Source: Ruminococcaceae bacterium BL-6
GTDB lineage: Bacteria > Bacillota > Clostridia > Oscillospirales > Acutalibacteraceae
Assembly (NCBI GenBank): GCA_902810075.1
Contig: LR778135.1
Coordinates: 3,348,001-3,412,000, forward strand
DNA: 64,000 nt
Direction of reading: 5' to 3'
The notes below the pieces were generated by a model. It ran no database searches, had not been told where the DNA came from, and saw only the letters and a program-made list of their open reading frames with translations. Shown one piece after another: positions 1-64,000 of this stretch (its first letter is position 1; each line of letters begins with the position of its first letter). A program made the translations under genes and the position numbers.

Positions 1-1369
<1,369 letters not shown>

Positions 1370-1383
1370 GTTGTTCGGCCCCC

Positions 1384-3003
1384 TTATATCGACGGCAGGT
1401 CCGGATCGACCCTGCACACCAAAAGAAACGCCTTGCTGCTCGAAAGCATCTTCCGGGCAAGCTCCTCGGCCTGCCGGTTATTTTCCGCAAGGGCGGACGG
1501 GATGCCGTACGCTTCGGCGAGGCGGACGAAATCCGGATTCCCATCGAGAACGGTGGCGATATGGCGGCCGCCGTACTGCTTGTCCTGAACCTCGCGGACC
1601 ATGCCGAGGCGGCCGTTCACCATCACGATGATTTTAATGTCGATCTGATGCTGGCACAGCGTGCCCAGCTCGCACATCGACATCTGGAACGAGCCGTCCC
1701 CGCAGACGGCGACCACCTGGCGGCGCGGCTTTGCCAGCTTGGCGCCCAGCGCCGCGGGAAGCGCGTACCCCATGGTGCCCAGCCCGCCGGAGGTGAGGAG
1801 CCGCCCCTCTTTCACGTTGAAATTGTTGACCGACCAGATCTGGTTCTGCCCCACGTCGGCGGTCAGGATCGCGTCGTCCTTCATCATGCCGGAAAGCGCG
1901 CGCACAAACGAGCGCGGCTCCACAAAATCTTCGGAGGGCTCGCCGCGGGGGGCATCATCCCTTTGATACGCGCGGACCTGCTCGATCCACTCCCGCGGAG
2001 CGTGCGCGCTCGCCTTTTCCGCCAGCGCGCCCAGCACCAGGCGGATGTCGCCGACGATCGGGATATGGGCGGTGATGTTCTTCCCGATCTCCGCGGGGTC
2101 CACGTCGATGTGGACGATCTTCGCCTGCGCCCCGAGCATGTCGGGGGCGCAGATGGCGCGGTCGCCCACGCGGGCCCCGCACAGGATCACCAGGTCGGCC
2201 TCCAGCAGGGCCCGGTTCGCGGGCCTGCGGCCGTGCGTGCCGATCATTCCGAGATAGCTTTCGTTATCCAAGGGGATCACGCCGAGCCCCATCATGGTGG
2301 AAACCGCCGGGATCTGCGTCTTTTCCAGCAGCGAAAGCAGCTCTTTGCGCGCCCCCGCCAGCACCACGCCGCCGCCGCAGCAGATCAGCGGGCGCTTTGC
2401 CTCGCTCATCGCCTGCACGGCCCTTTTGATCTGAAGGGCGTGCCCCTGCGTGCGCGGCTTGTAGCCGATGATGTCGACCTGCTGGGGATATTTGAATTCC
2501 GCGATCTCGCTCTGCTGGATGTCGATCGGCACGTCGATCAGCACGGGGCCCGGGCGCCCGGTGGAAGCGATGTGGAACGCCTCTTTGAAAATTCTCGGCA
2601 GCTCCTTCGCGTCCTTCACCAGATAGCTGTGCTTCGTGAACGGCTCGCAGGCTCCCGTGATGTCCGCCTCCTGGAACACGTCGCGCCCCAGAAGCTCGGA
2701 ATTGACCTGCCCCGTGATCGCGACGATCGGAATCGAATCCATATAGGCGGTGGCCAGCCCCGTAATCAGGTTCGTCGCCCCGGGGCCGGAGGTCGCGACG
2801 CACACGCCCGGCCTGCCGCAGGAACGCGCGTACCCGCTGGCGGCGTGGGCCGCGTTCTGCTCTTCCCTGACCAGTATGTGGCGGATGGATGACTGGGATA
2901 GTCGGTCGTAAAAAGGACAAATCGCCGCGCCCGGATAACCGAACAGCAGGGAAACGCCTTCGTTCTCCAGACATTTTACCATGATTTCCGCTCCGCTGAT
3001 CAT
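1384..3003 (-). CDS. ilvB: Acetolactate synthase large (catalytic) subunit
   Basis: Thiamine-diphosphate enzyme that condenses two pyruvates, or pyruvate with 2-oxobutyrate, in the first common step of branched-chain amino acid synthesis. Visible motifs: GYPGAAICPFYD near the N terminus, the catalytic glutamate in VREEQNAAHAASGYAR, SGPGATNLITGLATAY, and the ThDP/Mg motif GDGSFQMSMCELGTL near residue 430. Length 539 residues. The start at 3003 (MISGAEIMVKCLENEG) is chosen over the longer frame to 3066 because AAAGGTGG lies just upstream and the longer frame would overlap the promoter. First gene of the ilvBNC unit. Confidence 0.96.
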   Translation of the reverse strand: MISGAEIMVKCLENEGVSLLFGYPGAAICPFYDRLSQSSIRHILVREEQNAAHAASGYARSCGRPGVCVATSGPGATNLITGLATAYMDSIPIVAITGQVNSELLGRDVFQEADITGACEPFTKHSYLVKDAKELPRIFKEAFHIASTGRPGPVLIDVPIDIQQSEIAEFKYPQQVDIIGYKPRTQGHALQIKRAVQAMSEAKRPLICCGGGVVLAGARKELLSLLEKTQIPAVSTMMGLGVIPLDNESYLGMIGTHGRRPANRALLEADLVILCGARVGDRAICAPDMLGAQAKIVHIDVDPAEIGKNITAHIPIVGDIRLVLGALAEKASAHAPREWIEQVRAYQRDDAPRGEPSEDFVEPRSFVRALSGMMKDDAILTADVGQNQIWSVNNFNVKEGRLLTSGGLGTMGYALPAALGAKLAKPRRQVVAVCGDGSFQMSMCELGTLCQHQIDIKIIVMVNGRLGMVREVQDKQYGGRHIATVLDGNPDFVRLAEAYGIPSALAENNRQAEELARKMLSSSKAFLLVCRVDPDLPSI

Positions 3004-3037
3004 AGGATTCCACCTTTCTTTCGCGGGTTTGGTTTTC

Positions 3038-3066
3038 ATTATAAGGCCTGTTTCCGCAACAGTCAA
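3038..3066 (-). promoter_or_regulatory. Sigma-A promoter of ilvB
   Basis: On the minus strand TTGACT (3061-3066) is followed after 17 bases by TATAAT (3038-3043). It gives a very short leader, about 25-30 bases before the ilvB ATG. Confidence 0.75.
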
Positions 3067-3149
3067 TCAATAATTTTATTTATTGTCGGCTTAAAGTGCT
3101 AATCAGGTACCGAAAGAAAATCTTTCCCTGTTTTGATAGGAACTTTATC

Positions 3150-3163
3150 AATTGATATCAATT
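3150..3163. promoter_or_regulatory. 14-bp perfect palindrome upstream of ilvB
   Basis: AATTGATATCAATT is a perfect palindrome about 85 bases upstream of the ilvB promoter and next to a second TATAAT on the minus strand. It may be a regulator site; the regulator is unknown. It does not match the CodY consensus. Confidence 0.35.
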
Positions 3164-3183
3164 ATATCACAAAAAAACACTGC

Positions 3184-3212
3184 TTGACATGGGCAAACCA
3201 AACAGTTATAAG
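3184..3212 (+). promoter_or_regulatory. Plus-strand promoter in the ilvB-tkt intergenic region
   Basis: TTGACA at 3184-3189, a 17-base spacer and TATAAG at 3207-3212. No gene follows on this strand, but a terminator hairpin lies about 65 bases downstream of the predicted start, so it could drive a short RNA. The 370-base gap 3004-3373 otherwise holds only the ilvB promoter, a palindrome and this terminator. Confidence 0.5.
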
Positions 3213-3278
3213 GTCATACTTTTCCCGATTCTAAGCGATGATTGACAGGAATTTCTCCATGCGGGACGGCCGGGACGC

Positions 3279-3317
3279 AAAAGGTCCCCGGCAGCTTCGA
3301 ACTGCCGGGGACCTTTT
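3279..3317. terminator. Intrinsic terminator, bidirectional
   Basis: A 16-bp perfect stem (AAAAGGTCCCCGGCAG and its complement) with a 7-base loop, A-run on one side and T-run on the other. It ends the transketolase operon on the minus strand and would also stop plus-strand transcription from 3184. Confidence 0.85.
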
Positions 3318-3373
3318 CATCCGTTTTTTTATTTTACAAGAGCTTCCGCGGCGGAAGCCTGCCCCGCAGTCTG

Positions 3374-4306
3374 TTATTTCAGCAAGGCCCTGCACTTCCG
3401 CGCGATATTTTCCGGGGTGAGGCCGTATTCCCGGAACAGATCCGCCGGCTTTCCGGACTGGCCGAACCGGTCCATGATGCCCACGCGGTCGAATTTCGCG
3501 CTGCTCTTTCCCGCGAGCACCTCCGCCACGGCGGAGCCGAGGCCGCCGATGATGGAGTGTTCCTCGGCGGTGACGACCGCGCCGCATTTTTCCGCCATCT
3601 TCAGGATGATATCGCTGTCGATGGGCTTGATGGTGTGCATGTTGACGACCGCTGCGTTCACGCCCTCGGTTTTCAGCAGCTCGGCGGCTTTCAGAGCCTC
3701 GGGCACCATCAGGCCCGCCGCAATGATGCATACGTCCCCGCCGTCGCGCAGGACGTTGGCTTTACCCGGAACGAACGGATCGGATTCCGACGTGATGACG
3801 TCGCACACGGGGCGCGCCACGCGGATGTACACCGGCCCGTTGATCTCGGCCGCCGCGAACACGGCCTTGCGCATTTCCACCGCGTCGCACGGAACCAGAA
3901 TCGTCATGCCCGGCAGAACGCGCATCAGCGCGATATCCTCCACCGACTGGTGGCTGCCGCCGTCCTCGCCCACGCACAGGCCGGAATGCGAAAGGCCCAG
4001 CTTGACGTTGGCGTTTACATAGCTGATGGAGTTCCGGATGATCTCGTAGGCGCGGCCGGTGCCGAACAGCGCGAACGTGCTGGCAAACGGGATCAGGCCC
4101 TCGTGCGCAAAGCCGGCGGCCTCCGCCATCAGGTCCGCTTCCGCGATCCCGAAATCGAAAAAGCGGCCGGGATATTTTTCCTTGAAAATTTCCGTCTTGG
4201 TCGCCTGGGACAGATCGGCGTCCATCACCACGACCTTGTCGTTTCTGGCGCCCAGCTCCACCAGGGCCTCGCCATAGGCGACTCTTAAAGATTTCTTCTC
4301 AGCCAT
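3374..4306 (-). CDS. Transketolase, C-terminal subunit
   Basis: Second half of a split transketolase (pyrimidine-binding and C-terminal domains), transferring two-carbon units between sugar phosphates with thiamine diphosphate. Seen: the start MAEKKSLRVAYGEALVELGA, DADLSQATKT, the FDFGIAEADLMAEAAGFA motif holding the catalytic glutamate, SHSGLCVGEDGGSHQSVEDIALMR, and a C-terminal domain from about residue 190 (EEHSIIGGLGSAVAEVL). 310 residues, normal for this half. Its start overlaps the upstream N-terminal subunit gene by 8 bases, so the two are translationally coupled. Last gene of the sugar operon; followed by a strong terminator. Confidence 0.94.
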   Translation of the reverse strand: MAEKKSLRVAYGEALVELGARNDKVVVMDADLSQATKTEIFKEKYPGRFFDFGIAEADLMAEAAGFAHEGLIPFASTFALFGTGRAYEIIRNSISYVNANVKLGLSHSGLCVGEDGGSHQSVEDIALMRVLPGMTILVPCDAVEMRKAVFAAAEINGPVYIRVARPVCDVITSESDPFVPGKANVLRDGGDVCIIAAGLMVPEALKAAELLKTEGVNAAVVNMHTIKPIDSDIILKMAEKCGAVVTAEEHSIIGGLGSAVAEVLAGKSSAKFDRVGIMDRFGQSGKPADLFREYGLTPENIARKCRALLK

Positions 4307-5114
4307 CGACTTCTACCCCCAGTTCTTTCATTGCCGCAACATACTGCTCTTTGTTCGGCGCCTTGCCGTGCCAGGCGAAGTTGTCCTCCATAAAGGAGAC
4401 GCCCCTGCCCTTGTGGGTGTGGCAGCAGATGAACTTCGGCTTGCCGGAAACCGGGATCCGAAGCGTTTCGGTCACCGCATCGATGTCGTGGCCGTCCACC
4501 TCGAAGCACTCGAAGCCGAACGCCTTATATTTCGCGGCCGGGTCGCCGACGCTCATCACCTCGTCGTTGGAGCCGTCGATCTGAAGGTGGTTGAAGTCCA
4601 GCAGCACGGTCAGGTTGTCCAGCTTGTATTGAGCCGCGGCCATCGCCGCCTCCCACACCAGGCCCTCCTGCATCTCTCCGTCACCGATCAGCGCGTAGAC
4701 CTTATGGCCTGCCTTTTTGTACTTCGCGGCAAGCGCCATGCCCGTCGCGACCGCGACCCCCTGCCCCAGGGAGCCCGTGTTGCAGTCCACCCCGGGGGTC
4801 TTGTTCATGTCGGGGTGCCCCTGAAGCGGGGAGTGGAGCTGGCGCAGCGTCCAGAGCTCTTCGCGCGGGAAAAAGCCCTTGTCCGCAAGCACCGCGTAAA
4901 GCGCGGGGCAGGCGTGCCCTTTACTCAGGACGAAACGGTCGCGGTCCTCCATGCGCGGGTTTTTCGGGTCGGTCTTCATCACGTTGTAATAAAGCGCCAC
5001 CAGAATATCCGTGCAGGAAAGAGAGCCGCCCGGATGGCCCGACTGGCTGAGGTACAGCATTTTGACGATGTCCGCCCGCAGGTGCCTCGCTTTTTCGTTT
5101 AACTCACTGTTCAT
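4299..5114 (-). CDS. Transketolase, N-terminal subunit
   Basis: First half of a split transketolase, carrying the diphosphate-binding domain for ThDP. Seen: SQSGHPGGSLSCTDILVALYY, SKGHACPALYAVLADKGFF, GSLGQGVAVATGMALAAK, and the ThDP-binding GDGEMQEGLVWEAAMAAAQYKLDNL near residue 145-170. 271 residues, typical. The ATG at 5114 is set by AAGGAG seven bases upstream; the open frame extends further but only as a shadow of the permease gene. It lies 17 bases downstream of the permease stop, within the ABC-transporter operon, so the sugar taken up probably enters the pentose phosphate pathway. Confidence 0.94.
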   Translation of the reverse strand: MNSELNEKARHLRADIVKMLYLSQSGHPGGSLSCTDILVALYYNVMKTDPKNPRMEDRDRFVLSKGHACPALYAVLADKGFFPREELWTLRQLHSPLQGHPDMNKTPGVDCNTGSLGQGVAVATGMALAAKYKKAGHKVYALIGDGEMQEGLVWEAAMAAAQYKLDNLTVLLDFNHLQIDGSNDEVMSVGDPAAKYKAFGFECFEVDGHDIDAVTETLRIPVSGKPKFICCHTHKGRGVSFMEDNFAWHGKAPNKEQYVAAMKELGVEVDG

Positions 5115-5131
5115 TCTGATTACTCCTTTTC

Positions 5132-5968
5132 TTAGCCCTTCACTGCTCCCGCCGTAAGGCCCTCTACCAGACGCTTCTGCGCGAAGAAGAACATGACGCA
5201 GACCGGGATGATGGTGATGATTCCGCCGGCCGTCAGAAGATCCCACTGAACCCCGAGCTGGCCGATCAGATTCTTCAGCGCCACCGGGATGGTCCGGTTC
5301 CTTTCGTTCGTGAACATCACGGCAAACGTGTACTCGTTCCACGACGTCATGAAGATATACACGCCGGTCGCGACAAGGCACGGGACCATGACCGGGAAAA
5401 TGATCTTGAGAAAAGCTGTGGCGCGGTTCGCTCCGTCGACCATCGCAGCCTCCTCCAGGGACATCGGCAGATCGTTCATGTATCCGTTCAGAAGCCACAC
5501 CGAAAACGGGATGGTGAACGTGGTGTAAGAGAGCACAAGCGACATGGGGGTATAAAGTAAACCCATACTACGCATGATAGCATAAAGTGGGATCAACAGC
5601 AAGACCGTCGGGAACATATTATTCGTTAAAAACAGGATCATAAACGCTTTCCGCCCCGCGAAACGGTAGCGGGAAAACGCATAGGCCGCCAGCAGGGACA
5701 CGGACAGGCTGACGACGGTGGTGACGGCCGCCACCAGAAGGCTGTTGCCCATGGGCTTTAAAAAATTAAATTTCAAAAACAGGTTCCGGTAGGATTCCAT
5801 CGTCACGTCCCGCGGCCAGTACGTCACCGCGGCCCCGTAAAGCTCCGATTCCGGCTTGATCGACGTGACGAAGGTCCAGTAAAACGGAAAAAGCAGGAAC
5901 AGAAGGAGCAGGAAAAGTGGAAGAAACAGCAGAAAGAATCTGCGCCCGGCCGTTTTCTTCTGATTCAT
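5132..5968 (-). CDS. Sugar ABC transporter permease, MalG type
   Basis: Inner-membrane permease of a CUT1-type carbohydrate importer. Starts MNQKKTAGRRFFLLFLPLFLLLLFLLFPFYW with a strong first membrane segment, shows six hydrophobic segments in total, and carries the EAA loop (LEEAAMVDGANRATAFLKIIFPVMVPCL), which contacts the ATPase. 278 residues. ATG at 5968 has AGGAGGTG upstream. It starts two bases after the stop of the other permease. No ATPase gene lies in this operon, so a shared MsmX/UgpC-like ATPase encoded elsewhere is likely, as is common in Firmicutes. Confidence 0.93.
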   Translation of the reverse strand: MNQKKTAGRRFFLLFLPLFLLLLFLLFPFYWTFVTSIKPESELYGAAVTYWPRDVTMESYRNLFLKFNFLKPMGNSLLVAAVTTVVSLSVSLLAAYAFSRYRFAGRKAFMILFLTNNMFPTVLLLIPLYAIMRSMGLLYTPMSLVLSYTTFTIPFSVWLLNGYMNDLPMSLEEAAMVDGANRATAFLKIIFPVMVPCLVATGVYIFMTSWNEYTFAVMFTNERNRTIPVALKNLIGQLGVQWDLLTAGGIITIIPVCVMFFFAQKRLVEGLTAGAVKG

Positions 5969-5970
5969 CT

Positions 5971-6849
5971 TCACACCTCCTGATTGCGGAACATGGTTTT
6001 CAGGTACGGCACGGCCACCAGCAGAAGGACCAGGGCCAGCAGGATGGCCATCGCGGCGGAATATCCCAGATTCAGCGCGTTCGCCTTGTTGAAGATATAG
6101 ACGCTGAGCGTCTGCGACGCATAGGCGGGGCCGCCGCCGGTCATGTTGAAAATGATGTCCACGGAATTCGCCACCCAGATGATGCGCAGCAGCGTCGTGA
6201 CGAAAATCGTGTTCTTGATCGCCGGGATCGTGATGCGGAACAGCTTCTGAAAGCCGGTGGCGCCGTCGATATCCGCCGCCTCGTACAGCTCCTCCGGGAC
6301 CCCCTGCAGCCCCGCCAGCAGCATCAGCGCAAAGAATGGGATCCCCTGCCAGATGATCGTCACGACGACGGAAGGGAACACCGTATCCTGCTGCGCAAGG
6401 AACGGGATGGGGGCGCCGATCAGGCCGGTTTTCATCAGAAGGTCGTTGAGCACGCCGTAGGAGCCGTCGTAGATCCAGCGCCACATCAGGCCGATCAGCA
6501 CCCCGGGGGTCACCCAGGGGATCAGGCTGACGGAGCGGACCACGCCGCGCCCGCGGAAACTCTTGTTCAAAAGATTCGCCAGGATAAATCCGAAAACGAA
6601 CTGGAACCCCACGCCGAAGACCACCCAGAGAACGGTCCGCCAAAGAGACGACCAGAACAGCGGGTCCTGAAAAGCCCCGATATAGTTAGCCAGCCCGACA
6701 AAGCCGATCTGGCCGGGCCTTCTCAGGTCGTAGTTCTGCAGGCTCATCCAGACGGCGTTCGCCGCGGGGAGCAGAACGACCGCGCCGATGATCAGCACCG
6801 CCGGAAGGATCAGCAGGTACGGCCATATGTTAAATTTACTGCGCTGCAC
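5971..6849 (-). CDS. Sugar ABC transporter permease, MalF/UgpA type
   Basis: Partner permease of the same importer. Hydrophobic N terminus (WPYLLILPAVLIIGAVVLLPAANAVWMSLQNY), six predicted membrane segments, and the EAA loop ELYEAADIDGATGFQKLFRITIPAIKNT. 292 residues. The start is a GTG at 6849 preceded by AAGAGGTGA. It follows the binding-protein gene after 109 bases that contain a copy of a dispersed repeat. Confidence 0.93.
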   Translation of the reverse strand: MQRSKFNIWPYLLILPAVLIIGAVVLLPAANAVWMSLQNYDLRRPGQIGFVGLANYIGAFQDPLFWSSLWRTVLWVVFGVGFQFVFGFILANLLNKSFRGRGVVRSVSLIPWVTPGVLIGLMWRWIYDGSYGVLNDLLMKTGLIGAPIPFLAQQDTVFPSVVVTIIWQGIPFFALMLLAGLQGVPEELYEAADIDGATGFQKLFRITIPAIKNTIFVTTLLRIIWVANSVDIIFNMTGGGPAYASQTLSVYIFNKANALNLGYSAAMAILLALVLLLVAVPYLKTMFRNQEV

Positions 6850-6900
6850 TGCGGGTCACCTCTTTTTAAAAATACGGGGCCGCAGTTTCCCGCAGCCCCC

Positions 6901-6948
6901 AGGCCTCGTTTGAACAATCTAAGAAACCACTCTATTTCGGTTAAAATC
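6901..6948 (+). repeat. Dispersed intergenic repeat, copy 1
   Basis: About 48 bases beginning AGGCCTCGTTTGAAC and ending TTTCGGTTAAAATCA. A copy about 75% identical lies at 45563-45610 directly after spoVT, and related ends lie at 36841-36977 and 57573-57602. Here it sits between the binding-protein stop and the permease start. Confidence 0.6.
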
Positions 6949-6958
6949 ATGCCGCCCG

Positions 6959-8245
6959 TTATTTTTCATACAAGGCTTTCTGAAGGGTCTTCATCGCGTC
7001 GTCCGCGCTCGTCTTTCCCGCAAGGGCGGAGGCGACCGTGTTCGGCCAGATGGTGCTGATCCACTCGGTGGTGGTGTCGCGGATCGGCAGGATGCCCGCG
7101 TAGGACTGCCCCGCGATGGAAGCCTTCATGAACTTGTTGTCCTTGAATTCGGACATTTCCTGCACTTTCTTGCTGACGGGCACATTGCCGGTCACCTTGC
7201 ACCACTTTTCCTGCCCCGCCCCGGTCGCGAGGTAAGAGACCCACTCAAACGCGGCGTCCTTGTGCTCACTGGCCTCGAAGATCACGTTTTCGGTGTCGCC
7301 CATCGAGGTCCACTGGCCCTTTCCTTTCGGGAACGGGAACGCATCCACGTCGTCGCCGAAGGTTTTCACCATATCCGCCGAAGAGCCGGTGTGGTGGATG
7401 GTCATTGCGGTCTTGCCGGATTTGAAGTTCGCGATGATCTCGTTGAAGCCGTCCTGCGGAGCGGTCGGCGGGACGTAATGGTTCTTGTAAAGGTCGATGA
7501 AGTCCTGCATTCCCTGAACGGATTCGGGGGAATCCAGCTTTTCAAAGCTGCCGCCGCGGCCGTAAAGGAAGCTGCCCCACGGCTCCTGCCCGCCCTTGGC
7601 TCCGCGCATGCCGAACCCGTAAACATCGGTCTTTCCGTCGCCGTTCGTGTCGAGCGTGCATTTCTTGACCGCGCCGAGGAACTCCTCATAGGTCTTCGGG
7701 ACCTCCACGCCTGCCTTCTTGAAGATGGAGGGGCGGTAATACACATAAAGCACCTGAATGTTCCACGGCATGACGTACATTTCCGATTTTCCGCCGGCTT
7801 CCCTCATGATCTTGTAGATGTTGTCGTCGATCTCATCCTTGTCCTTCCAGCTTGTCACATAGTCGTCCAGCTTGGCGAGCAGGTTGTTCGCCGTGAACAG
7901 CGGGGTCGCGGTCAGCTTCCACGCCGCGGTGTCGGGCGCGCCGCCGCCCATGACGGCATTGAACAGATTCTCGCTGTAGGCGCCTCCGTCCCACGGGTAC
8001 TCTTCCGCCTTCACGGTGATGTTCTTCCCGTTGGCGGCGTTGAAATCCTTCGCGATCTGCTGCATCGTGGCGGAATAATCGCTGTTGTCCGCCCAATACC
8101 AGTGGGTGATGGTCACGGGCTCGCCGGCGGCCCCGGAGCCCGCGGCGGAGCCTGCTCCGGATTCGGCGCCCTTTTTCCCGGCGCATCCGGAAAACGAAGC
8201 GGCCGCCATTGCAAGGGCAAGGGCACATGCCAGAAGCTTTTTCAC
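6959..8245 (-). CDS. Sugar-binding lipoprotein of ABC transporter (SBP family 1)
   Basis: Extracellular solute-binding protein anchored by a lipid. A signal peptide (MKKLLACALALAMAAASFSGC) ends in a lipobox with Cys21, followed by a Gly/Ser/Ala linker. The mature part has the type 1 bacterial solute-binding fold: TITHWYWADNSDYSATMQQIAKDF near the start, and the hinge-region motif with the acidic, aromatic-rich stretches (PWNIQVLYVYYRPSIFKKAGVEVPKTYEEF). 428 residues, typical. Its start overlaps the stop of the GntR gene by 4 bases. Substrate cannot be read from the sequence; the downstream transketolase suggests a sugar metabolised through pentose phosphates. Confidence 0.93.
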   Translation of the reverse strand: MKKLLACALALAMAAASFSGCAGKKGAESGAGSAAGSGAAGEPVTITHWYWADNSDYSATMQQIAKDFNAANGKNITVKAEEYPWDGGAYSENLFNAVMGGGAPDTAAWKLTATPLFTANNLLAKLDDYVTSWKDKDEIDDNIYKIMREAGGKSEMYVMPWNIQVLYVYYRPSIFKKAGVEVPKTYEEFLGAVKKCTLDTNGDGKTDVYGFGMRGAKGGQEPWGSFLYGRGGSFEKLDSPESVQGMQDFIDLYKNHYVPPTAPQDGFNEIIANFKSGKTAMTIHHTGSSADMVKTFGDDVDAFPFPKGKGQWTSMGDTENVIFEASEHKDAAFEWVSYLATGAGQEKWCKVTGNVPVSKKVQEMSEFKDNKFMKASIAGQSYAGILPIRDTTTEWISTIWPNTVASALAGKTSADDAMKTLQKALYEK

Positions 8246-8949
8246 TTTTTCATTCCTCCTATCACGATTTTGGCGTCGTCCATGGCCTGCAGGATGTGCA
8301 ATCTCATCTGTTTCATCGCATCATCCGGGTTTCCCGACCGAATGGCCTCGAAAATCCGGATGTGGGATTCGATCGCCTTCCGGTTGCTGCCAGGGACATT
8401 CATCGTTTCGAGATATCCTTCCCGAATCGAATCACAGATTAAAGGCAGAATTCGGTACAAGACGTCGTTCTGCGTACATTCGGCCACCGCCGTGTGGAAT
8501 TCCACGTCGCGGCCCGGGAAATCCTTCGCCTTCTGTTTTTCGGCGGCATCCATTTCCCCGATCGCGCGGCTCAGGCGGGAAAGGTTCTCCCCGGTCGCCC
8601 GCAGGGCCGCCAGGCGCGCGATCTGCGGCTCGATCAGCAGCCTGCTTTCCAAAAGATTCTGCAGCAGCTTGTTCTGGTTGGAAAACCCCAGCCCCAGGGG
8701 ATCTTTTTTCACGCCCGGGGCCTCGGTCAGATACGTCCCCCTGCCGCGGTGGATTTCCACTACGTTGTCCGCGAGCAGAAGCTTGACCGCCTCGCGCACG
8801 GTGGAGCGCCCGACGCCGAACATTTCGACAAGCTCGCCCTCGCTGGGCATCCGGTCGCCGGGCTTCATCCCTTTTTCCGCAATCATTTCGCGGAGCTTGC
8901 TCGACAAAAGCAGCGGCAGCTCCCGGTTTTCGATCAGCATTTTCTTCAT
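8242..8949 (-). CDS. GntR-family transcriptional regulator (FCD type)
   Basis: Likely sugar-responsive repressor of its own operon. N-terminal winged helix (LSSKLREMIAEKGMKPGDRMPSEGELVEMFGVGRSTVREAVKLLLADNVVEIHRGRGTYL, residues about 13-77) and a C-terminal all-helical FCD ligand-binding domain (DVEFHTAVAECTQND...HIRIFEAIRSGNPDDAMKQMRLHI), with the Asp/His residues that bind a metal in this family. 235 residues. It is the first gene of the transporter-transketolase operon, 4 bases overlapping the binding-protein gene. A 13-bp palindrome at the predicted transcription start is the probable operator. Confidence 0.93.
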   Translation of the reverse strand: MKKMLIENRELPLLLSSKLREMIAEKGMKPGDRMPSEGELVEMFGVGRSTVREAVKLLLADNVVEIHRGRGTYLTEAPGVKKDPLGLGFSNQNKLLQNLLESRLLIEPQIARLAALRATGENLSRLSRAIGEMDAAEKQKAKDFPGRDVEFHTAVAECTQNDVLYRILPLICDSIREGYLETMNVPGSNRKAIESHIRIFEAIRSGNPDDAMKQMRLHILQAMDDAKIVIGGMKK

Positions 8950-9144
8950 GATTCGTCCCTTTCCCGGTCCGGTTTCAAAATACGGCGCGGCCTTCCTGAA
9001 CTTCCGCCGCGGATGCTTTCCGGAAATCGGATCTTCAAACGGCCGATTCCCCGGAAAACCGTATCACAAGTAAAACGGAACGGAAATATTTCTTATCTAT
9101 TCCCAAAAAGGATCGATTACTTGTGGAATCCTTCCAGATTCTCT

Positions 9145-9171
9145 CTAGTAAGACGTCAGACGTCTTACTAG
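9145..9171. promoter_or_regulatory. Palindromic operator of the gntR sugar operon
   Basis: Two 13-base arms, CTAGTAAGACGTC and its exact complement, separated by one base. It starts about 12 bases downstream of the -10 box of the minus-strand promoter, so a bound dimer would block initiation. GTnnGAC half-sites of this kind are typical for FadR-type GntR proteins; assignment to the adjacent regulator is inference. The 195 bases between it and the gene are an untranslated leader with no gene seen. Confidence 0.7.
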
Positions 9172-9183
9172 CTCGTTGCGATC

Positions 9184-9212
9184 ATTATATCTTTTTTTTC
9201 GGAAAAGCGCAA
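9184..9212 (-). promoter_or_regulatory. Sigma-A promoter of the gntR-transporter-transketolase operon
   Basis: Minus strand: TTGCGC (9207-9212), 17-base spacer, TATAAT (9184-9189). The palindromic operator follows immediately. Confidence 0.75.
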
Positions 9213-9527
9213 GACATTTTTGCTGTTTTTTACAGAAAAAAATTTTTTCATCTTTGATTTTCATGCAGAATCTTTTGGATGCCGGTATCATTCTCATCCT
9301 CGTTCAACACCTGCAAGCCACACTCCCGCCTGCCGCGGCTGATCGCGATTCCTTTTGTTCAGTATTAATTTCCCCCTTTCTATCGGTGAATGATTAGTAA
9401 AAATTTATTGCAAAGTCTCTTCCCCTCGACGAAATATTTCGGAAGGACAAGAAACTTTGTTTCGTTATTAACAATAAATATTTAATTCTTATCTGTAAAT
9501 TTAATATTTATTCTGCATAATTTATTC

Positions 9528-9556
9528 TTGACATCGAAAATGTTAAATGCTATATT
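9528..9556 (+). promoter_or_regulatory. Sigma-A promoter of the LsrB-like transporter operon
   Basis: TTGACA (9528-9533), 17-base spacer, TATATT (9551-9556). The leader to the ATG at 9659 is about 95 bases. The stretch 9213-9527 is AT-rich and shows no gene. Confidence 0.75.
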
Positions 9557-9592
9557 AAATCATATCAGGAATGGAAATAAGCTAAAATATCA

Positions 9593-9614
9593 GCTAAACG
9601 TTTATTCGTTTAGC
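9593..9614. promoter_or_regulatory. Inverted repeat in the leader of the LsrB-like operon
   Basis: GCTAAACG, 6-base spacer, CGTTTAGC: a perfect 8-bp inverted repeat about 35 bases downstream of the predicted start site, a good position for a repressor. The related sequence GCTAAAATATCA lies 12 bases before it. The regulator is not obvious; the Crp/Fnr protein at 17501 is one candidate, though the site is not Crp-like. Confidence 0.5.
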
Positions 9615-9658
9615 GGATGGCTTAATTCCGAATGGTTTATTTTAAGGAGGAGTAAAAA

Positions 9659-10702
9659 ATGAAAAAGGCGCTATCGTTTCTTTTGGCACTCGTTATGACC
9701 GTCAGCATGGCCGCGTGCGGCTCTTCCCAGGATTCCGCTTCTTCCGGAGCCCCGGCCCCGCAGGGATCCGCCTCCACAGGCGGAAAGAAAGACTTCACGA
9801 TCGCGACCGTGCCCAAGCTGACCAGCATCGCGTGGTTCCAGCGCATGGAGGTCGGCGTGAAGAAGTACGCGAAGGACACCGGCATCGACGCCTATTACAC
9901 CGGCCCGGAAAAGGGAGACGCCGCCCTGCAGGCGCAGACGATTGAAGACCTGATCGCGAAGGGCGTGGACGCCATCTGCGTGGTGCCGTTCTCGACCGAG
10001 GCGCTCGAACCCGTTCTGAAAAAAGCGCGCGACGCGGGGATTCTGGTCATCTCTCACGAAGCTTCCGGCATGAAGAACATCGACTACGACATCGAGGCCT
10101 TCGACAACGAGGAGTACGGCCGCCATTTCATGGATAAGATCGGCGAGCTGACCGCCGGCAAGGGCGAATACATACAGGAAGTCGGCGCGCTCACCTCGGA
10201 ATCCCACAAGCAGTGGACGGACAGCGCCCAGGCTTATCAGAAGCAGAAATTCCCGCAGCTCAAGCTGTTCGGCGACAAGATCGAAACCGCGGACGACCAG
10301 TCCGTTTCCTATGACAAAGTCAAGGAGGTCCTGAAATCCAACCCGAAGCTCGCGGCCATTCAGGGCAGCGCGATGGGCGACGTGGCCGGCGCGGCGCTGG
10401 CCGTGGAAGAGGCGGGCCTGTCCGGAAAAGTCAAGATCGTCGGCACCTCCCTCGTTTCCGTTTCCGGCAAATACATCAAATCCGGCACCATCGACATGAT
10501 CTCCTTCTGGGATCCGGCGGACGCGGGCTACGCGATGAACGTTCTGGCCACCAAGCTCCTTTCCGGCGAAAAAGTCGGCGACGGCCTCGATCTCGGCGTA
10601 AACGGCTACGACAAGCTCACCCTGAAGGACAAGGTATTTTACGGGCAGGCGTGGGTTGACGTGGACAAGAACAACGTCGACGACCCCAACCTGAACTTCT
10701 GA
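9659..10702 (+). CDS. Sugar-binding lipoprotein, LsrB/RhaS-like (periplasmic-binding fold type 1)
   Basis: Extracellular binding protein of a CUT2-type (ribose/AI-2 class) importer. Signal peptide with lipobox Cys20 (VSMAAC), a Ser/Pro/Gly linker, then a type 1 periplasmic-binding domain: FTIATVPKLTSIAWFQRMEVGVKKYAKDTGIDAYYTGP, ALQAQTIEDLIAKGVDAICVVP, and the LsrB/RhaS-like C-terminal signature KSGTIDMISFWDPADAGYAMNV. 347 residues. AAGGAGGAG lies 8 bases before the ATG. The ligand is likely a short or unusual sugar or polyol, judged from the kinase and dehydrogenase downstream. First gene of the operon, followed by a stem-loop. Confidence 0.9.
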   Translation: MKKALSFLLALVMTVSMAACGSSQDSASSGAPAPQGSASTGGKKDFTIATVPKLTSIAWFQRMEVGVKKYAKDTGIDAYYTGPEKGDAALQAQTIEDLIAKGVDAICVVPFSTEALEPVLKKARDAGILVISHEASGMKNIDYDIEAFDNEEYGRHFMDKIGELTAGKGEYIQEVGALTSESHKQWTDSAQAYQKQKFPQLKLFGDKIETADDQSVSYDKVKEVLKSNPKLAAIQGSAMGDVAGAALAVEEAGLSGKVKIVGTSLVSVSGKYIKSGTIDMISFWDPADAGYAMNVLATKLLSGEKVGDGLDLGVNGYDKLTLKDKVFYGQAWVDVDKNNVDDPNLNF

Positions 10703-10724
10703 CCGGGCCGGTTTTATCTGGGAC

Positions 10725-10757
10725 GGCGGCGGGCCCCGCGGTGCGCGGGGAGCCGCC
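10725..10757 (+). promoter_or_regulatory. GC-rich stem-loop between binding protein and ATPase genes
   Basis: GGCGGC and CCCCGC arms pair with GCGGGG and GCCGCC, with no T-run. Such intercistronic hairpins often stabilise the upstream mRNA and give more binding protein than ATPase. Confidence 0.5.
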
Positions 10758-10791
10758 CCTTCCTTCAGAGGATGGAAAACGGAGGGGTAAC

Positions 10792-12297
10792 ATGGGCGAA
10801 ACTTTTCTGGAGCTCAAGGGAATCAAAAAATCGTTCGGCGGGGTCAAGGCGCTCAGGGGCGTGGACCTCACCGTGAACAAGGGGGAAATTCACTGCCTGG
10901 CGGGCGAGAACGGCTGCGGAAAATCCACCCTGATCAAGGTCATTTCCGGCGCGCACGCGGCGGATGAAGGCGAAGTGCGGATCGAGGGGAAGCTGATGCA
11001 GAATTTCAGCCCCATCGACGCGATCCGGATGGGCGTTCAGGTGATCTATCAGGATTTCGCGATTTTTCCGAACCTGACCGTCGCGGAAAACATCGCGATG
11101 AACCGCGCGCTGGAATCCGGCCGGAAGCGGATGGACTGGAAGGAAAGCCGGAAGCTCGCGGTGGGCGCCATGGAGCAGATCGGGGCGCGGATCGACCCGG
11201 ATGCGCTGGTGGAACGCCTGTCCGTCGCGCACAAGCAGATGGTTGCGATCTGCCGCGCCATTCTGGGCGAGGCCAGACTGCTCATCTTAGACGAGCCTAC
11301 CACGGCCCTGACCGCGAAAGAGGTCGAAAGCCTGTTCGCCGTGCTGAAAAAATTAAAGGCGAAGGGCATCGCCATCATGATCGTGACCCACAAGATCGAC
11401 GAGATCTTTGAGATCGCCGACCGGCTGACGATCCTGCGCAACGGGGAAAACGCCGCTTCCGGCGGCATCGGGGAATTCGACCGCCCGTCCTTCATCAGGC
11501 ACATGACGGGCCGGGAGATCCTGGAAACGAAATACCGCCCGGAAAATCCGGACCGCGAGGAGATCCTGCGGGTGGAAGGCCTGACGCGCAGGGGCGCGTT
11601 CGAAGACGTCAGCTTTGCGCTGAACCGGGGCGACGTGCTGGGGATCACCGGGCTGCTCGGCTCCGGCCGGGGCGAGATCGGCGAGGCGCTGTTCGGCCTG
11701 GCGCCGGCGGAATCCGGCAGAATTTTCCTGCACGGAGAGGAGATCCGCATCCGGAGCGTCGGCGACGCGGCCGCGCACCGGTTCGCTTATGTACCGGAGG
11801 ACCGCCTGACCCAGGGGCTGTTTCTGGAACGCCCGATCAGCGACAACATCGCCGCGGCCTCGGTGCACTCCTATTTCCGGAACGGCAGGATTCAGCACGG
11901 CGCGATTTACGACGCGGCCGTGGGCTGGATCAGGAAGATCAGCATCGCCGCGCCCTCCCCCGCGCCGCCGGCCCGCACGCTTTCGGGCGGCAACCAGCAG
12001 AAGGTCGTCATCGCCAAATGGCTGAACACCGACCCCGCCCTGCTGATCTTGAACGGCCCCACCGTGGGCGTCGACGTCGGCGCGAAGGCGGACATCCACC
12101 AGATCCTGCATCAGCTCGCCCAGAGCGGCGTGGGCGTGATCGTGATTTCGGACGATCTTTCGGAGCTGGTGCAGAACTGCAACCAGATCATTCTCATGCG
12201 CGCCGGGCGGATCGGGCTGGAAGTGGAAAGCGCCGAAACGGACGAGACCGCGCTCTCCGGCATGTTGAACGGCAAAGTACAGAAGGAGGGATCGTGA
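10792..12297 (+). CDS. Sugar ABC transporter ATPase, RbsA/LsrA type (two ATPase domains)
   Basis: Energises the CUT2 importer. Two fused ABC domains: the first has Walker A GENGCGKSTLIKV (about residues 38-50), the signature-like LSVAHKQMVAICRAI and Walker B LLILDEPTTALT; the second has GLLGSGRGEIGEALFGL in place of a canonical Walker A, LSGGNQQKVVIAKWL and a degenerate Walker B LILNGPTVGVDVGAK. RbsA-type proteins normally have DEPTRGID here; the NGP substitution of the Asp-Glu pair suggests that this second site does not hydrolyse ATP. 501 residues. ATG at 10792 has GGAGGGG upstream. Confidence 0.93.
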   Translation: MGETFLELKGIKKSFGGVKALRGVDLTVNKGEIHCLAGENGCGKSTLIKVISGAHAADEGEVRIEGKLMQNFSPIDAIRMGVQVIYQDFAIFPNLTVAENIAMNRALESGRKRMDWKESRKLAVGAMEQIGARIDPDALVERLSVAHKQMVAICRAILGEARLLILDEPTTALTAKEVESLFAVLKKLKAKGIAIMIVTHKIDEIFEIADRLTILRNGENAASGGIGEFDRPSFIRHMTGREILETKYRPENPDREEILRVEGLTRRGAFEDVSFALNRGDVLGITGLLGSGRGEIGEALFGLAPAESGRIFLHGEEIRIRSVGDAAAHRFAYVPEDRLTQGLFLERPISDNIAAASVHSYFRNGRIQHGAIYDAAVGWIRKISIAAPSPAPPARTLSGGNQQKVVIAKWLNTDPALLILNGPTVGVDVGAKADIHQILHQLAQSGVGVIVISDDLSELVQNCNQIILMRAGRIGLEVESAETDETALSGMLNGKVQKEGS

Positions 12298-13298
12298 TGG
12301 GCCGTTTCCTGACCAGAAAAAACCTGACGAGAAACGAGATGCTGGTCGTCTACATCATCGCGGCGCTCTCCCTGATGATCGGCGCCGTAAACAGCGCGTT
12401 CTTCTCCATGGGCACCGTGATCGACACGGCGCGCTCCATGCTGGTGACCGTGATTTTTGCCCTGTGCGAAATGGCGATCATCATATCGGGCGGCATCGAC
12501 GTCTCGTTTCCGGCAATCGCCTGCTTTTCGCTCTACTCGACCATCGCGTTCATGAACGCGTATCACATCGACAGCGTGGCCTTCGCCTTCTTCTTTTCAG
12601 GATTTCTGGGGCTTCTCTGGGGCGCGCTCAACGCGATCCTGATCGCGAAATTCCGGATTCCAGCGCTGATCGCCACCCTGGGCACCAGCAGTCTTGCGAG
12701 CGGGGCGATCCTCGTGATCTCGGGCGGAAAGGAAATCTCGATGATCCCGCCGTCCGTCGACGCGCTTTCCCAGCAGTTCCTGTTCAGCGTGACAAACGCC
12801 TCCGGCGTCAAATCCTCGCTGACGGTGTTCATCCTTCTGCCGGCGGCCCTCTGCCTGCTGTTCCATTTCGTGCTGCGCCACACGATGTTCGGCCGCGGCA
12901 TCTACGCCATCGGAGGGGACACGGACGCGGCGCGCATCGCGGGCTTCAACGTGTTCCGCACCCAGTGCATCCTGTATATGGCGGCGGGCCTGATCATCGG
13001 GATCGCCGCGATCACCCACGCGATCCTGATGCGCAACGCCAACCCCTCGAACCTGATGGGGTCGGAGATGATGGTGATCGCGGCGGTCGTCATCGGCGGC
13101 ACCCGCATCACCGGCGGCCACGGCAGCGTCGTCGGCACCGTGCTGGGCGTTCTGCTCATCACGCTGGTGTCGAACAACCTGATCATGCTGAACGTGCCCA
13201 ACTACTGGCAGACCTTCGCCGTCGGCCTCATCATCGTGATCGGCACCTCGATCACTTCGCTCCGGGCGAAGAGGATCGCCCTGAGCCCGAAAATTTAA
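12297..13298 (+). CDS. Sugar ABC transporter permease 1, RbsC/LsrC type
   Basis: Membrane subunit of the CUT2 importer with about nine to ten hydrophobic segments. Family motifs: MAIIISGGIDVSFPAIACFS (the GGIDLS-like motif), GLLWGALNAILIAKFRIPALIATLGTSS, GGDTDAARIAGFNVFRTQ and GGTRITGGHGSVVGTVLGVLLITLVSNNLIML. 333 residues. The ATG at 12297 overlaps the ATPase stop (TGATG) and follows GGAGGG, so the two genes are translationally coupled. Confidence 0.92.
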   Translation: MGRFLTRKNLTRNEMLVVYIIAALSLMIGAVNSAFFSMGTVIDTARSMLVTVIFALCEMAIIISGGIDVSFPAIACFSLYSTIAFMNAYHIDSVAFAFFFSGFLGLLWGALNAILIAKFRIPALIATLGTSSLASGAILVISGGKEISMIPPSVDALSQQFLFSVTNASGVKSSLTVFILLPAALCLLFHFVLRHTMFGRGIYAIGGDTDAARIAGFNVFRTQCILYMAAGLIIGIAAITHAILMRNANPSNLMGSEMMVIAAVVIGGTRITGGHGSVVGTVLGVLLITLVSNNLIMLNVPNYWQTFAVGLIIVIGTSITSLRAKRIALSPKI

Positions 13299-13310
13299 GG
13301 GGGCGCGACT

Positions 13311-14330
13311 GTGAAAAAGCTTACCGCTTCATTTGAGAAGCCAGACAAAAACATGCTTGCCCTGTTCGGCATCGCGCTCGGCATCATCGTGATCATGGCG
13401 TTTGCCGACCCCGCGTTCCTGAAGGGGAGCAACTTCCGCTCAATGGCGTTCCAGTTTCCGGAATTCGGCATCCTGTCGTTCGGCATGATGCTGTGCATGA
13501 TTTCCGGCGGGATCGACCTTTCCTTGGTGGGCGCCGCGAACCTTTCCGGCATCGTCGCCGCCGTGGTGATCCTTTCCACGGGCGGCTCGCCCGGCTCGAT
13601 CGCGGCCGGCATCGCCGCCGCGCTTCTGGTGGGCGCCGTCTGCGGGCTGTTCAACGGTTATCTGATCGGCCAGCTCCAGATTCCGGCGATGCTCGTCACG
13701 CTGTGCGGCGGCCAGCTCTTCACCGGGCTGGGCATGGCGATCACAAAGGGCCCGGCGATCACCGGGCTGCCGGAGCAGATCCTCGTGCTTTCCAACGGCA
13801 CGGTGGGCGGCGTGCTGCCCTACGCGCTGCTGCTGTTCATCCTCATCGCGCTGGCGCTCGGCTTCCTGCTCAAATCCACGGTCTACGGGCAGCACCTTTG
13901 CCTGATGGGCTCGAACCCCACCGCCTCTCGCTATTCCGGCATCAACAACCTGCACGTAACGCTCCTCACCTACATGACCTCCGGGATTCTGGCGGCGGTT
14001 TCGGGGATTCTGATCCTGTCCCACTACGGCTCCGCGAAATCCGACTACGGAATGTCCTACACGCTCCTGTCCCTGCTGATCGTCGTTCTGGGCGGCGTCG
14101 CCCCCGCCGGCGGCCGGGGCCGGGTCTCGTGCGTGGCGCTTTCCGCCGTCATCCTTCAGCTCATTTCCAGCGCATTCAACGTCCTGCGGTTCAATTCCTT
14201 CGTGAAGACCTTCGTGTGGGGCCTGCTGCTGGTGATCGTGATGGTCGCGCAGTCCGTCATTCAGAAAGAGGCTTATCAATTCTTGAATATCAGGAGGAAA
14301 AATTATGAAAAAGATCATCAACAAGCCTGA
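13311..14330 (+). CDS. Sugar ABC transporter permease 2, RbsC/LsrD type
   Basis: Second membrane subunit, forming a heterodimer with the preceding permease. Motifs: MISGGIDLSLVGAANLSGI, GLFNGYLIGQLQIPAMLVTLCGG, LMGSNPTASRYSGINNLHVTLLTYM and GVAPAGGRGRVSCVALSAVILQLISSAFNVLRF. 339 residues, GTG start at 13311 with AAGGGGG upstream. It overlaps the DhaK-like gene by 26 bases, tying transport to the kinase. Confidence 0.92.
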   Translation: MKKLTASFEKPDKNMLALFGIALGIIVIMAFADPAFLKGSNFRSMAFQFPEFGILSFGMMLCMISGGIDLSLVGAANLSGIVAAVVILSTGGSPGSIAAGIAAALLVGAVCGLFNGYLIGQLQIPAMLVTLCGGQLFTGLGMAITKGPAITGLPEQILVLSNGTVGGVLPYALLLFILIALALGFLLKSTVYGQHLCLMGSNPTASRYSGINNLHVTLLTYMTSGILAAVSGILILSHYGSAKSDYGMSYTLLSLLIVVLGGVAPAGGRGRVSCVALSAVILQLISSAFNVLRFNSFVKTFVWGLLLVIVMVAQSVIQKEAYQFLNIRRKNYEKDHQQA

Positions 14331-15312
14331 GGATTACGTCACGGAAATGCTCGAGGGCCTTTACATCGCCCACAGCGACCTGATCACCTGCACCGGCGGC
14401 GACGTGCACTGCCTGGTCGCGGCCCATAAAAAGCCGGGCAAGGTCGGCATCGCCACCGGCGGCGGCTCGGGCCACCTTCCGCTGTTTCTGGGCTATGTGG
14501 GCAAAGGGATGCTCGACGGCTGCTCCGTGGGCGACGTGTTCCAGTCCCCGAGCGCCGAGCAGATGCTGGCCGTGACCAGGGAAATCGACTCCGGCGCGGG
14601 CGTGCTCTACATTTACGGGAACTACAACGGGGACATTTTCAACTTTGACATGGCTGCGGAGATGGCGGATTTTGAATCCAGCATCCGCGTGGAAAGCGTT
14701 GTGGCGGGCGAGGATGTCGCCTCCGCCGCACCCACGAAGCCCGGCGAGAAGAACACCCGCCGCGGCGTCGCGGGCATCTTCTTCCTTTACAAGTGCGCCG
14801 GGGCCGCCGCCGACAAAATGATGAACCTGGACGAGGTCAGACGCATCGCCGAAAAAGCGGCCGCCAACGTGCGCACCATGGGCGTGGCGCTGACCCCCTG
14901 CACCGTGCCGCGCGTCGGCAGGCCGGGCTTCTCCATCGCGGATGACGAAATGGAGATCGGCATGGGGATCCACGGCGAGCCGGGGATCCGCCGCGGCAAG
15001 CTGGAGCCCGCGGACCGGATCACCGACGAAATGCTCGAAAAAATCGTCGCCGACCTGCCCTACCAGAAGGGCGACGAGGTCGCGGTGCTGGTCAACGGGC
15101 TGGGCGCGACGCCGCTCGACGAGCAGTACATCGTCACCCGCCGCATCGACCGGGACCTGAAGGAGCGGGGAATCTCCGTCCACCGCTATTATGTGGGCGA
15201 ATACGCCACGTCTTTGGAAATGGCGGGCTTCTCCATCTCGCTTCTCAAGCTGGATGACGAGCTGAAAGAGCTGCTCGACGCCCCGGCGCAGACCCCGTTT
15301 TTCAGACAGTAA
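14305..15312 (+). CDS. Dihydroxyacetone kinase-like subunit DhaK (divergent)
   Basis: Substrate-binding subunit of a DhaK-type ketose kinase. The covalent substrate-binding histidine is present in IGMGIHGEPG, and the active-site Asp is in YIYGNYNGDIFNFDMAAEM. The usual GSGHEP loop reads GGGSGHLPLFLGYVGKGMLDGCSVGDVFQSPSA: the histidine is kept but Glu is replaced by Leu and the following residues differ, suggesting a substrate other than dihydroxyacetone, possibly a four-carbon ketose. 335 residues. The start lies inside the permease gene end, after AGGAGG. DhaL follows 28 bases downstream; there is no DhaM gene. Confidence 0.88.
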   Translation: MKKIINKPEDYVTEMLEGLYIAHSDLITCTGGDVHCLVAAHKKPGKVGIATGGGSGHLPLFLGYVGKGMLDGCSVGDVFQSPSAEQMLAVTREIDSGAGVLYIYGNYNGDIFNFDMAAEMADFESSIRVESVVAGEDVASAAPTKPGEKNTRRGVAGIFFLYKCAGAAADKMMNLDEVRRIAEKAAANVRTMGVALTPCTVPRVGRPGFSIADDEMEIGMGIHGEPGIRRGKLEPADRITDEMLEKIVADLPYQKGDEVAVLVNGLGATPLDEQYIVTRRIDRDLKERGISVHRYYVGEYATSLEMAGFSISLLKLDDELKELLDAPAQTPFFRQ

Positions 15313-15340
15313 TTTTTCCTTCGGAAAGGACGGCTTAAAA

Positions 15341-15964
15341 ATGGATGCCACTTATTTGTTGAAACTGCTCAAAGAAATACAGGATATGATGGCGCAGAAC
15401 AGGGATTATCTGATCGACCTGGACCGCGTGGTCGGCGACGGCGACCTTGGGTTGACGATGAGCGACGGCTTTTCCGCCGCTTACCGGGCGGCGAAGGAAT
15501 CCGGGGAAACAGACGCGGGGCGCCTGCTCTACACCGCGGGAAAAGCGATGTCCACGGCTGTGCCGTCCACCATGGGCACGCTGATGGCGTCGGGCTGGAT
15601 GAGCGCGGGCAAGGCGCTGAAGGGCAAAACGGAGCTTACCGAAGCGGACGTCGCCCTGCTGTTTTCGGCCTATCTCGACGGCGTCGCAAAGCTGGGCAAG
15701 GCCAAAACCGGGGAGAAGACGTTTCTGGACGGTCTCTCCCCCGCCGTGGACGCGATGGCCGCCGCCGCGAAAACCGGGGAGCCGCTCCCGGAAATGGCAA
15801 AAAGGGCGGCCGCCGCCGCGAAGGCGGGCTTTGAATCGACCGCCGGCATGATGGCCGTCCACGGCAGGGCCGCCACGCGCGGGGAAGCATCCCGCCCTTT
15901 GAAAGACCCGGGCGCCGCCGTCGCCGCGCTGATGATGCGCGCCTTTGAAAAAAGCGCCTCCTGA
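15341..15964 (+). CDS. Dihydroxyacetone kinase-like subunit DhaL (nucleotide-binding)
   Basis: Nucleotide-binding half of the kinase. The metal-binding aspartates are in LDRVVGDGDLGLTMSDGF (three Asp). PTS-type DhaL has GDADHG and ATP-dependent kinases have GDGDTG or GDGDCG, so GDGDLG is closer to the ATP-dependent form, which fits the absence of a phosphoryl donor DhaM. STMGTLMASGWMSAGKAL and GRAATRGEASRPLKDPGAAVAALMM match the DhaL fold. 207 residues, normal. Likely end of the transporter-kinase transcript. Confidence 0.88.
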   Translation: MDATYLLKLLKEIQDMMAQNRDYLIDLDRVVGDGDLGLTMSDGFSAAYRAAKESGETDAGRLLYTAGKAMSTAVPSTMGTLMASGWMSAGKALKGKTELTEADVALLFSAYLDGVAKLGKAKTGEKTFLDGLSPAVDAMAAAAKTGEPLPEMAKRAAAAAKAGFESTAGMMAVHGRAATRGEASRPLKDPGAAVAALMMRAFEKSAS

Positions 15965-16079
15965 TCTTCATAAAAAAGCATCGGTCTCTTTTCGGGGTCC
16001 GGGCTGCGGCGGTGGCCGCGCCCCGGGCCCCGCTTTTCCGAAATATTTCCGCCCGCGCGGGAAGCGCGCCTGTTTTCCC

Positions 16080-16109
16080 TTGACTTTGCTTTCCCGTCCG
16101 ATATAGAAT
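16080..16109 (+). promoter_or_regulatory. Promoter of the alcohol dehydrogenase gene
   Basis: TTGACT at 16080-16085 followed by TATAGA (16-base spacer) or TAGAAT (18-base spacer, 16104-16109). It lies in the 300-base gap after dhaL, which also holds a GC-rich inverted repeat at about 15995-16043 and a second hairpin at 16174-16200 (CCCCGCC/GGCGGG) in the predicted leader. Confidence 0.5.
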
Positions 16110-16264
16110 AATAGAAAATAAATCTGTTCCTGTTTCTACGGCAATTTCATCCAGGAATTGCACCGCCGAATGCCTTTTTCCCCGCCGCAGGCGGGAAAAG
16201 CCAAAGCCGCTGCCGTTCCGCCGGAACCGCCGTAAGACACCGGTATTCAGAAAGGAAGGATATC

Positions 16265-17446
16265 ATGCAGGATTTCGTCTACCACTCCTCAACGGAAGTT
16301 ATTTTTGGCAAGGGTGCGGAGCTGAAGGTGCCGGAGGCCGCGAAAAGATACGGCGCGACCCGCATTTTGCTGGTATACGGCGGCGGAAGCGTCGTCAGAA
16401 GCAGACTGCTCGGCAAGATGGAAAACGCCCTGCGGGACGCCGGCCTGTTCGTGCAGAGCTTCGGCGGCGCGAAGCCGAATCCAAGGCTTCAGCACGCGCG
16501 CGACGGGGTGAAGGCCGCGCTTGAAATGAAAGCCGACCTGATCCTCGCCGTGGGCGGCGGCAGCGTGCTCGACACCGCAAAGGCGATCGCGATCGGCGCG
16601 GCCAACCCCGAAACCGACATCTGGGAGTTCTGGCTGCGCAAAAAGAAAGTGGAAAAAGCGCTGCCCGTCGGGACGGTGCTGACCATCTCCGCTTCCGGAA
16701 GCGAAACGAGCGATTCCGCGGTTCTTACCGACGAGGAGACGAACACCAAGCGCGGGCTCAACTGCTACCAGAACCGGCCCAAGTTCTCGGCGCTGGACCC
16801 GGAGCTGACCTATACCCTTCCGAAGCACCAGATCGCTTGCGGCGTGGTGGATATCATGATGCACACGATGGACCGCTATTTCAACCCCGTCGTCACGAAC
16901 GAAGTGACCGACGCGATCGCCGAGGCGCTTCTGCGCGTCGTGATCGCGAACGGGCCGAAAGCGCTGGAAAACCCGCACGGCTACCAGCCCATGAGCGAGC
17001 TGATGTGGGCGGGCAGCCTTTCGCACAACGGGCTGACCGGCCTGGGCGGAAAAATGGACTTTGCGCCCCACCAGCTCGGCCACGAGCTGAGCGGGAAATT
17101 CGACGCGACGCACGGGGCCTCGCTTTCCACGATCTGGGGCGCGTGGGCGACCCACTGCTGGCGCACCGATCCCGCCCGCTTCGTCCGGTTCGGGAAGAAC
17201 GTTTGGGGCGTGGAGGACGCCGACCCGGAGAAGGCCGTTCCGAAAACCATCGCCACCGTGAATTCCTATTTCCGCTCGCTCGACATGCCCACCTGCTTTT
17301 CCGAGCTCGGCATCGGGGTTCAGCCCGACGAGGTCCTGCGCGACCTTGCGCGGCGCTGCATGTTCGACAACACCCGCACGATCGGCACGTTCCAGGTGCT
17401 GAACGGCAGCGACGCCTACGAAATCTACAAGCTTGCCAATCACTGA
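16265..17446 (+). CDS. Iron-containing alcohol dehydrogenase (BDH/YqhD type)
   Basis: NAD(P)-dependent group III dehydrogenase. Cofactor-binding GGGSV (VYGGGSVVRSRLLG) and VGGGSVLDTAKAIAIGA motifs lie in the first 110 residues; the metal ligands are Asp and His in GVVDIMMHTMDRYFN and two His in HQLGHELSGKFDATHGASLS. 393 residues, in the family of butanol dehydrogenase-like enzymes. GAAAGGAAGG precedes the ATG. In this context it may oxidise a polyol to the ketose used by the DhaK-type kinase or reduce an aldehyde product; the direction is not known. Probably transcribed with the Crp-type regulator and VOC gene. Confidence 0.93.
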   Translation: MQDFVYHSSTEVIFGKGAELKVPEAAKRYGATRILLVYGGGSVVRSRLLGKMENALRDAGLFVQSFGGAKPNPRLQHARDGVKAALEMKADLILAVGGGSVLDTAKAIAIGAANPETDIWEFWLRKKKVEKALPVGTVLTISASGSETSDSAVLTDEETNTKRGLNCYQNRPKFSALDPELTYTLPKHQIACGVVDIMMHTMDRYFNPVVTNEVTDAIAEALLRVVIANGPKALENPHGYQPMSELMWAGSLSHNGLTGLGGKMDFAPHQLGHELSGKFDATHGASLSTIWGAWATHCWRTDPARFVRFGKNVWGVEDADPEKAVPKTIATVNSYFRSLDMPTCFSELGIGVQPDEVLRDLARRCMFDNTRTIGTFQVLNGSDAYEIYKLANH

Positions 17447-17500
17447 CCGGTCCCCCGGGAGGGGATTTTATTCCCGGTTTGAGAAAGGTGGCCCGATGCC

Positions 17501-18178
17501 ATGCCGGCTGAAGAACTGAAGCGCGAGCTGCAGCGGCATTTCCCGTTCTGGAGCGGTCTTTCCCCCGCGGAACAGGACCTGCTGCTCAGCCATTCCTCCC
17601 CGGCCGTGTTCCGCCGGGGGGAAACTCTGCACGGCAGCGGGAACGACTGCCTCGGGGTGATCCTCGTCGAAAGCGGCACGCTGCGCGCCTACATGCTTTC
17701 GGACGAAGGGCGCGAGATCACGCTGTACCGGCTTTATCCGGGCGACACCTGCGTGCTGATGGCCTCGTGCGTGCTGGACTACATCACGTTCGAGGTCCAC
17801 ATGGATGCCGAATCCGACACGCAGGCCGTCATCGTCAGCCCCGGCGCTTTCGCCCGGCTTTCGGAGCATAACCTGGCCGTAGAGAATTTTTCCTACAAGC
17901 TTGCCGCCGAACGCTTTTCCGACGTGATGTGGGCGATGCAGCAGATCCTGTTCATGAGCTTCGACCGGCGGCTCGCGATTTTCCTTGTGGATGAGCTGAG
18001 CAAGACGAAAGGCGACACCATCCGCATGACGCATGAGCAGGTGGCGAAATATGTGGGAAGCGCCCGCGAGGTCGTTTCGCGCATGCTGAAATATTTTGCG
18101 GAAGAGGGCATCGTCTCGCTTTCGCGCGGCGGAATCAAAATTCTGGACCGGGAAAAACTGCGCCGGCTGACCCGATAG
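17501..18178 (+). CDS. Crp/Fnr-family transcriptional regulator
   Basis: N-terminal cyclic-nucleotide-binding-like domain (FWSGLSPAEQDLLLSHSSPAVFRRGETLHGSGNDCLGVILVESGTLRAYMLSDEGREITLYRLYPGDTCVLMASCVL) and a C-terminal winged helix with recognition helix in MTHEQVAKYVGSAREVVSRMLKYFAEEGIVSLSRGGIKI. 225 residues. Cysteines occur in GNDCLG, GDTCVL and SCVL, but there is no N-terminal Fnr-like four-cysteine cluster, so an [4Fe-4S] oxygen sensor is not supported. AGAAAGGTGG lies about 10 bases before the ATG. Adjacent to the dehydrogenase gene, it may control the polyol locus. Confidence 0.9.
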   Translation: MPAEELKRELQRHFPFWSGLSPAEQDLLLSHSSPAVFRRGETLHGSGNDCLGVILVESGTLRAYMLSDEGREITLYRLYPGDTCVLMASCVLDYITFEVHMDAESDTQAVIVSPGAFARLSEHNLAVENFSYKLAAERFSDVMWAMQQILFMSFDRRLAIFLVDELSKTKGDTIRMTHEQVAKYVGSAREVVSRMLKYFAEEGIVSLSRGGIKILDREKLRRLTR

Positions 18179-18204
18179 CCCGGCAAAAACAAAGGAGACT
18201 TTTT

Positions 18205-18567
18205 ATGAACGCAACTTTCCTTCATTACAATTTCAACGTGCTGGACCTCGACCGGAGCATCGCCTTTTATAAGAAGGCGCTCGGCTTTACGGAAAAACGC
18301 CGCAAGAACGCGAAAGACGGCTCGTTCGTCATCGTCTTCCTGACTGACGGGCAGACAGGTTTCGAACTGGAGCTGACCTGGCTGCGCGACCGGCACGAGC
18401 CCTACAATCTGGGCGACAACGAGATGCACCTGGCGGTGCGCGTGCCGGACAAAAAAGAGGCCCACGCTCTGCACGAGAGCATGGGCTGTATCTGCTATGA
18501 AAACCACGACATGGATCTTTATTTTATCAACGACCCTGACGGGTACTGGATCGAGATTCTGGACTGA
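18205..18567 (+). CDS. Glyoxalase I-like protein (VOC superfamily)
   Basis: Lactoylglutathione lyase-like metalloprotein of the vicinal-oxygen-chelate fold. All four metal ligands of glyoxalase I can be placed: His7 in FLHYNFNVLDLDRSIAFYKKALGF, Glu in GFELELTW, His in EMHLAVRV and Glu in DGYWIEIL. 120 residues, typical. Methylglyoxal detoxification would make sense beside a pathway that yields triose phosphates, but this is inference. AAAGGAGA precedes the ATG. Last gene before a terminator shared with the converging hydrolase gene. Confidence 0.9.
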   Translation: MNATFLHYNFNVLDLDRSIAFYKKALGFTEKRRKNAKDGSFVIVFLTDGQTGFELELTWLRDRHEPYNLGDNEMHLAVRVPDKKEAHALHESMGCICYENHDMDLYFINDPDGYWIEILD

Positions 18568-18573
18568 CCGATT

Positions 18574-18609
18574 TTTTGCGCCGCCGGCTCACCTGCCGGC
18601 GGCGCAAAA
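18574..18609. terminator. Bidirectional intrinsic terminator
   Basis: A 15-bp stem (TTTTGCGCCGCCGGC and its complement) with a 6-base loop and T/A runs on both sides, placed between the converging VOC and hydrolase genes; it overlaps the end of the hydrolase reading frame by about 20 bases. Confidence 0.85.
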
Positions 18610-19332
18610 TTTTTGTCCGCGGCGGGTCAGGATTTCCACGCGGCTAAGATACGGCTCGGCGCACGGTTCTTTTTTCAGCCAGTCGAACACCTCGTACTGG
18701 TCCCGGAAGTGCATCGGCACCACGCGCGACGTTTCGGTATGCCTCATGAAATAGTCGAGCCCGAGCGCGTAGTTTTCCTCCAGGCGGCCGTCCAGCGGCA
18801 CGAACGCGAGATCGATTCCGATATGGCCGAGCGAATCGATCTCGCGGCGGTAATCCCGCCCCATCTGCTCGTTATACGCGGGGCTTTCCCCCGGCCACTT
18901 CCACCAGTTCAGGTCGCCCCCGTGGTAAATCGTCAGGCCCTCCGTGCGGATCAGGAACGCGACCCCCGCGTCGGTGGAATGAAGGGTGCGCACGGAAAAA
19001 TCGGGCCAGCGGTACCGCTCCCACTCCCGCACGAACGTGATGTCGTCCCCCCGCAGCCGGGCGGGCACGGGAACGTCGTCCGAAATCACATAGCGCAGGT
19101 TCGGGATCGCTTCGCGCCAGCTGAAAATACATTCGTCGTAATGGTCGTAATGCGCGTGGGAAACAAACACCACCACATCTTCCCCGGAAAGCCCGCTCAC
19201 GTCGAGCCTTCCCTCGTCGAAGCCGCCGGAAGCCGGCTCCCCGTCGTAGGGATAGTAATCAAAAATAAAAAAATGCTTCTCCGTTTTCAGCGCAAACGCG
19301 CTGTTGTACAAATACCAGCCCTGAAGCTTCAT
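18589..19332 (-). CDS. Metallo-beta-lactamase-fold hydrolase
   Basis: Probable metal-dependent hydrolase of the UlaG/YfiT-like beta-lactamase-fold group. The metal motif HAHYDHYDE (HxHxDH) lies near residue 60; further ligands are likely in IYHGGDLNWW (Asp) and VVPMHFRD (His). 247 residues. AGGAGG is 6 bases before the ATG at 19332. The substrate cannot be determined. It faces the VOC gene and backs onto the long repeat-containing intergenic region. Confidence 0.88.
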   Translation of the reverse strand: MKLQGWYLYNSAFALKTEKHFFIFDYYPYDGEPASGGFDEGRLDVSGLSGEDVVVFVSHAHYDHYDECIFSWREAIPNLRYVISDDVPVPARLRGDDITFVREWERYRWPDFSVRTLHSTDAGVAFLIRTEGLTIYHGGDLNWWKWPGESPAYNEQMGRDYRREIDSLGHIGIDLAFVPLDGRLEENYALGLDYFMRHTETSRVVPMHFRDQYEVFDWLKKEPCAEPYLSRVEILTRRGQKFCAAGR

Positions 19333-19528
19333 GGCGTTCCCTCCTGTTTCGTGCTGATTATATCATGTCCGGGGCGAAACTTCAAACCGGATGCGTTCAA
19401 AAGCAACATTCTTTTTTTTGCCCGCTGAACGAGCGGATTCTTCTGAAATAACGGCAATCCCGCCTTTTAATTCTGGCCTTATTTTTTATACTTTAATGAT
19501 AATAATGTAATTATAATACAAAAAGTAT

Positions 19529-19793
19529 TTATTCTTTTCTGTTTTAGAAGAAGATTCTTCTAATCACCACATTGCCCCTCAGGCCGGGGCGGGCCCATAC
19601 TTTCTTGCGAGAAGAAAGTAAGCAAAGACTCGCCAAAGGCTCCGCCTTTGGGAACCGGGCCACCCGGAAGTTAAGAGTAACGCGCCTTTGAATCGGACAA
19701 CGACGCACTCGCTGAAGGACGCGGCGCGCCGTTGTCCGGCGGCGCTGTCTCAAGTTTAGAGCAATTGCATTTCGACAGATTAGCTGAAATTTA
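19529..19793 (+). repeat. Long non-coding repeat, copy 1
   Basis: About 265 bases shared with 20267-20530 at high identity. Internal inverted repeats: CCCCTC/GGCCGGGGC, TACTTTCTTGC/GAAAGTA, CCAAAGGC/GCCTTTGG and GGACAACG/CGTTGTCC around the ACTCGCTGAAGGACGCGG segment. No reading frame resembles a protein. It lies in a 1.6-kb gap (19333-20974). Confidence 0.8.
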
Positions 19794-19974
19794 CCGACCA
19801 GATTGCGCAAGGCTAGCGAGGTGCTGTTATAAATCCGCGTTTCCTTTTGTTGGTTTAGCTAACTGGTCAAATTGCACCGGACTTCCGAAAGCGCCACTGC
19901 AAGGCGGCGCGGTCTGTGCGCCGGCTTGTCTTTGGCGCGATTCACTCGGCTTCCTGTGTGGGCGTCCCCAGTTT

Positions 19975-20118
19975 CCAAAGGCGGAGCCTTTGTGTCGTTG
20001 AGAGGGGGTCCAGGGGGAGAGAATCGAAACTCTCCCCTTGGAAGGCCTTTGCCTACTTTCGTCCTTCCACGAAAGTAGGTGCCCGCCCCGGCATGAGGGG
20101 CAAAGTGAAAATTTGATG
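19975..20118 (-). repeat. Long non-coding repeat, partial inverted copy
   Basis: Read on the minus strand it begins TTTGCCCCTCATGCCGGGGC and carries CTACTTTCGTGG/ACGAAAGTAG and the ACAAAGGCTCCGCCTTTGG hairpin in the same order as the two direct copies, but has its own CTCTCCCCCTGGACCCCCTC segment and lacks the distal half. Confidence 0.65.
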
Positions 20119-20266
20119 AATCAAAATTATAATCGATCTCAATTGAAAATAAAACAAAAGCTCATTCTTGAAATTTGCAGAAAGTCACAGAATCCATACC
20201 TGTTTTCCATACTTGATTCTTTTATTCCAATTTTTGATATCATCAATAAAAGTATCGATATATTTA

Positions 20267-20530
20267 TTTCTTTTCCGTTTTGAAAAGGACTCTTCTATTC
20301 ACGACTTCGCCCCTCGGGCCGGGGCAGGCCCATACTTTCTTGCAAGAAGAAAGTAAGCAAAGACTTGCCAAAGGCTCCGCCTTTGGGAACCGCGCCTCCC
20401 AGCCGCTGAGTGTAACGCGCCTTTGAATCGGACAACGACGCACTCGCTGAAGGACGCGGCGCGCCGTTGTCCGGCGGCGCTGTCTTGAGTTGAGAGCATT
20501 TTTGTTCGGCAGCCCAGATAAAATTTATCA
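20267..20530 (+). repeat. Long non-coding repeat, copy 2
   Basis: Direct copy of 19529-19793, 738 bases away. The CCCCTCGGGCCGGGGC, TACTTTCTTGC, CCAAAGGCTCCGCCTTTGG and GGACAACGACGCACTCGCTG blocks are nearly identical; the flanks diverge. The 470 bases between copies 1 and 2 otherwise hold the partial inverted copy and AT-rich sequence with no gene. Confidence 0.8.
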
Positions 20531-20589
20531 GCCAAGCTACGCAGGGATAATAACAAAGTGCTTTGCAGCTCGCGCTGCCTTGAATTTTG

Positions 20590-20654
20590 GGCATCGTTTT
20601 ACGGCAGTCTGCCCGATTTTTACAACCGGCCGGACTGCCGTAAAAAACAATGCC
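20590..20654. repeat. Long imperfect hairpin
   Basis: GGCATCGTTTTACGGCAGTC pairs with GACTGCCGTAAAAAACAATGCC across a 23-base loop. It follows repeat copy 2 directly and may be its far end. Confidence 0.6.
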
Positions 20655-20661
20655 TGATCGC

Positions 20662-20690
20662 TTGCAGGTTTGCTTTCTACGCATTATAAT
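20662..20690 (+). promoter_or_regulatory. Plus-strand promoter after the repeat island
   Basis: TTGCAG (20662-20667), 17-base spacer, TATAAT (20685-20690). About 55 bases downstream a small CTGG/CCAG hairpin is followed by TTTTT (20743-20760), so it may make a short RNA rather than the efflux mRNA. Confidence 0.45.
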
Positions 20691-20899
20691 AAGGCACAGG
20701 TGACAACTTCCAAAATCCGACCGGTTTTCTCTTTACACAGGCTGGAAATCCAGTTTTTCCGACCTTAAAAACGACGGACAAGGGAAAACACCAGTTCTTT
20801 TTGAGCATTTTTGGCACCCGATGATACCATTCAGCCGAAAAGTTTTCTGAAGCTCAAATGAACTTTGTTATTTTGAAAAAATTTTCCGCTCTTCTTGAT

Positions 20900-20928
20900 T
20901 TGACAGAGCTTTTATTGTATTATTGTAT
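20900..20928 (+). promoter_or_regulatory. Promoter of the efflux operon
   Basis: TTGACA at 20900-20905 and a weak -10 (TTGTAT at 20923-20928, 17-base spacer), with a second TTGTAT-like hexamer nearby. The GTG start at 20975 follows about 40 bases later. Confidence 0.5.
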
Positions 20929-20974
20929 TAATTGAATCACACAATTCGAAGGAATGGAACTGGAGGACAGCACT

Positions 20975-22696
20975 GTGAAGAAAAAGAAAAAACTTCTTAT
21001 CGCCGCCGGCGTGATCGTCGTGGGCTGCATCGGGGCTTACCTGTTTTTCTCCAATCAGAAGCCCGCTCCCGCGCAGGTGCAGACGGCGGCGCTGAAGCCG
21101 ACCACGCTGCGCAGCACCGTGGAGGCGAGCGGCCTGGTGGAAAGCACCGACAACGCCAATGTCTATTCGGAAGTAGCGGCCCCCATCAAGCATGTCGCGG
21201 TCAAGGCCGGCGACCATGTGTCTGCGGGGCAGCTGCTGTGCGAGCTGGATGACAAGGACGTGCAGGATACCCTGAAGCAGAAGGAGATCGCGCTGAGCAC
21301 CGGGGCGCAGGCCTCGGACCAGAAGATCAAATCGGCCCAGAAAAAATACGACCAGGACCGCAGCACGCTTTCCAGCGGCCTGAACACGCAGATCAACACC
21401 GCCAAGGACCAGGTGGTCACCGCCCAGCGGACGCTGGATGACGCGAAAAACAAGCAGGCGGTGAATCAGGCCCGGGTGGATCAGGAAGTGAAAGACAAAC
21501 TGATTACATACCAATCCACCTTAAAAGACGCCAAAGTAAAGCTGGACCGCGCGAAAAAAGACTATACCGACTGTAAAAAAGATCTGGATGAAGATTATGA
21601 CTCGCTTAAGAAGAAAATCCAAGAACTAAAGAAGAACAAAAACAATAATTCCGATGATAAAAAGCATCTAGAAGACCTTGAAGAGCAGCTTTCCGATTTT
21701 GAGGAAGAAAACGGTATTTTCGACGATGAAACAGGTAGACTAGTCACTTCGCTGAAAGATCTCCGCCAGGCACAGGAGGACGCACAGCGCGCGTATGATA
21801 CGGCGCTGAAAAGCCTGTCCGCCGCGCAGACCTCCGCCGAGAACGCGGCCGCCGACGAGATGAGGGACTACAACAAGGCGGTCGACGATGCGCAGGTAGC
21901 CTACGGCAGCGCCGTGCGGGCGCTGAGCGAGGCCCAGACGACGGTGGCGCAGGGGCTGGACACGACGAAGGACAGCATCGAGTCAGAGAAGATCGCCGCG
22001 AACGACGAGGCGCTTCGGGCCGAGATTCAGTCGGCGAAAACAAGCCTGAGCAAATACCGCATCACGGCGCCGGTCTCCGGCACCATCACGCAGGTGCTCG
22101 CCGAGGACAACGCGACCCCGCAGGGCCTGCTGTTCGTGATCGAGGATACGAACGCCCTTCAGGTGGCGGTCAAGGTGAAGGAATACGACGTGAACAGCAT
22201 CAAGGAAGGCATGAAGGCCATCGTCACGGCGGATGCGACCGGAGACAAGGAATACGAGGGCGTCGTGCAGAAAATCTACCCCGCCGCCTCAAAGAGCGCG
22301 GATGGCAAGGAAACCACGGGCAGCGATGTGGAATTCGAGGCGGACGTTCTGGTGCAGACGGCGGACAGCGACCTGAAAATCGGCATGAACGCCAAATCCC
22401 AGATCATTCTGGAAGAAAAGCAGAACGTCCTTACGGTTCCGTTCGACGCGCTCGTGGAAGGCGGAAAAGACGGCCCGGCGATTTACACCCCGCAGAAAAA
22501 CAAGGATGGTACATACACCGTGAAGGCGGTTCCGGTGAAGACCGGGCTGGAAAACGACATTGAAACGGAGATCACCGGCGAAGGGATCTCGGCGGGGACC
22601 CTGTTCCTTTCCGACGTAAAGGCGGCCGCGCCCGGCAAGGTGATCGCGCTCGCCCCATCCGGGAAATCGGCGTCGGCGTCGGAGGCGGCGCCATGA
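20975..22696 (+). CDS. Efflux adaptor, HlyD/MacA family
   Basis: Membrane-anchored adaptor of a MacB-type exporter. One N-terminal membrane segment (LLIAAGVIVVGCIGAYLFF), a first biotinyl-lipoyl half (VEASGLVESTDNANVYSEVAAPIKHVAVKAGDHVSAGQLLCELDD), a long lysine/aspartate-rich coiled coil of about 240 residues, the second lipoyl half (YRITAPVSGTITQVLAEDNATPQG), then beta-barrel and membrane-proximal domains. 573 residues, long for the family because of the coiled coil. The frame has an ATG at 20954, but the GTG at 20975 has GGAGG eight bases upstream and is preferred. The stop overlaps the ATPase start. Confidence 0.9.
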   Translation: MKKKKKLLIAAGVIVVGCIGAYLFFSNQKPAPAQVQTAALKPTTLRSTVEASGLVESTDNANVYSEVAAPIKHVAVKAGDHVSAGQLLCELDDKDVQDTLKQKEIALSTGAQASDQKIKSAQKKYDQDRSTLSSGLNTQINTAKDQVVTAQRTLDDAKNKQAVNQARVDQEVKDKLITYQSTLKDAKVKLDRAKKDYTDCKKDLDEDYDSLKKKIQELKKNKNNNSDDKKHLEDLEEQLSDFEEENGIFDDETGRLVTSLKDLRQAQEDAQRAYDTALKSLSAAQTSAENAAADEMRDYNKAVDDAQVAYGSAVRALSEAQTTVAQGLDTTKDSIESEKIAANDEALRAEIQSAKTSLSKYRITAPVSGTITQVLAEDNATPQGLLFVIEDTNALQVAVKVKEYDVNSIKEGMKAIVTADATGDKEYEGVVQKIYPAASKSADGKETTGSDVEFEADVLVQTADSDLKIGMNAKSQIILEEKQNVLTVPFDALVEGGKDGPAIYTPQKNKDGTYTVKAVPVKTGLENDIETEITGEGISAGTLFLSDVKAAAPGKVIALAPSGKSASASEAAP

Positions 22697-23427
22697 GCAG
22701 GAAACCCGTCATCGAAATGCACGACATCGTGAAGACCTTCTACCTCGGCACCCCGAACGAGCTGGAAATCCTGCACGGGATCAGCCTTACGGTGTACGAC
22801 GGGGAATTCGTCTCCATCGTGGGGGCCTCCGGCTCCGGAAAATCCACGCTGATGAACATCATCGGCGCGCTGGACCGCCCCACCTCCGGCGAATATCTGC
22901 TCGACGGCTCCCCCACCATGAAAATGCCGAGCAACGAGCTTTCCCAAATCCGCAACCGGGAAATCGGCTTCGTGTTCCAGACCTTCAACCTGATCCCCCG
23001 CTCCACCGCGCTCGGCAACGTGGAGCTGCCGATGCTGTACGCCGGGGTCCCCCGCGCCAAGCGGATCAAACGCGCGCAGGAGCTTCTGGAGATGGTGGAG
23101 ATGTCCGAGCGCTCCCGCCATATGCCGAACGAGCTTTCCGGCGGGCAGAAGCAGCGCGTCGCGATCGCGCGCGCCATGGCCAACGACCCTTCCATCATTC
23201 TGGCGGACGAACCGACCGGCGCGCTGGACAGCGCCACCGGCCGCCTGGTGATGGACCTGTTTCACGCGCTTCACGAAAAGCAGGGAAAGACGATCGTGCT
23301 GATCACGCATAACCAGGAGCTCGCCAAGGAGACCGAGCGGATCGTCACGATCCGTGACGGGCGGATCGAAAGCGACCGGGGCGGTGAACAGGCCGCGCAC
23401 CCGGCGGAACAGGAGGCGCAGCCATGA
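22693..23427 (+). CDS. ABC transporter ATPase, MacB/LolD type
   Basis: Powers the efflux pump. Walker [16 protein letters not shown]-loop [27 protein letters not shown], signature [15 protein letters not shown], Walker [17 protein letters not shown] and the switch histidine in [12 protein letters not shown]. 244 residues. ATG overlaps the adaptor stop by 4 bases and its own stop overlaps the permease start by 4, so the three genes form one coupled unit. The substrate (peptide, antibiotic or lipid) is not evident. Confidence 0.94.
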
Positions 23428-24674
23428 ACCTGTGGGAAAACATCAGGCTCGCCCTGGCCGGGCTTGCCGCAAACAAAATGCGTGCCCTGCTCACCATGCT
23501 GGGTATCATCATCGGCATCGGCTCCGTCATCGCGATCTCCTCGGTGGGCGACGCGATGACCAATTCCGTCACGAGCGTGCTGGAAAGCTTCGGCATCACC
23601 AACATTCAGGTGATGCTCGCCCCAAAGGACAACGAGAACGGCAGCTACCAGACGGATGAGGAAGACCTGATGACCGACGACATGATCCAAAAGTATCAGG
23701 AAAAATTCGACGGGCGGATCAACGCCGTGGGCCTGAGCTCCGACGCCGTCACCGGCAAGATCTCGTTCCGCCACAAAACCTATAAGGTGAACGTGACGGG
23801 GGTCAACGACGGATACGCCACCACCGGGAACGTCAAGATCAAAAACGGGCGCTTCCTGACGGAAAAGGATGTCCAGCGCGCCAAAAACATCACCGTGATT
23901 TCCGAAAAGCTGGCGGCCATCCTGTTCCCCTCCGGGCAAAATCCCGTCGGCTCGACGATCAAGGTCACGATGGACAGCGGGCGTGAGACGTTCACCGTCG
24001 TCGGCGTCTATGAGGATGTTTCGCTCTCCAACGGCATGATGGCCGCGATGATGGACCAGGGAGACACGACGAACTTCTACATCCCGGTCAGCGCCGCCAA
24101 GCGCCTGACCGACGCCGACCCCGGATATTTCAGCTTCATCGTGAGCGCGCTGGTCGGCTCGGACTACGCGAAGGTTTCCAAAGACACGGAAAACTTCTTC
24201 AACGCCTATTACACGAAAAACGAAAAATTCCGCATCAGGGCCACAAGCCTGGATTCCCAGCTGACCGAGATGAACCGGGTGATGGACACCATGAAGCTCG
24301 CCATCGCGGTCATCGCGGGCATCTCCCTCCTGGTGGGCGGCATCGGCGTCATGAACATCATGCTGGTGTCCGTTACCGAGCGCACCCGCGAAATCGGGAT
24401 CCGCAAGGCGCTGGGCGCGAAAGACAGCGCGATCCGCGTGCAGTTCATCGTGGAATCCATGATCATCTGCGTGATCGGCGGCGTTCTGGGGATCATCACG
24501 GGCGGCCTTTTGGGGCAGCTGGGCTCCATCCTGATCCACGAGCCTGTGATTCCCTCCCTGAACTCCATTATCATCGCCGTCGGCTTTTCCATGGCGATCG
24601 GCATCTTCTTCGGCTATTACCCCGCGAACAAGGCGGCAAAGCTCGACCCGATCGAAGCCCTGCGGTACGAATGA
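23424..24674 (+). CDS. MacB-family ABC transporter permease
   Basis: Four-helix FtsX-type permease: N-terminal membrane segment after NIRLALAGLAANKMRALLTMLGIIIGIGSVIAISSVG, a large extracellular MacB core domain (about residues 45-280), then three C-terminal segments with the conserved LLVGGIGVMNIMLVSVTERTREIGIRKALGAK loop and the C-terminal AAKLDPIEALRYE. 416 residues, complete. Works with the adjacent ATPase and HlyD adaptor as a Gram-positive MacAB-like exporter. Confidence 0.94.
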   Translation: MNLWENIRLALAGLAANKMRALLTMLGIIIGIGSVIAISSVGDAMTNSVTSVLESFGITNIQVMLAPKDNENGSYQTDEEDLMTDDMIQKYQEKFDGRINAVGLSSDAVTGKISFRHKTYKVNVTGVNDGYATTGNVKIKNGRFLTEKDVQRAKNITVISEKLAAILFPSGQNPVGSTIKVTMDSGRETFTVVGVYEDVSLSNGMMAAMMDQGDTTNFYIPVSAAKRLTDADPGYFSFIVSALVGSDYAKVSKDTENFFNAYYTKNEKFRIRATSLDSQLTEMNRVMDTMKLAIAVIAGISLLVGGIGVMNIMLVSVTERTREIGIRKALGAKDSAIRVQFIVESMIICVIGGVLGIITGGLLGQLGSILIHEPVIPSLNSIIIAVGFSMAIGIFFGYYPANKAAKLDPIEALRYE

Positions 24675-24776
24675 ACTTTCATCGGCTTATCTTCAGCCCT
24701 CCCCTCCGGAGAGGGAGAAACAGATGCGGCCCGCAAAAAAATGGCTGCCGCACGGGACGGAATTGGGGGAATCGGG

Positions 24777-26096
24777 TTGGCGGAGCTTTTGACGTTGGGA
24801 TTGTTTCTGGCGGGCCTTCTGGCCTGCATTGTCGGCGGGTTTTCGGTCTTATATGCCCTCGTGTTCGGCCTGATCTGCTTTTTCTGCTATGCCGTCTCCC
24901 GCGGCCATCCGGTTCGGGATGTCCTTCTGATGATCCGGGATGGCGTGCGCACCGTGAAAAACATCCTGATCGTATTCGCGCTGATCGGCATGATGACCGC
25001 GCTCTGGCGGGCCGGCGGAACGATCCCGTGGCTGATCGTGTATGCCATGGGCCTCATCGACCCCCGCTTTTTTATCCTGTTTACGTTCCTTCTGTGCAGC
25101 CTGATGTCGTTTTTGATCGGCACGTCTTTCGGCACGGTCGGGACCATGGGGGTCATCTGCATGACGATCGCACGCGCGCTGAGCCTGAACCCCCTGTGGA
25201 TCGGCGGAGCGGTGCTCTCGGGCATTTATTTCGGTGACCGCTGCTCCCCTATGTCGTCAAGCGCGCTGCTTGTCAGCGAGCTGACCAAAACGGATATTTA
25301 CGGGAACATCGGACGTATGTTCAAAACGGCGGCCGTTCCGTTTGCCCTGACGTGCCTTTTATACCTTCTGCCGCAGTCCGCCGGCGGCGCGATGGATGCG
25401 GCGCAGGCTTCGCTTCAGCTCTTCCGGCAGAATTTCCGCCTGCCCCTCGTTGTGATTCTGCCCGCGGTGCTGATTCTGGCGCTCGCGCTGTTCCGCGTGA
25501 ACGTGAAAATCGCGATGCTGGCGAGTATCGCCGCAGGCGCCGCCGTCTGTCTTTTCGCCCAGGGAATGACGGTTCCGGCCCTCCTGCGCTGCCTGATTTT
25601 CGGCTATTCCACCGGCAGCGCGAAGCTTTCGGCCCTGATGGGCGGCGGCGGGCTGATTTCCATGGCACGGGCGGGCGCTATCGTGATGATCTCGTCGTCG
25701 TATTTCGGAATCTTCAACAAAACAAACCTGATGGACGGCGTGGACCGGGTTGTGGAAAAGCTGTCCGCCCATGTCCCGCCCTTCGGCACGACGCTGATCA
25801 CATCTGTTTTCACGAGCATGATCAGCTGCAACCAGACGCTGGCCGTCATGCTCACCTATCAGCTGAACAAGGCGGAAATCCCCGACCGGGAGCGGCTCGC
25901 GATCACCCTCGAAAACACCGTGATCGTCGCGGCGCCCCTCATCCCGTGGAACATCGCGGCGGCGATGCCGCTCACGATCATCGAAGTGCCCGCCGCCTGC
26001 CTGCTGTTCGCATTCTACCTGTACCTGATCCCCCTGTGGAATTTCGCCGCCGAACTCATCCGGGCAAAACGGGCCGCCCGCGCGCCTTCCGCCTGA
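24777..26096 (+). CDS. Na+/H+ antiporter, NhaC family
   Basis: Polytopic membrane protein with about eleven hydrophobic segments. NhaC-like motifs: SFLIGTSFGTVGTMGVICMTIARAL, IYFGDRCSPMSSSALLVSELTKTDIYGNI and TSVFTSMISCNQTLAVMLTYQL. 439 residues from a TTG at 24777 that has GGGGGA six bases ahead and puts the first membrane segment at the N terminus; an in-frame ATG at 24741 has no ribosome site and is the alternative. Some NhaC proteins exchange malate for lactate, so the ion specificity is uncertain. It lies 102 bases after the MacB permease. Confidence 0.88.
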   Translation: MAELLTLGLFLAGLLACIVGGFSVLYALVFGLICFFCYAVSRGHPVRDVLLMIRDGVRTVKNILIVFALIGMMTALWRAGGTIPWLIVYAMGLIDPRFFILFTFLLCSLMSFLIGTSFGTVGTMGVICMTIARALSLNPLWIGGAVLSGIYFGDRCSPMSSSALLVSELTKTDIYGNIGRMFKTAAVPFALTCLLYLLPQSAGGAMDAAQASLQLFRQNFRLPLVVILPAVLILALALFRVNVKIAMLASIAAGAAVCLFAQGMTVPALLRCLIFGYSTGSAKLSALMGGGGLISMARAGAIVMISSSYFGIFNKTNLMDGVDRVVEKLSAHVPPFGTTLITSVFTSMISCNQTLAVMLTYQLNKAEIPDRERLAITLENTVIVAAPLIPWNIAAAMPLTIIEVPAACLLFAFYLYLIPLWNFAAELIRAKRAARAPSA

Positions 26097-26132
26097 CCGC
26101 ATGGAAAAGCATCGTAATTTTAATGATTCCTT

Positions 26133-26486
26133 CTAATTATGCTCAACATATTCAACAATCGTTCCATCTGTATGCTTTACTGTCATGTTGGCGCCAGTAG
26201 GTACTTTTTTCAAATCTTTTATGATTGTGGCACCATGCTTTAATAAATAATCCCTGTATTCAATCACTGAATCAACCAAAAACGTTGCTTTTGTATCACG
26301 AAAGGGTTCCAAAGATTTTTCAGAACCACACAGGATCAAAACGTTTTCAACCTGCGCTAATTCCAGATTTACTTCCCGATAGCGAAACCTTGAACTGCAT
26401 TTTTTATGAAATAGACCCTCATAGAACTCTATTGCGGTGTTTATATCATGCACATAGATTCTAATCAATACCTGTTTGACGATCAT
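26133..26486 (-). CDS. VOC-superfamily protein
   Basis: Small protein of the glyoxalase/bleomycin-resistance fold: VLIRIYVHDINTAIEFYEGLF opens the first beta-alpha-beta-beta-beta unit and VKHTDGTIVEYVEHN closes the second. 117 residues. The first metal ligand position is not His, so it may not bind metal like glyoxalase I. Base composition is clearly more AT-rich than its neighbours, with many A/T-ending codons, which suggests recent transfer. The function is unknown. Confidence 0.75.
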   Translation of the reverse strand: MIVKQVLIRIYVHDINTAIEFYEGLFHKKCSSRFRYREVNLELAQVENVLILCGSEKSLEPFRDTKATFLVDSVIEYRDYLLKHGATIIKDLKKVPTGANMTVKHTDGTIVEYVEHN

Positions 26487-26797
26487 TTTTTATTCCCCCA
26501 AATCTGATCATCCTCAGTTCCATGGAAATTTCTGCCTGCCCCTGTTATATCACCAGTAGCGGCTCCGCTCCATTGTCCTAGGGTTCCGGCAATCCGCGCT
26601 TCGGAAAACAAAAATACGGCTAAGGAAAAAATCCTTAGCCGTATTAAATATACAGACCTTACATGGGATAACCACTTGTATGCTTTCGCATGGCGCTGAT
26701 TCAAATATATCGCGCGAACTTCGTTTGTTCATTCTGTATAACATTTTCTATTATATTCGGTTTCCCCCGGCTTGTCAAGGGGTTTTTCCAAATTTTT
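26487..26797. other. Gene-free stretch between VOC gene and phosphoglucomutase
   Basis: Contains the pgm terminator at 26613-26645; the rest is AT-rich with no convincing reading frame or RNA gene. Confidence 0.5.
26613..26645 (-). terminator. Terminator downstream of phosphoglucomutase
   Basis: AATACGGCTAAGGA pairs with its complement around a 5-base loop; on the minus strand TTTTTGTTTT follows. It lies about 150 bases after the pgm stop. Confidence 0.8.
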
Positions 26798-28492
26798 TCA
26801 AATTCCCAGCAGCGGGCCGGCGGCCTGCTGCAGCTTTTCGATCACCCGCTCCGATTCCGCGCGGGTTTTTCCCTTGGCGGAAAGGTAGACCTTGATCTTC
26901 GGCTCCGTGCCGGAAGGGCGCACCATCAGCTTGCTGCCGTTTCCCATGCGGTATTCCAGCACGTTCGATTTCGGCAGGCCGATTTTGGTGACGGAGTCTC
27001 CGTCGCGGCGCCGGCTCAGCAGGTAGTCGCTGCTTCCGCAGACCCGGCAGCCCGCGATCTCCGCAGGCGCTTCGCGGCGCAGGTGCTCCATGATGGAATC
27101 CATCTTCTTCATGCCGTCTTCGCCCGCGAACCCGAAGTTCATCAGCTTGTTGACATAATACCCGTACTTTTCATAAAGGCCGTTCATCGCGTCCACCAGC
27201 GTCTTTCCGGCGCGCTTGTAATCCAGCGTCATTTCGCAGATCAGCATGCTGGCGTCAACGGCGTCCTTATCGCGCACATAGCTGCCGGAAAGATAGCCGT
27301 AGCTCTCTTCGTAGCCGAAAATAAAGCGGTCGGCTTCGCCCTTCTGTTCCAGCTCGCCGATCTTTTCCCCGATGTATTTGAACCCGGTGAGGACTTTCTC
27401 CAGCTTCAGGCCGTACTCGGCGGCGACGCTGTCGTTCATGTCGGTGCTGACGATCGTGCTGATGACGACGGGGTCTTTCGGCATGGTGCCGTTTTCCAGC
27501 CGCTTCCTCGCGACGAAATCCATCAGGAGCACGCCGACCTCGTTTCCGGTCAGCAGGACGTAATCGCCGTTGTGGCGCACCGCGATTCCCGCGCGGTCGC
27601 AGTCGGGGTCGGTCGCGAGAAGCAGATCCGGCTTCACCTTTTCGCACAGCTCCAGGCCCTTCTGAAGCGCCTCGCGGATCTCGGGGTTCGGGAACGGGCA
27701 GGTCGGAAAATGGCCGTCCGGCTCCGCCTGCTCGGGCACGATCGTCACGTCGTTGATTCCGATCATGTCGAGGATGCGGGTGACGCACATTTTTCCGGTG
27801 CCGTTCAGCGGCGTGTAGACCACTTTCAGCCCGCCGCGGGTGTCCTTCAGCAGGCTGTGCCTTTTCACGTCGGCCAGAAACGCGTCGGCCACCTCCGGGC
27901 CGATCGGCACGATCAGGCCGTTGCGCACCGCCGTGTCGTAATCGTCGTGGCGGACATCGTCGAAAATATCCAGCCGGTTGATTTCCGCCAGCACGTCGTC
28001 CGCCATTTCCAGCGTGATCTGGCAGCCGTCGCTGCCGTACGCCTTATAGCCGTTGTACTGGGCCGGGTTGTGGCTTGCGGTGACGCAGATGCCCGCGTCG
28101 CATTTCAGATACCGCACCGCATAGGAAAGCGCGGGGGTCGGCATCAGCTGGGGGTACAGGTGCGCCGTGATCCCGTTCGCGGCGAGCACGCAGGCCGCTT
28201 CCCGGGCGAACCGGTCGGAGTTGATGCGGCTGTCGTGCGCGATGGCGACCGAGCCGCCCTTTTTCCGCCGGTTCAGGTAATTGGCAAGGCCCTGTGTGGC
28301 CTTGCGCACGGTGTAAATATTCATACGGTTGGTTCCGGCGCCCAAAATGCCGCGCAGGCCCCCCGTTCCGAATTCCAGATTGCGGTAGAACCGGTCTCTG
28401 ATCTCCTCCGGCTTCCCCTCGATCGACTGCAGCTCTTTCGTCAGCTCGGGGTCCTCCAGGGGCGTATTCAACCATCTTTCATATTCTTTCAT
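26798..28492 (-). CDS. Phosphoglucomutase / phosphomannomutase, alpha-PGM family
   Basis: Interconverts hexose 1- and 6-phosphates. The phosphoserine loop is in VTASHNPAQYNGYKAYGSDG, the Mg site DPDCDRAGI, the sugar-binding loop GYEESYGYLSGSYVRDKDAV, and the phosphate-contact loop RPSGTEPKIKVYLS near the C terminus. 564 residues, the size of Bacillus PgcA. N terminus MKEYERWLNTPLEDPELTKEL is typical. It has its own promoter upstream and terminator downstream. Confidence 0.95.
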   Translation of the reverse strand: MKEYERWLNTPLEDPELTKELQSIEGKPEEIRDRFYRNLEFGTGGLRGILGAGTNRMNIYTVRKATQGLANYLNRRKKGGSVAIAHDSRINSDRFAREAACVLAANGITAHLYPQLMPTPALSYAVRYLKCDAGICVTASHNPAQYNGYKAYGSDGCQITLEMADDVLAEINRLDIFDDVRHDDYDTAVRNGLIVPIGPEVADAFLADVKRHSLLKDTRGGLKVVYTPLNGTGKMCVTRILDMIGINDVTIVPEQAEPDGHFPTCPFPNPEIREALQKGLELCEKVKPDLLLATDPDCDRAGIAVRHNGDYVLLTGNEVGVLLMDFVARKRLENGTMPKDPVVISTIVSTDMNDSVAAEYGLKLEKVLTGFKYIGEKIGELEQKGEADRFIFGYEESYGYLSGSYVRDKDAVDASMLICEMTLDYKRAGKTLVDAMNGLYEKYGYYVNKLMNFGFAGEDGMKKMDSIMEHLRREAPAEIAGCRVCGSSDYLLSRRRDGDSVTKIGLPKSNVLEYRMGNGSKLMVRPSGTEPKIKVYLSAKGKTRAESERVIEKLQQAAGPLLGI

Positions 28493-28539
28493 TTCCGTGT
28501 GTCCTCTCCTTCCGCCTGGTCGGGAATTTTGTTTCTTTC

Positions 28540-28568
28540 AGAGTATCATTTGTCTCCGGTTTTGTCAA
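28540..28568 (-). promoter_or_regulatory. Promoter of phosphoglucomutase gene
   Basis: Minus strand TTGACA (28563-28568), 17-base spacer, TACTCT (28540-28545), about 45 bases before the start codon. Confidence 0.65.
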
Positions 28569-28585
28569 TCCGGCAAAACCGGCTG

Positions 28586-29059
28586 CTATCTGTCCGGTAA
28601 TTTTATGATATTTGTGACAATTCCGGCATCCGTAATGTCTAAAATGCCATAGGTCGCGCCGCCCCCGCAGAGCGAGCCGGGGTTCATCACATAAAGCCCC
28701 CGGTCGTATTCCGTCAGCGCGCGGTGCGTGTGGCCGAACAGTACGACGTCCGCTTTCCGGGCCCGCGCGGCCTCTTTGACTTTTTCCATCCCGTATTTTA
28801 CGCCATAAAGATGACCATGCGTATAAAATATTTTCCTGTGCTCCAGAACGATGTCCCCCTCGCGCGGAAGGCTGGAGCCCCAGTCGCAGTTCCCGCAGAC
28901 CTGCAGGAACATTTTCCCGGGATGCAGCAGCCTCACTTCGGAAGCCTCATCCGCGCCGTCGCCCAGATGAATGACGACCTGCGCCTGCGGCTGGCACAAG
29001 ACGGCCCGGCGCAGCGCCGAGCCATCCCTGTGCGTGTCCGAAACCACCAAAATTCTCAT
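28586..29059 (-). CDS. Metallophosphoesterase, YfcE/MJ0936 type
   Basis: Calcineurin-like phosphodiesterase. Metal-binding motifs: VSDTHRDG at the N terminus, HLGDGADE, CGNCDWGS (the GNCD motif), THGHLYGVKYG and FGHTHRALTEYDRGLYVMNPGS. 157 residues, normal for YfcE. GGAGGG is five bases before the ATG. Substrate in the cell is unknown; family members cleave model phosphodiesters. Confidence 0.92.
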   Translation of the reverse strand: MRILVVSDTHRDGSALRRAVLCQPQAQVVIHLGDGADEASEVRLLHPGKMFLQVCGNCDWGSSLPREGDIVLEHRKIFYTHGHLYGVKYGMEKVKEAARARKADVVLFGHTHRALTEYDRGLYVMNPGSLCGGGATYGILDITDAGIVTNIIKLPDR

Positions 29060-29127
29060 GACGGCCCTCCAGATCCTTCATATCCCCGGCCTGTCATTCA
29101 TATGATAGTGCAAGGGGTGATAACGAT

Positions 29128-29364
29128 ATGCCAGCAAACAATGAAAAGCAGGTTTTACTGAACCTGCTCGCTCAGCGGCTTGGAAAAAAGCCAGAGGAGC
29201 TTCAGCAGCAGGCGCAAAACGGAAACCTGCAAAACCTTCTGAGCGGCATGGACCCGAACGACGCGGCAAAGCTTCAGCAGGTTCTGAGCGACCAGCAGGC
29301 CGTGCAGAAGCTGATGAGCTCCCCGCAGGCGCAGGCGCTGCTCAAAAAACTGCAGAACAAGTGA
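29128..29364 (+). CDS. Small glutamine-rich protein of unknown function
   Basis: 78 residues, not recognised. Helical, with LLNLLAQRLGKKPEELQQQAQNGNLQNLL followed by MDPNDAAKLQQVLSDQQAVQKLMSSPQAQALLKKLQ, which resembles the helical repeats in the next protein. No signal peptide. AAGGGG lies about ten bases upstream. It is the first of three closely spaced genes on the plus strand (gaps of 23 and 28 bases), so they likely act together. Confidence 0.7.
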   Translation: MPANNEKQVLLNLLAQRLGKKPEELQQQAQNGNLQNLLSGMDPNDAAKLQQVLSDQQAVQKLMSSPQAQALLKKLQNK

Positions 29365-29387
29365 TTTTCGGAAAGGCGTGAACAAAT

Positions 29388-29981
29388 ATGGATGACCTGG
29401 CCGGCAAAATCAATGAGCTGCTCAACAGCCCGGAAGGGATGGAACAACTGAAAAGCCTGGCCGATTCCCTTGGTCTGAACCAGTCCGCGCCTTCATCCGC
29501 CGCCCCCCGGCAGCAGAACCAGCAGAATCAGCAGAACCCCCTGCAGGGGCTCGATCTGAGCAAGCTTGCTTCTCTTCTGGGTTCCGCCGGAAATTCCGGC
29601 GGCGGGAACATAAATGCGCCGAATCCGCCCAATCAGGCGCAAAACAGCGCGCCCGATCTCAGCGCGCTGACTTCGCTGCTCTCCGGTCTTTCCGGCTCTT
29701 CCGGCCCCGCGGGCGGGGGCGGAGGGGCTCCGGCCGGGGGGCTGGCCCCGCTTGCGGGCCTTTTGGGCGGCGGCTCGGGACTGGACGGAGACACGCTGAA
29801 AGCCATGCTCCGGATCGCGCCGCTGCTTTCCGCCTTCCGGCAGGAAGACAACAGCACCCGGCTTCTGCACGCGCTTCGTCCGCTTTTGAGCGCCGAGCGC
29901 CAGAAAAAGCTGGATGAAGCCGCCCGGATGCTCCAGATGCTTCGCCTGCTCCCCCTGCTGAAGGGGAAGGGAATTCTCTGA
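29388..29981 (+). CDS. Unknown helical protein with Gly/Pro/Asn-rich linker
   Basis: 197 residues, not recognised. N-terminal helix (MDDLAGKINELLNSPEGMEQLKSLADSLGL), a Gln/Asn/Pro/Gly-rich low-complexity middle (about residues 35-120), and a C-terminal helical part (LKAMLRIAPLLSAFRQEDNSTRLLHALRPLLSAERQKKLDEAARMLQMLRLLPLL). The N-terminal helix motif (SPEGMEQLKSL) resembles MSSPQAQALLKKL of the preceding small protein. No membrane segment or signal peptide. Member of the three-gene set 29128-30417. Confidence 0.7.
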   Translation: MDDLAGKINELLNSPEGMEQLKSLADSLGLNQSAPSSAAPRQQNQQNQQNPLQGLDLSKLASLLGSAGNSGGGNINAPNPPNQAQNSAPDLSALTSLLSGLSGSSGPAGGGGGAPAGGLAPLAGLLGGGSGLDGDTLKAMLRIAPLLSAFRQEDNSTRLLHALRPLLSAERQKKLDEAARMLQMLRLLPLLKGKGIL

Positions 29982-30009
29982 ACCACGCGCGGGAAAGGAC
30001 TGATTTCTC

Positions 30010-30417
30010 ATGGCAGCCTATGACAGCAACGATATGCAGCGGATGCAGCAGGATGCGATCCGGCGCGTCCAGGAAATGCACACCCGCGCCCAGCAGTCCC
30101 TCAACCGGATTCCGGAGCCGCCGAGGCCGGCGGAACCGGCCCCGAAGCGGACGGCCCCGCCGCCGCTTTCGCGGCCCGGCCACAGTCAGGCGCAGCAGCC
30201 GCAGCAGGAACCGCCGCCCCACCCGGAGCCGCAGGCCCCGCCGGCGCAGATTTCTCGCGAGCCGCCGGACGGCGGGCAGGAAACGTCGCTGGCAGGCCTG
30301 TTCGACGGGCTTCTTCAGGACGGCGAACGCACCCTGATTCTGGTGCTGATCCTTCTGCTGGTTTCGGAAAAGGCGGATACCAGCCTGATTTTCGCCCTGA
30401 TGTACCTCGTGATCTGA
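30010..30417 (+). CDS. Unknown protein with proline-rich region and C-terminal hydrophobic tail
   Basis: 135 residues, not recognised. Charged helical start (MAAYDSNDMQRMQQDAIRRVQEMHTRAQQSL), a long Pro/Gln/Ala-rich stretch (residues about 35-90), then LAGLFDGLLQDGERTLILVLILLLVSEKADTSLIFALMYLVI, two short hydrophobic segments that could anchor the protein in the membrane. Last gene of the unknown trio; the neighbouring gene converges from the other strand six bases away. Confidence 0.65.
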   Translation: MAAYDSNDMQRMQQDAIRRVQEMHTRAQQSLNRIPEPPRPAEPAPKRTAPPPLSRPGHSQAQQPQQEPPPHPEPQAPPAQISREPPDGGQETSLAGLFDGLLQDGERTLILVLILLLVSEKADTSLIFALMYLVI

Positions 30418-30423
30418 GGCGTT

Positions 30424-31590
30424 TTATTTTTTCTGGTCGTCCGCGCGGATCGCCGCGACATAATACGTCTTTCCATCCTCGGCCTTCTGCAGCACATATT
30501 CCATATATTTCACCGGCGTGGGCTTTGCGACCTCGCTGGCCGTATCGCTGCGCCATTCGTCGCTGGCGGCGACATAGCCGACCCTCAGGACATCCTGGGA
30601 GCCGGAGCGCCTGCTGCTGACCGTATAGGGCGCAAAGCTGGTCTGGGAGCTGTACGGGGAAACGTGGAAGACGTTCTCCTTGCCGTCGTATTCAAAGAAG
30701 GTCTCATCCTTCGGGTTGGACGGCTGAAGCTCGCACGACGGGCCGAACAGCTCGTGGCAGGCGTCCACCACGTCGCCCAGCGGCACCAGCGTGCGGCCGG
30801 TGTCGTCGTAATTGTTGTAATCCGCTCCGTTGACCGTGACGGCCCGCCACAGCGAGGCCTTCATGATCATTTCCTCGTCGGCTTCGCCGATGCTTTCAAA
30901 AGGCTCGGGGTCCTGCATGACGATGGCCGACAGGAACGTGTCGTACGCGCGCAGCTGGCTGTCGTCCGTCGCGGCCCGGTAAATCTGCCGGCCGACGCCG
31001 ATGACGATGGCCGCGATCCCCACAAACGCCAGCGCAATGACAAGAGCGCCCACGCCGATTCCGTAGCGGTAGCGGCCGTGCCGTTTCGGGGGCGCGGCCG
31101 CCGCGGCATCCTCCGCTTCCAGCTCGGCGGGGTCCTCCAGCGAGATCTTCTGAGGCGCGGATTCGCCCGGCTCCGGTTCCGGCGCCGCTTTTTTGGTCAG
31201 AAGGACGTCGTCCTCGTTCGTCTTTCCTTCCGGCAGAAAGTCGTCCATCTCCGGCTCCGGCTCGGCTTCCGGAACCGCTGGGGGCGGATTCGCCACCTTT
31301 TTCGCGGTTTCCTTCACCGCGCGCACCGTGGCGTTCGCCGCCGCGTTCAGCGTGGAGTTGAGCTTTTCCGTCTGCCGTTCCGCCGGCGGTTCCTTTTTTT
31401 TATGCCTGCGGCGCGATTTTGATTTCGGTTTGGGAGCATAGGCCGAACGGTAATCGAAAGAAACCTCCTGGCCGCCATCCCCCTGCGTTTCGGGGGATGG
31501 GCCGGTGCCGGCCTGCGTCTGCCGGTCATCCGAAAGCCCGGCCTGCGCCCGATTTTCCTGTGGATTTTTATCTTTCTGATTTTCGTCCAT
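30424..31590 (-). CDS. Single-pass membrane protein of unknown function
   Basis: 388 residues. A long charged, disordered N-terminal part (Lys/Glu/Pro-rich, with SKSRRRHKKKEP), one membrane segment (YGIGVGALVIALAFVGIAAIVIGVGRQIY, about residues 195-225), and an outside domain of about 160 residues ending in VKYMEYVLQKAEDGKTYYVAAIRA. No family recognised. The start at 31590 is chosen over 31653 because AAGGAAG lies just upstream and the longer frame runs into proA. It follows proA closely and may be cotranscribed. Confidence 0.75.
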   Translation of the reverse strand: MDENQKDKNPQENRAQAGLSDDRQTQAGTGPSPETQGDGGQEVSFDYRSAYAPKPKSKSRRRHKKKEPPAERQTEKLNSTLNAAANATVRAVKETAKKVANPPPAVPEAEPEPEMDDFLPEGKTNEDDVLLTKKAAPEPEPGESAPQKISLEDPAELEAEDAAAAAPPKRHGRYRYGIGVGALVIALAFVGIAAIVIGVGRQIYRAATDDSQLRAYDTFLSAIVMQDPEPFESIGEADEEMIMKASLWRAVTVNGADYNNYDDTGRTLVPLGDVVDACHELFGPSCELQPSNPKDETFFEYDGKENVFHVSPYSSQTSFAPYTVSSRRSGSQDVLRVGYVAASDEWRSDTASEVAKPTPVKYMEYVLQKAEDGKTYYVAAIRADDQKK

Positions 31591-31610
31591 TGGCCTCTTC
31601 CTTTTTTCCG

Positions 31611-32867
31611 TTAGATTCTGATCTGCCCGTTCCCGACGACGACGAATTTCCACGACGTCAGCTCGTTGACCCCCATAGGCCCGCGCGCATGAAGCTTCTG
31701 GGTGGAGATTCCGATCTCCGCGCCCAGCCCGAACTCGCCGCCATCCGTAAAGCGGGTGGAGGCGTTGACATAGACGGCCGCGGAATCGACGCGCGCCGTA
31801 AATTCCTCGGCGCTGCGGACGCTCTGTGTCACAATGGCTTCGCTGTGCCCGGAGGAGTATTTCGCGATGTGCCCGATCGCGTCGTCCAGGGAATCGACCA
31901 CCTTCACCGCCAGGATATAATCGGAGTACTCCGTCTCCCAGTCTTCCTCCGTCGCCGGGACAAGCCGTTCATCCGGGCCGCCCAGAATCCGCAGGGAGCG
32001 TTCGCAGCAGCGAAGCTCCACGTTTTTCTCATCCAGCCGCTTTTTGACGAGCGGCAATATCTGCTCCGCCGAGGCGCGGTGCACCAGAATCGTTTCGACC
32101 GCGTTGCAGACCGAAGGGCGGGAGGTTTTCGCGTTGAAAACGATGTTGGCCGCCATTTCGGGGTCGGCGCTTTCATCCACAAAGATGTGGCAGTTGCCCA
32201 CGCCGGTTTCGATGACCGGCACGCGGGAGTTCTTCGTCACGGAGCGGATCAGGCCCGCCCCGCCGCGAGGGATCAGCACGTCGAGGTATTCGGTCAGGTT
32301 CATCAGCCCCAGCGCGCTTTCGTGGCTGGTATCGCCCACGAGCTGGATGCCGTCCTCCGGCAGGCCGGCCCTTGCGGCGGCGGCCCGCATGATATCGACA
32401 ATCGCCGTGTTGGAACGGATGGCCTCTTTGCCGCCGCGCAGAATGATCGCGTTGCCCGCCTTCAGGCAGAGCGCCGCCGCATCCGAAGTCACGTTCGGGC
32501 GCGCTTCAAAGATCATGCCGATCACGCCGAGCGGCACCGTTACCTTTTCAATCCGAAGGCCGTTGGGCCGCACCCCGCCGGAAATCACGCGCCCCACGGG
32601 GTCGGCCTGGGCGGCCACCTGGCGCACCCCCTCCGCCATCCCCGCGATGCGCCCCGGGTTCAGGGCGAGCCGGTCCAGCATCGCTTCGCTCATGCCGCTT
32701 TCCTTCGCGCTCTGAAGGTCCCGCCGGTTCGCGGCCAGAATTTCGTCCCGGCGCGCTTCGAGCGCGCCGGCGATTTCCAGAAGCCAGACGTCCTTTTTCG
32801 GGCCCGCAGTCGCGAGCGCCCGCGCGGCCTCTTTCGCGCGCCTTCCCATGTTCTCCAGTTCCGTCAT
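31611..32867 (-). CDS. proA: Glutamate-5-semialdehyde dehydrogenase (gamma-glutamyl phosphate reductase)
   Basis: Second step of proline synthesis: NADPH-dependent reduction of gamma-glutamyl phosphate. Motifs: EARPNVTSDAAALCLKAGNAIILRGGKEAIRSN, the catalytic cysteine in RPSVCNAVETILVH, and the C-terminal ALTT-like region NASTRFTDGGEFGLGAEIGISTQKLHARGPMGVNELTSWKFVV. 418 residues. The ATG at 32867 (MTELENMGRRAKEA) has AAAGGGGGA upstream. It starts 28 bases after proB, forming proB-proA. Confidence 0.96.
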   Translation of the reverse strand: MTELENMGRRAKEAARALATAGPKKDVWLLEIAGALEARRDEILAANRRDLQSAKESGMSEAMLDRLALNPGRIAGMAEGVRQVAAQADPVGRVISGGVRPNGLRIEKVTVPLGVIGMIFEARPNVTSDAAALCLKAGNAIILRGGKEAIRSNTAIVDIMRAAAARAGLPEDGIQLVGDTSHESALGLMNLTEYLDVLIPRGGAGLIRSVTKNSRVPVIETGVGNCHIFVDESADPEMAANIVFNAKTSRPSVCNAVETILVHRASAEQILPLVKKRLDEKNVELRCCERSLRILGGPDERLVPATEEDWETEYSDYILAVKVVDSLDDAIGHIAKYSSGHSEAIVTQSVRSAEEFTARVDSAAVYVNASTRFTDGGEFGLGAEIGISTQKLHARGPMGVNELTSWKFVVVGNGQIRI

Positions 32868-32895
32868 GCAGAAGTCCCCCTTTCCGAAATCCAGG

Positions 32896-33699
32896 CTACC
32901 GGCCTTCTCCGGCTTCAAAGATCGTGCCGATCTCCTCCCCGTCGAACAGGCGGTAGAGATCCTCCGGTTTTTCCCCGTTGATGATGCAGCAGGCGATTCC
33001 CGCTTCCTCCGTGATCTCGGCAGCCTTGATTTTTGTGCGCATGCCGCCCGTGCCGCGCTGAGAGCCTTCGCTGCCCGCCAGGGCGCGGATTTCGTCGGTG
33101 ATCTTCTCCACGCGCCGAATCCGCTTCGCCTGCGGATTCACTCTGGGGTCGGCATCGTAAAGCCCGTCGATGTCGGTCAAAATCACGAGCAGATCGGCCT
33201 GCGCCAGCACCGCCACCGTGGCGGAAAGCGTGTCGTTGTCCCCGAAATGCGCGCCCGCCAGCTCATCGACGGAAACCGTGTCGTTTTCATTGACGACCGG
33301 GATGATATCCATTTTCAGCAGTTCCCGGAACGTGTTCTGAACGTTCCTCTTGCTGTTCTCGATCGTAATCACGTCGCTGGAAAGAAGGACCTGCGCCACG
33401 GTGCGGTTGTATTCGCCGAACAGCTTGTCGTAAATGAACATCAGCTCGCACTGGCCAACCGCCGCGACCGCCTGCTTTTTCTCCGTCTCGCACGGGCGCT
33501 CATGCATCCCCAGCTTTCCCATCCCGACGCCGACCGCCCCGGAACTGACAAGGATCATTTCCCTGCCGGAATTCTGCAGATCGCTCAAAACCTTGCAAAG
33601 CTCTTCGATCCTGCGAAGGTTCGCCTTGCCGTTTTCGTACGTCAGTGTGGAGGTTCCCACCTTGACGACGATCCGTTTGGCCTGTGTTACATCAGACAT
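32896..33699 (-). CDS. proB: Glutamate 5-kinase
   Basis: Phosphorylates glutamate with ATP as the first step of proline synthesis. Amino-acid-kinase fold: IVVKVGTSTLTYENGKANLRRIEELC, ILVSSGAVGVGMGKLG, VNENDTVSVDELAGAHFGDNDTLSATVAVLAQADLLVILTDIDGLYDADPR and GTGGMRTKIKAAEI. 267 residues, so the C-terminal PUA domain of the longer form is missing, as in many Firmicutes. An in-frame GTG at 33711 is a possible alternative start. Confidence 0.95.
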   Translation of the reverse strand: MSDVTQAKRIVVKVGTSTLTYENGKANLRRIEELCKVLSDLQNSGREMILVSSGAVGVGMGKLGMHERPCETEKKQAVAAVGQCELMFIYDKLFGEYNRTVAQVLLSSDVITIENSKRNVQNTFRELLKMDIIPVVNENDTVSVDELAGAHFGDNDTLSATVAVLAQADLLVILTDIDGLYDADPRVNPQAKRIRRVEKITDEIRALAGSEGSQRGTGGMRTKIKAAEITEEAGIACCIINGEKPEDLYRLFDGEEIGTIFEAGEGR

Positions 33700-33755
33700 C
33701 CTCTCTGTCACTCCCTTTGATCATTTTATGTAAAAATCTTAAAAGCAATCGAAAA

Positions 33756-34328
33756 TCAGCGGTCCGACCGGCGGATTTTGGTGCTGCCGTAATACACGAA
33801 CGCGCACAGCGCGGCAAACAGCAGAATCAGCGGAAAAGACGAAGCCAGGCCGAGCAACATGCCGGTGATCACGTCGCTCGGGTAATGGACAAACAGATAG
33901 AGCCGGGAAAACGCGATGAGAAAGGCGAAAATAAACGCGATCACGCCGAGCGCCTGATTGGTGTTGTAAATGATCAGAGCCGCCCCGAATGACGACATCG
34001 TGTGCCCCGAGGGGAACGAAAAATCCGTGGGGCAGGGAACCAGAAGCTCCTGCCGCGGAAACGCGTGGCACGGCCTAGGCCGTGCCACAAGCGGTTTCAG
34101 CACGAAATTCGTCAGGATCCCGCAGATTGCCAGAACCCCGAACAATTCCAGGCCGGAATCCCGGTACTGGGGAATCAGCAGAAAGACGATCATCACCGTG
34201 ACCCAAACGGCGCCGATATTGCCCACCAGAGAAATATAGGGCATTATCGTGTCAAACAGGCTGCAGCGCAGATATTTCTGAATCAGCCGAAGCACCCGGA
34301 CATCCGCGCGCTGAATCATAGCGAACAT
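33756..34328 (-). CDS. PAP2-family membrane phosphatase
   Basis: Integral membrane lipid or undecaprenyl-pyrophosphate phosphatase. All three family motifs are present: KPLVARPRP, FSFPSGHTMSSF (with the catalytic His) and SRLYLFVHYPSDVITGMLLG. About five membrane segments, 190 residues. AAGGGA lies 8-9 bases before the ATG at 34328. Exact substrate cannot be told. Confidence 0.9.
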   Translation of the reverse strand: MFAMIQRADVRVLRLIQKYLRCSLFDTIMPYISLVGNIGAVWVTVMIVFLLIPQYRDSGLELFGVLAICGILTNFVLKPLVARPRPCHAFPRQELLVPCPTDFSFPSGHTMSSFGAALIIYNTNQALGVIAFIFAFLIAFSRLYLFVHYPSDVITGMLLGLASSFPLILLFAALCAFVYYGSTKIRRSDR

Positions 34329-34502
34329 GTCAACATTCCCTTCAAATCTTCCCTTCCCGTCATGGTGCCTATTGAAATCTATTATACTCTATCCTCGATT
34401 ATCCCACAAGATGAAAAAGGGGGAAAAAGCTTAAAATCCGGTCATCCGGGGCCGGCAATCTTTTCCGGGTGCCTGCGGGAAGGCGCTTTTGGCGCCCGAT
34501 TC

Positions 34503-34537
34503 AAAAAGCGGGGCAAACCCGCCGTTTGTCCCGCTTC
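34503..34537 (-). terminator. Terminator of pnp
   Basis: A stem of AAGCGGGaCAAAC with its complement around a short loop, followed on the minus strand by TTTTT. It lies 15 bases after the pnp stop. Confidence 0.85.
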
Positions 34538-34551
34538 CTTATTCTTCTATC

Positions 34552-36759
34552 TTATTCTCTGCGCTTGTTCAGGTTCGGGCGGAATCCGTTGCTGGCGCGG
34601 CGGTCGTCGCGGCGGGGAGCCGGGCGGCGGGGCGCATCCGAAATCTGGTTTTCCGGCACAAGGCCGTCCACCTCGATCAGCGCATCGCGCCGCGAAAGGT
34701 TCAGGCGGCCTTTGTCGTCGATCTCCAGCACCTTGACCATCACTTCGTCGCCCACGTTCACAACGTCGGTGACCTTTTCGGTCCGCTTCACGTCGAGCCG
34801 CGAAATATGGACAAGACCCTCCTTGCCGGGGGCGATCTCCACAAACGCGCCGAAATCCATGATGCGGGTCACCTTCCCGTTATAAATGGCGCCCGGCTCG
34901 GGGTCGTTCACAATCGTGTCGATGATGGTCATCGCACGGCGGCAGTTTTCTTCGTCAATGCCGGAAACAAACACGTGCCCGTCTTCCTCGACATCCACCT
35001 TCACGCCGCATTCCGCGCAGATTTTCTGGATCACCTTCCCGCCGGAGCCGATCACCTCGCGGATCTTTTCGACGGGGATCACGGTGGACATCATCTTCGG
35101 CGCATACCGGGAAAGGTGCGGGCGCGGCGCCGGAATCCGCTTGAGGATCACCTCATTCAGGATATAATTGCGCGCCTCGTGCGTTTTGTGAAGCGCATCC
35201 CGGATCATTTCGGGGGTCAGGCCGCTGATCTTCAGATCCATCTGAATCGCGGTGATCCCCTCGCGCGTTCCGGCGACCTTGAAGTCCATATCGCCGAAGA
35301 AGTCCTCCACCCCCTGAATGTCCACCATGGTCATCCAGCGGTCCCCTTCGGTGATCAGCCCGCAGGAAATCCCCGCGACCGGGGCCTTGATCGGCACGCC
35401 CGCATCCATCAGCGCCAGCGTGCTGCCGCAGACGGAGCCCTGGGACGTGGAGCCGTTCGACGAAAGCACCTCGGAAACAAGGCGCAGCGCATAGGGGAAT
35501 TCCTCCACCGGAGGAATCACCGGCAGCAAAGCGCGCTCCGCGAGGGCTCCGTGGCCGATCTCGCGGCGGCCCGGGCCGCGGCTCGGTTTCGTTTCGCCCA
35601 CCGAATAAGATGGGAAGTTGTACTGGTGCATGTACCGCTTGTATTCCTCGCCGTCGATGCCGTCCAGCATCTGGCGGTCGCTGACCGGGCCGAGGGTCGC
35701 GATGGTGAGCACCTGGGTCTGGCCGCGCGTGAACAGGCCGGAGCCGTGGACGCGCGGAATCACGCCGACCTCCGCCGCAAGCGGGCGGATCTCATCCATC
35801 TTCCGCCCGTCCACGCGCTTCTGCTCGTCGAGCAGCCAGCGGCGCACCACATACCGCTGGGTCTTGTACATGCAGTCGTTGATCTTCGACTCGCTGCCGG
35901 GGTAAATCTCGTCAAATTTTTCGTGGACCTTCTCATAAACCGGCTTCATCCGCGCGTCGCGCTCGGTTTTGTCGTCGGTGTCGAGCGCCTCGCGGACATC
36001 CTCGAGCGCGAACGACCGGATGTCCGTCAGCATCTCATAGGACGGGCCGTCGCTCGGGTAGATGAATTTTTCCCTGCCGATCTCGCGCTGCATGCTTTTG
36101 ATGAGCTCGATGATCGGCTGATTCGCCTGGTGGCCGGCCATGATGCCTTCAAACATCACTTCGTCGCTCACCTGATCCGCGCCGGCCTCAATCATCGCGA
36201 TGCGGGAATCGGTGGAAGCGACCGTAACGGCCATTTTGGAGACTTTTCGCTGGGCTTCATTGGGATTGATGACGAATTCTCCGTCCACATAGCCCACGGA
36301 AACGCCGGAAATCGGCCCTTTCCACGGGATGTCGGAAATCGTCAGCGCAGCAGAGGTGCCAACCATTGCGGCGATTTCGGGCGGGCAGTCCGGATCCACG
36401 GACATCACCGTGCACACGACCGAAACGTCGTTGCGCATATCCTTCGGGAACAGCGGGCGGATCGGGCGGTCGATCATGCGGGAGGCGAGGATCGCCTTGT
36501 CGGACGGGCGGCCTTCCCGTTTCAGGAAGGAGCCGGGGATTTTCCCCACCGCGTAAAGCTTTTCCTCGAAATCCACGGAGAGCGGAAAGAAATCGACCCC
36601 CTCGCGCGGTTTGTCCGAAGCGGTCACCGCGACGTGCACGGTGGTTTCTCCGTAGCGCACAAGGCATTCTCCGTTTGCAAGCTGTGCCATTTTACCGGTT
36701 TCCAGTTTCAGCGGGCGGCCGGCAAAATCTGTCTCGAACTCTCTGAATTTTTCAAACAT
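34552..36759 (-). CDS. pnp: Polynucleotide phosphorylase
   Basis: Phosphorolytic 3'-5' exoribonuclease. Two RNase PH-like domains: the first in residues about 10-145 (LANGECLVRYGETTVHVAVTASDKPREGVDFFPLSVDFEEKLYAVGKIPGSFLKREGRPSDKAILASRMIDRPIRPLFP) and the second about 315-540 (GSGLFTRGQTQVLTIATLGP), separated by a helical domain; then a KH domain (VIPVEKIREVIGSGGKVIQKI, about 555-600) and an S1 domain (IYNGKVTRIMDFGAFVEIAPGKEGLVHIS, about 620-690) and a basic tail. 735 residues, complete. GGAGGG precedes the ATG. Downstream of rpsO, as in most bacteria. Confidence 0.97.
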   Translation of the reverse strand: MFEKFREFETDFAGRPLKLETGKMAQLANGECLVRYGETTVHVAVTASDKPREGVDFFPLSVDFEEKLYAVGKIPGSFLKREGRPSDKAILASRMIDRPIRPLFPKDMRNDVSVVCTVMSVDPDCPPEIAAMVGTSAALTISDIPWKGPISGVSVGYVDGEFVINPNEAQRKVSKMAVTVASTDSRIAMIEAGADQVSDEVMFEGIMAGHQANQPIIELIKSMQREIGREKFIYPSDGPSYEMLTDIRSFALEDVREALDTDDKTERDARMKPVYEKVHEKFDEIYPGSESKINDCMYKTQRYVVRRWLLDEQKRVDGRKMDEIRPLAAEVGVIPRVHGSGLFTRGQTQVLTIATLGPVSDRQMLDGIDGEEYKRYMHQYNFPSYSVGETKPSRGPGRREIGHGALAERALLPVIPPVEEFPYALRLVSEVLSSNGSTSQGSVCGSTLALMDAGVPIKAPVAGISCGLITEGDRWMTMVDIQGVEDFFGDMDFKVAGTREGITAIQMDLKISGLTPEMIRDALHKTHEARNYILNEVILKRIPAPRPHLSRYAPKMMSTVIPVEKIREVIGSGGKVIQKICAECGVKVDVEEDGHVFVSGIDEENCRRAMTIIDTIVNDPEPGAIYNGKVTRIMDFGAFVEIAPGKEGLVHISRLDVKRTEKVTDVVNVGDEVMVKVLEIDDKGRLNLSRRDALIEVDGLVPENQISDAPRRPAPRRDDRRASNGFRPNLNKRRE

Positions 36760-36840
36760 TCTCGTCCCTCCATTTTTCTAAACAGGAGGCAACATGGTTT
36801 TTAGCAATAAAACCAGCACCCACGTTTTTCCGTGGGATTG

Positions 36841-36977
36841 AACCTTGTTTGAACAAAGGGCGGCGGATCTTCGGGATAAAATTGCAAGGGAAACAACGCG
36901 GGGGAATTTTTCGATGGGATACGGATTCGCAATCATAAGCGGAATGCCGCAGTTCCCCGATGGTTCAAACGAGACCT
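36841..36977. mobile_element. MITE-like dispersed element between rpsO and pnp
   Basis: Ends carry imperfect inverted repeats: CCTTGTTTGAAC at about 36843-36854 and GGTTCAAACGAGACCT at 36962-36977. About 135 bases, no gene. The right end is related to the repeats at 6901, 45563 and 57573; the internal GGAATTCCGCTTATG-like block (36923-36949) recurs at 46527-46553 and 50748-50773. The 344-base gap 36760-37103 also contains the rpsO terminator. Confidence 0.5.
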
Positions 36978-37063
36978 GGGTGTTCGTTTCACTGCTAAAA
37001 CCGTGAAGACCCCTGCAAAATGCAGAAATATCAAACTGAAAAGCCGTGTGAAATAAACGGAAA

Positions 37064-37089
37064 GGCAGACAGCCTGAAAGCCGTCTGCC
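37064..37089 (-). terminator. Terminator downstream of rpsO
   Basis: GGCAGAC pairs with GTCTGCC, extended by an inner GGCT/AGCC; TTTCCGTTTATTT follows on the minus strand. The T-run is imperfect, so partial read-through into pnp is possible. Confidence 0.6.
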
Positions 37090-37103
37090 CAAACAGCGCG
37101 TGA

Positions 37104-37367
37104 TTATTTCCGGATGCCGAGCTTGGAGATAACGGCACGGTACCGCTCAATATCCGTGTTAGCCAGATATTTCAGCAGATTTCTTCTCTGCCCGACCATT
37201 TTCAGAAGGCCGCGGCGCGAATGATGGTCTTTGTTGTGGGTCTTCAGATGCTCGGTCAGATCATTGATCCGCCTGGTGAGAATGGCGACCTGTACCTCGG
37301 CGGACCCGGTGTCTCCTTCATGCAGGGCGTACTCCTTGATAATTGCGGTTTTTTCCTCTTTTAACAT
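37104..37367 (-). CDS. rpsO: 30S ribosomal protein S15
   Basis: Binds 16S rRNA in the 30S platform. Sequence [87 protein letters not shown] is diagnostic; 87 residues. ATG at 37367 is chosen over the longer frame because AAAGGTGG lies just upstream. Own promoter overlapping the end of ribF. Confidence 0.98.
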
Positions 37368-37494
37368 ATTTGTTCCACCTTTTCTTCCGCAGTTCTGCTG
37401 CGGATTCTGATTTGCCCTCATTCGCAGAAAAGGCCGGTGAATTCCCCTCTGGGGTTTGCTCCGTTTTCCGGGAAAGGGGCGGAATTTAAAAATT

Positions 37495-37523
37495 ATTATA
37501 TCATAGCATCCTGATTTTGTAAA
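37495..37523 (-). promoter_or_regulatory. Promoter of rpsO
   Basis: Minus strand TTTACA (37518-37523), 17-base spacer, TATAAT (37495-37500), overlapping the last codons of ribF. The leader of about 120 bases contains a CCGCCCC/GGGG-type hairpin and could hold an S15 autoregulatory site. Confidence 0.7.
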
Positions 37524-38437
37524 TAGGGTTCCGCGGCGGTCCGCGCGGTTTCCGCATCGCGCAGGATCGCCGCCTTCATCTCGTCCAGGCCGCCGAATTT
37601 CCGCTCGGGCCGCAGGAAGCGGAGCAGGTCCACGAGGACCCTTTTCCCATAGAGATCGCCCGACCAGTCGAGGATCATGGTTTCGGCCAGAATCCCGTCG
37701 TATTTCACGGTGGGGCGGATCCCCACGTTCGTCACGCCGATCCGGCGCGCCCCGCCCGGCAGCGTTACGGCGGATGCGTACACGCCGAACCGGGGCCGCA
37801 CGAAATTTTCCGGCAGCCGCTGATTGACGGTCGGCGTGCCGAGGCGGCGGCCGAGGCGGCGGCCGTGCGCCACCTCAAAATCAAAGCCGAACGGCCGGCC
37901 AAGCAGAACGGCGGCCTTTTCCGCATCCCCTTCGGCGATCAGGCGGCGGATGCGCGTCGAGCTCACCGGCTCGCCGCCGACCAGAACCGCGGGCGCGACG
38001 CGCACCTCGATGCCGAGCCCGGCGCAAAGGCGGGTCAGCTCGGCGCTGTCGGCCCGGCCGCCCTCGCCGAACCGGAAATTGAAGCCGCAGCTCACCATAC
38101 GGGCGCGGAAGACGCCGCACAGCACCTTTTCCACAAATTCCCGCGCGCTCATATGCCAGACTTCCTCAAACCGCGGCATGTAGACACATTCCACCCCGAG
38201 ACCTTCCAGAAGCTCCGTCTTGCGCCGGTTTGTCGCGAGAAGCGGCGCGCCGCGCCCCTGAAGCTGCTCCAGCGGGCTGGCGTCGAACGTAAAGACGGCC
38301 GGCACAAGGCCCTTCCCGCGCTCCGAAGTCACGCCCGCGATCACCTTTTGGTGCCCGATGTGCAGCCCGTCGAAGCAGCCGAGCGCGACCGCGGTTTCCC
38401 GTTCGGAAACCGTCTTCAAATCATGATAAACCCGCAA
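37496..38437 (-). CDS. ribF: Bifunctional riboflavin kinase / FAD synthetase
   Basis: Makes FMN and FAD from riboflavin. N-terminal nucleotidyltransferase: [17 protein letters not shown] (HxGH), [16 protein letters not shown] and [26 protein letters not shown]-terminal kinase from about residue 185: [18 protein letters not shown] and [25 protein letters not shown]. 313 residues. No ATG is in frame at the expected place; a TTG at 38437, 17 bases after the truB stop, is the best start. Confidence 0.93.
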
Positions 38438-38454
38438 ATCCCATCACAACCCTT

Positions 38455-39369
38455 TCAAGCGGTGCCTTTTTCCCCGAACAATTTCAAAATCACAAGCTCC
38501 TGCTTTTCCAGATCGACCGCGCCAAGACCCAGGAACCTCTTTTCCCGGGAGAGGACGCGGAACCTGCTCCCCTGCTGAGAGAGCCGGGGATGCGGGGGGA
38601 GGCGGTCCAGCGCAAGAGGCCCGCCGTTCAGGAACCGGGCCGCCTGCGCGCCGCTGACTTCCACCGACGGGTCGGAAAGGAACAGCCGCTCGACGGGCAG
38701 AAGGCGGGAAGAAAGCTCCGCCGCCGAAAGCGACCGGGCCTTTTCCAGCGTCACCGCGTCGGAAAGCGCAAATCCCGCGGCGCGCGTGCGCCGCAGCCCG
38801 GTCATCATCCCGAAGCTGCCGAGCGCCTCGCCCAAATCGCTGCACAGGGTGCGGATGTAGGTGCCCCCGGAGCATTCCACCAGAAGGCCGCCCCGGCGCG
38901 AAGCCTCGTCGTACCGCAGGAGCTCCAGCCGGAAAATGGTGACGGGCCGCTTTTCGCGCTCGACCTCGATCCCCTTTCTGGCCAGCTCGTACAGCCGGCG
39001 GCCGTTTTTGCGCACCGCCGAATACATGGGCGGAGTTTGGAAGATCCTGCCCCGGAACGCGGGCAGCGCGGCGAGGAGCCGCTCTTCAGAGACCGGCTCG
39101 CCGCTCCGCGCCGTCACCGTTCCGGTGCTGTCCTGCGTATCGGTGGCCTGTCCCAGGGCGAAATCCGCCTCATATGTTTTCCCGGTGTCGGGAAGCAGGG
39201 AGGCGGCCCTGGTGGCCCTGCCCAAAAGCAGCGGCAGAACGCCGGTCGCCATGGGGTCCAGCGTGCCGGTGTGGCCGATCTTTTTCTCCCCGCTCAGGCG
39301 GCGCATCGCCGCCACCACGTCGAACGAGGTGCAGCCCTGCGGCTTGTCCACGACAATGATTCCATCCAT
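38455..39369 (-). CDS. truB: tRNA pseudouridine-55 synthase
   Basis: Converts U55 in the T loop of tRNAs to pseudouridine. IIVVDKPQGCTSFDVVAAMRR, the catalytic Asp in KIGHTGTLDPMATGVLPLLLG, KTYEADFALGQATDTQDSTGTV and CSGGTYIRTLCSDLGEALGSFG. 304 residues. Lies between the nrnA-like gene and ribF with 7- and 17-base gaps. Confidence 0.96.
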   Translation of the reverse strand: MDGIIVVDKPQGCTSFDVVAAMRRLSGEKKIGHTGTLDPMATGVLPLLLGRATRAASLLPDTGKTYEADFALGQATDTQDSTGTVTARSGEPVSEERLLAALPAFRGRIFQTPPMYSAVRKNGRRLYELARKGIEVEREKRPVTIFRLELLRYDEASRRGGLLVECSGGTYIRTLCSDLGEALGSFGMMTGLRRTRAAGFALSDAVTLEKARSLSAAELSSRLLPVERLFLSDPSVEVSGAQAARFLNGGPLALDRLPPHPRLSQQGSRFRVLSREKRFLGLGAVDLEKQELVILKLFGEKGTA

Positions 39370-39376
39370 CGCGCCC

Positions 39377-40348
39377 TCACCGCTCGCCCAGGTTCTTCAG
39401 GTATTCGCCGACCGCGACGAGGATTTTCGCTTTCGCCTGTTCCATCGGCTCGTCGATGGTGCATCCGGCCGCAGCCGTATGCCCGCCGCCGGCGAATTTC
39501 ATGCAGATCGCCGCCGCATCCACGGGCGGAAGCGTGCGCAGGGAGATCTTGTACCCCCCCGTCTTCTTTTCCCGCATCGTGACGCCGACATCGACGCCCT
39601 CCACCTGGCGCGGGATCGACGAAAGGCCCTCTAGGTCGCCCTCGTCCGCGCCGGATTTCTCGATCATGGCGCGGCTGATCACGACGACCGCGCACCGGTC
39701 GCCGAAATGGAATTCTATGGAATCCAGCACGCTCCGCTCCATCTCGAGCCTGGCGCGGCTCTTGGTGTCGAACATCCTGCGGTTAATCTCCGCAAAATCG
39801 ACGTCCAGCTTCATCACGCGGGATGCGATCTCATGCGTGCGGGCCGTGGTGTTGGAATAGCGGAAGCACCCGGTGTCCGTGGTGATCCCCGTGTAAACCG
39901 CGCGGGCCGAAACGGCGTCGAGCCCGGCGCCGAGCCTGGAAATGATCTCGTAGATGATCTCGCATGTGGCCGCGGCGCCGCTGTCCACATAGGTGGCGGC
40001 GGCGAACGGCTGGTGCGAGCCGTGGTGGTCGATGCACAGGTCTATTTTCCCGGCGTATTTCGCCGCGAATTCCGCCCCCAGCAGTTTGATGTCGGCGACG
40101 TCCACGCTCACGACGAAGCCGGGGCGGAACCTCTGCGGCTCCAGCCCCTCAAACAGGAAATCGTATTTCTGGGAGATCCCGTCCGCACAGCGGCAGACGG
40201 CTTTTTTGCCCATCTTCTGCAAAGCGCGGCAGAGCGCCGCCGCCGAGCCCAGCGTGTCCCCGTCCGGGTAATGGTGGCTCAGGATCTCGATGTCGTCGGC
40301 GGCCCGCAGGATCCCGACCGCCCGGTCAAGACTAATGTTCATTGTCAT
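39377..40348 (-). CDS. DHH-family phosphoesterase, NrnA-like
   Basis: Probable nano-RNase / pAp phosphatase. DHH domain: ILSHHYPDGDTLGSAAALCRAL (metal site), VVSVDVAD and CIDHHGSH; C-terminal DHHA1 domain ending in KFAGGGHTAAAGCTID. 323 residues, as in Bacillus NrnA. The start overlaps the rbfA stop region by 17 bases. Its place between rbfA and truB is common in Clostridia. Confidence 0.92.
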   Translation of the reverse strand: MTMNISLDRAVGILRAADDIEILSHHYPDGDTLGSAAALCRALQKMGKKAVCRCADGISQKYDFLFEGLEPQRFRPGFVVSVDVADIKLLGAEFAAKYAGKIDLCIDHHGSHQPFAAATYVDSGAAATCEIIYEIISRLGAGLDAVSARAVYTGITTDTGCFRYSNTTARTHEIASRVMKLDVDFAEINRRMFDTKSRARLEMERSVLDSIEFHFGDRCAVVVISRAMIEKSGADEGDLEGLSSIPRQVEGVDVGVTMREKKTGGYKISLRTLPPVDAAAICMKFAGGGHTAAAGCTIDEPMEQAKAKILVAVGEYLKNLGER

Positions 40349-40691
40349 CCCTGTCTTTCAGATCGGAAATCAGCCTGGAAATATTGGCGCTGTATTCGAT
40401 GGAATCGGTCGCGCGGAACAGCATTTCCGGCACATGGCGCAGCCTCAGCCGCGTCCCGAGCTCGTGGCGGATGAACCCGCCCGCGGATTTCAGCCCCGCC
40501 ACAGCCGTTTTCGCCTGTTCCAGCCCGCCCATGGCGCTGACGTAGACCGTGCAGTACGAAAGGTCGTTCGTCACCTCCACCCGCACGATGCTGATGAGGC
40601 CCTGGACGCGGGGATCCTTCAGCTCGCGGAAAATCGCGCTCAGCTCCCGCCGGATGTCTTCGGTGACACGTCCCATTTTATGGCTTGGCAT
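40332..40691 (-). CDS. rbfA: Ribosome-binding factor A
   Basis: Late 30S maturation factor with a KH-like fold. RVTEDIRRELSAIFRELKDPRVQGLISIVRVEVTNDLSYCTVYVSAMG and GFIRHELGTRLRLRHVPEMLFRATDSIEYSANIS are characteristic. 119 residues. Begins one base after the infB stop. Confidence 0.95.
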   Translation of the reverse strand: MPSHKMGRVTEDIRRELSAIFRELKDPRVQGLISIVRVEVTNDLSYCTVYVSAMGGLEQAKTAVAGLKSAGGFIRHELGTRLRLRHVPEMLFRATDSIEYSANISRLISDLKDRDDNEH

Positions 40692-40692
40692 T

Positions 40693-43167
40693 TTATTCCT
40701 CCTGGTATTCCTCCATCACAAAGGCCTCGAGGATATCTCCCGCCTTCACGTCGTTGAAGCGTTCGAGGCCGATGCCGCAGTCGTAGCCTTCGGCGACCTC
40801 CTTCACGTCATCCTTGAACCGGCGAAGGGAGGCGATCTTATCCTCCGCGGCCACGATCCCGTCGCGCACGACGCGGACCTGGGCGGCGCGGGTGATCTTG
40901 CCGCTCGTCACATGCGCGCCGACGATGGTGCCGACATTCGAAATCTTATAAATCTCGCGGGCCTCGGCGCGGCCGAGCGCAACCTCGCGGTATTTCGGGG
41001 CGAGCATGCCCTTCATGGCGGACTGGATCTCTTCGATGCATTCATAGATTACGCGGTACAGGCGCATTTCCACGCCGTCGCGCTTGGCGTTTTCGGCGGC
41101 CACGGGGTCGGGCCTGACGTTGAAGCCGACGATGATCGCGTTCGACGCGTTCGCCAGCATCACGTCGGATTCGTTGATGGCCCCGACGCCCCCGTGGATG
41201 ACATCCACGCGCACCTCGTCGTTCGAGAGCTTCTCCAGAGACTGGCGCACGGCTTCCACAGAGCCCTGAACGTCGGCCTTGACAATGACCTGAAGGGATT
41301 TCATGTCGCCCTTCTTCATCTGGTCGAACAGATTGTCCAGCGTGACCTTCGTCTGCGCGTTGAACTGCTCCTCTTTCTGCTCCGCGGAGCGCTGGGCGAC
41401 CAGCTCGCGGGCAAGGCGCTCGTCGGAGACGGCGTTCAAGACGTCGCCGCCCATCGGCACGTCATCCAGCCCGGTGATCTCCACCGGGACGGACGGGCCC
41501 GCGGCATCCACGCGCCGGCCGTTTTCATCCGCCATCGCGCGCACGCGGCCCACCGTGGCGCCCGCCACGATGGTGTCGCCGACGCGCAGGGTCCCGTTCT
41601 GCACCAGAACGGTCGCGATCGGTCCGCGGCCCTTGTCGAGCCGGGCCTCGATGACGGTCCCTTTGGCCGGGCGGTCGGGGTTCGCCTTTAACTCCTTCAT
41701 ATCCGCAACCAGAGTAATCATCTCGAGCAGCTCGGGAATCCCCTCTTTCGTCTTTGCGGAAAGCGGGACGCACGGAGTCTCCCCGCCCCATTCTTCCGGC
41801 ACGAGCCCGTATTCGGTGAGCTGCTTTTTGACATAATCCGGGTTCGCCCCCGGCTTATCCATTTTGTTGATGGCCACGATGATCGAAACGTTCGCCGCCT
41901 TCGCATGGTTGATCGCCTCGACGGTCTGGGGCATCACGCCGTCGTCCGCCGCGACGACGAGCACGGCGATATCCGTCACCTGGGCGCCGCGGGCGCGCAT
42001 GGTGGTGAACGCCTCGTGCCCGGGGGTGTCGAGGAACGTGACGTCGCGGTCCTGCACCCTGACGCGGTAGGCGCCGATGTGCTGGGTGATGCCGCCGGCC
42101 TCTGTGGAGGTGACGTCCGCGTGGCGGATCGCGTCGAGCAGGGATGTCTTTCCGTGGTCGACGTGCCCCATGACGACCACGACCGGCGCGCGGGGAACCA
42201 GATTGTCGTCCTTGTCCTCGCTGTCGTCGATGATCCGGTCCTCGATGGTGACGACGACCTCTTTCTCCGCCTTCGCGTGGAATTCCATCGCGACAAGCGC
42301 CGCGGTGTCGAAGTCGATCGTGTCGTTCACGGTGGCGAACACGCCCATCGCCATCAGCTTCTTGATGACCTCGGCGGCGGTGGCCTTCAGGCGCATCGCA
42401 AATTCCCCGACGGTGATCTCTTCCGGGATCGTGACGGTCATATGCTTCTGCTTGCGTTCCAGCGCGATGCGGCGCAGGCGCTCGCCCTCGGTCTCCCGGC
42501 GGGCGTTGCGCGGGCGGCCGCGGTACCTTGAGCTGCGCTGGGTCAGCTTCTGCTTGTGCACGATGTTGTCCGTCTTCACCTTTTCGGAAGCGAGGCGGTC
42601 GTACTTTTCGTTGTAGCGGTCCATATTGACGTTGGAAGTCCGCGTATCCACGATCCTTCCCTGCGGCTTTCTCACCGCGCCGTCCCCGTTCTGGCCCTGG
42701 CTCTGCTGCTGCGCGGGCCTCTGCCCCTGGCGCTGCACGGGCGGCCTCTGCTGCGCGCGCGGCGCTTTTTCGCCGGGCTTCTTCTGCCCCGAAACCGGGG
42801 TGATCTTCCCCGGCTTCACGGCCTTGCGCGGCTGGTTCTGCCGGGCGGCGGGCTGCTTTTGCGCGGATGGCGCGGATTTGGGCGCTCCATCCTGCGCGTG
42901 CTTTTCTCCCTGCGTATGCTTCTCCTCTTTTGCGTGCGCGGGCTGCTGCTCGCGCACGCGCGGTGCGTTGTCCGCGAAATAGGCATCCAGATTTTCAAAG
43001 CTGTGCTTCTGGGTAAAGCTTTCAAAAACGATATCCAGTTCCTTTTCCGTCAGCGCGGTCATATGTTTCTTTGTCTCGTTGCAGTATTTCTGCAGCAGAT
43101 CGATGATCACCTTGTTCGGCACGTTCAGATCCTTTGCAACCTCATGGACCCTGTACTTTATCATCAT
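40693..43167 (-). CDS. infB: Translation initiation factor IF-2
   Basis: GTPase that positions initiator tRNA on the 30S subunit. N-terminal helical domain ([24 protein letters not shown]), a Pro/Gln/Lys-rich disordered stretch, IF2N ([28 protein letters not shown]), and the GTPase with G1 [18 protein letters not shown]3 DTPGHEAF and G4 NKMD; beta-barrel domains follow. 824 residues. The start at 43167 ([10 protein letters not shown]) follows GGGAGGG and lies one base from the ylxQ stop; the open frame extends to 43206 but that part is the end of ylxQ. Confidence 0.96.
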
Positions 43168-43168
43168 A

Positions 43169-43498
43169 TCAGCATTCCCTCCCGTTTGTCTGTCCCTCTG
43201 TTCCAATCAGGCCGGCGACCGCTTTGGCAAATCCCGCGTCGTTCACCGCAACCACGCCGGCCCGCTTTCCTGTCGCGATCCCGATCTCATCCATCGGCGC
43301 CGCGATTTTGATGCAGGGAATGTCTCTCGCCCGCGCGGCGGTTTCCACCCCGCCCGCGGTCCGCGGGGAAAGATCCCTCGCAAAAAGAACCAGCTTTGTC
43401 TCGCCTTTTCGAAGAGCCTCGATCACGGCGTCGCTGCCAAAGCAAACGCGTCCCGCGCGCCTGGCAATTCCTAAAAGTGAAAGAACCCGGTCATTCAT
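43169..43498 (-). CDS. YlxQ-like L7Ae/L30e/S12e RNA-binding protein
   Basis: Small K-turn-binding-type protein of the nusA-infB operon. [51 protein letters not shown] shows the L7Ae fold. 109 residues. Its ATG overlaps the ylxR stop (ATGA). RNA target unknown. Confidence 0.9.
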
Positions 43499-43791
43499 TT
43501 TCCGATCTCCTCCTCCAAGCGGTCGTAAACCTCCGCGGGAATCTGGCAGGAGAACGCCCGTTCCAGGCGCCTGGCCTTTCTCGCCGCTCTCAAGCAGTTT
43601 ATGTCCCTGCAAACATAAGCGCCCCTCCCCGGCTTGCGTCCGGTCGGATCCAGCGAAATTTCGCCCGGGCGCACCACCCGGCCGTCTTCGTCCTTCTGAT
43701 CCGGGGCTTTCACCACGCGCACAAGCTCCTTTTTCGGTTTCATCTCTCCACAGCCTGCGCACATGCGCAGGGGAACGCGCTTTCGAACCAT
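43495..43791 (-). CDS. YlxR-family protein (DUF448)
   Basis: RNA-binding-type protein between nusA and infB; YlxR of Bacillus has been linked to RNase P. RKRVPLRMCAGCGEMKPKKELVRVV and GRKPGRGAYVCRDINCLRAARKARRLERAF hold the family motifs with the GRGAY core. 98 residues; an insert of charged residues (PDQKDEDGRVV) lies between the two halves. ATG at 43791 has GGAG upstream; a GTG two codons earlier is the alternative. Confidence 0.92.
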   Translation of the reverse strand: MVRKRVPLRMCAGCGEMKPKKELVRVVKAPDQKDEDGRVVRPGEISLDPTGRKPGRGAYVCRDINCLRAARKARRLERAFSCQIPAEVYDRLEEEIGK

Positions 43792-43843
43792 AAACACTCT
43801 CCTTTTCAGCCCCGCCGAAGGGCGGGGAGGCGAACCTTTCGTC

Positions 43844-44947
43844 TTATTCCGTTTGGCCGTCCGGCCCTTCCTCCTGCTGTCTGTTCAAAGGAGCTTCCGG
43901 CGTTTCGCCGAAAAATCCGCTTTCCGGTTTGATATCGATCTTCCATCCGGTCAGCTTCGCCGCAAGGCGGGCGTTCTGACCCTTGTTCCCGATCGCGAGC
44001 GAAAGCTGGCTGTCGGGCACGGTGACGCGGCAGGCGCGGGAACCATCCTCCGCCACCTGGACGGAAAGCACATCCGCCGGGGAAAGGGCGGACGCGACGA
44101 ATTTTGCGGGGTCCTCACTGTACTCCACGATGTCTATCTTCTCGCCGCCCAGCTCGCTGACGATGTTGGAAACCCGGGCACCGCGCGCGCCGATGCACGC
44201 GCCGACGGCGTCGACATCCGGGTTGTGGCTGAGCACGGCCAGCTTGGTGCGGGAGCCGGCCTCGCGGGAAACAGCCTTGATTTCGACGGTCCCGTCGTAA
44301 ATTTCGGGGACCTCGTTTTCAAACAGCCGCTTGACCAGATCCGGATGCGTGCGGCTGATGACGGCGCGGGGGCCCTTCTCCGTCTCTTTCACATCCACGA
44401 CGTAAACCTTGATGCGGGTGCCTTCGGCGAGCTGTTCGTTCCCCACCTGCTCGCTTTTCGGCAGCACCGCCTCGGCCTTGCCGATGCGCAGCGTAGCCGC
44501 GCCGGAGCGCGGGTCGATCCGCTCCACCAGCGCGCTCACCAGCTCCTGGTGCTTGCTCTGGAACTCCTGCAGCATCTGGCCGCGCTCGCCGTCGCGGATC
44601 CCCTGGCGTATGATGTTGCGCGCCGTCTGCGCGGCGATCCGCCCGAAATCCTTGGTGTTCAGAAGGACGCTCACCTTGTCGCCCGGCGCGGCGGCGGGGT
44701 CGATCTCGCGGGCCTTCTCAACGGAAATTTCCTTCCCGGTATTCGTCACTTCCTCGGCGACCTCTTTGCGCAGATAGACGTCAAACTGGCCGCGCGCCGC
44801 ATCCATGTTGATGACGGCGTCTTCGTTTCCGTAGCTGTTCTTGCATGCGGTCACGATCGCCTTCTTGATTTTATCCAGCATAAAATCGACCGGAATGCCC
44901 CGCTCCTTCTCCAACAGGTTCAACGCTTCAAAGACTTCGCTGTTCAT
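43844..44947 (-). CDS. nusA: Transcription termination/antitermination factor NusA
   Basis: RNA polymerase-binding factor for pausing and termination. N-terminal polymerase-binding domain (MNSEVFEALNLLEKERGIPVDFMLDKIKKAI), S1 domain (about 135-200), and two KH domains (REAGSRTKLAVLSHNPDVDAVGACIGARGARVSNIV and SLAIGNKGQNARLAAKLTGWKIDI). 367 residues: the acidic C-terminal repeats of proteobacterial NusA are absent, as usual in Firmicutes. Start at 44947 is set by GAGGAG and lies four bases after the rimP stop. Confidence 0.96.
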   Translation of the reverse strand: MNSEVFEALNLLEKERGIPVDFMLDKIKKAIVTACKNSYGNEDAVINMDAARGQFDVYLRKEVAEEVTNTGKEISVEKAREIDPAAAPGDKVSVLLNTKDFGRIAAQTARNIIRQGIRDGERGQMLQEFQSKHQELVSALVERIDPRSGAATLRIGKAEAVLPKSEQVGNEQLAEGTRIKVYVVDVKETEKGPRAVISRTHPDLVKRLFENEVPEIYDGTVEIKAVSREAGSRTKLAVLSHNPDVDAVGACIGARGARVSNIVSELGGEKIDIVEYSEDPAKFVASALSPADVLSVQVAEDGSRACRVTVPDSQLSLAIGNKGQNARLAAKLTGWKIDIKPESGFFGETPEAPLNRQQEEGPDGQTE

Positions 44948-44951
44948 CGTT

Positions 44952-45449
44952 TTACTCCTCCACAAGCTCATCGTCCAAAAGCCGCACCGACGAGGTGTCC
45001 TTTTTGGGGATGGCAATCAATTCTTCCTCCCCGGCACGCAGGCGGATCACAGAATCCTCACAGGATAAAAGCGTGCCGGTCAGCTCGCGCCGGCCATCCT
45101 GTCTGGGGCGGATCAGCTTTACCCGCACCTGCGCGCCGGCGAACCGCTGAAAATGCTCGGGCCGCGTCAGTTCCCGGCCGATACCGGGCGAGCAGACCTC
45201 GAGGCAGTAGCTCTGCTCGATGGGGTCGGCCTGGTCCAGCAGCGGATTCAGCGCGCGGCTCATTTTTTCACAGTCGTCAATGCCCACTCCGCCCGGCTTG
45301 TCGATCAGGATGCGCAGGAACCAGCCGGCGCCTTCCTTGACGAACCGGACATCCCAAAGGGACAGCCCAAGCTGCCGCGCCACCGGCTCGGCGAGGGCGG
45401 TTACGATCTGTACGGTACCGCCGGACCTTTTTTTCCCAGACAATCTCAT
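44952..45449 (-). CDS. rimP: Ribosome maturation factor RimP
   Basis: 30S assembly factor. VTALAEPVARQLGLSLWDVRFVKEGAGWFLRILIDKPGGVGIDDCEKMSRALNPLLDQADPIEQSYCLEVCSPGIGRELTRPEHFQRFAG is characteristic of the family; an SH3-like C-terminal domain follows. 165 residues. The AGGTGA site touches the ATG at 45449; a TTG at 45443 would be better spaced and is the alternative. First gene of the rimP-nusA-infB operon. Confidence 0.93.
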   Translation of the reverse strand: MRLSGKKRSGGTVQIVTALAEPVARQLGLSLWDVRFVKEGAGWFLRILIDKPGGVGIDDCEKMSRALNPLLDQADPIEQSYCLEVCSPGIGRELTRPEHFQRFAGAQVRVKLIRPRQDGRRELTGTLLSCEDSVIRLRAGEEELIAIPKKDTSSVRLLDDELVEE

Positions 45450-45467
45450 TCACCTCATAGACAAACA

Positions 45468-45491
45468 AAAGAGCGGGTCGCCCCACTCTTT
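45468..45491 (-). promoter_or_regulatory. Attenuator-like hairpin in the rimP-nusA leader
   Basis: On the minus strand AAAGAGTGGG pairs with CCCGCTCTTT around a 4-base loop and is followed by TGTTTGT, a terminator shape placed between the promoter and rimP. In Bacillus subtilis NusA is known to control its own operon through a leader terminator, so this is the likely counterpart. Confidence 0.6.
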
Positions 45492-45524
45492 CATCCTCAC
45501 TCAAATCTTCGTATTGATGCTAAT

Positions 45525-45553
45525 ATTATATCACAGCCCTTTGCAAAAAGCAA
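45525..45553 (-). promoter_or_regulatory. Promoter of the rimP-nusA-infB operon
   Basis: Minus strand TTGCTT (45548-45553), 17-base spacer, TATAAT (45525-45530). Confidence 0.7.
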
Positions 45554-45562
45554 ATTTTTTTT

Positions 45563-45610
45563 AGGCCTCGTCCGAACGATCGCGGAACCAGTCTGTTTCG
45601 GCTAAAATCC
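45563..45610 (+). repeat. Dispersed intergenic repeat, copy 2
   Basis: Begins AGGCCTCGTCCGAAC and ends TTTCGGCTAAAATCC; about 75% identical to 6901-6948. As there, it lies directly downstream of the stop of a minus-strand gene (spoVT). Confidence 0.6.
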
Positions 45611-45636
45611 GCCGTTTTTTATGGATCAAACAGGGC

Positions 45637-46176
45637 CTAGCTTTCGATCTGCCTTCCCAAAAAGGATGCGGTGGCCTGCGTCAGCTTTACGTCGCTGGGG
45701 TCGGGCTGCTCCGACGAATCGCTCGAAAGCAGCACCACGGAGCCCACCACGTCGCTCGACGCGATGATGGGGTAGACCACGGCGGCGGTGCGGTTGATCC
45801 CCTCCACCGGCTGAAGCGGCTGGGCGCTTTTATCCTGCACATAGCTGCGGCGCGCGTGCATGGCCTCCTCCAGGTCCGGCGACACGCGGCGCTCGAGGTA
45901 TTCCTTGCGGGAAGCCCCCGAAACCGCGATCACGTGGTCGCAGTCGCACACCAGAACCGGCTGGCCGGATATTTTGCTCAGCACGTCGGCATACTGAAAG
46001 GCAAAGGAAGACATCTCCCCCACAGCCGAATACTTTTTAAAAATAACGCCGCCCTCCGAATCCGTAAATATTTCAAGCGGATCCCCCTCGCGGATACGCA
46101 GGGTCCGGCGGATCTCTTTTGGAATTACGACACGTCCTAAGTCATCAATTCTTCTGACAATTCCTGTGGCCTTCAA
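45637..46176 (-). CDS. spoVT: SpoVT-like transition/sporulation regulator (AbrB domain + GAF-like domain)
   Basis: DNA-binding regulator of late forespore genes in spore formers. N-terminal AbrB swapped-hairpin domain (MKATGIVRRIDDLGRVVIPKEIRRTLRIREGDPLEIFTDSEGGVIFKKY) and a C-terminal GAF-like sensor domain (ISGQPVLVCDCDHVIAVSGASRKEYLERRVS...VVYPIIASSDVVGSVVLLS). 179 residues, full length. Start is a TTG at 46176 with GGAGG eight bases upstream. Its presence argues for a sporulating organism. Confidence 0.93.
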   Translation of the reverse strand: MKATGIVRRIDDLGRVVIPKEIRRTLRIREGDPLEIFTDSEGGVIFKKYSAVGEMSSFAFQYADVLSKISGQPVLVCDCDHVIAVSGASRKEYLERRVSPDLEEAMHARRSYVQDKSAQPLQPVEGINRTAAVVYPIIASSDVVGSVVLLSSDSSEQPDPSDVKLTQATASFLGRQIES

Positions 46177-46584
46177 ATTAATTCCCTCCTGCGATTTATT
46201 TCACGGTTATTATCCGCAGGAATAAACTGCTTATTCGTTTCTGGAAACGGAACAGTACAGTTTTTGTCAAGGTTTATTCTGGAAATTGCTTTTTCCGCAC
46301 AGGCGGATTTTCCACTATTCAATCCGCGCGGATTGGTGTATAATATTGTCACAATGCGCTTCAGGCGCAGGAGCTTTGCAGGGAAAGAGGAAAAAGCCCC
46401 GCGCCCGAGCAAAGCAGGACAAGCTTAAAGAGCCCAGGGCTTGCGGCTTTGTTCCGCACGCATAACGCCATTCATTCTGCGGCATTTCCAGCTTAAGATG
46501 CAGCATTGGTTTTGTTCAAAACCGGGTTCGCAGTCATAAGCGGAATTGCCACCAATAATTTTGATGATACGGGAGGTCTCTCTT
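46177..46584. other. Intergenic region between spoVT and lipoprotein gene
   Basis: About 400 bases without a gene. It shows a plus-strand TATAAT at 46339-46344 with a weak -35, GC-rich short inverted repeats after it (GCGCTTCAGGCGC at about 46355), and at 46527-46553 the dispersed block with ATAAGCGGAATTGCC. A short RNA is possible but no known family is recognised. Confidence 0.4.
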
Positions 46585-47034
46585 TTGAAAAAAACCGCAA
46601 AATTTCCTTTGATCCTGCTGGCCGCCGTACTGCTCTTCGTCTTTTCCGGCTGCTCCGCGCGCACGGCGATCAGCGCCAAGGACTTTCAGACGCTGGCGGA
46701 AAAGGCGGGCTACACCGTAACGGACAACACCAAAACGGCCGCCGGGGCGAAAAGCTTTCTGACCGCTTCAAACGACAAGGACGCGGAGCTTTCCTATGCG
46801 GCCCTGTCCGACGACGCGGCCGCCCTCAGGGTCTACAACAGCTTCCGCGACCAGATTCAAGCCGGGGACAACAAGGCCAAAAACGTGGATTCCACCCCTT
46901 ACGCGAAATACTCGGTGACAAACGGAGAGCTCCATTATGTGGTCTGCCGCGTGAACAACACCGTGATCTACGGGAAATGCACGGCTGCGGATGCGGCCGC
47001 GACGGACCGCTTTTTCGATTCCATCCACTACTGA
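46585..47034 (+). CDS. Lipoprotein of unknown function
   Basis: 149 residues. Signal peptide with lipobox ending at Cys23 (LLFVFSGC), then a small soluble domain (ISAKDFQTLAEKAGYTVTDNTKTAAGAKSFLTASNDKDAELSYAALSDDAAALRVYNSFRDQIQ). No family recognised with certainty. The TTG at 46585 is used because GGAGG lies eight bases upstream and the signal peptide then begins directly; the frame is open to 46546. Ends before a strong terminator shared with the Rnf-like operon. Confidence 0.75.
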   Translation: MKKTAKFPLILLAAVLLFVFSGCSARTAISAKDFQTLAEKAGYTVTDNTKTAAGAKSFLTASNDKDAELSYAALSDDAAALRVYNSFRDQIQAGDNKAKNVDSTPYAKYSVTNGELHYVVCRVNNTVIYGKCTAADAAATDRFFDSIHY

Positions 47035-47132
47035 TCCAGGCCTTGGGGTGCTGCCCCAAACACCGTGAACTTTTGAAAAGGCTTGACCAAAACTTTTTGG
47101 ATTTATAAAGCCTTCTCAAATCAGGACGCCCC

Positions 47133-47160
47133 AACAGGCGCGGCATCTGCCGCGCCTGTT
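47133..47160. terminator. Terminator between lipoprotein gene and Rnf-like operon
   Basis: AACAGGCGCGGCA and its perfect complement with a two-base loop, followed by TCTTTTTT on the plus strand. Two further inverted repeats precede it (47043-47059 and about 47074-47118). Confidence 0.85.
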
Positions 47161-47167
47161 TCTTTTT

Positions 47168-47761
47168 TCAGAAAAGGCGTCCGCCGGTGAAGCCGAAAAA
47201 GGCCAGCGACAGGATGCCGACATAGAGGAACACGGCCGGCAGCCCCTGAAACGCCTGCGGCATATCGGGGTTCCTCATCCGCCCCATCGCCTGGGAAAGC
47301 ACGGCGGATGCAAACAGGAACGCCGCCCCCGTCCCAAGCGCGTAGCCGATCATCTGCCACGGCCCGAGAAAGAAGACCCGCCGCAGGAACGGCATGGAAA
47401 GCACCACGGAGTTGATGGCCGAGGAAGAGAGGAACGGCTCCACCTTTTTGTAAAACTTCGGCCACCACGTCCGCCAGACGAAGGCAGCTGCCAGATAGAC
47501 CGCCGCCGTGCCGCAGGCGAACAGCACCGGCCGGGCGGCCGCGGCCCAGCCGCCCGCGGGGACCGTGCGGCCGAACCAGATCCCCAGGGCCGCTGAAGCG
47601 AGCGTGAACCCGCACACCAGGCCGGAATAGGTGATCGCCGTTTTTGGCCGCCGCGCGGCGCGCAGCACGCGGCTGAACCCGATTCCGCCCGTGAAAATCA
47701 GGTTTTCCGACGTCACCGCCAAAACGGCGTACAGCATCATCTGCGCCAGCGTCTGCATCAC
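47168..47761 (-). CDS. RnfA-like membrane protein lacking the cluster cysteines
   Basis: Polytopic membrane protein, 197 residues, six hydrophobic segments, aligning with RnfA/RsxA along its length (C-terminal QAFQGLPAVFLYVGILSLAFFGFTGG matches APFRG...LITAGLMSLAFMGFSG). In true RnfA a cysteine in each of two half-helices (GLCPF and TTNCAVLG) holds a [2Fe-2S] cluster; here these sites read GGIGFSR and AINSVVLS, so both cysteines are gone. Its ATG overlaps the RnfE-like stop by 4 bases. Last gene of the C-D-E-A operon; it cannot carry electrons in the known way. Confidence 0.85.
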   Translation of the reverse strand: MMQTLAQMMLYAVLAVTSENLIFTGGIGFSRVLRAARRPKTAITYSGLVCGFTLASAALGIWFGRTVPAGGWAAAARPVLFACGTAAVYLAAAFVWRTWWPKFYKKVEPFLSSSAINSVVLSMPFLRRVFFLGPWQMIGYALGTGAAFLFASAVLSQAMGRMRNPDMPQAFQGLPAVFLYVGILSLAFFGFTGGRLF

Positions 47762-48474
47762 GGCGTCACCTTCCCTTCCGCGGGCCTTTTATGGTTGACG
47801 AACTGGATGAGCGCGGAGAGGAATCCGAGCAGGATCAGCCCCGCAAACGGGTACGATGCGGGGTTTTGAAGCGCCGTATTCCCCAACCGGCTCAGGCTGT
47901 GCGCCCAGCCCGCGCGCAGGGCGGAAACGATCAGAAGCACCGCGCAGAAGCCAGCCGTGCATCCGAGCGAATCGGCGAGCACCGCCGGGGTCAGATGGTT
48001 AGGGGCGTAATCGTTCGCCCGCGACAGGATGATCGAATTCGCGATCATCAGCGGGCCGTAAATGCCGAGCCCCAAAGACGCCCCCGGCATCACAACATCC
48101 AGCAGGCGCGACGCGGGCAGGTAGAACAGCGCCGAAAGCAGCAGCACAAGAGCGGGCCGCACCCAGACCGGCACCTTCTCGCCGAGCCACCCGCTGATCA
48201 GGCAGACGGGCGTCATCATCACAAGCATCAGCAGCGAAAGCGCCCACGCGTTTTCCATGCTGTACCCCGCGGCGACAACCGGAAACAGGCCGAGCGCACC
48301 GATGACGACCGGATTTTTGAAGATCACGCCGTTCACGAGGATCGTGCCCGCCTGCCGGAGGAGCTTTTTCCGTCCGGCTCTTTTTGCCGGAAGGGCCTTT
48401 GGCTTCCGGCTTTGGCTCTTCTCCCTTTTCGCGGCGGCGGGAGCGCCCGCGCGCCATTTATTCCTCTTTTTCAC
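47758..48474 (-). CDS. RnfE-like membrane protein lacking the cluster cysteines
   Basis: 238 residues, with a basic N-terminal tail (residues 1-40, Lys/Arg/Ala-rich) and about six membrane segments. KNPVVIGALGLFPVVAAGYSMENAWALS aligns with the RnfE segment NN..LVQLLGLCPLLAV, with Cys replaced by Phe; SLGLGIYGPLMIANSIILSRANDYA aligns with [23 protein letters not shown], with Cys replaced by Ser. The two cluster-binding cysteines of RnfE are therefore absent. GTG start at 48474 with GGAGG upstream; overlaps the RnfD-like gene by 17 bases. Confidence 0.85.
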   Translation of the reverse strand: MKKRNKWRAGAPAAAKREKSQSRKPKALPAKRAGRKKLLRQAGTILVNGVIFKNPVVIGALGLFPVVAAGYSMENAWALSLLMLVMMTPVCLISGWLGEKVPVWVRPALVLLLSALFYLPASRLLDVVMPGASLGLGIYGPLMIANSIILSRANDYAPNHLTPAVLADSLGCTAGFCAVLLIVSALRAGWAHSLSRLGNTALQNPASYPFAGLILLGFLSALIQFVNHKRPAEGKVTP

Positions 48475-49387
48475 GTCCGCGCCTCCTTTCCGCCTGCAGG
48501 GAACAGACCGCCCCATCGATCAACGGAGCCGCCGCGTTCATCAGCAAAACGGTAAAGCTCGCGCTCTGCTCGTAAACGCCGAAGCGCCTCATCAGCATCA
48601 GGACGATCCCCCCCAGCAACCCGTACAGCGCGCCGCCGGAAACGGTGCGGGGCGCCGTCACCGGATCGGTCATCATAAAGACGGCGCAGAACAGCAGGGA
48701 TCCGGAAAGCATCTCGTACTTCACGGATGTAAGCGGCGGCACCAGAATGCGCGGGAACAGCGCCGCGAACACCGCCGCGGAAACCAGGAACCAGAACGGG
48801 ATCTGCCAGTTCGCGGCGCGGCGCACGAACAGAAAAAGGCTGCAGGCCGCGATCACAAGTGCCGCCGTCGTTCCGACGGGCCCGGCCGTCAGGCCCCACA
48901 GCATCTCGGATGGGACCGCCTCCGGCTTCAGGCCGGCTTTCAGCGCCGCCGCGGGGGACTGCTGCGCATAGCGGAACATCTCCCCGGGCCAGAAGGCCGT
49001 GGCGAACGCCAGGCCCGCCGCGGCGGGATTGAACGGCGTGTGCCCGGTCGAGCCGAACGGAATCCTCGCCGCGAGGACGGCGAAAACGCCAGCCGCCGCG
49101 GGAAGCCAGTACGGCGCGCCCGGGGGCATCATCGCGACGATCACCATGCCGGTGACCATGGGGGAAAGCTCGGAGATATTGATTTCGCGCTTTGCCACCA
49201 GGCATCCCGCGATTTCGGCCAGCATGCAGGCGGCGACGGAAACGGCGGCAAGCTTCAGCACGGAAACGCCGTAATGCACCGTCGGAAGGATCAGCAGCGC
49301 CGCCAGCGCCAGCAGCATATCGCGCATCATGGAGCCGACGGATTCCTCCGTCCGGAGGAACGGCGCCGTTTTTGTCCGGATCATCAT
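48458..49387 (-). CDS. RnfD-like membrane protein without the flavinylation motif
   Basis: 309 residues, about nine membrane segments; matches RnfD/NqrB in GSTGHTPFNPAAAGLAFATAFWP, GLTAGPVGTTAALVIAACSLFLF and FMMTDPVTAPRTVSGGALYGLLGGI. In RnfD an FMN is attached to Thr in an SGATxL motif shortly before the G..G..GxT region; here that stretch reads QQSPAAALKAGLKPEAVPSEML and has no such threonine. It lies directly after the RnfC-like gene. The usual next gene, rnfG, is missing. Confidence 0.85.
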   Translation of the reverse strand: MMIRTKTAPFLRTEESVGSMMRDMLLALAALLILPTVHYGVSVLKLAAVSVAACMLAEIAGCLVAKREINISELSPMVTGMVIVAMMPPGAPYWLPAAAGVFAVLAARIPFGSTGHTPFNPAAAGLAFATAFWPGEMFRYAQQSPAAALKAGLKPEAVPSEMLWGLTAGPVGTTAALVIAACSLFLFVRRAANWQIPFWFLVSAAVFAALFPRILVPPLTSVKYEMLSGSLLFCAVFMMTDPVTAPRTVSGGALYGLLGGIVLMLMRRFGVYEQSASFTVLLMNAAAPLIDGAVCSLQAERRRGREKEE

Positions 49388-49393
49388 AGGCCC

Positions 49394-50632
49394 CTATCCC
49401 CTTTCCTTGATTTCCGCGGCGCGCGCCACCGCTTCCGCCGGAGAAAGGCCGGATGGGCACACCACCGAGCAGGCGTTGCACCGGCAGCACTTTTCGGCCC
49501 GGTAAAGCTTTTGCGGGTCCGGATACCGGTTTTCCTGAAGCTGGCGCTGAAGATACCACGGCAGGATGCGCATGGGGCACACCCTGGCGCACCGCCCGCA
49601 GCCGATACACGGGAAAACCTTTTTCTCGGGCGCGTCCGCCGGCAGCACCACAAGGCAGCGGGTATCCGCCGTAACCGGCGTTTCCGGATTGGTCACCATG
49701 CCGCCCGTGATGGGCGAGCCCGCCACCGCGACGGCATCCCTTTCCGCGCCGCATGCCGCAAGCAGCTCGCCCACCGGCGTGCCGAGCAGCACCCTCAGGT
49801 TTTTCCATTCTTTGGCCCCTTCGCCCGAAACGGTCACGACAGTGGAAACCTGGGGGCGGCCCTGCTCCACCGCCTCATACAGCGCGGCAAGCGCCTGGAC
49901 GCCGATCAGCCCGGGGCGCCGTCCGTGAAGCTGCTGCTCCCTCAGCAGGCGGGGCCACGCGGGGTAAATCCCCCCGCCGCTCACCAGCATATCCGATTCC
50001 GCCCCCGAGATGCGGGCGTAGTGCCTGGCCCGCATCTCGCTCGCCACGGCGATTTTCCGCTCGGATGCGCCGCAGGCCGCGGCGGCGAGCTCCAGCTCGG
50101 CGCGGACCGCCGCCCGGTTCTCTTTGAGCACGGCGAGCCCGCTGCAGACATAGGGCTCGTCATCCAGAACATTTGCGGCGAGCCAGTCGATTTTCAGCCG
50201 CCGGAAGCGTTTCAGCTTCTTAAACAGGGGGATCCCGTCATATTCATCTATAATCCCCGCCGCGGCGGAAAGCCGGATGATCTCGTCCGGCTCCGCCCCC
50301 ATCCCCGGGGACTCGAGCCTGATCTCCCCGACGGCTTCGTTGGTCTCGATGACAGCGCAGTCCACCGTCCCGGAAACCGGATGCGGCATGGCGCGGATCC
50401 CGAGCACCCTCCCGCCGGCGGGGGCGCAGACGGCGACGTTGCGGATCGGCATGGAAAGCTGGCTGTAGCGCAGCACCACATCCCCCTCCCGCACACAGCG
50501 CTGCGCGGATGTCTGCGCGCCGGGCAGCGGCACCGCAATGATTTTCGGGGCGGGCAGCGTTTCGATCCTGTTTTTCATCGTCCGGCTCTTTTTCTGCTCC
50601 AGACGGACTCCGCCTGAAAAAATTGAAATCAT
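49394..50632 (-). CDS. RnfC-like iron-sulfur protein with lost NADH/FMN loop
   Basis: 412 residues. Keeps the N-terminal RnfC barrel region (LPAPKIIAVPLPGAQTSAQRCVREGDVVLRYSQLSM), the DDEPYVCSGLAVLKENRAAV region (ECEPY in RnfC), the soluble ligand-binding-like part and two [4Fe-4S] motifs, CIGCGRCARVCP and CCRCNACSVVCP. The glycine-rich nucleotide/flavin loop of RnfC (GLGGAGFPT) is replaced by IIDEYDGIPLFKKL. ATG at 50632 has GAGGTGA upstream. First gene of the operon, so the only obvious redox centres of the complex are these two clusters. Confidence 0.87.
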   Translation of the reverse strand: MISIFSGGVRLEQKKSRTMKNRIETLPAPKIIAVPLPGAQTSAQRCVREGDVVLRYSQLSMPIRNVAVCAPAGGRVLGIRAMPHPVSGTVDCAVIETNEAVGEIRLESPGMGAEPDEIIRLSAAAGIIDEYDGIPLFKKLKRFRRLKIDWLAANVLDDEPYVCSGLAVLKENRAAVRAELELAAAACGASERKIAVASEMRARHYARISGAESDMLVSGGGIYPAWPRLLREQQLHGRRPGLIGVQALAALYEAVEQGRPQVSTVVTVSGEGAKEWKNLRVLLGTPVGELLAACGAERDAVAVAGSPITGGMVTNPETPVTADTRCLVVLPADAPEKKVFPCIGCGRCARVCPMRILPWYLQRQLQENRYPDPQKLYRAEKCCRCNACSVVCPSGLSPAEAVARAAEIKERG

Positions 50633-50699
50633 TGCCAAATCACCTCTTGCCCAAACGGCGCGAACAGGACCGCATTCCCATTTGAGATTCAGAATTTCT

Positions 50700-50734
50700 G
50701 CTGTTTCTCCCCGCCTTCGGCGGGGAGAAACAGC
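50700..50734. promoter_or_regulatory. 16-bp perfect palindromic hairpin upstream of the Rnf-like operon
   Basis: GCTGTTTCTCCCCGCC, TTC, then the exact complement. It lies between the divergent RnfC-like and MecA-like genes with no T-run. Related CCCCGCC/GGCGGGG hairpins occur at about 16174, 43806 and 60352. A dispersed block with ATAAGTGGAATCGCC follows at 50748-50773. Confidence 0.5.
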
Positions 50735-50812
50735 TCCGGATTTTCACAAACATAAGTGGAATCGCCATAATATTATAGTACCAGAACCGCTATTGATACT
50801 GGGGGTGTCGAT

Positions 50813-51385
50813 TTGAAGATGAAAGCCTTGGATGCTTCCCACCTGCTGATCATTCTGACCGCGCAGGAATCCCGCTCTCTCGGGCTCACGGAAGGGTTAA
50901 GCTGGAACAGCCTGCACTGCCGGCTGACGATCGCCCGCATTTTTGCGGCGGCCTGCGCCAACACGGATTTCGCCCGCCACAAGGACCAGATCGCGATCCG
51001 GGCGATGGCGACGACAGACGGAGAAACGGTTTTGATGTTTACCGCAGTTGCCCCGGCGAAGGCAAAAAAAGGGGCGACGCGTAAGATTTTCCGAATCAAA
51101 TACTCCGGCCCGTACGTTTACGAGCTGGAAAACGCCGACGACCTGCTGAACGCCCTGGAACGGCTTTACCGCAGCAACACGCAGGGCGGATGCCAGCTTC
51201 TGCAGTACGGCCGCAAATACCGGCTGATCCTTTCCCCTTATTTCACGATGAAGGAAAAAACGGAAGGCATCCTGAAAGAATACGGACGGCTGTGCGGGGT
51301 CGGGAAAGTCGCGGCGGCCGTTTCGCTGGAGCACGGCCGGGTTCTCTCGCGGGATGCCGTAAAGCAGGTGGGCGGCTGCCTTTAA
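50813..51385 (+). CDS. MecA-like adaptor protein (divergent)
   Basis: 190 residues. The C-terminal half (YELENADDLLNALERLYRSNTQGGCQLLQYGRKYRLILSPYF...EGILKEYGRLCGVGKVAAAVSLEHGRVLSRDAVKQV) resembles the ClpC-binding domain of MecA, including the EYG and LEEHGKVI-like segments, and the short N-terminal domain (MKALDASHLLIILTAQESRSLGL) resembles the substrate-binding one. MecA targets proteins to the ClpCP protease and controls competence in Bacillus. Similarity is weak, so this is a tentative call. Start TTG 50813 has GGGGGTG upstream; an ATG two codons on is the alternative. Ends overlapping rpe by 4 bases. Confidence 0.6.
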   Translation: MKMKALDASHLLIILTAQESRSLGLTEGLSWNSLHCRLTIARIFAAACANTDFARHKDQIAIRAMATTDGETVLMFTAVAPAKAKKGATRKIFRIKYSGPYVYELENADDLLNALERLYRSNTQGGCQLLQYGRKYRLILSPYFTMKEKTEGILKEYGRLCGVGKVAAAVSLEHGRVLSRDAVKQVGGCL

Positions 51386-52020
51386 CGTTTTGCCGCCTGA
51401 AGCCTGGCGATCGCCGCCGCCGGATTTTCAGCCCGGAACACGCTCGTCCCGGCGACGCAGATATCCACGCCGGCGGCGGCGCACTGAACCACCGTCTCGG
51501 GATTGATGCCGCCGTCCACTTCCACCAGCACCGCCGGGCGGCGTTCTTTGACGGCGCGCACCTTTTCCATCATGCCGGGCATAAAGCTCTGCCCGCCGAA
51601 CCCGGGCTCCACCGTCATGACCAAAACCAGAAACAGCTTATCCAGATACGGGAACACGGCCTTGGCCGGCGTTCCCGGTTTTATTGCCAGGGCCGGCTTG
51701 GCGCCGCCCGCAAGGATCGCCCCGACGGTTTCGGCCGGATCGTCGGCGGATTCCAGATGGAACGAAATGACGTCGGCCCCCGCGTCGATAAAATCCGGAA
51801 TGTATTTCAGGGGATGCTCGATCATCAGGTGGACGTCGAACGGGACGCGCGTGTAAGGGCGCATGGCCTTGATCACGGGCGCGCCGAAGGTCAGGTTCGG
51901 GACGAACGCCCCATCCATGACGTCCAGATGGATAAAGTCGGCTCCGCCTTCCGTTATTTTCTCGACCTCGCTGCCCAGATGGGCGAAATCCGACGACAGC
52001 ATGGATGGTGCGATCAGCAT
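51382..52020 (-). CDS. rpe: Ribulose-phosphate 3-epimerase
   Basis: Interconverts ribulose 5-phosphate and xylulose 5-phosphate. TIM-barrel motifs: IAPSMLSSDFAHLG, DFIHLDVMDGAFVPNLTFG, HLMIEHP, VMTVEPGFGGQSFMPGMMEKV and VEVDGGINPETV. 212 residues. The start at 52020 is set by GGAGGG; the frame stays open upstream to 52134. It supplies the pentose phosphate pathway used by the split transketolase elsewhere in the window. Confidence 0.96.
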   Translation of the reverse strand: MLIAPSMLSSDFAHLGSEVEKITEGGADFIHLDVMDGAFVPNLTFGAPVIKAMRPYTRVPFDVHLMIEHPLKYIPDFIDAGADVISFHLESADDPAETVGAILAGGAKPALAIKPGTPAKAVFPYLDKLFLVLVMTVEPGFGGQSFMPGMMEKVRAVKERRPAVLVEVDGGINPETVVQCAAAGVDICVAGTSVFRAENPAAAIARLQAAKR

Positions 52021-52298
52021 GATAAATTCCCTCCGTATTCCCATAAAACAGGTTTGTTTTATTTTACCCCAAACCCGCCGTTTTTTCAAGCGCGGGAACC
52101 CGGCGCGCCATGGGAAGCGGGCCCTTTTTTCCACGAAATAGAAAAGCCCGCCGCAGCCATACGGCCACGGCAGGCAATCTATAATAAAGCGGTGCCAAAT
52201 TTCGCCCGCAATTCATCTTATGCAGGCACGGCGGTCCGCGCCACCGGTTTTGCGGGGATGTCCCGCATTTTTCTTTTCATTCTTCCGGGCCGGAAAAA

Positions 52299-52586
52299 TC
52301 AATTCTTCTTCCCGGCGTCATCCTGCGGAGCGTCATCCTGCGTTTTTTTCTTCTCGCGGTAAAACGCGATGCTGACGATCACAAGGACGATCGCGATCAG
52401 GACGCGCAGCAGGATTCCGCCCGTTCCGGCGAACAGGTTCTGCGGCGAAAGCACATCCGCCAGCCACCAGACGCCCAGCACCAGAAAAAAAGCCCCCGCC
52501 ACATAGAACACTTTATTTTCACGGCCCATTTTAAAAATCAGGATCAGGCCGACCAGAAGCCACATGGCCGCGTAGACAAAACCCAT
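52299..52586 (-). CDS. Small membrane protein of unknown function
   Basis: 95 residues with three hydrophobic segments (FVYAAMWLLVGLILIFKM, VFYVAGAFFLVLGVWWLADVL, GGILLRVLIAIVLVIVSIAFY) and a charged tail (REKKKTQDDAPQDDAGKKN). Not recognised. ATG at 52586 has AAAGG close upstream. The 280 bases between it and rpe hold short hairpins but no gene. Confidence 0.7.
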   Translation of the reverse strand: MGFVYAAMWLLVGLILIFKMGRENKVFYVAGAFFLVLGVWWLADVLSPQNLFAGTGGILLRVLIAIVLVIVSIAFYREKKKTQDDAPQDDAGKKN

Positions 52587-52655
52587 AGAACCTTTCCGCC
52601 CCTTTTCACCGTTTTTCTCAAGTATAGGCCGCAGAGGGCCGGATGTCAAGGCGGA

Positions 52656-52976
52656 TCAGGCGCACCTGCCGCAGGCCGGCTGCACCCCGTTCCCCGGCGC
52701 GCGGCGGGCCCTGCGGCAGTGCCTGAGCCTTTCTGCGAGGCGGCGGCGAGCCTTCCGCTCCCCGCGCAGGCGCAGCACACAGCACGCGAACGCCGCCGCC
52801 TGCATCAGCGCCTGCACCGCCTGAAAAACAGGCGCTCCGCCGGAAACGATCAGCCCCATCACCGCCATCAGCACGCAGATCCCGCAGATCTGAAGGCTTT
52901 CCTTCGTCTTCGGCCTCTCCTTCCAAAAGACGAAGGCCACCGCGGCCAGCAGCAAAAAAGAAAATCCCACGCTCAT
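52656..52976 (-). CDS. Small membrane protein of unknown function
   Basis: 106 residues: three hydrophobic segments (VGFSFLLLAAVAFVFW, ICGICVLMAVMGLIVSG, APVFQAVQALMQAAAFACCVLRL) and an Arg/Cys-rich tail (ERKARRRLAERLRHCRRARRAPG...ACGRCA). The tail is unusual and may be partly fortuitous. ATG at 52976 chosen over an upstream TTG. No family recognised; moderate doubt that it is expressed. Confidence 0.5.
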   Translation of the reverse strand: MSVGFSFLLLAAVAFVFWKERPKTKESLQICGICVLMAVMGLIVSGGAPVFQAVQALMQAAAFACCVLRLRGERKARRRLAERLRHCRRARRAPGNGVQPACGRCA

Positions 52977-53088
52977 CACAAATCCCGCCTTCCTCAAGCT
53001 CTTTCGCTCATATGTTCGGTCTGTGCCCTTATCATACCAAACATTTGTTCATTGTGCAAGGGCTTTTTTCAAATTTTTCAGAGGCACC

Positions 53089-53121
53089 AAAAAGAGGCGG
53101 CCAGGATGGCCGCCTCTTTTT
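53089..53121 (-). terminator. Terminator of yabE
   Basis: AAAAAGAGGCGGCC and its complement around AGGAT, with T-run on the minus strand, 40 bases after the yabE stop. Confidence 0.85.
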
Positions 53122-53160
53122 CTGATTGACGCGTGTGAGGATTTTTTGTTCGAGCGCCCG

Positions 53161-54366
53161 CTATGCGAGGATATAAAGCCGCATGTTGCGCACTCCGAAA
53201 GATCTGCACTCGCTTTCCGTATCATAGTACAGATCCGCAAGGACCCGGCCGCTGAGCATGGCTCCGCCGGTATCCGCGGCAATCGCGTACCCGTAAACAG
53301 TCTTGCCGTTGGGAGAAGCGATATAAAGCCTGGTTCCGTAAGGAATCACTTTCGGGTCGACCGCAATATGGCCGACCTTTGCCCTTCTTCCCGTGGCGGT
53401 CGTCCCGCCGTTCGAGGTATATGCGGTACAGATCCCGCTGATATACCTGCTGTAACGGATCGTTTTGCCGTTTTTGTCCTTTACGGTCCCGCCCGAAGAC
53501 GCGGCCTTTTTCGGTTTTGCTGCCGCCAGCACCGCCTTGGGCGCGACCAGCTTGATCTGCGCCACGGGCTGTTTCGTAATGCCGGAGCTGACGGTTTCGC
53601 GTTCCTGCACGACCCCGTCGATCAGTTTCTCGCGGTAAACCGCCTCGCGCAGGCCGTTCTGGCCCGCCTGGGCGATCCGCGAGGCCCCCTGTGAAACGGA
53701 GGAGCCTTCTTTGACGACGGTTGTAAACGGAATTTCCTCGGTCGCCTTGGTTTCCCGGTAGGTGACCCGTTTTACGGCGATCGTCAGGCCGTCTTTCACT
53801 TTCGTATCCGCCGAGGGGGTTACCAGATCCTCTTTGCCCAGCTTTACGCCGGCGCTTTTCAGCGCCTGGGCCACGGTGCCTTCCGGCACCAGGGGGCTCA
53901 GCTTCCCGCCGTCGAACACAATATTCACTTTGTACCGTCTGGTCACTGCGATCTTCATTCCGTCGCTTACCGCTTTTCCAAGCGGCTCGCTGACGACATC
54001 GTTTGTTCCCAGAGAGATTTTCGCCTGATCCAGCGCATACTGAACCGTATCGCCCGTGTGCACCGGCACACCGGTCGATTTTCCGTCGGCCGAAACGGCC
54101 ACACGGAAGCCGCGGCGAATCGTAATCACGATCCCGTGGTCGTCGTTTCTCGCAACAAGGTCGTCGCTGTCCAGCGTAACGTGTGCCTGTTCCAAAATGT
54201 TCTCCGTATCTGCGGAAAACACCTGAACCGTATAAGATTTTCCGCCGTCCACAATGGTGGCGGCGATGGTTGTGGCAACTGCTGTAACAACGGAACTAAG
54301 AAAAACTATAATCATCATTGCAAAAGCAACGAATCTTTTCGCGGGAAAACGTAGTTCCATCTGCAT
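53161..54366 (-). CDS. yabE: YabE-like cell-wall protein (DUF348 repeats, G5 domain, 3D domain)
   Basis: Secreted, probably peptidoglycan-active protein. One N-terminal membrane or signal segment (RFVAFAMMIIVFLSSVVTAVATTIAATI), three DUF348 repeats (about residues 42-205), a G5 domain (RVTYRETKATEEIPFTTVVKEGSSVSQGASRIAQAGQNGLREAVYREKLIDG, about 210-285), and a C-terminal 3D domain with the conserved aspartates in HIAVDPKVIPYGTRLYI and AIAADTGGAMLSGRVLADLYYD. 401 residues. A 3D domain like that of MltA suggests lytic transglycosylase activity. GGAG precedes the ATG. Confidence 0.93.
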   Translation of the reverse strand: MQMELRFPAKRFVAFAMMIIVFLSSVVTAVATTIAATIVDGGKSYTVQVFSADTENILEQAHVTLDSDDLVARNDDHGIVITIRRGFRVAVSADGKSTGVPVHTGDTVQYALDQAKISLGTNDVVSEPLGKAVSDGMKIAVTRRYKVNIVFDGGKLSPLVPEGTVAQALKSAGVKLGKEDLVTPSADTKVKDGLTIAVKRVTYRETKATEEIPFTTVVKEGSSVSQGASRIAQAGQNGLREAVYREKLIDGVVQERETVSSGITKQPVAQIKLVAPKAVLAAAKPKKAASSGGTVKDKNGKTIRYSRYISGICTAYTSNGGTTATGRRAKVGHIAVDPKVIPYGTRLYIASPNGKTVYGYAIAADTGGAMLSGRVLADLYYDTESECRSFGVRNMRLYILA

Positions 54367-54476
54367 TGTTTTAGCGTCTCCTTTGTTTTTGTTTTGGCGG
54401 CGGAAAACGGCCGGAAATTCGAAGCCAGCGTTCCGACGTCACCCCAACAAATTTTAGGATTTGCGTCAATGGTGGT

Positions 54477-54505
54477 ATTATATTCATCGAATAGCTAATT
54501 GTCAA
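54477..54505 (-). promoter_or_regulatory. Consensus promoter of yabE
   Basis: Minus strand TTGACA (54500-54505), 17-base spacer, TATAAT (54477-54482): a full consensus. The leader is about 105 bases and contains GC-rich inverted repeats; no known riboswitch recognised. Confidence 0.8.
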
Positions 54506-55222
54506 ATTATTTGAATCCCTATTTTTGTGCACAATACACAATCGGCATTTTATAATTTTTCCTTTTTCGCAATTTTACCCGCACTTTTCTCCGGTTTCTT
54601 TTTTTATTTGACACATCTTGTTCATGGTTTTCTGTGCAAAGTGCAAGAACTTATCGGTTACAAAGTTGTTACAACGGTTACAGCTCTGTTTTTGTTTTTA
54701 AAATATTACATTTTGTATTATTTTCCGAATCCGAAATTTTCTGGATAAAAAGCCGCTCTCCCTTGGTATCCCTGATTTTTTTCAATTTTGATTCTCACTT
54801 TTAAGTTTACATAATTCTTGATTTTTTTGTCAGAAAAATTTTTAAAAAAATTTTCTCTTAAAGTTGCCGGAAAAAGAGATTTTAACTTTTTATTTTTCTT
54901 TTTAAGATGAATGCGCACCTGCATTTATGCTAAAATATTTCAATTTTTTCAGGTAGAAATACCGGTTTTTCAAGAGATGAGCCTGCTTTTTTCTATCTTC
55001 AGCCCTTTGCTTTTCCTGCCTTATTTTTCTTTTTTATCATTAAGACTGTCCCGTTTTCAGGCCGGACATCCCTTCTTTTTCTCCGACGAAAAGCAGCCGT
55101 TTTTTCCCTTTTCTTTCTATATATAATAGAAAAGAAAAACGGGCGGATAAAACGCCCGTTTTCCGGGAGCAAATCCCTTTCGCGAAAAGAGGATTCCGCC
55201 CGGCGCCGCGCGCAAAAAAAAA
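54506..55222. other. AT-rich gene-free region between yabE and traX
   Basis: About 700 bases with long T/A tracts and no credible gene. At 54656-54683 there are three GTTACA direct repeats at 11- and 9-base intervals (54657, 54668, 54677), perhaps a regulator site. A second hairpin terminator lies at 55136-55162. Confidence 0.5.
55136..55162 (-). terminator. Second terminator downstream of traX
   Basis: AAAACGGGCG and its complement with a 7-base loop, then TTCTTTTC on the minus strand. Confidence 0.65.
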
Positions 55223-55248
55223 GAGGGGCCGCTGCAAAACGGCCCCTC
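55223..55248 (-). terminator. Terminator of traX
   Basis: GAGGGGCCG and its complement with an 8-base loop, followed on the minus strand by nine T. About 85 bases after the traX stop. Confidence 0.85.
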
Positions 55249-55333
55249 TCCCTTATCTTTCTTTTTAAGGATTTCTCCATATGACTCTAATTTTTTCTTC
55301 CCGATTTTGATTTGCCTACTGATGATCGATGCG

Positions 55334-56293
55334 TCATCCGCTCATTCCGCCGATCAGCCCTCCGATAAAATATAAAAGGAAGATATGGATCGGATAAAAG
55401 AAATAGAAGAAATATTTGCAGCCCTTTCCCTTTTTGCCGTTGTAGGCCAGCAGGAACGGCAGCGCCCCGATCATCATCCATTGATAATCCGTAAAAAACA
55501 GATTCAAGTCGGAAGAATATCCAGGCTCAAGCCCGGAATGCCTCATACAAAAATCATAAAGAACACCTTCAAAACCGGAGAGCATGCTTGACAGACCGGC
55601 GAATCCGCTCAGATCCAGCCGATACGCAAAATACTGAAGCTTGATCAGAACCCGCGGGATAAACTGCGTTGCGGTCAGCAGGAAATATACGAAGCAGAAG
55701 GAAAAATACCCGACGGCCAACGTCTTCTTATGGTCTTTCACCAAATAAAGCAACGCGCCCAATAACAGGAAAAGCCAGCCGCCCTCCAAATAATAGATCA
55801 AGCCGAGTAAATTGGGAAGGAACCCTAATATCGTTTCAGATAACGCGCTGGGCGTGATCAGCTTGGGAATCAGATCCAGGATGCAATAGCTCCCGACCTG
55901 CCATACACAGTAGATCATGAGATATTTTTTGAAATTTTTATCTTTCTTTTGAAACAAGTCGATCAAAAAACAAATGACAAGGATGCTGAACAACGTGCGG
56001 AATATGTTGTTTTGTATCCACGTCTTTTCAGGTGAAAAATTGGGGATGGCATGTCCGATGTAAGGGACCAATCGATCGAGCAGGCCCATCAGGACGCCCG
56101 CGGTATAGAGCCTGAGCATGTACCGCTTTTTACTGCGGGTATGGGAAAAACCCTCCACGGTGCAAAAAACAAAAATCGGGGCGGAAAGCCTCCCGATCCA
56201 ATGGAGCGCGACAGGCATATTGGGGATGAATTCGCCCGTATGGTCGATCACCATGAGAACGAGCGCGATCAGCTTCAGTGCCGTGGTTGACAT
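55334..56293 (-). CDS. TraX-family membrane protein (probable acyltransferase-like)
   Basis: Polytopic protein with about nine to ten membrane segments; the TraX signature is at the N terminus (MSTTALKLIALVLMVIDHTGEFIPNMPVALHWIGRLSAPIFVFCTVEGFSHTRSKKRYMLRL), with the conserved HTG and RLSAPIFxF. In F plasmids TraX acetylates pilin; chromosomal Firmicute homologues have no settled role. 319 residues. ATG at 56293 has GGAGG seven bases upstream. The gene is more AT-rich than its neighbours, which suggests acquisition by transfer. Confidence 0.9.
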   Translation of the reverse strand: MSTTALKLIALVLMVIDHTGEFIPNMPVALHWIGRLSAPIFVFCTVEGFSHTRSKKRYMLRLYTAGVLMGLLDRLVPYIGHAIPNFSPEKTWIQNNIFRTLFSILVICFLIDLFQKKDKNFKKYLMIYCVWQVGSYCILDLIPKLITPSALSETILGFLPNLLGLIYYLEGGWLFLLLGALLYLVKDHKKTLAVGYFSFCFVYFLLTATQFIPRVLIKLQYFAYRLDLSGFAGLSSMLSGFEGVLYDFCMRHSGLEPGYSSDLNLFFTDYQWMMIGALPFLLAYNGKKGKGCKYFFYFFYPIHIFLLYFIGGLIGGMSG

Positions 56294-56334
56294 ACCGGAT
56301 CCTCCAGTCATTAGCATTAAGAATCGGAAAGAAG

Positions 56335-56366
56335 AAGACATCCTTAACCTTCATTAAGGATGTCTT
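56335..56366. promoter_or_regulatory. 13-bp hairpin in the traX leader
   Basis: AAGACATCCTTAA, CCTTCA, then the exact complement, about 40 bases upstream of the traX start and downstream of its promoter. CTTCTTTCC follows on the minus strand, so it could act as an attenuator. Confidence 0.45.
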
Positions 56367-56437
56367 TGTGCGCCTTTGGGATAAAGGTCACTACTGCTAT
56401 ACATATAAAGAAAGAATTGCTTTTCCTTTTTTTATTT

Positions 56438-56465
56438 AGTATAAACCTTTTATGTTATTTGTCAA
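56438..56465 (-). promoter_or_regulatory. Promoter of traX
   Basis: Minus strand TTGACA (56460-56465), 16-base spacer, TATACT (56438-56443). The rest of 56367-56570 shows nothing else. Confidence 0.65.
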
Positions 56466-56570
56466 TAAATCCTATTGGTTTAAATAACATAATCAGCGAA
56501 AATTAGCGAAAAATTTCATCCCTTCCTCCTGCTTTTCTTCTGCCGCTGACAGCTTCTTTAAAGCGAGAAA

Positions 56571-56606
56571 AGGGCTGCTGCAAAACTTCCGTTTTGCAGC
56601 AGCCCT
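56571..56606 (-). terminator. Terminator of rplM-rpsI
   Basis: AGGGCTGCTGCAAAAC and its complement with a 4-base loop and T-run on the minus strand, 18 bases after the rpsI stop. Confidence 0.85.
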
Positions 56607-56624
56607 TTTGAAGCCGTGCAGAAA

Positions 56625-57026
56625 TTATCTCTTCGAGAACTGGGGCGCGCGGCGTGCAGCTTTCAAGCCGTACTTCTTGCGCTCCTTCATCCTCGGGTCG
56701 CGGGTGAGAAGGCCCGCTTTTTTCAGCGTGGGGCGAAGGCCCTCGCTGTCATACTGAAGAAGCGCCCGGGCGATGCCGTGGCGGATCGCGCCGGCCTGGC
56801 CGGTGACCCCGCCGCCCGCAACGCGGCAGACGACGTCGAATTTTTCATTGTTCTCCGTCAGAATCAGCGGCTGGCGGACAATCAGCTTCAGCGTATCAAG
56901 GCCGAAATACTCGTCGATGTCCCTGTCGTTGACCGTTACCTTGCCGGTTCCCTGATAGATCCTGACGCGGGCGACAGAGCTTTTCCTTCTGCCTGTTCCG
57001 TAAAAATAAGGTGCTTTCTCGTACAT
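56625..57026 (-). CDS. rpsI: 30S ribosomal protein S9
   Basis: [48 protein letters not shown] and [18 protein letters not shown] are diagnostic, as is the C-terminal [17 protein letters not shown] that reaches the ribosomal P site. 133 residues. ATG at 57026 with GAGGAGG upstream, 18 bases after rplM. Confidence 0.98.
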
Positions 57027-57043
57027 AGTCGATTCCTCCTCCC

Positions 57044-57472
57044 TCAAACGGCCCATTCGGCGGGCTGCTGTGCGGCGTGCTTATGCTCCGCGCCGGCGAA
57101 CAGGCGCAGTCTGGTCAGTGCCTGGCGGCCGATGGTGCTGTCCGGGATCATGCCCTTTACGGCAAGCCGCATGGCCTTTTCCGGGTCCTCTTTCATCAGC
57201 GTGTCATAGCGGACTGCCTTCAGGTGGCCGATGTATCCGGTATGGCGGTAATAATACTTCTTGTGAAGCTTTCCGCCGGTCAGGATGGCCTTTGCGCAGT
57301 TGATGACGATGACATGGTCGCCGCAGTCGACATGGGGGGCGAAAATCGGTTTGTGCTTGCCGCGCAGTAAAATCGCGGCCTGTGCTGCAACGCGGCCGAG
57401 CGGTTTGCCGGCGGCGTCGATTACATACCACTTCCGGTCGATCTGGCCGGCTTTGGGCATATAAGTAGACAT
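57044..57472 (-). CDS. rplM: 50S ribosomal protein L13
   Basis: [92 protein letters not shown] is typical L13. 142 residues. AGGAGG precedes the ATG. First gene of the rplM-rpsI operon with a leader of about 145 bases. Confidence 0.98.
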
Positions 57473-57572
57473 AACATTTCCTCCTAAAAAATTTGGTTTG
57501 CTCCAAATCAGTCTGTTTTTTATTCAAAACCTGCTTTTTGACCGGGCCTTGGCTGGGTGAACCCGTTTCTGT

Positions 57573-57602
57573 TCCTTCCCGAACGTTCAAACAAGACCTA
57601 AG
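57573..57602 (-). repeat. Dispersed intergenic repeat, partial copy in the rplM leader
   Basis: Read on the minus strand it begins TTAGGTCTTGTTTGAACG, matching the AGGCCTCGTTTGAAC end of the copies at 6901 and 45563. The rest of the leader (to 57473) has an ATTTGG/CCAAAT hairpin just before the ribosome site. Confidence 0.5.
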
Positions 57603-57622
57603 CAGTAAAACTCACAGTTATG

Positions 57623-57652
57623 ATACTACCACAAGTATGCCGGATCTGTCAA
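57623..57652 (-). promoter_or_regulatory. Promoter of rplM-rpsI
   Basis: Minus strand TTGACA (57647-57652), 18-base spacer, TAGTAT (57623-57628). Confidence 0.65.
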
Positions 57653-57763
57653 TGAAAATTTCCTGTTTTTTAAATTTATTTAATCTTCTCTTGTATTTTC
57701 TCCTGTTTTGGGGTATTTCCTTTCTATTCCTTCCCTGTCATTTCAAATTTCGCGGCGAATAAA

Positions 57764-57786
57764 AAAAGCGGCCGAAGCCGCCTTTT
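57764..57786 (-). terminator. Terminator of the lipoprotein gene at 57797
   Basis: AAAAGCGGC/GCCGCCTTTT stem with CGAA loop and a T-run on the minus strand. Confidence 0.75.
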
Positions 57787-57796
57787 AATTTCTCCC

Positions 57797-58423
57797 TTAC
57801 GACAGGATCAGTTCGGAATCCAGATACCACCGGTCCCCTGTCTTCTTCAGCTTCAGGTTCTGCCGGACCGGTTCGGAACCCTGGCTCACCACATCCATTT
57901 CCACCGTGATCTCATCCACCGTCTGCCGCATCAGGATCGCCGTATCCACCTGCCATTCGGGCAGCGCGGCGTATTTGCGGTGGTTGCGGTTATATTGCAG
58001 CACCCCGTCCTTTTCGCGGAACACGGGGTCATCGCTGGAAAGGCATTCCCGGTAATATTCCCCGGAGACCTGCGGGGTGAAAACCGCCTCCACCTCTTTT
58101 TTGATTTCGGAGAGCGACCGGCTCGGGCCGGTGACCGGGAAAAAATCCGCTCCGTCGGTTTCGGGGGCACTTTGGGGAATCTTCGCCTGCACCGTCATCC
58201 CATAAATCAGCTCCACCGCTTTTTCGCCCCGGGGAAGAAGATCGTCGACGATGGCCTTTACTTCATCCTGCGAAAGCTCCCTCCCTTTGCCGGAATCCTG
58301 CAGCATGGAAGCCTTTTCCGCTTTCAGGGCAGCTGGGTGCAGCGCTTCGGGCGGCGAAGCGCTGCACCCCACCGCAAACAGCAGCGACACGGCGCAAAAA
58401 AGAGAAGCCACAGCCCTTCTCAT
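57797..58423 (-). CDS. Lipoprotein of unknown function
   Basis: 208 residues. Signal peptide with lipobox Cys20 (SLLFAVGC), then a soluble domain with two alternating helical and beta parts; the C-terminal half (ITVEMDVVSQGSEPVRQNLKLKKTGDRWYLDSELILS) looks like an NTF2/DUF4878-type ending often seen in secreted proteins. Not recognised further. It stands alone with its own terminator. Confidence 0.75.
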   Translation of the reverse strand: MRRAVASLFCAVSLLFAVGCSASPPEALHPAALKAEKASMLQDSGKGRELSQDEVKAIVDDLLPRGEKAVELIYGMTVQAKIPQSAPETDGADFFPVTGPSRSLSEIKKEVEAVFTPQVSGEYYRECLSSDDPVFREKDGVLQYNRNHRKYAALPEWQVDTAILMRQTVDEITVEMDVVSQGSEPVRQNLKLKKTGDRWYLDSELILS

Positions 58424-58517
58424 TTTATCATCCTTCCCAAAATAATTGATACCTTTTCAATTTACCATTTTACACCAGCGCTGAAAATTTTTCCAATTAA
58501 GATTTTGTAACCGGTCT

Positions 58518-58553
58518 ATTGTCAACCTGTTTGTTTCAGCAATAGTTGACAAT
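58518..58553. promoter_or_regulatory. BirA-type biotin operator of bioY
   Basis: ATTGTCAAC, 18 bases, GTTGACAAT: the same arm pattern and spacing as the known biotin operator (TTGTAAAC-N18-GTTTACAA). The right arm contains the -35 box of the bioY promoter, so biotinyl-AMP-bound BirA would block transcription. Confidence 0.8.
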
Positions 58554-58574
58554 CTTTCGCTTTCTTTCTATAAT
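58546..58574 (+). promoter_or_regulatory. Consensus promoter of bioY
   Basis: TTGACA (58546-58551), 17-base spacer, TATAAT (58569-58574), about 25 bases before the ATG. Confidence 0.85.
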
Positions 58575-58598
58575 AAGAAGGAAACAAGGAGGGTCGTT

Positions 58599-59150
58599 AT
58601 GAAAACAAAACAAATTGCTCTGACGGCGATGTTCGCCGCGCTCACCATGGTGCTGGGGCCGCTTGTGGTCGTGGTTCCTTTCACGCCGATTCCGTTTACG
58701 CTCGCGCTGATCCCGATTTATCTGAGCGGCGCGCTGCTGCCCAAGCATTACGCGCTTTACTCCCAGGTGGTTTACCTGCTGGCCGGCATGGTCGGGCTTC
58801 CGGTTTTCAGCCAGTTCCGTTCCGGGGTAGCCGTGCTCGCGGGGCCGACCGGCGGCTATCTGATCGCCTATCCCCTGATGGCTTTTCTGATTGCTTTTCT
58901 GCTGGAAAAGACCCATTCGCACGGTTATGCCCCGTACTTCCTCACCATGCTCTGCGCGCTGGCGCTGTGCTACCTGTTCGGTTCCCTCTGGTTTATGGTG
59001 GCCGGCCATGTGACATGGGCGAAATCCGTCACATTCACGGTGATTCCTTTTGTGATTCCGGATCTGCTGAAAGTCGTTTTTTCCGCCGCGGCCGCGCTCG
59101 CCCTGAACCGCGCGCTGGCGCATGCGAAGCTGCTCCCGAAAAACGGCTGA
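58599..59150 (+). CDS. bioY: Biotin transporter S component BioY
   Basis: Substrate-binding membrane subunit of an ECF-type biotin importer, about six membrane segments. KTKQIALTAMFAALTMVLGPLVVVVPFTPIPFTLALIPIYLSGALLPKHYALYSQVVYLLAGMVGLPVFSQFRSGVAVLAGPTGGYLIAYPLMAFLIAFLLE is typical, with the VPFTPVP-like and PTGGYL motifs. 183 residues. AAGGAGG precedes the ATG. No EcfA/T genes lie nearby, so it shares an energising module encoded elsewhere. A BirA-type operator covers its promoter. Confidence 0.95.
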   Translation: MKTKQIALTAMFAALTMVLGPLVVVVPFTPIPFTLALIPIYLSGALLPKHYALYSQVVYLLAGMVGLPVFSQFRSGVAVLAGPTGGYLIAYPLMAFLIAFLLEKTHSHGYAPYFLTMLCALALCYLFGSLWFMVAGHVTWAKSVTFTVIPFVIPDLLKVVFSAAAALALNRALAHAKLLPKNG

Positions 59151-59181
59151 CCGGGGAAAGCACGGACCTGCCTCAAAACGA

Positions 59182-59230
59182 AAAATACCCGGGCATTCTC
59201 CTCTCACGTGAGAAATCGCCCGGGTATTTT
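59182..59230. terminator. Bidirectional terminator between bioY and aroF
   Basis: AAAATACCCGGGC and its complement with an inner TCTC/GAGA extension, flanked by A and T runs. Confidence 0.8.
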
Positions 59231-59244
59231 TTACTCTTTTTCTG

Positions 59245-60258
59245 TTACAGGGTTCTGCCCACCGCCTGGGCCACCATGCCGATCTGCGAAACCAACCCCT
59301 GAAAATCCGGAATGGTCAGCTGCTGGGCCGCGTCGCTCAGCGCGGCTTTGGGGTTGGGATGCACCTCGATCATCAGGCCATCCGCGCCGGCGGCGATCCC
59401 CGCAAGCGCCAGGGGAGCGACATAGCGCCGCTTTCCCGCCGCGTGGGACGGATCCACGATAATGGGCAGGCAGCTTCTTTCCTTTACGACGGGCACGGCG
59501 GAAACATCCAGCGTGTTGCGCGTGGCGGTCTCAAAGGTGCGGATGCCTCGCTCGCACAGCACCACGTTGCAGTTCCCCTCGCTCATGATGTACTCGGCGG
59601 CATCCAGCCACTCCTCGATCGTGGAGGCGATCCCCCGCTTCAGCAGCGCCGGAACCCCGGAACGGCCCACCGCCTTCAGCAAGCGGAAATTCTGCATGTT
59701 GCGCGCGCCGATCTGGAACATGTCGCAGTATTTCGCGGCCGTTTCGAGCTGATTTTCGCTGATGACCTCGCTGACCACCTTCAGGCCCGTCGCATCCGCG
59801 ACCCTGCGGAGGATTCGGTACCCTTCATCCTCCAGCCCCTGAAACGCGTACGGAGAGGTCCTCGGCTTATACGCGCCGCCGCGCAGAAATGCCGCGCCCG
59901 CCGCCTTGACGCCCAGCGCCGTCTGCATGACCTGGTCCTCGCTCTCCACGGCGCACGGGCCGGCGATCAGCGCCAGCCGGTTTCCGCCGATCACCTGGTC
60001 GCCGACCCTTGCCTTGCGGCCATCCGGAACCATTTCATGGCTGGCCAGCTTGTAGGAATGCATGATCGGCACGCATTTTTCTACGCCGTCCATCATTTCC
60101 AGATCAAGCGTCCCCAGCTTTTTCTTATCCCCTAAAACGCCGATCACCGTCACCTGAGCGCCTTTGGAAAAATTCGCGCCCAGCCCGTGGTCTTTCAGCA
60201 CCTGAATCACCTGGTCGATATCCTGCTGTGTGCAGTCGTTCTTCATAACAACAATCAT
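59245..60258 (-). CDS. aroF: 3-deoxy-7-phosphoheptulonate (DAHP) synthase, type I-beta
   Basis: First step of the shikimate pathway: condenses PEP with erythrose 4-phosphate. N-terminal ferredoxin-like regulatory domain (IVVMKNDCTQQDIDQVIQVLKDHGLGANFSKGAQVTVIGVLGD, residues 1-70), as in the Thermotoga-type enzyme that binds Tyr/Phe, then the barrel: LALIAGPCAVESEDQ, GAAFLRGGAYKPRTSPYAFQG, VDPSHAAGKRRYVAPLALAGIAAGADGLMIEVHPNP. 337 residues. AAGGGAAA lies before the ATG. Preceded by a Tyr-rich leader peptide gene and a terminator, and probably feedback-controlled at both levels. Confidence 0.96.
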   Translation of the reverse strand: MIVVMKNDCTQQDIDQVIQVLKDHGLGANFSKGAQVTVIGVLGDKKKLGTLDLEMMDGVEKCVPIMHSYKLASHEMVPDGRKARVGDQVIGGNRLALIAGPCAVESEDQVMQTALGVKAAGAAFLRGGAYKPRTSPYAFQGLEDEGYRILRRVADATGLKVVSEVISENQLETAAKYCDMFQIGARNMQNFRLLKAVGRSGVPALLKRGIASTIEEWLDAAEYIMSEGNCNVVLCERGIRTFETATRNTLDVSAVPVVKERSCLPIIVDPSHAAGKRRYVAPLALAGIAAGADGLMIEVHPNPKAALSDAAQQLTIPDFQGLVSQIGMVAQAVGRTL

Positions 60259-60283
60259 TCTGATTTCCCTTGCCTTTCTTTTC

Positions 60284-60311
60284 TGAAAACAAACCGCGCG
60301 GAAATCCGCGC
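60284..60311 (-). terminator. Attenuator terminator just upstream of aroF
   Basis: Minus strand: GCGCGGA pairs with TCCGCGC around a tiny loop and GGTTTGTTTTC follows. It lies between the leader peptide and the aroF ribosome site. Upstream alternatives that could compete include a hairpin at 60374-60407 and a CTTCTCCGCC/GGCGGGAGAAG hairpin at 60352-60375. Confidence 0.6.
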
Positions 60312-60418
60312 ATCTCTGCCATATTCCATTGTATGGCGCAGCGGCCGCATCTTCTCCCGCCTGCGGCGGAGAAGGGCATTCAGCCGTGCAGCCGAATGGA
60401 ACTGCCCGAAACGGATTT

Positions 60419-60484
60419 TCAGCAGTATCGGTACAGGTAGTAATTGTTTTCGTTTTTCCAGGAAGGCTTACGGTGATTCGTCAT
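60419..60484 (-). CDS. aroF leader peptide, tyrosine-rich
   Basis: A 21-codon frame with ATG at 60484, GGGAG eight bases upstream, and a TGA at 60419-60421. It begins MTNHRKPSWKNENN and ends YYLYRYC: four Tyr codons (all TAC) within six codons, plus one Trp. It lies between the aroF promoter and the attenuator, as the leader peptides of trp, phe and his operons do, so ribosome stalling at Tyr codons when charged tRNA-Tyr is scarce would be the signal. Start could also be an in-frame ATG at 60490. Confidence 0.72.
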   Translation of the reverse strand: MTNHRKPSWKNENNYYLYRYC

Positions 60485-60545
60485 ATGCATCTCTCCCAAC
60501 GGTTCCGGGCCCGAAAAGGGCCCGTATGTAACGGCTGCTTTCTCT

Positions 60546-60574
60546 ATTGTAGCGGAAAAACGGCGGCTCTGCAA
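60546..60574 (-). promoter_or_regulatory. Promoter of the aroF leader and gene
   Basis: Minus strand TTGCAG (60569-60574), 17-base spacer, TACAAT (60546-60551). A CGGGCCC/GGGCCCG hairpin follows in the leader before the peptide gene. Confidence 0.75.
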
Positions 60575-60626
60575 GTGCTTTCTTAACTTTATGCTTTAAA
60601 TCGATAAAACTCATGGGTAAAAAAAA

Positions 60627-60648
60627 CAGCCACCCTATTGGGTAACTG
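60627..60648 (-). terminator. Terminator of the 5S rRNA gene
   Basis: Minus strand CAGTTACCC pairs with GGGTGGCTG, followed by eight T. Confidence 0.8.
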
Positions 60649-60658
60649 CTTTTAAGAT

Positions 60659-60774
<116 letters not shown>

Positions 60775-60798
60775 TGCGTCGTTTTTGACGACTTTTAT

Positions 60799-60827
60799 AG
60801 AATATCACATCGTCCGACAAAATGCAA
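60799..60827 (-). promoter_or_regulatory. Promoter of the isolated 5S rRNA gene
   Basis: Minus strand TTGCAT (60822-60827), 17-base spacer, TATTCT (60799-60804), about 20 bases before the mature 5' end. Confidence 0.6.
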
Positions 60828-61003
60828 GTACTTTATTTACTTTTTTTAAACTTTTTTTAAACAAAAAGGAACAAAGGGAACCGGCGGATGATTTCCGTCG
60901 GTTCCGGAACACCGGACGTCAGGATGCTCGGCAGATCCCATAGAAAAAAGAACCTTTGTGCGGGAAATTCCCGGCAAGGGTCCGGCATGGGACCCCGGGA
61001 TTG

Positions 61004-62611
61004 TTACGAGTGAAATTCCACCACCTCCAGCAGGTTGCGGCAGGCATAGATCAGCCCGGCGGAAACAAGAAGGTTCAGGACGGTCATCGGGATTCCGGCG
61101 GCGGACAGCGGCCACTGCATCCCGTTAACGGCAGTCAGCGCCGCAATAAGCCCCGGCAGCATCAGAATCCCCACCGTAAACAGATAGGCGAACATCATCA
61201 GCCCGCGCGTGGGGGATTGGTTGAACAGACGCTGGAACAGCACCCCCGCCGCCGTAAACAAAACGGAAAACCCGGCGAACGTCACGATGCAGGCCGCCGT
61301 GATCGGCACGCCCGCGCGCAGGAAGATCCCGGCCGCCGCGAACGCGATCAGCCCGTCGGCCGCGGGCCGCAGGATCGTGGGCAGGCACGCCCAGACGAGC
61401 TTTGCAAACGGCTTTTCCGGCACCAGAAAAATGTATGGCTTCCTCAGCTCCGCCATCCAGTCGCTGGCCGGAAAAAACAGCACCATCAGATACAGTTCTA
61501 TCCCCAGAATGATGGCGAGAAGAAGGTCCGGCGAAAGGGGGCTCCCTTCGGACGCAAAGCTCTTGTTCAGGAAAAATGCCCCGCCAAGCGCGGCAAGAAG
61601 GCTGGCGAGCGTCGATCCGCCGAACAGCCCGAACCGGCTCCTGCGCCGGATCTCGCACATCTGCCGGTAAAAAAACGTGTCGGCGCCCCAGCCGTGCCCC
61701 AGCCCCGTGCGGGTCACGCGCACCTTTCGCTGGGAGAAGAAGCGTTTGTCCCCGTATCCGTTGTTTTCCTTGACCTGCTGCTTTGCCTGATACATGGTTT
61801 CCGTGCTTTGGAGAACGTCTTCGTAATAATCCGCATTGCTTCTGATCAAAAGGAAAATCGAAAGGGCCAGAAGGCCCGCCGTCAGCGCCGCGTATCCGGC
61901 GGCAGACGCAAAATCGGCCGAAAGGCAGGCGAACACAGCGCCTTTGACCCATCCCACAACCGGAAACATCTGAAGCGCCGAAGCGCTCCCGGCGGCCGCC
62001 GCCGCATCCGGAGAGTAGCCGAGCGCCATAAAATCCTTCAGGAACATCGCGACCGGTATCGCCGCGAAAATCCCGAGCGCGGTTTTTGCCGCACGGATCC
62101 TTCCGGGGTTTCCGTTGGTAAAGCTGTAAATCAGCATGGAAAACGCCTGCGCAAGCAGCAGCACGGCCGCGGCACCCACGATCAGCAGCAGCACGCCGCC
62201 CAAGCCGATGGGGAAATGCGCGGTCAGCGTCGGGGTATAGCAGAGCAGGAAGAGCATCAGGAACAGAAGGGAAGAGATCTGCTTTACCAGCCCATAGCCG
62301 AGGATCAGTTTAGATGAAAGCGGAGAAACGAAAAGGAAATTCACATCCGGCATCGTGAAAAACGTGGAGCCGGATTTGACCCCCGACCAGAGCACCATCA
62401 TCATCAAAATCAGAAGGACGGCGAAATATCCGCCGGGCAAAAACCCGAAGCCAATGGACGTTCCGCCCGGATTCCGTCCTCCGCCGGTAAAAATGGAGAT
62501 CCCCACCATCAGCACGATGAAGAGATAAAGGATCAGCTTCCCGGGATGATGCAGCAACTCCAGAAGCTGATTGCGGAGCTGATGCCGCACCAGATAAAGA
62601 AGCGCGCTCAT
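61004..62611 (-). CDS. Putative ABC exporter membrane protein
   Basis: 535 residues with about twelve hydrophobic segments; matches the large permeases of the putative ABC_export type (LGHGWGADTFFYRQMCEIRRRSRFGLFGG between the two membrane halves; FFTMPDVNFLFVSPLSSKLILGYGLVKQISS near the N terminus). It begins with overlap of 4 bases with the ATPase gene, so the two form one exporter. Substrate unknown. The 230 bases between it and the 5S gene hold only the 5S promoter. Confidence 0.85.
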   Translation of the reverse strand: MSALLYLVRHQLRNQLLELLHHPGKLILYLFIVLMVGISIFTGGGRNPGGTSIGFGFLPGGYFAVLLILMMMVLWSGVKSGSTFFTMPDVNFLFVSPLSSKLILGYGLVKQISSLLFLMLFLLCYTPTLTAHFPIGLGGVLLLIVGAAAVLLLAQAFSMLIYSFTNGNPGRIRAAKTALGIFAAIPVAMFLKDFMALGYSPDAAAAAGSASALQMFPVVGWVKGAVFACLSADFASAAGYAALTAGLLALSIFLLIRSNADYYEDVLQSTETMYQAKQQVKENNGYGDKRFFSQRKVRVTRTGLGHGWGADTFFYRQMCEIRRRSRFGLFGGSTLASLLAALGGAFFLNKSFASEGSPLSPDLLLAIILGIELYLMVLFFPASDWMAELRKPYIFLVPEKPFAKLVWACLPTILRPAADGLIAFAAAGIFLRAGVPITAACIVTFAGFSVLFTAAGVLFQRLFNQSPTRGLMMFAYLFTVGILMLPGLIAALTAVNGMQWPLSAAGIPMTVLNLLVSAGLIYACRNLLEVVEFHS

Positions 62612-63333
62612 TTCTGCACCTCCGCGGGGATTCCTTCGGTGATGGAGAAAAAGAGCTGCTCCAAATTTTCCCCGGTCGCTTCGATCTCCTTCCTCTGCCG
62701 CACGGCCGCGATCTTTCCGTTTTTCATAATGAGGGCCTTGTCCCAGAAATCCGCCACGCTGTCAAGCATATGCGTGCTCACCAAAAGGGCGCAGCCCTGC
62801 GCGCGCAGCTCGGCAAGCATGGTTTTCAGCTCTTTGATCGCGTGCGGGTCAAGTCCGATCAGCGGTTCATCCAATAATACGACCTTCGGGCTCGGCAGAA
62901 GCGCGCAGCAGATGCTCAGCTTCTGCTGCATCCCCTTCGACAGCTCTTTTCCAAGCTTGCCGCGTTTGTCGGAAAGCTCCATGCGCTCCAGAAGCCGGTC
63001 GGAAAGCGGCTTCCAGTTTTCCACCCGGTAAGCCCGGCCGGTAAATTCCATGTGCTCTTCCACGGTCAGCATCTCAAACGGGGCCGGAAGCTCCGGCACA
63101 TACCCGAAGCACCGGCGCGCCTGGGTCTTTTTATTGGGAATCCCGCAGATTTCGATGTTTCCCTGAAATCGGAGAAGGCCGGCGATGCACTTGATCGCCG
63201 TCGATTTTCCCGCGCCGTTCGGCCCCATCAGAACCGCGATTTCCCCGGGCTGAACATCAAAGCTGACATCGTCGTTTGCACGAAGATTGTTGTACATTTT
63301 TGTCAGATGTGAAACAACTAAAATGAGAAACAT
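62608..63333 (-). CDS. ABC transporter ATP-binding protein
   Basis: ATPase of the exporter. Walker A GPNGAGKSTAIKCIAGLL, Q-loop region FGYVPELPAPFEMLTVEEHMEF, signature LSKGMQQKLSICCALL, Walker B VVLLDEPLIGLDPHAI and switch His in ALLVSTHMLD. 241 residues from the ATG at 63333 (MFLILVVSHLTKMYNN), which has AAAGGGAG directly upstream; in-frame TTG codons up to 63360 are alternatives. Pairs with the downstream membrane protein. Confidence 0.93.
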   Translation of the reverse strand: MFLILVVSHLTKMYNNLRANDDVSFDVQPGEIAVLMGPNGAGKSTAIKCIAGLLRFQGNIEICGIPNKKTQARRCFGYVPELPAPFEMLTVEEHMEFTGRAYRVENWKPLSDRLLERMELSDKRGKLGKELSKGMQQKLSICCALLPSPKVVLLDEPLIGLDPHAIKELKTMLAELRAQGCALLVSTHMLDSVADFWDKALIMKNGKIAAVRQRKEIEATGENLEQLFFSITEGIPAEVQK

Positions 63334-63401
63334 CTCCCTTTCGAGTTTCTGTTTCAACAACAGGCGCCCAGCCTGTTGAAAGCTTTTCTCCCGGGCATGG
63401 A

Positions 63402-63423
63402 ATCATTCCCCGGGAAATGATTG
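63402..63423. repeat. Palindrome upstream of the ABC exporter
   Basis: AATCATTCCCCGGGAAATGATT, a near-perfect 22-bp palindrome about 70 bases upstream of the ATPase start; candidate operator. Nothing else is seen in 63334-63610. Confidence 0.4.
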
Positions 63424-63610
63424 GAAGCAGCAAAGCGGGGTGTCCCCAGCCCGCGATCTTTCCCCGGTCAAAACGCCGGGTTCTTTTTAACAATACAGGA
63501 ACTACCAAGGAATGTCAAGGAACGCCAGAATTTTCCGGGTTCCATCCGGCTCGGGCAACTCGGCCGTCCCCCGCAGCTTTTCCTGTTGTTTTTCGGCTCC
63601 ACCATCTTGT

Positions 63611-64000
63611 TTACCGGTTGGATGGTGCACTGTTCTTTTGGATTTGATTCCCGTCTACCGTGAAATGCTCCGTCACCTTCAGCGTGTTTGCCACCCAAAG
63701 CGCGACCTCCCCGGAAGACAAATCCACCGAATCGTCAAACGCGCCGGTAATGTAATAAGGGATATCCTCCCGGTAGCAGTGAATGATATGGGTTTTCTTT
63801 CCGTTATATTGATAGGAATATTGAACCTCCGTTATTTTTCCATTGGCGCCGTCGTAATGCTGATACTGAAAATTCACTTCCGGTATTTCGGTATTGGATG
63901 AACCCGAGTCAAGCATTGTTGCCGCGCGGGCAAAGGATTGTCTGATCCGGTCTTCGTAGGTGTTGGTTTTTCCGGCAAACAAGTCCCGATACATTTGCTT
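63611..64000 (-). CDS. Unknown protein, 5' end beyond the window
   Basis: The last 130 codons of a frame that enters from the right edge. Contains beta-rich sequence (IPEVNFQYQHYDGANGKITEVQYSYQYNGKKTHIIHCYREDIPYYITGAFDDSVDLSSGEVALWVANTLKVTEHFTVDG) and no recognised domain. An ATG at 63994 could be a start, but codons upstream remain open to the edge, so the length is unknown. Confidence 0.6.
   Translation of the reverse strand, partial: KQMYRDLFAGKTNTYEDRIRQSFARAATMLDSGSSNTEIPEVNFQYQHYDGANGKITEVQYSYQYNGKKTHIIHCYREDIPYYITGAFDDSVDLSSGEVALWVANTLKVTEHFTVDGNQIQKNSAPSNR

Follow-up and report, generated by a model that had tools for sequence, protein, structure and literature searches.

What is left for an rnf-like operon to do once the parts that make Rnf a redox machine are gone? 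Rnf is a redox-driven ion pump in which RnfA and RnfE form a rocker switch, controlled by reduction of an intramembrane [2Fe-2S] cluster, and A. woodii mutants of the cluster cysteines lost both autotrophic growth and activity, as described in the accessible part of PMC11889175. The window, a 64,000-nucleotide stretch from the complete genome assembly of Ruminococcaceae bacterium BL-6, carries C-, D-, E- and A-like rnf ORFs at 47168-50632 on the minus strand, in that order. The sequence evidence gives good support to the view that this cassette is not a working Rnf, and it probably serves something other than Rnf respiration.

The four genes are compactly arranged. The RnfC-like gene (49394..50632, minus strand) encodes 412 residues from an ATG at 50632, preceded by AGAGGTGA, and its product combines a barrel domain, a weak SLBB match and two CxxCxxCxxxC [4Fe-4S] motifs. 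It is followed by the RnfD-like gene (48458..49387, minus strand; 309 residues, PF03116) and the RnfE-like gene (47758..48474, minus strand), which probably starts at GTG 48474, within the 3' end of D and with GGAGG ahead, the longest ORF running from 48516. The RnfA-like gene (47168..47758, minus strand) starts at ATG 47758, overlapping the E stop by one base, and its longest ORF begins at GTG 47761. Intact frames and coupled starts, as an earlier note on this DNA had described them, are therefore in place. Pfam matches identify RnfC_N and Fe-S domains in C, NQR2_RnfD_RnfE in D (7.2e-70) and Rnf-Nqr in E (3.5e-20) and A (3e-16). All four proteins miss the NCBIfam cut-offs for rnfC, rnfD, rnfE and rnfA (166/246, 164/207, 47/213 and 47/229 bits, respectively), and AlphaFold models of D and C from 3-row alignments reached mean pLDDT values of 45 and 44, too poor for fold comparison.

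The search among relatives for C-D-E-A cassettes lacking B and G, which the earlier note had proposed, did recover such cassettes. Of the 394 genomes sampled from the order, 56 carry the variant, and the class and phylum samples gave no match beyond the order, all three samples being drawn evenly from larger groups. Forty cassettes from the 56 genomes were read in context, 14 bearing C and 26 lacking it, after removal of L053 and L054, which coincide with L004 and L005, and of the six short duplicates L076-L081; 31 canonical loci served for comparison, the cut canonical locus L055 being left out. The E protein of L105 is readable over just 134 residues, and the contig of L041 stops 168 bases past A. 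Relatives also reveal what could not be seen from the window's sequence alone: C can be missing, DUF4015 is the usual neighbour, and 54 of the 56 genomes with the variant encode a canonical RnfA as well.

The membrane cluster site has been emptied. None of the four RnfA/RnfE [2Fe-2S] cysteines is present in the window, where A has S30 and S118 and E has F78 and S161 in their place (longest-ORF numbering), while the alignment shows all four in each of the 31 canonical loci. No variant locus retains more than two of the four (n=40). The first cysteine of A and the second of E are missing in 40/40; the second of A persists in 15/40 and the first of E in 5/40. The earlier statement that all four had been replaced stands, with a correction of two residues to its first register in A, since canonical GICPF aligns with GFSRV and not with GGIGF.

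The soluble and flavin-binding sites were also altered. In the window C protein, canonical GLVGLGGAGFP has become GIIDEYDGIP; this FMN/NAD loop is replaced in 14/14 variant C proteins and retained in 10/10 canonical ones, and both [4Fe-4S] motifs are intact, with 8/8 cysteines in all 14 variant proteins, the window included. In D, the column of the covalent-FMN threonine holds Ser in the window, within a shorter segment that lacks the flavinylation motif; Thr appears in that column in 4/40 variants, never in canonical context, and D was long enough to compare in only 10 of the 31 canonical loci. Both the loop replacement and the absence of a flavin attachment site had been read correctly from the letters. 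The riboflavin ligands N123 and D249 of A. woodii RnfD correspond to N120 and D241 in the window; since both are retained, D might hold a non-covalent flavin.

A second Rnf that provides the missing parts is ruled out for the host genome. Whole-genome profile searches returned no Rnf-Nqr matches beyond the cassette's two, a single RnfC_N match, no FMN_bind domain of the RnfG/NqrC type and no RnfB, the sole PF04060 match being a hydrogenase-like sensor. ORFs, Pfam matches and these searches agree on a C-D-E-A order without rnfG and rnfB, and the canonical operon or cysteine-bearing paralogues that might have overturned the earlier reading were sought in this genome without success. RnfG and RnfB were likewise not found in the stretches read around the 40 variant loci. 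The accessible part of a comparison of caproate producers credits strain BL-6, in which Ech is present, with no more than four Rnf genes (PMC7764203), and an Ech-like hydrogenase is encoded in the genome. Family names may credit such cassettes with ferredoxin:NAD+ energy conservation, for which the host genome offers no sequence basis.

Around the core, gene order is conserved as rpe, a divergent MecA-like gene, [C]-D-E-A and DUF4015. In the window, rpe, encoding ribulose-phosphate 3-epimerase, lies at 51382..52134 (minus strand), and the MecA-like gene lies at 50813..51385 (plus strand), with a weak PF05389 match that is clear in two scanned relatives. Upstream rpe accompanies 38/40 variant loci and the MecA-like gene 24/40. 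D-E-A forms the constant core, from which C was lost three times by a Dollo count. DUF4015 stands beside 26/26 C-less cassettes, truncated in two, and is absent both from the loci of the window's own clade and from the host genome.

Residues of the ion path were kept unevenly. N112 of RnfA (A. woodii numbering; N117 in the window, the Asn before the second cluster site) is retained in 39/40 variant loci and R67 of RnfE in 37/40, the window included; the accessible text of PMC11889175 describes them as Na+-site and ion-pair residues and gives RnfD no part in Na+ translocation. T110 of A survives in 3/40 and T111 in none, while E115 of RnfE, Asn in the window, is retained in 22/40 loci and in 2/14 that bear C. 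The reading we tentatively prefer, at somewhat less than an even chance, is that of an Rnf-derived paralogous complex whose A/E and D core is uncoupled from transmembrane electron transfer and acts as a transport-like module for an ion or solute. The emptied cluster site, the low dN/dS, the retention of N112 and R67, the transporter-like character ascribed to RnfD, the persistence of D-E-A while C was lost, with DUF4015 at every C-less locus, and the commoner retention of both riboflavin ligands where C is present speak for it. Against it stand the near-complete loss of T110 and T111, the patchy retention of E115, the published exclusion of RnfD from Na+ translocation and the retention of both riboflavin ligands in 8/26 C-less loci.

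In this transport-like module, RnfA and RnfE would keep an alternating-access scaffold around the emptied cofactor site, and RnfD would keep its transporter-like fold. Within the window clade, the RnfC-like subunit might supply a cytoplasmic [4Fe-4S] input, able to communicate with a flavin bound non-covalently in D and to gate the core by redox state. This Fe-S input would be optional. In lineages where C is gone, a membrane-anchored DUF4015 protein is encoded instead and may sit outside, at RnfG's position, as an outer partner. What we infer here is that the subunits form a single complex, that this complex transports and is gated by redox state, and what DUF4015 does and where it sits; the new role that the earlier note assigned to the complex would likewise be conjectural.

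A related reading, possible but less favoured, would make D-E-A a transporter or channel without any electron transfer, with a DUF4015 or CAP protein as extracytoplasmic partner. Were that so, alternating access in RnfA/E would be shown not to depend on the iron-sulfur cluster. A further point against the preferred reading is that all 26 C-less loci share their genomes with canonical RnfA, so a C-less core might borrow canonical RnfC, and loss of the C gene is consequently no proof of lost redox input. A channel for riboflavin itself is not favoured, since one or both ligands are missing in 18/26 C-less loci.

A truncated electron device is doubtful. Here C and D of the window clade would form a short path from cytosol to membrane, with ferredoxin as a possible donor and a flavin or quinone-like compound in the membrane as a possible acceptor; A and E would be purely structural. 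The complete cysteine sets of all 14 C proteins fit this proposal. Both riboflavin ligands are found in the window and in 11/14 C-bearing loci, compared with 8/26 C-less ones (Fisher p 0.007, relatedness ignored), and electrons in Rnf pass from RnfG to the RnfD flavins and on to the RnfC Fe-S centres, according to the accessible part of PMC11889175. Additionally, C is kept in both variant genomes without canonical Rnf. The path would nevertheless have to work with the C FMN/NAD loop lost throughout and with no B, no G and no flavinylation motif in D. Since C is missing from 26/40 cassettes while D-E-A remains, electron flow by way of the C encoded in the cassette cannot be what all of them do.

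It is rather unlikely that D-E-A is a structural or sensory envelope scaffold, a pseudo-enzyme platform that would hold DUF4015 or CAP-domain proteins without transport. DUF4015 beside every C-less cassette agrees with such a platform, as do the long acidic tails on seven E proteins and the arrangement at L046 and L048, where only 149 and 134 residues of DUF4015 are left and the gene between D and E encodes a CAP-family protein. The window's own clade, however, has no DUF4015 at the locus and the host genome none at all, yet the four genes are similarly constrained in that clade, and the retention of N112 and R67 suggests a function beyond scaffolding. In position, the CAP-family gene at these two loci occupies the place that rnfG has in Rnf.

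Mixing with a resident Rnf is improbable. Under this explanation the variants would be alternative subunits that join the canonical Rnf of the same cell or take RnfC from it, in keeping with the canonical RnfA of nearly all variant genomes, including those of all 26 C-less loci. Canonical RnfA is absent from the host genome (G000) and from G199 (99% complete); both carry the cassette and keep its C. The 40 variants also form one group, and a long branch separates variant from canonical proteins.

The constraint on these genes is clear in relatives. For L004 against L005, dN/dS is 0.063-0.091 across the four genes, far from the pseudogene-like value of about 1, compared with 0.07-0.11 for one canonical pair; this bears out the earlier claim of a maintained cassette. 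Distant pairs reach up to 0.25 for C, D, E and A, 0.29 for DUF4015 and 0.52 for one MecA-like pair, in a set of pairs from relatives, seven of them variant and one canonical, with two values not computable. That an earlier rnf operon is decaying here, as the loss of two genes and most cofactor sites in a host without canonical Rnf might suggest, is highly improbable, given the low dN/dS and the presence of this old paralogue in 56/394 genomes. The pseudogene reading is rejected on the same dN/dS and conservation, with intact frames, coupled starts and the clade-wide loss of the first A and second E cysteines also against it. A recent mobile origin is not supported either, as rpe adjoins 38/40 loci and the variants are one group.

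Comparison with known systems sets the cassette apart. It shares with RNF (RnfABCDEG) homologous C, D, E and A in the same order and Pfam families, the second-motif Asn of A, RnfE R67, the C [4Fe-4S] motifs and the D riboflavin ligands. Unlike RNF, it lacks RnfB, RnfG, the [2Fe-2S] cysteines, the D flavinylation motif and the C FMN/NAD loop, belongs to a separate clade and has its own neighbours in rpe, MecA-like and DUF4015 genes. Na+-NQR offers a parallel as an rnf duplicate that lost rnfB and whose NqrA, the RnfC homologue, lost its cofactors (accessible part of PMC4014512). Na+-NQR, however, keeps the NqrD/E cluster and the NqrB/NqrC flavins and gained NqrF, whereas the window lost the cluster cysteines, keeps the C Fe-S motifs and, with no FMN_bind in the genome, has no NqrC. 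Nqr/Rnf-like flavinylation systems likewise have an RnfD-like subunit that lacks the threonine for flavinylation (PMC10979944, in part), together with a flavinylated RnfG-like subunit and an NqrF-like NAD domain (PMC8238504, in part); the window differs in having A and E and no FMN_bind. RnfD and NqrB have been likened to ammonium and urea transporters (accessible parts of PMC10643135 and PMC12174285), a resemblance for which the variant D model is too poor to compare.

No description of a cysteine-less RnfA/E cassette was found in the openly accessible literature searched, and matches to 'rnfCDEA' concern, in their accessible text, rnfCDEAB, a different matter. A selected Rnf derivative without its cluster, in a seventh of the order's sampled genomes (56/394), amounts to an experiment of nature on which components of the machine depend on electrons.

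Several smaller features surround the cassette. An Rfam scan of 45000-54500 gave nothing at gathering score, and inspection by eye of 40 upstream stretches gave no clear common promoter motif. Although spoVT lies downstream, there is no evidence for a sporulation link; a Bacillus sporulation-gene paper, in its accessible part, has DUF4015 as a fusion partner only. Between the rnfC-like and MecA-like genes lies a perfect inverted repeat of 16 bp with a three-base loop (50700..50734), its core single-copy in the window. Convergent with the A gene, a small lipoprotein-like protein that belongs to no known family is encoded at 46546..47034 (plus strand), with a homologue in 7/9 other loci of the window's own clade.

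On the minus strand of the window (47168..50632), four overlapping or close-set genes encode members of the RnfC, RnfD, RnfE and RnfA families (hereafter C, D, E and A), none of which reaches the NCBIfam cut-off for a true Rnf subunit. The best solved chains are mainly Rnf/Nqr subunits, led by 7zc6, 9eri and 8ahx (we take 7zc6 to be from Clostridium tetanomorphum and 9eri from Acetobacterium woodii), and C also weakly matches two photosystem ferredoxin chains through its Fe-S motifs. The [2Fe-2S] cysteine positions are occupied by Ser and Ser in A and by Phe and Ser in E. D has only a shortened flavinylation segment, from which the motif is missing, and C carries GIIDEYDGIP in place of the FMN/NAD loop, with both [4Fe-4S] motifs intact.

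The window covers C1:3348001-3412000 of a single-contig 3.44-Mb genome, with completeness given as 100%. Only two Rnf-Nqr proteins, the cassette's own E and A, and one RnfC_N protein are encoded genome-wide; the whole genome has neither an FMN_bind domain nor DUF4015 (PF13200), a family encoded beside many related cassettes, and the sole PF04060 protein contains hydrogenase and PAS domains as well. It carries one ApbE flavin transferase (L103 1363-2424 = G000 C1:2606757-2607572), though FMN_bind is absent. A 575-residue protein combines hydrogenase large-subunit C-terminal, FeS and PAS domains (L104 976-2703; G000 C1:280423), and its gene is followed by one for a 220-residue protein. By its subunits, a hydrogenase cluster in this genome looks like Ech, the name being our reading. 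A published comparison of caproate producers gives only four Rnf genes for strain BL-6, together with Ech, and groups the strain with Clostridium jeddahense and C. merdae (PMC7764203); those four genes are quite possibly a cassette of this type. The literature searched yielded no description of a cysteine-less Rnf cassette.

We term variant those cassettes that lack RnfB and RnfG (B and G) and at least two of the four [2Fe-2S] cysteines, and canonical the true Rnf loci. A scan of named species genomes found three relatives of D: the window's C-D-E-A arrangement recurs in Clostridium sp. D33t1_170424_F3 (L004) and Anaeromassilibacillus senegalensis (L005), at 42-57% identity and with one A cysteine retained (NCIVL) and the three other [2Fe-2S] sites lost, and the third (L006) is a canonical-type locus ended by the contig edge. 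A model built on the A proteins of 26 variants (A5) matched, at E <= 1e-40, 56 of the 394 genomes sampled from the order: 19 of 43 in the window's own family (probably Acutalibacteraceae, the family of A. senegalensis), 35 in a second family with at least 40 sampled, and one in each of two others. Two genomes (G022, G266) scored near 142 bits and the rest above 170 bits; the loci of both were read and are of variant type. Among 391 genomes of the class, nine had matches of at least 198 bits, all from the window's order, and the next best scored 130 bits; 21 loci fetched from this lower-scoring group (L082-L102) are canonical loci that include both G and B. Only two of 398 phylum genomes reached E <= 1e-38, both in the own family. 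In a maximum-likelihood tree of D, E and A (71 loci, 702 columns), a branch 1.12 substitutions per site long, with bootstrap 84, divides all 40 variants from the 31 canonical loci.

Residue counts set these 40 variants against the 31 canonical loci. None of the 40 variants has the first cysteine of A or the second cysteine of E; 15 retain A's second cysteine and five E's first. The Asn preceding the second A cysteine site, reported as a Na+-site residue of A. woodii RnfA (N112; PMC11889175), persists in 39 and RnfE R67 in 37, and T110 is kept in three variants and T111 in none. E115 of RnfE is retained in 20 of 26 C-less versus 2 of 14 C-bearing loci. D retains its two riboflavin ligands (N123 and D249 of A. 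woodii, mapped by match to the solved chain) in 11 of the 14 C-bearing versus 8 of the 26 C-less loci (p 0.007 by Fisher's test, uncorrected for relatedness). All 14 variant C proteins have eight of eight Fe-S cysteines, and none has the FMN/NAD loop. The four genes are under purifying selection, as measured in pairs of the window's relatives: dN/dS between L004 and L005 is 0.083 for C, 0.091 for D, 0.076 for E and 0.063 for A (rpe 0.033), more distant variant pairs give 0.07-0.25, and a canonical pair (L070-L071) gives 0.07-0.11.

Read in context, none of the 40 variant loci has RnfG or RnfB; rpe is an upstream neighbour in 38, and a MecA-like gene occurs in 24. Twenty-six are D-E-A-DUF4015, four are C-D-E-A-DUF4015 (L058, L066, L106, L107), and ten, those of the window's own clade, have C-D-E-A and no DUF4015, including one (L041) whose contig ends too early to judge. 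DUF4015 was called by Pfam PF13200 in four scanned proteins (L062, L066, L105, L106) and by our own profile in the remainder. Under Dollo counting, which presumes C at the base and disallows regain, C was lost three times; support is 93 and 91 at the nodes placing C-bearing L058 and L107 next to C-less groups, and only 62 and 68 at two further relevant nodes. With TIGR01943 (true RnfA) as marker, canonical Rnf scored above cut-off in 52 of the 56 genomes that have the variant; G341 and G229 fell short by 0.7 and 3.0 bits, respectively, and only two, the window's genome and G199, are without it. The cassette therefore usually accompanies a real Rnf, yet can persist without one, and both genomes without canonical Rnf carry a C-bearing cassette (the window's and L038). 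All 26 C-less loci lie in genomes with canonical RnfA, so these cassettes could possibly borrow its RnfC.

Ferredoxin:NAD+ oxidoreduction by the known Rnf route would be impossible for the variant, judging from sequence, since it lacks B (the known entry point), the A/E transmembrane cluster, G (the outer flavin carrier), the flavin covalently bound to D and C's FMN/NAD loop. We favour a transport or channel module, because D-E-A is common to all 40 cassettes, in Rnf A/E is described as a rocker switch with alternating access (PMC11889175), and RnfD/NqrB has been likened to ammonium and urea transporters (PMC12174285, PMC10643135). RnfD-like subunits without a flavinylation site are also reported from another system (PMC10979944). 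Counting against transport are the lost Na+-path residues and a report that RnfD takes no part in Na+ translocation; a further difficulty is that RnfC might be borrowed. The losses, the selection and the neighbourhood are observations; assembly, transport and gating are inferred. In this reading C would serve as an optional Fe-S input, acting perhaps via flavin held non-covalently by D, and DUF4015 is the putative outer partner.

The two full-length DUF4015 proteins that were checked begin with a single hydrophobic segment, after which comes a large domain; RnfG has a similar topology. In L046 (5990-8891) and L048 (5418-8424), the DUF4015-type protein has shrunk to 149 and 134 residues, respectively, and a gene for a CAP-family protein (matched by Pfam in L048) sits between the D and E genes, the site of rnfG in canonical operons; the extracytoplasmic module has apparently been swapped, DUF4015 for CAP. 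Seven C-less loci (L046, L048, L049, L059, L060, L061, L073) have E proteins with long acidic C-terminal tails, several of which share similar short motifs, for example DFDEMLTELDAY in L049. Between the window's C gene and the divergent MecA-like gene lies a perfect 16-bp inverted repeat with a three-base loop (50700-50734), the core of which occurs once in the window; no Rfam family matched within 45000-54500. Convergent with the A gene is a lipoprotein-like protein of no known family (46546-47034), with homologues in seven of the nine other own-clade loci, and beyond it, downstream of the cassette, comes spoVT (45637-46176).
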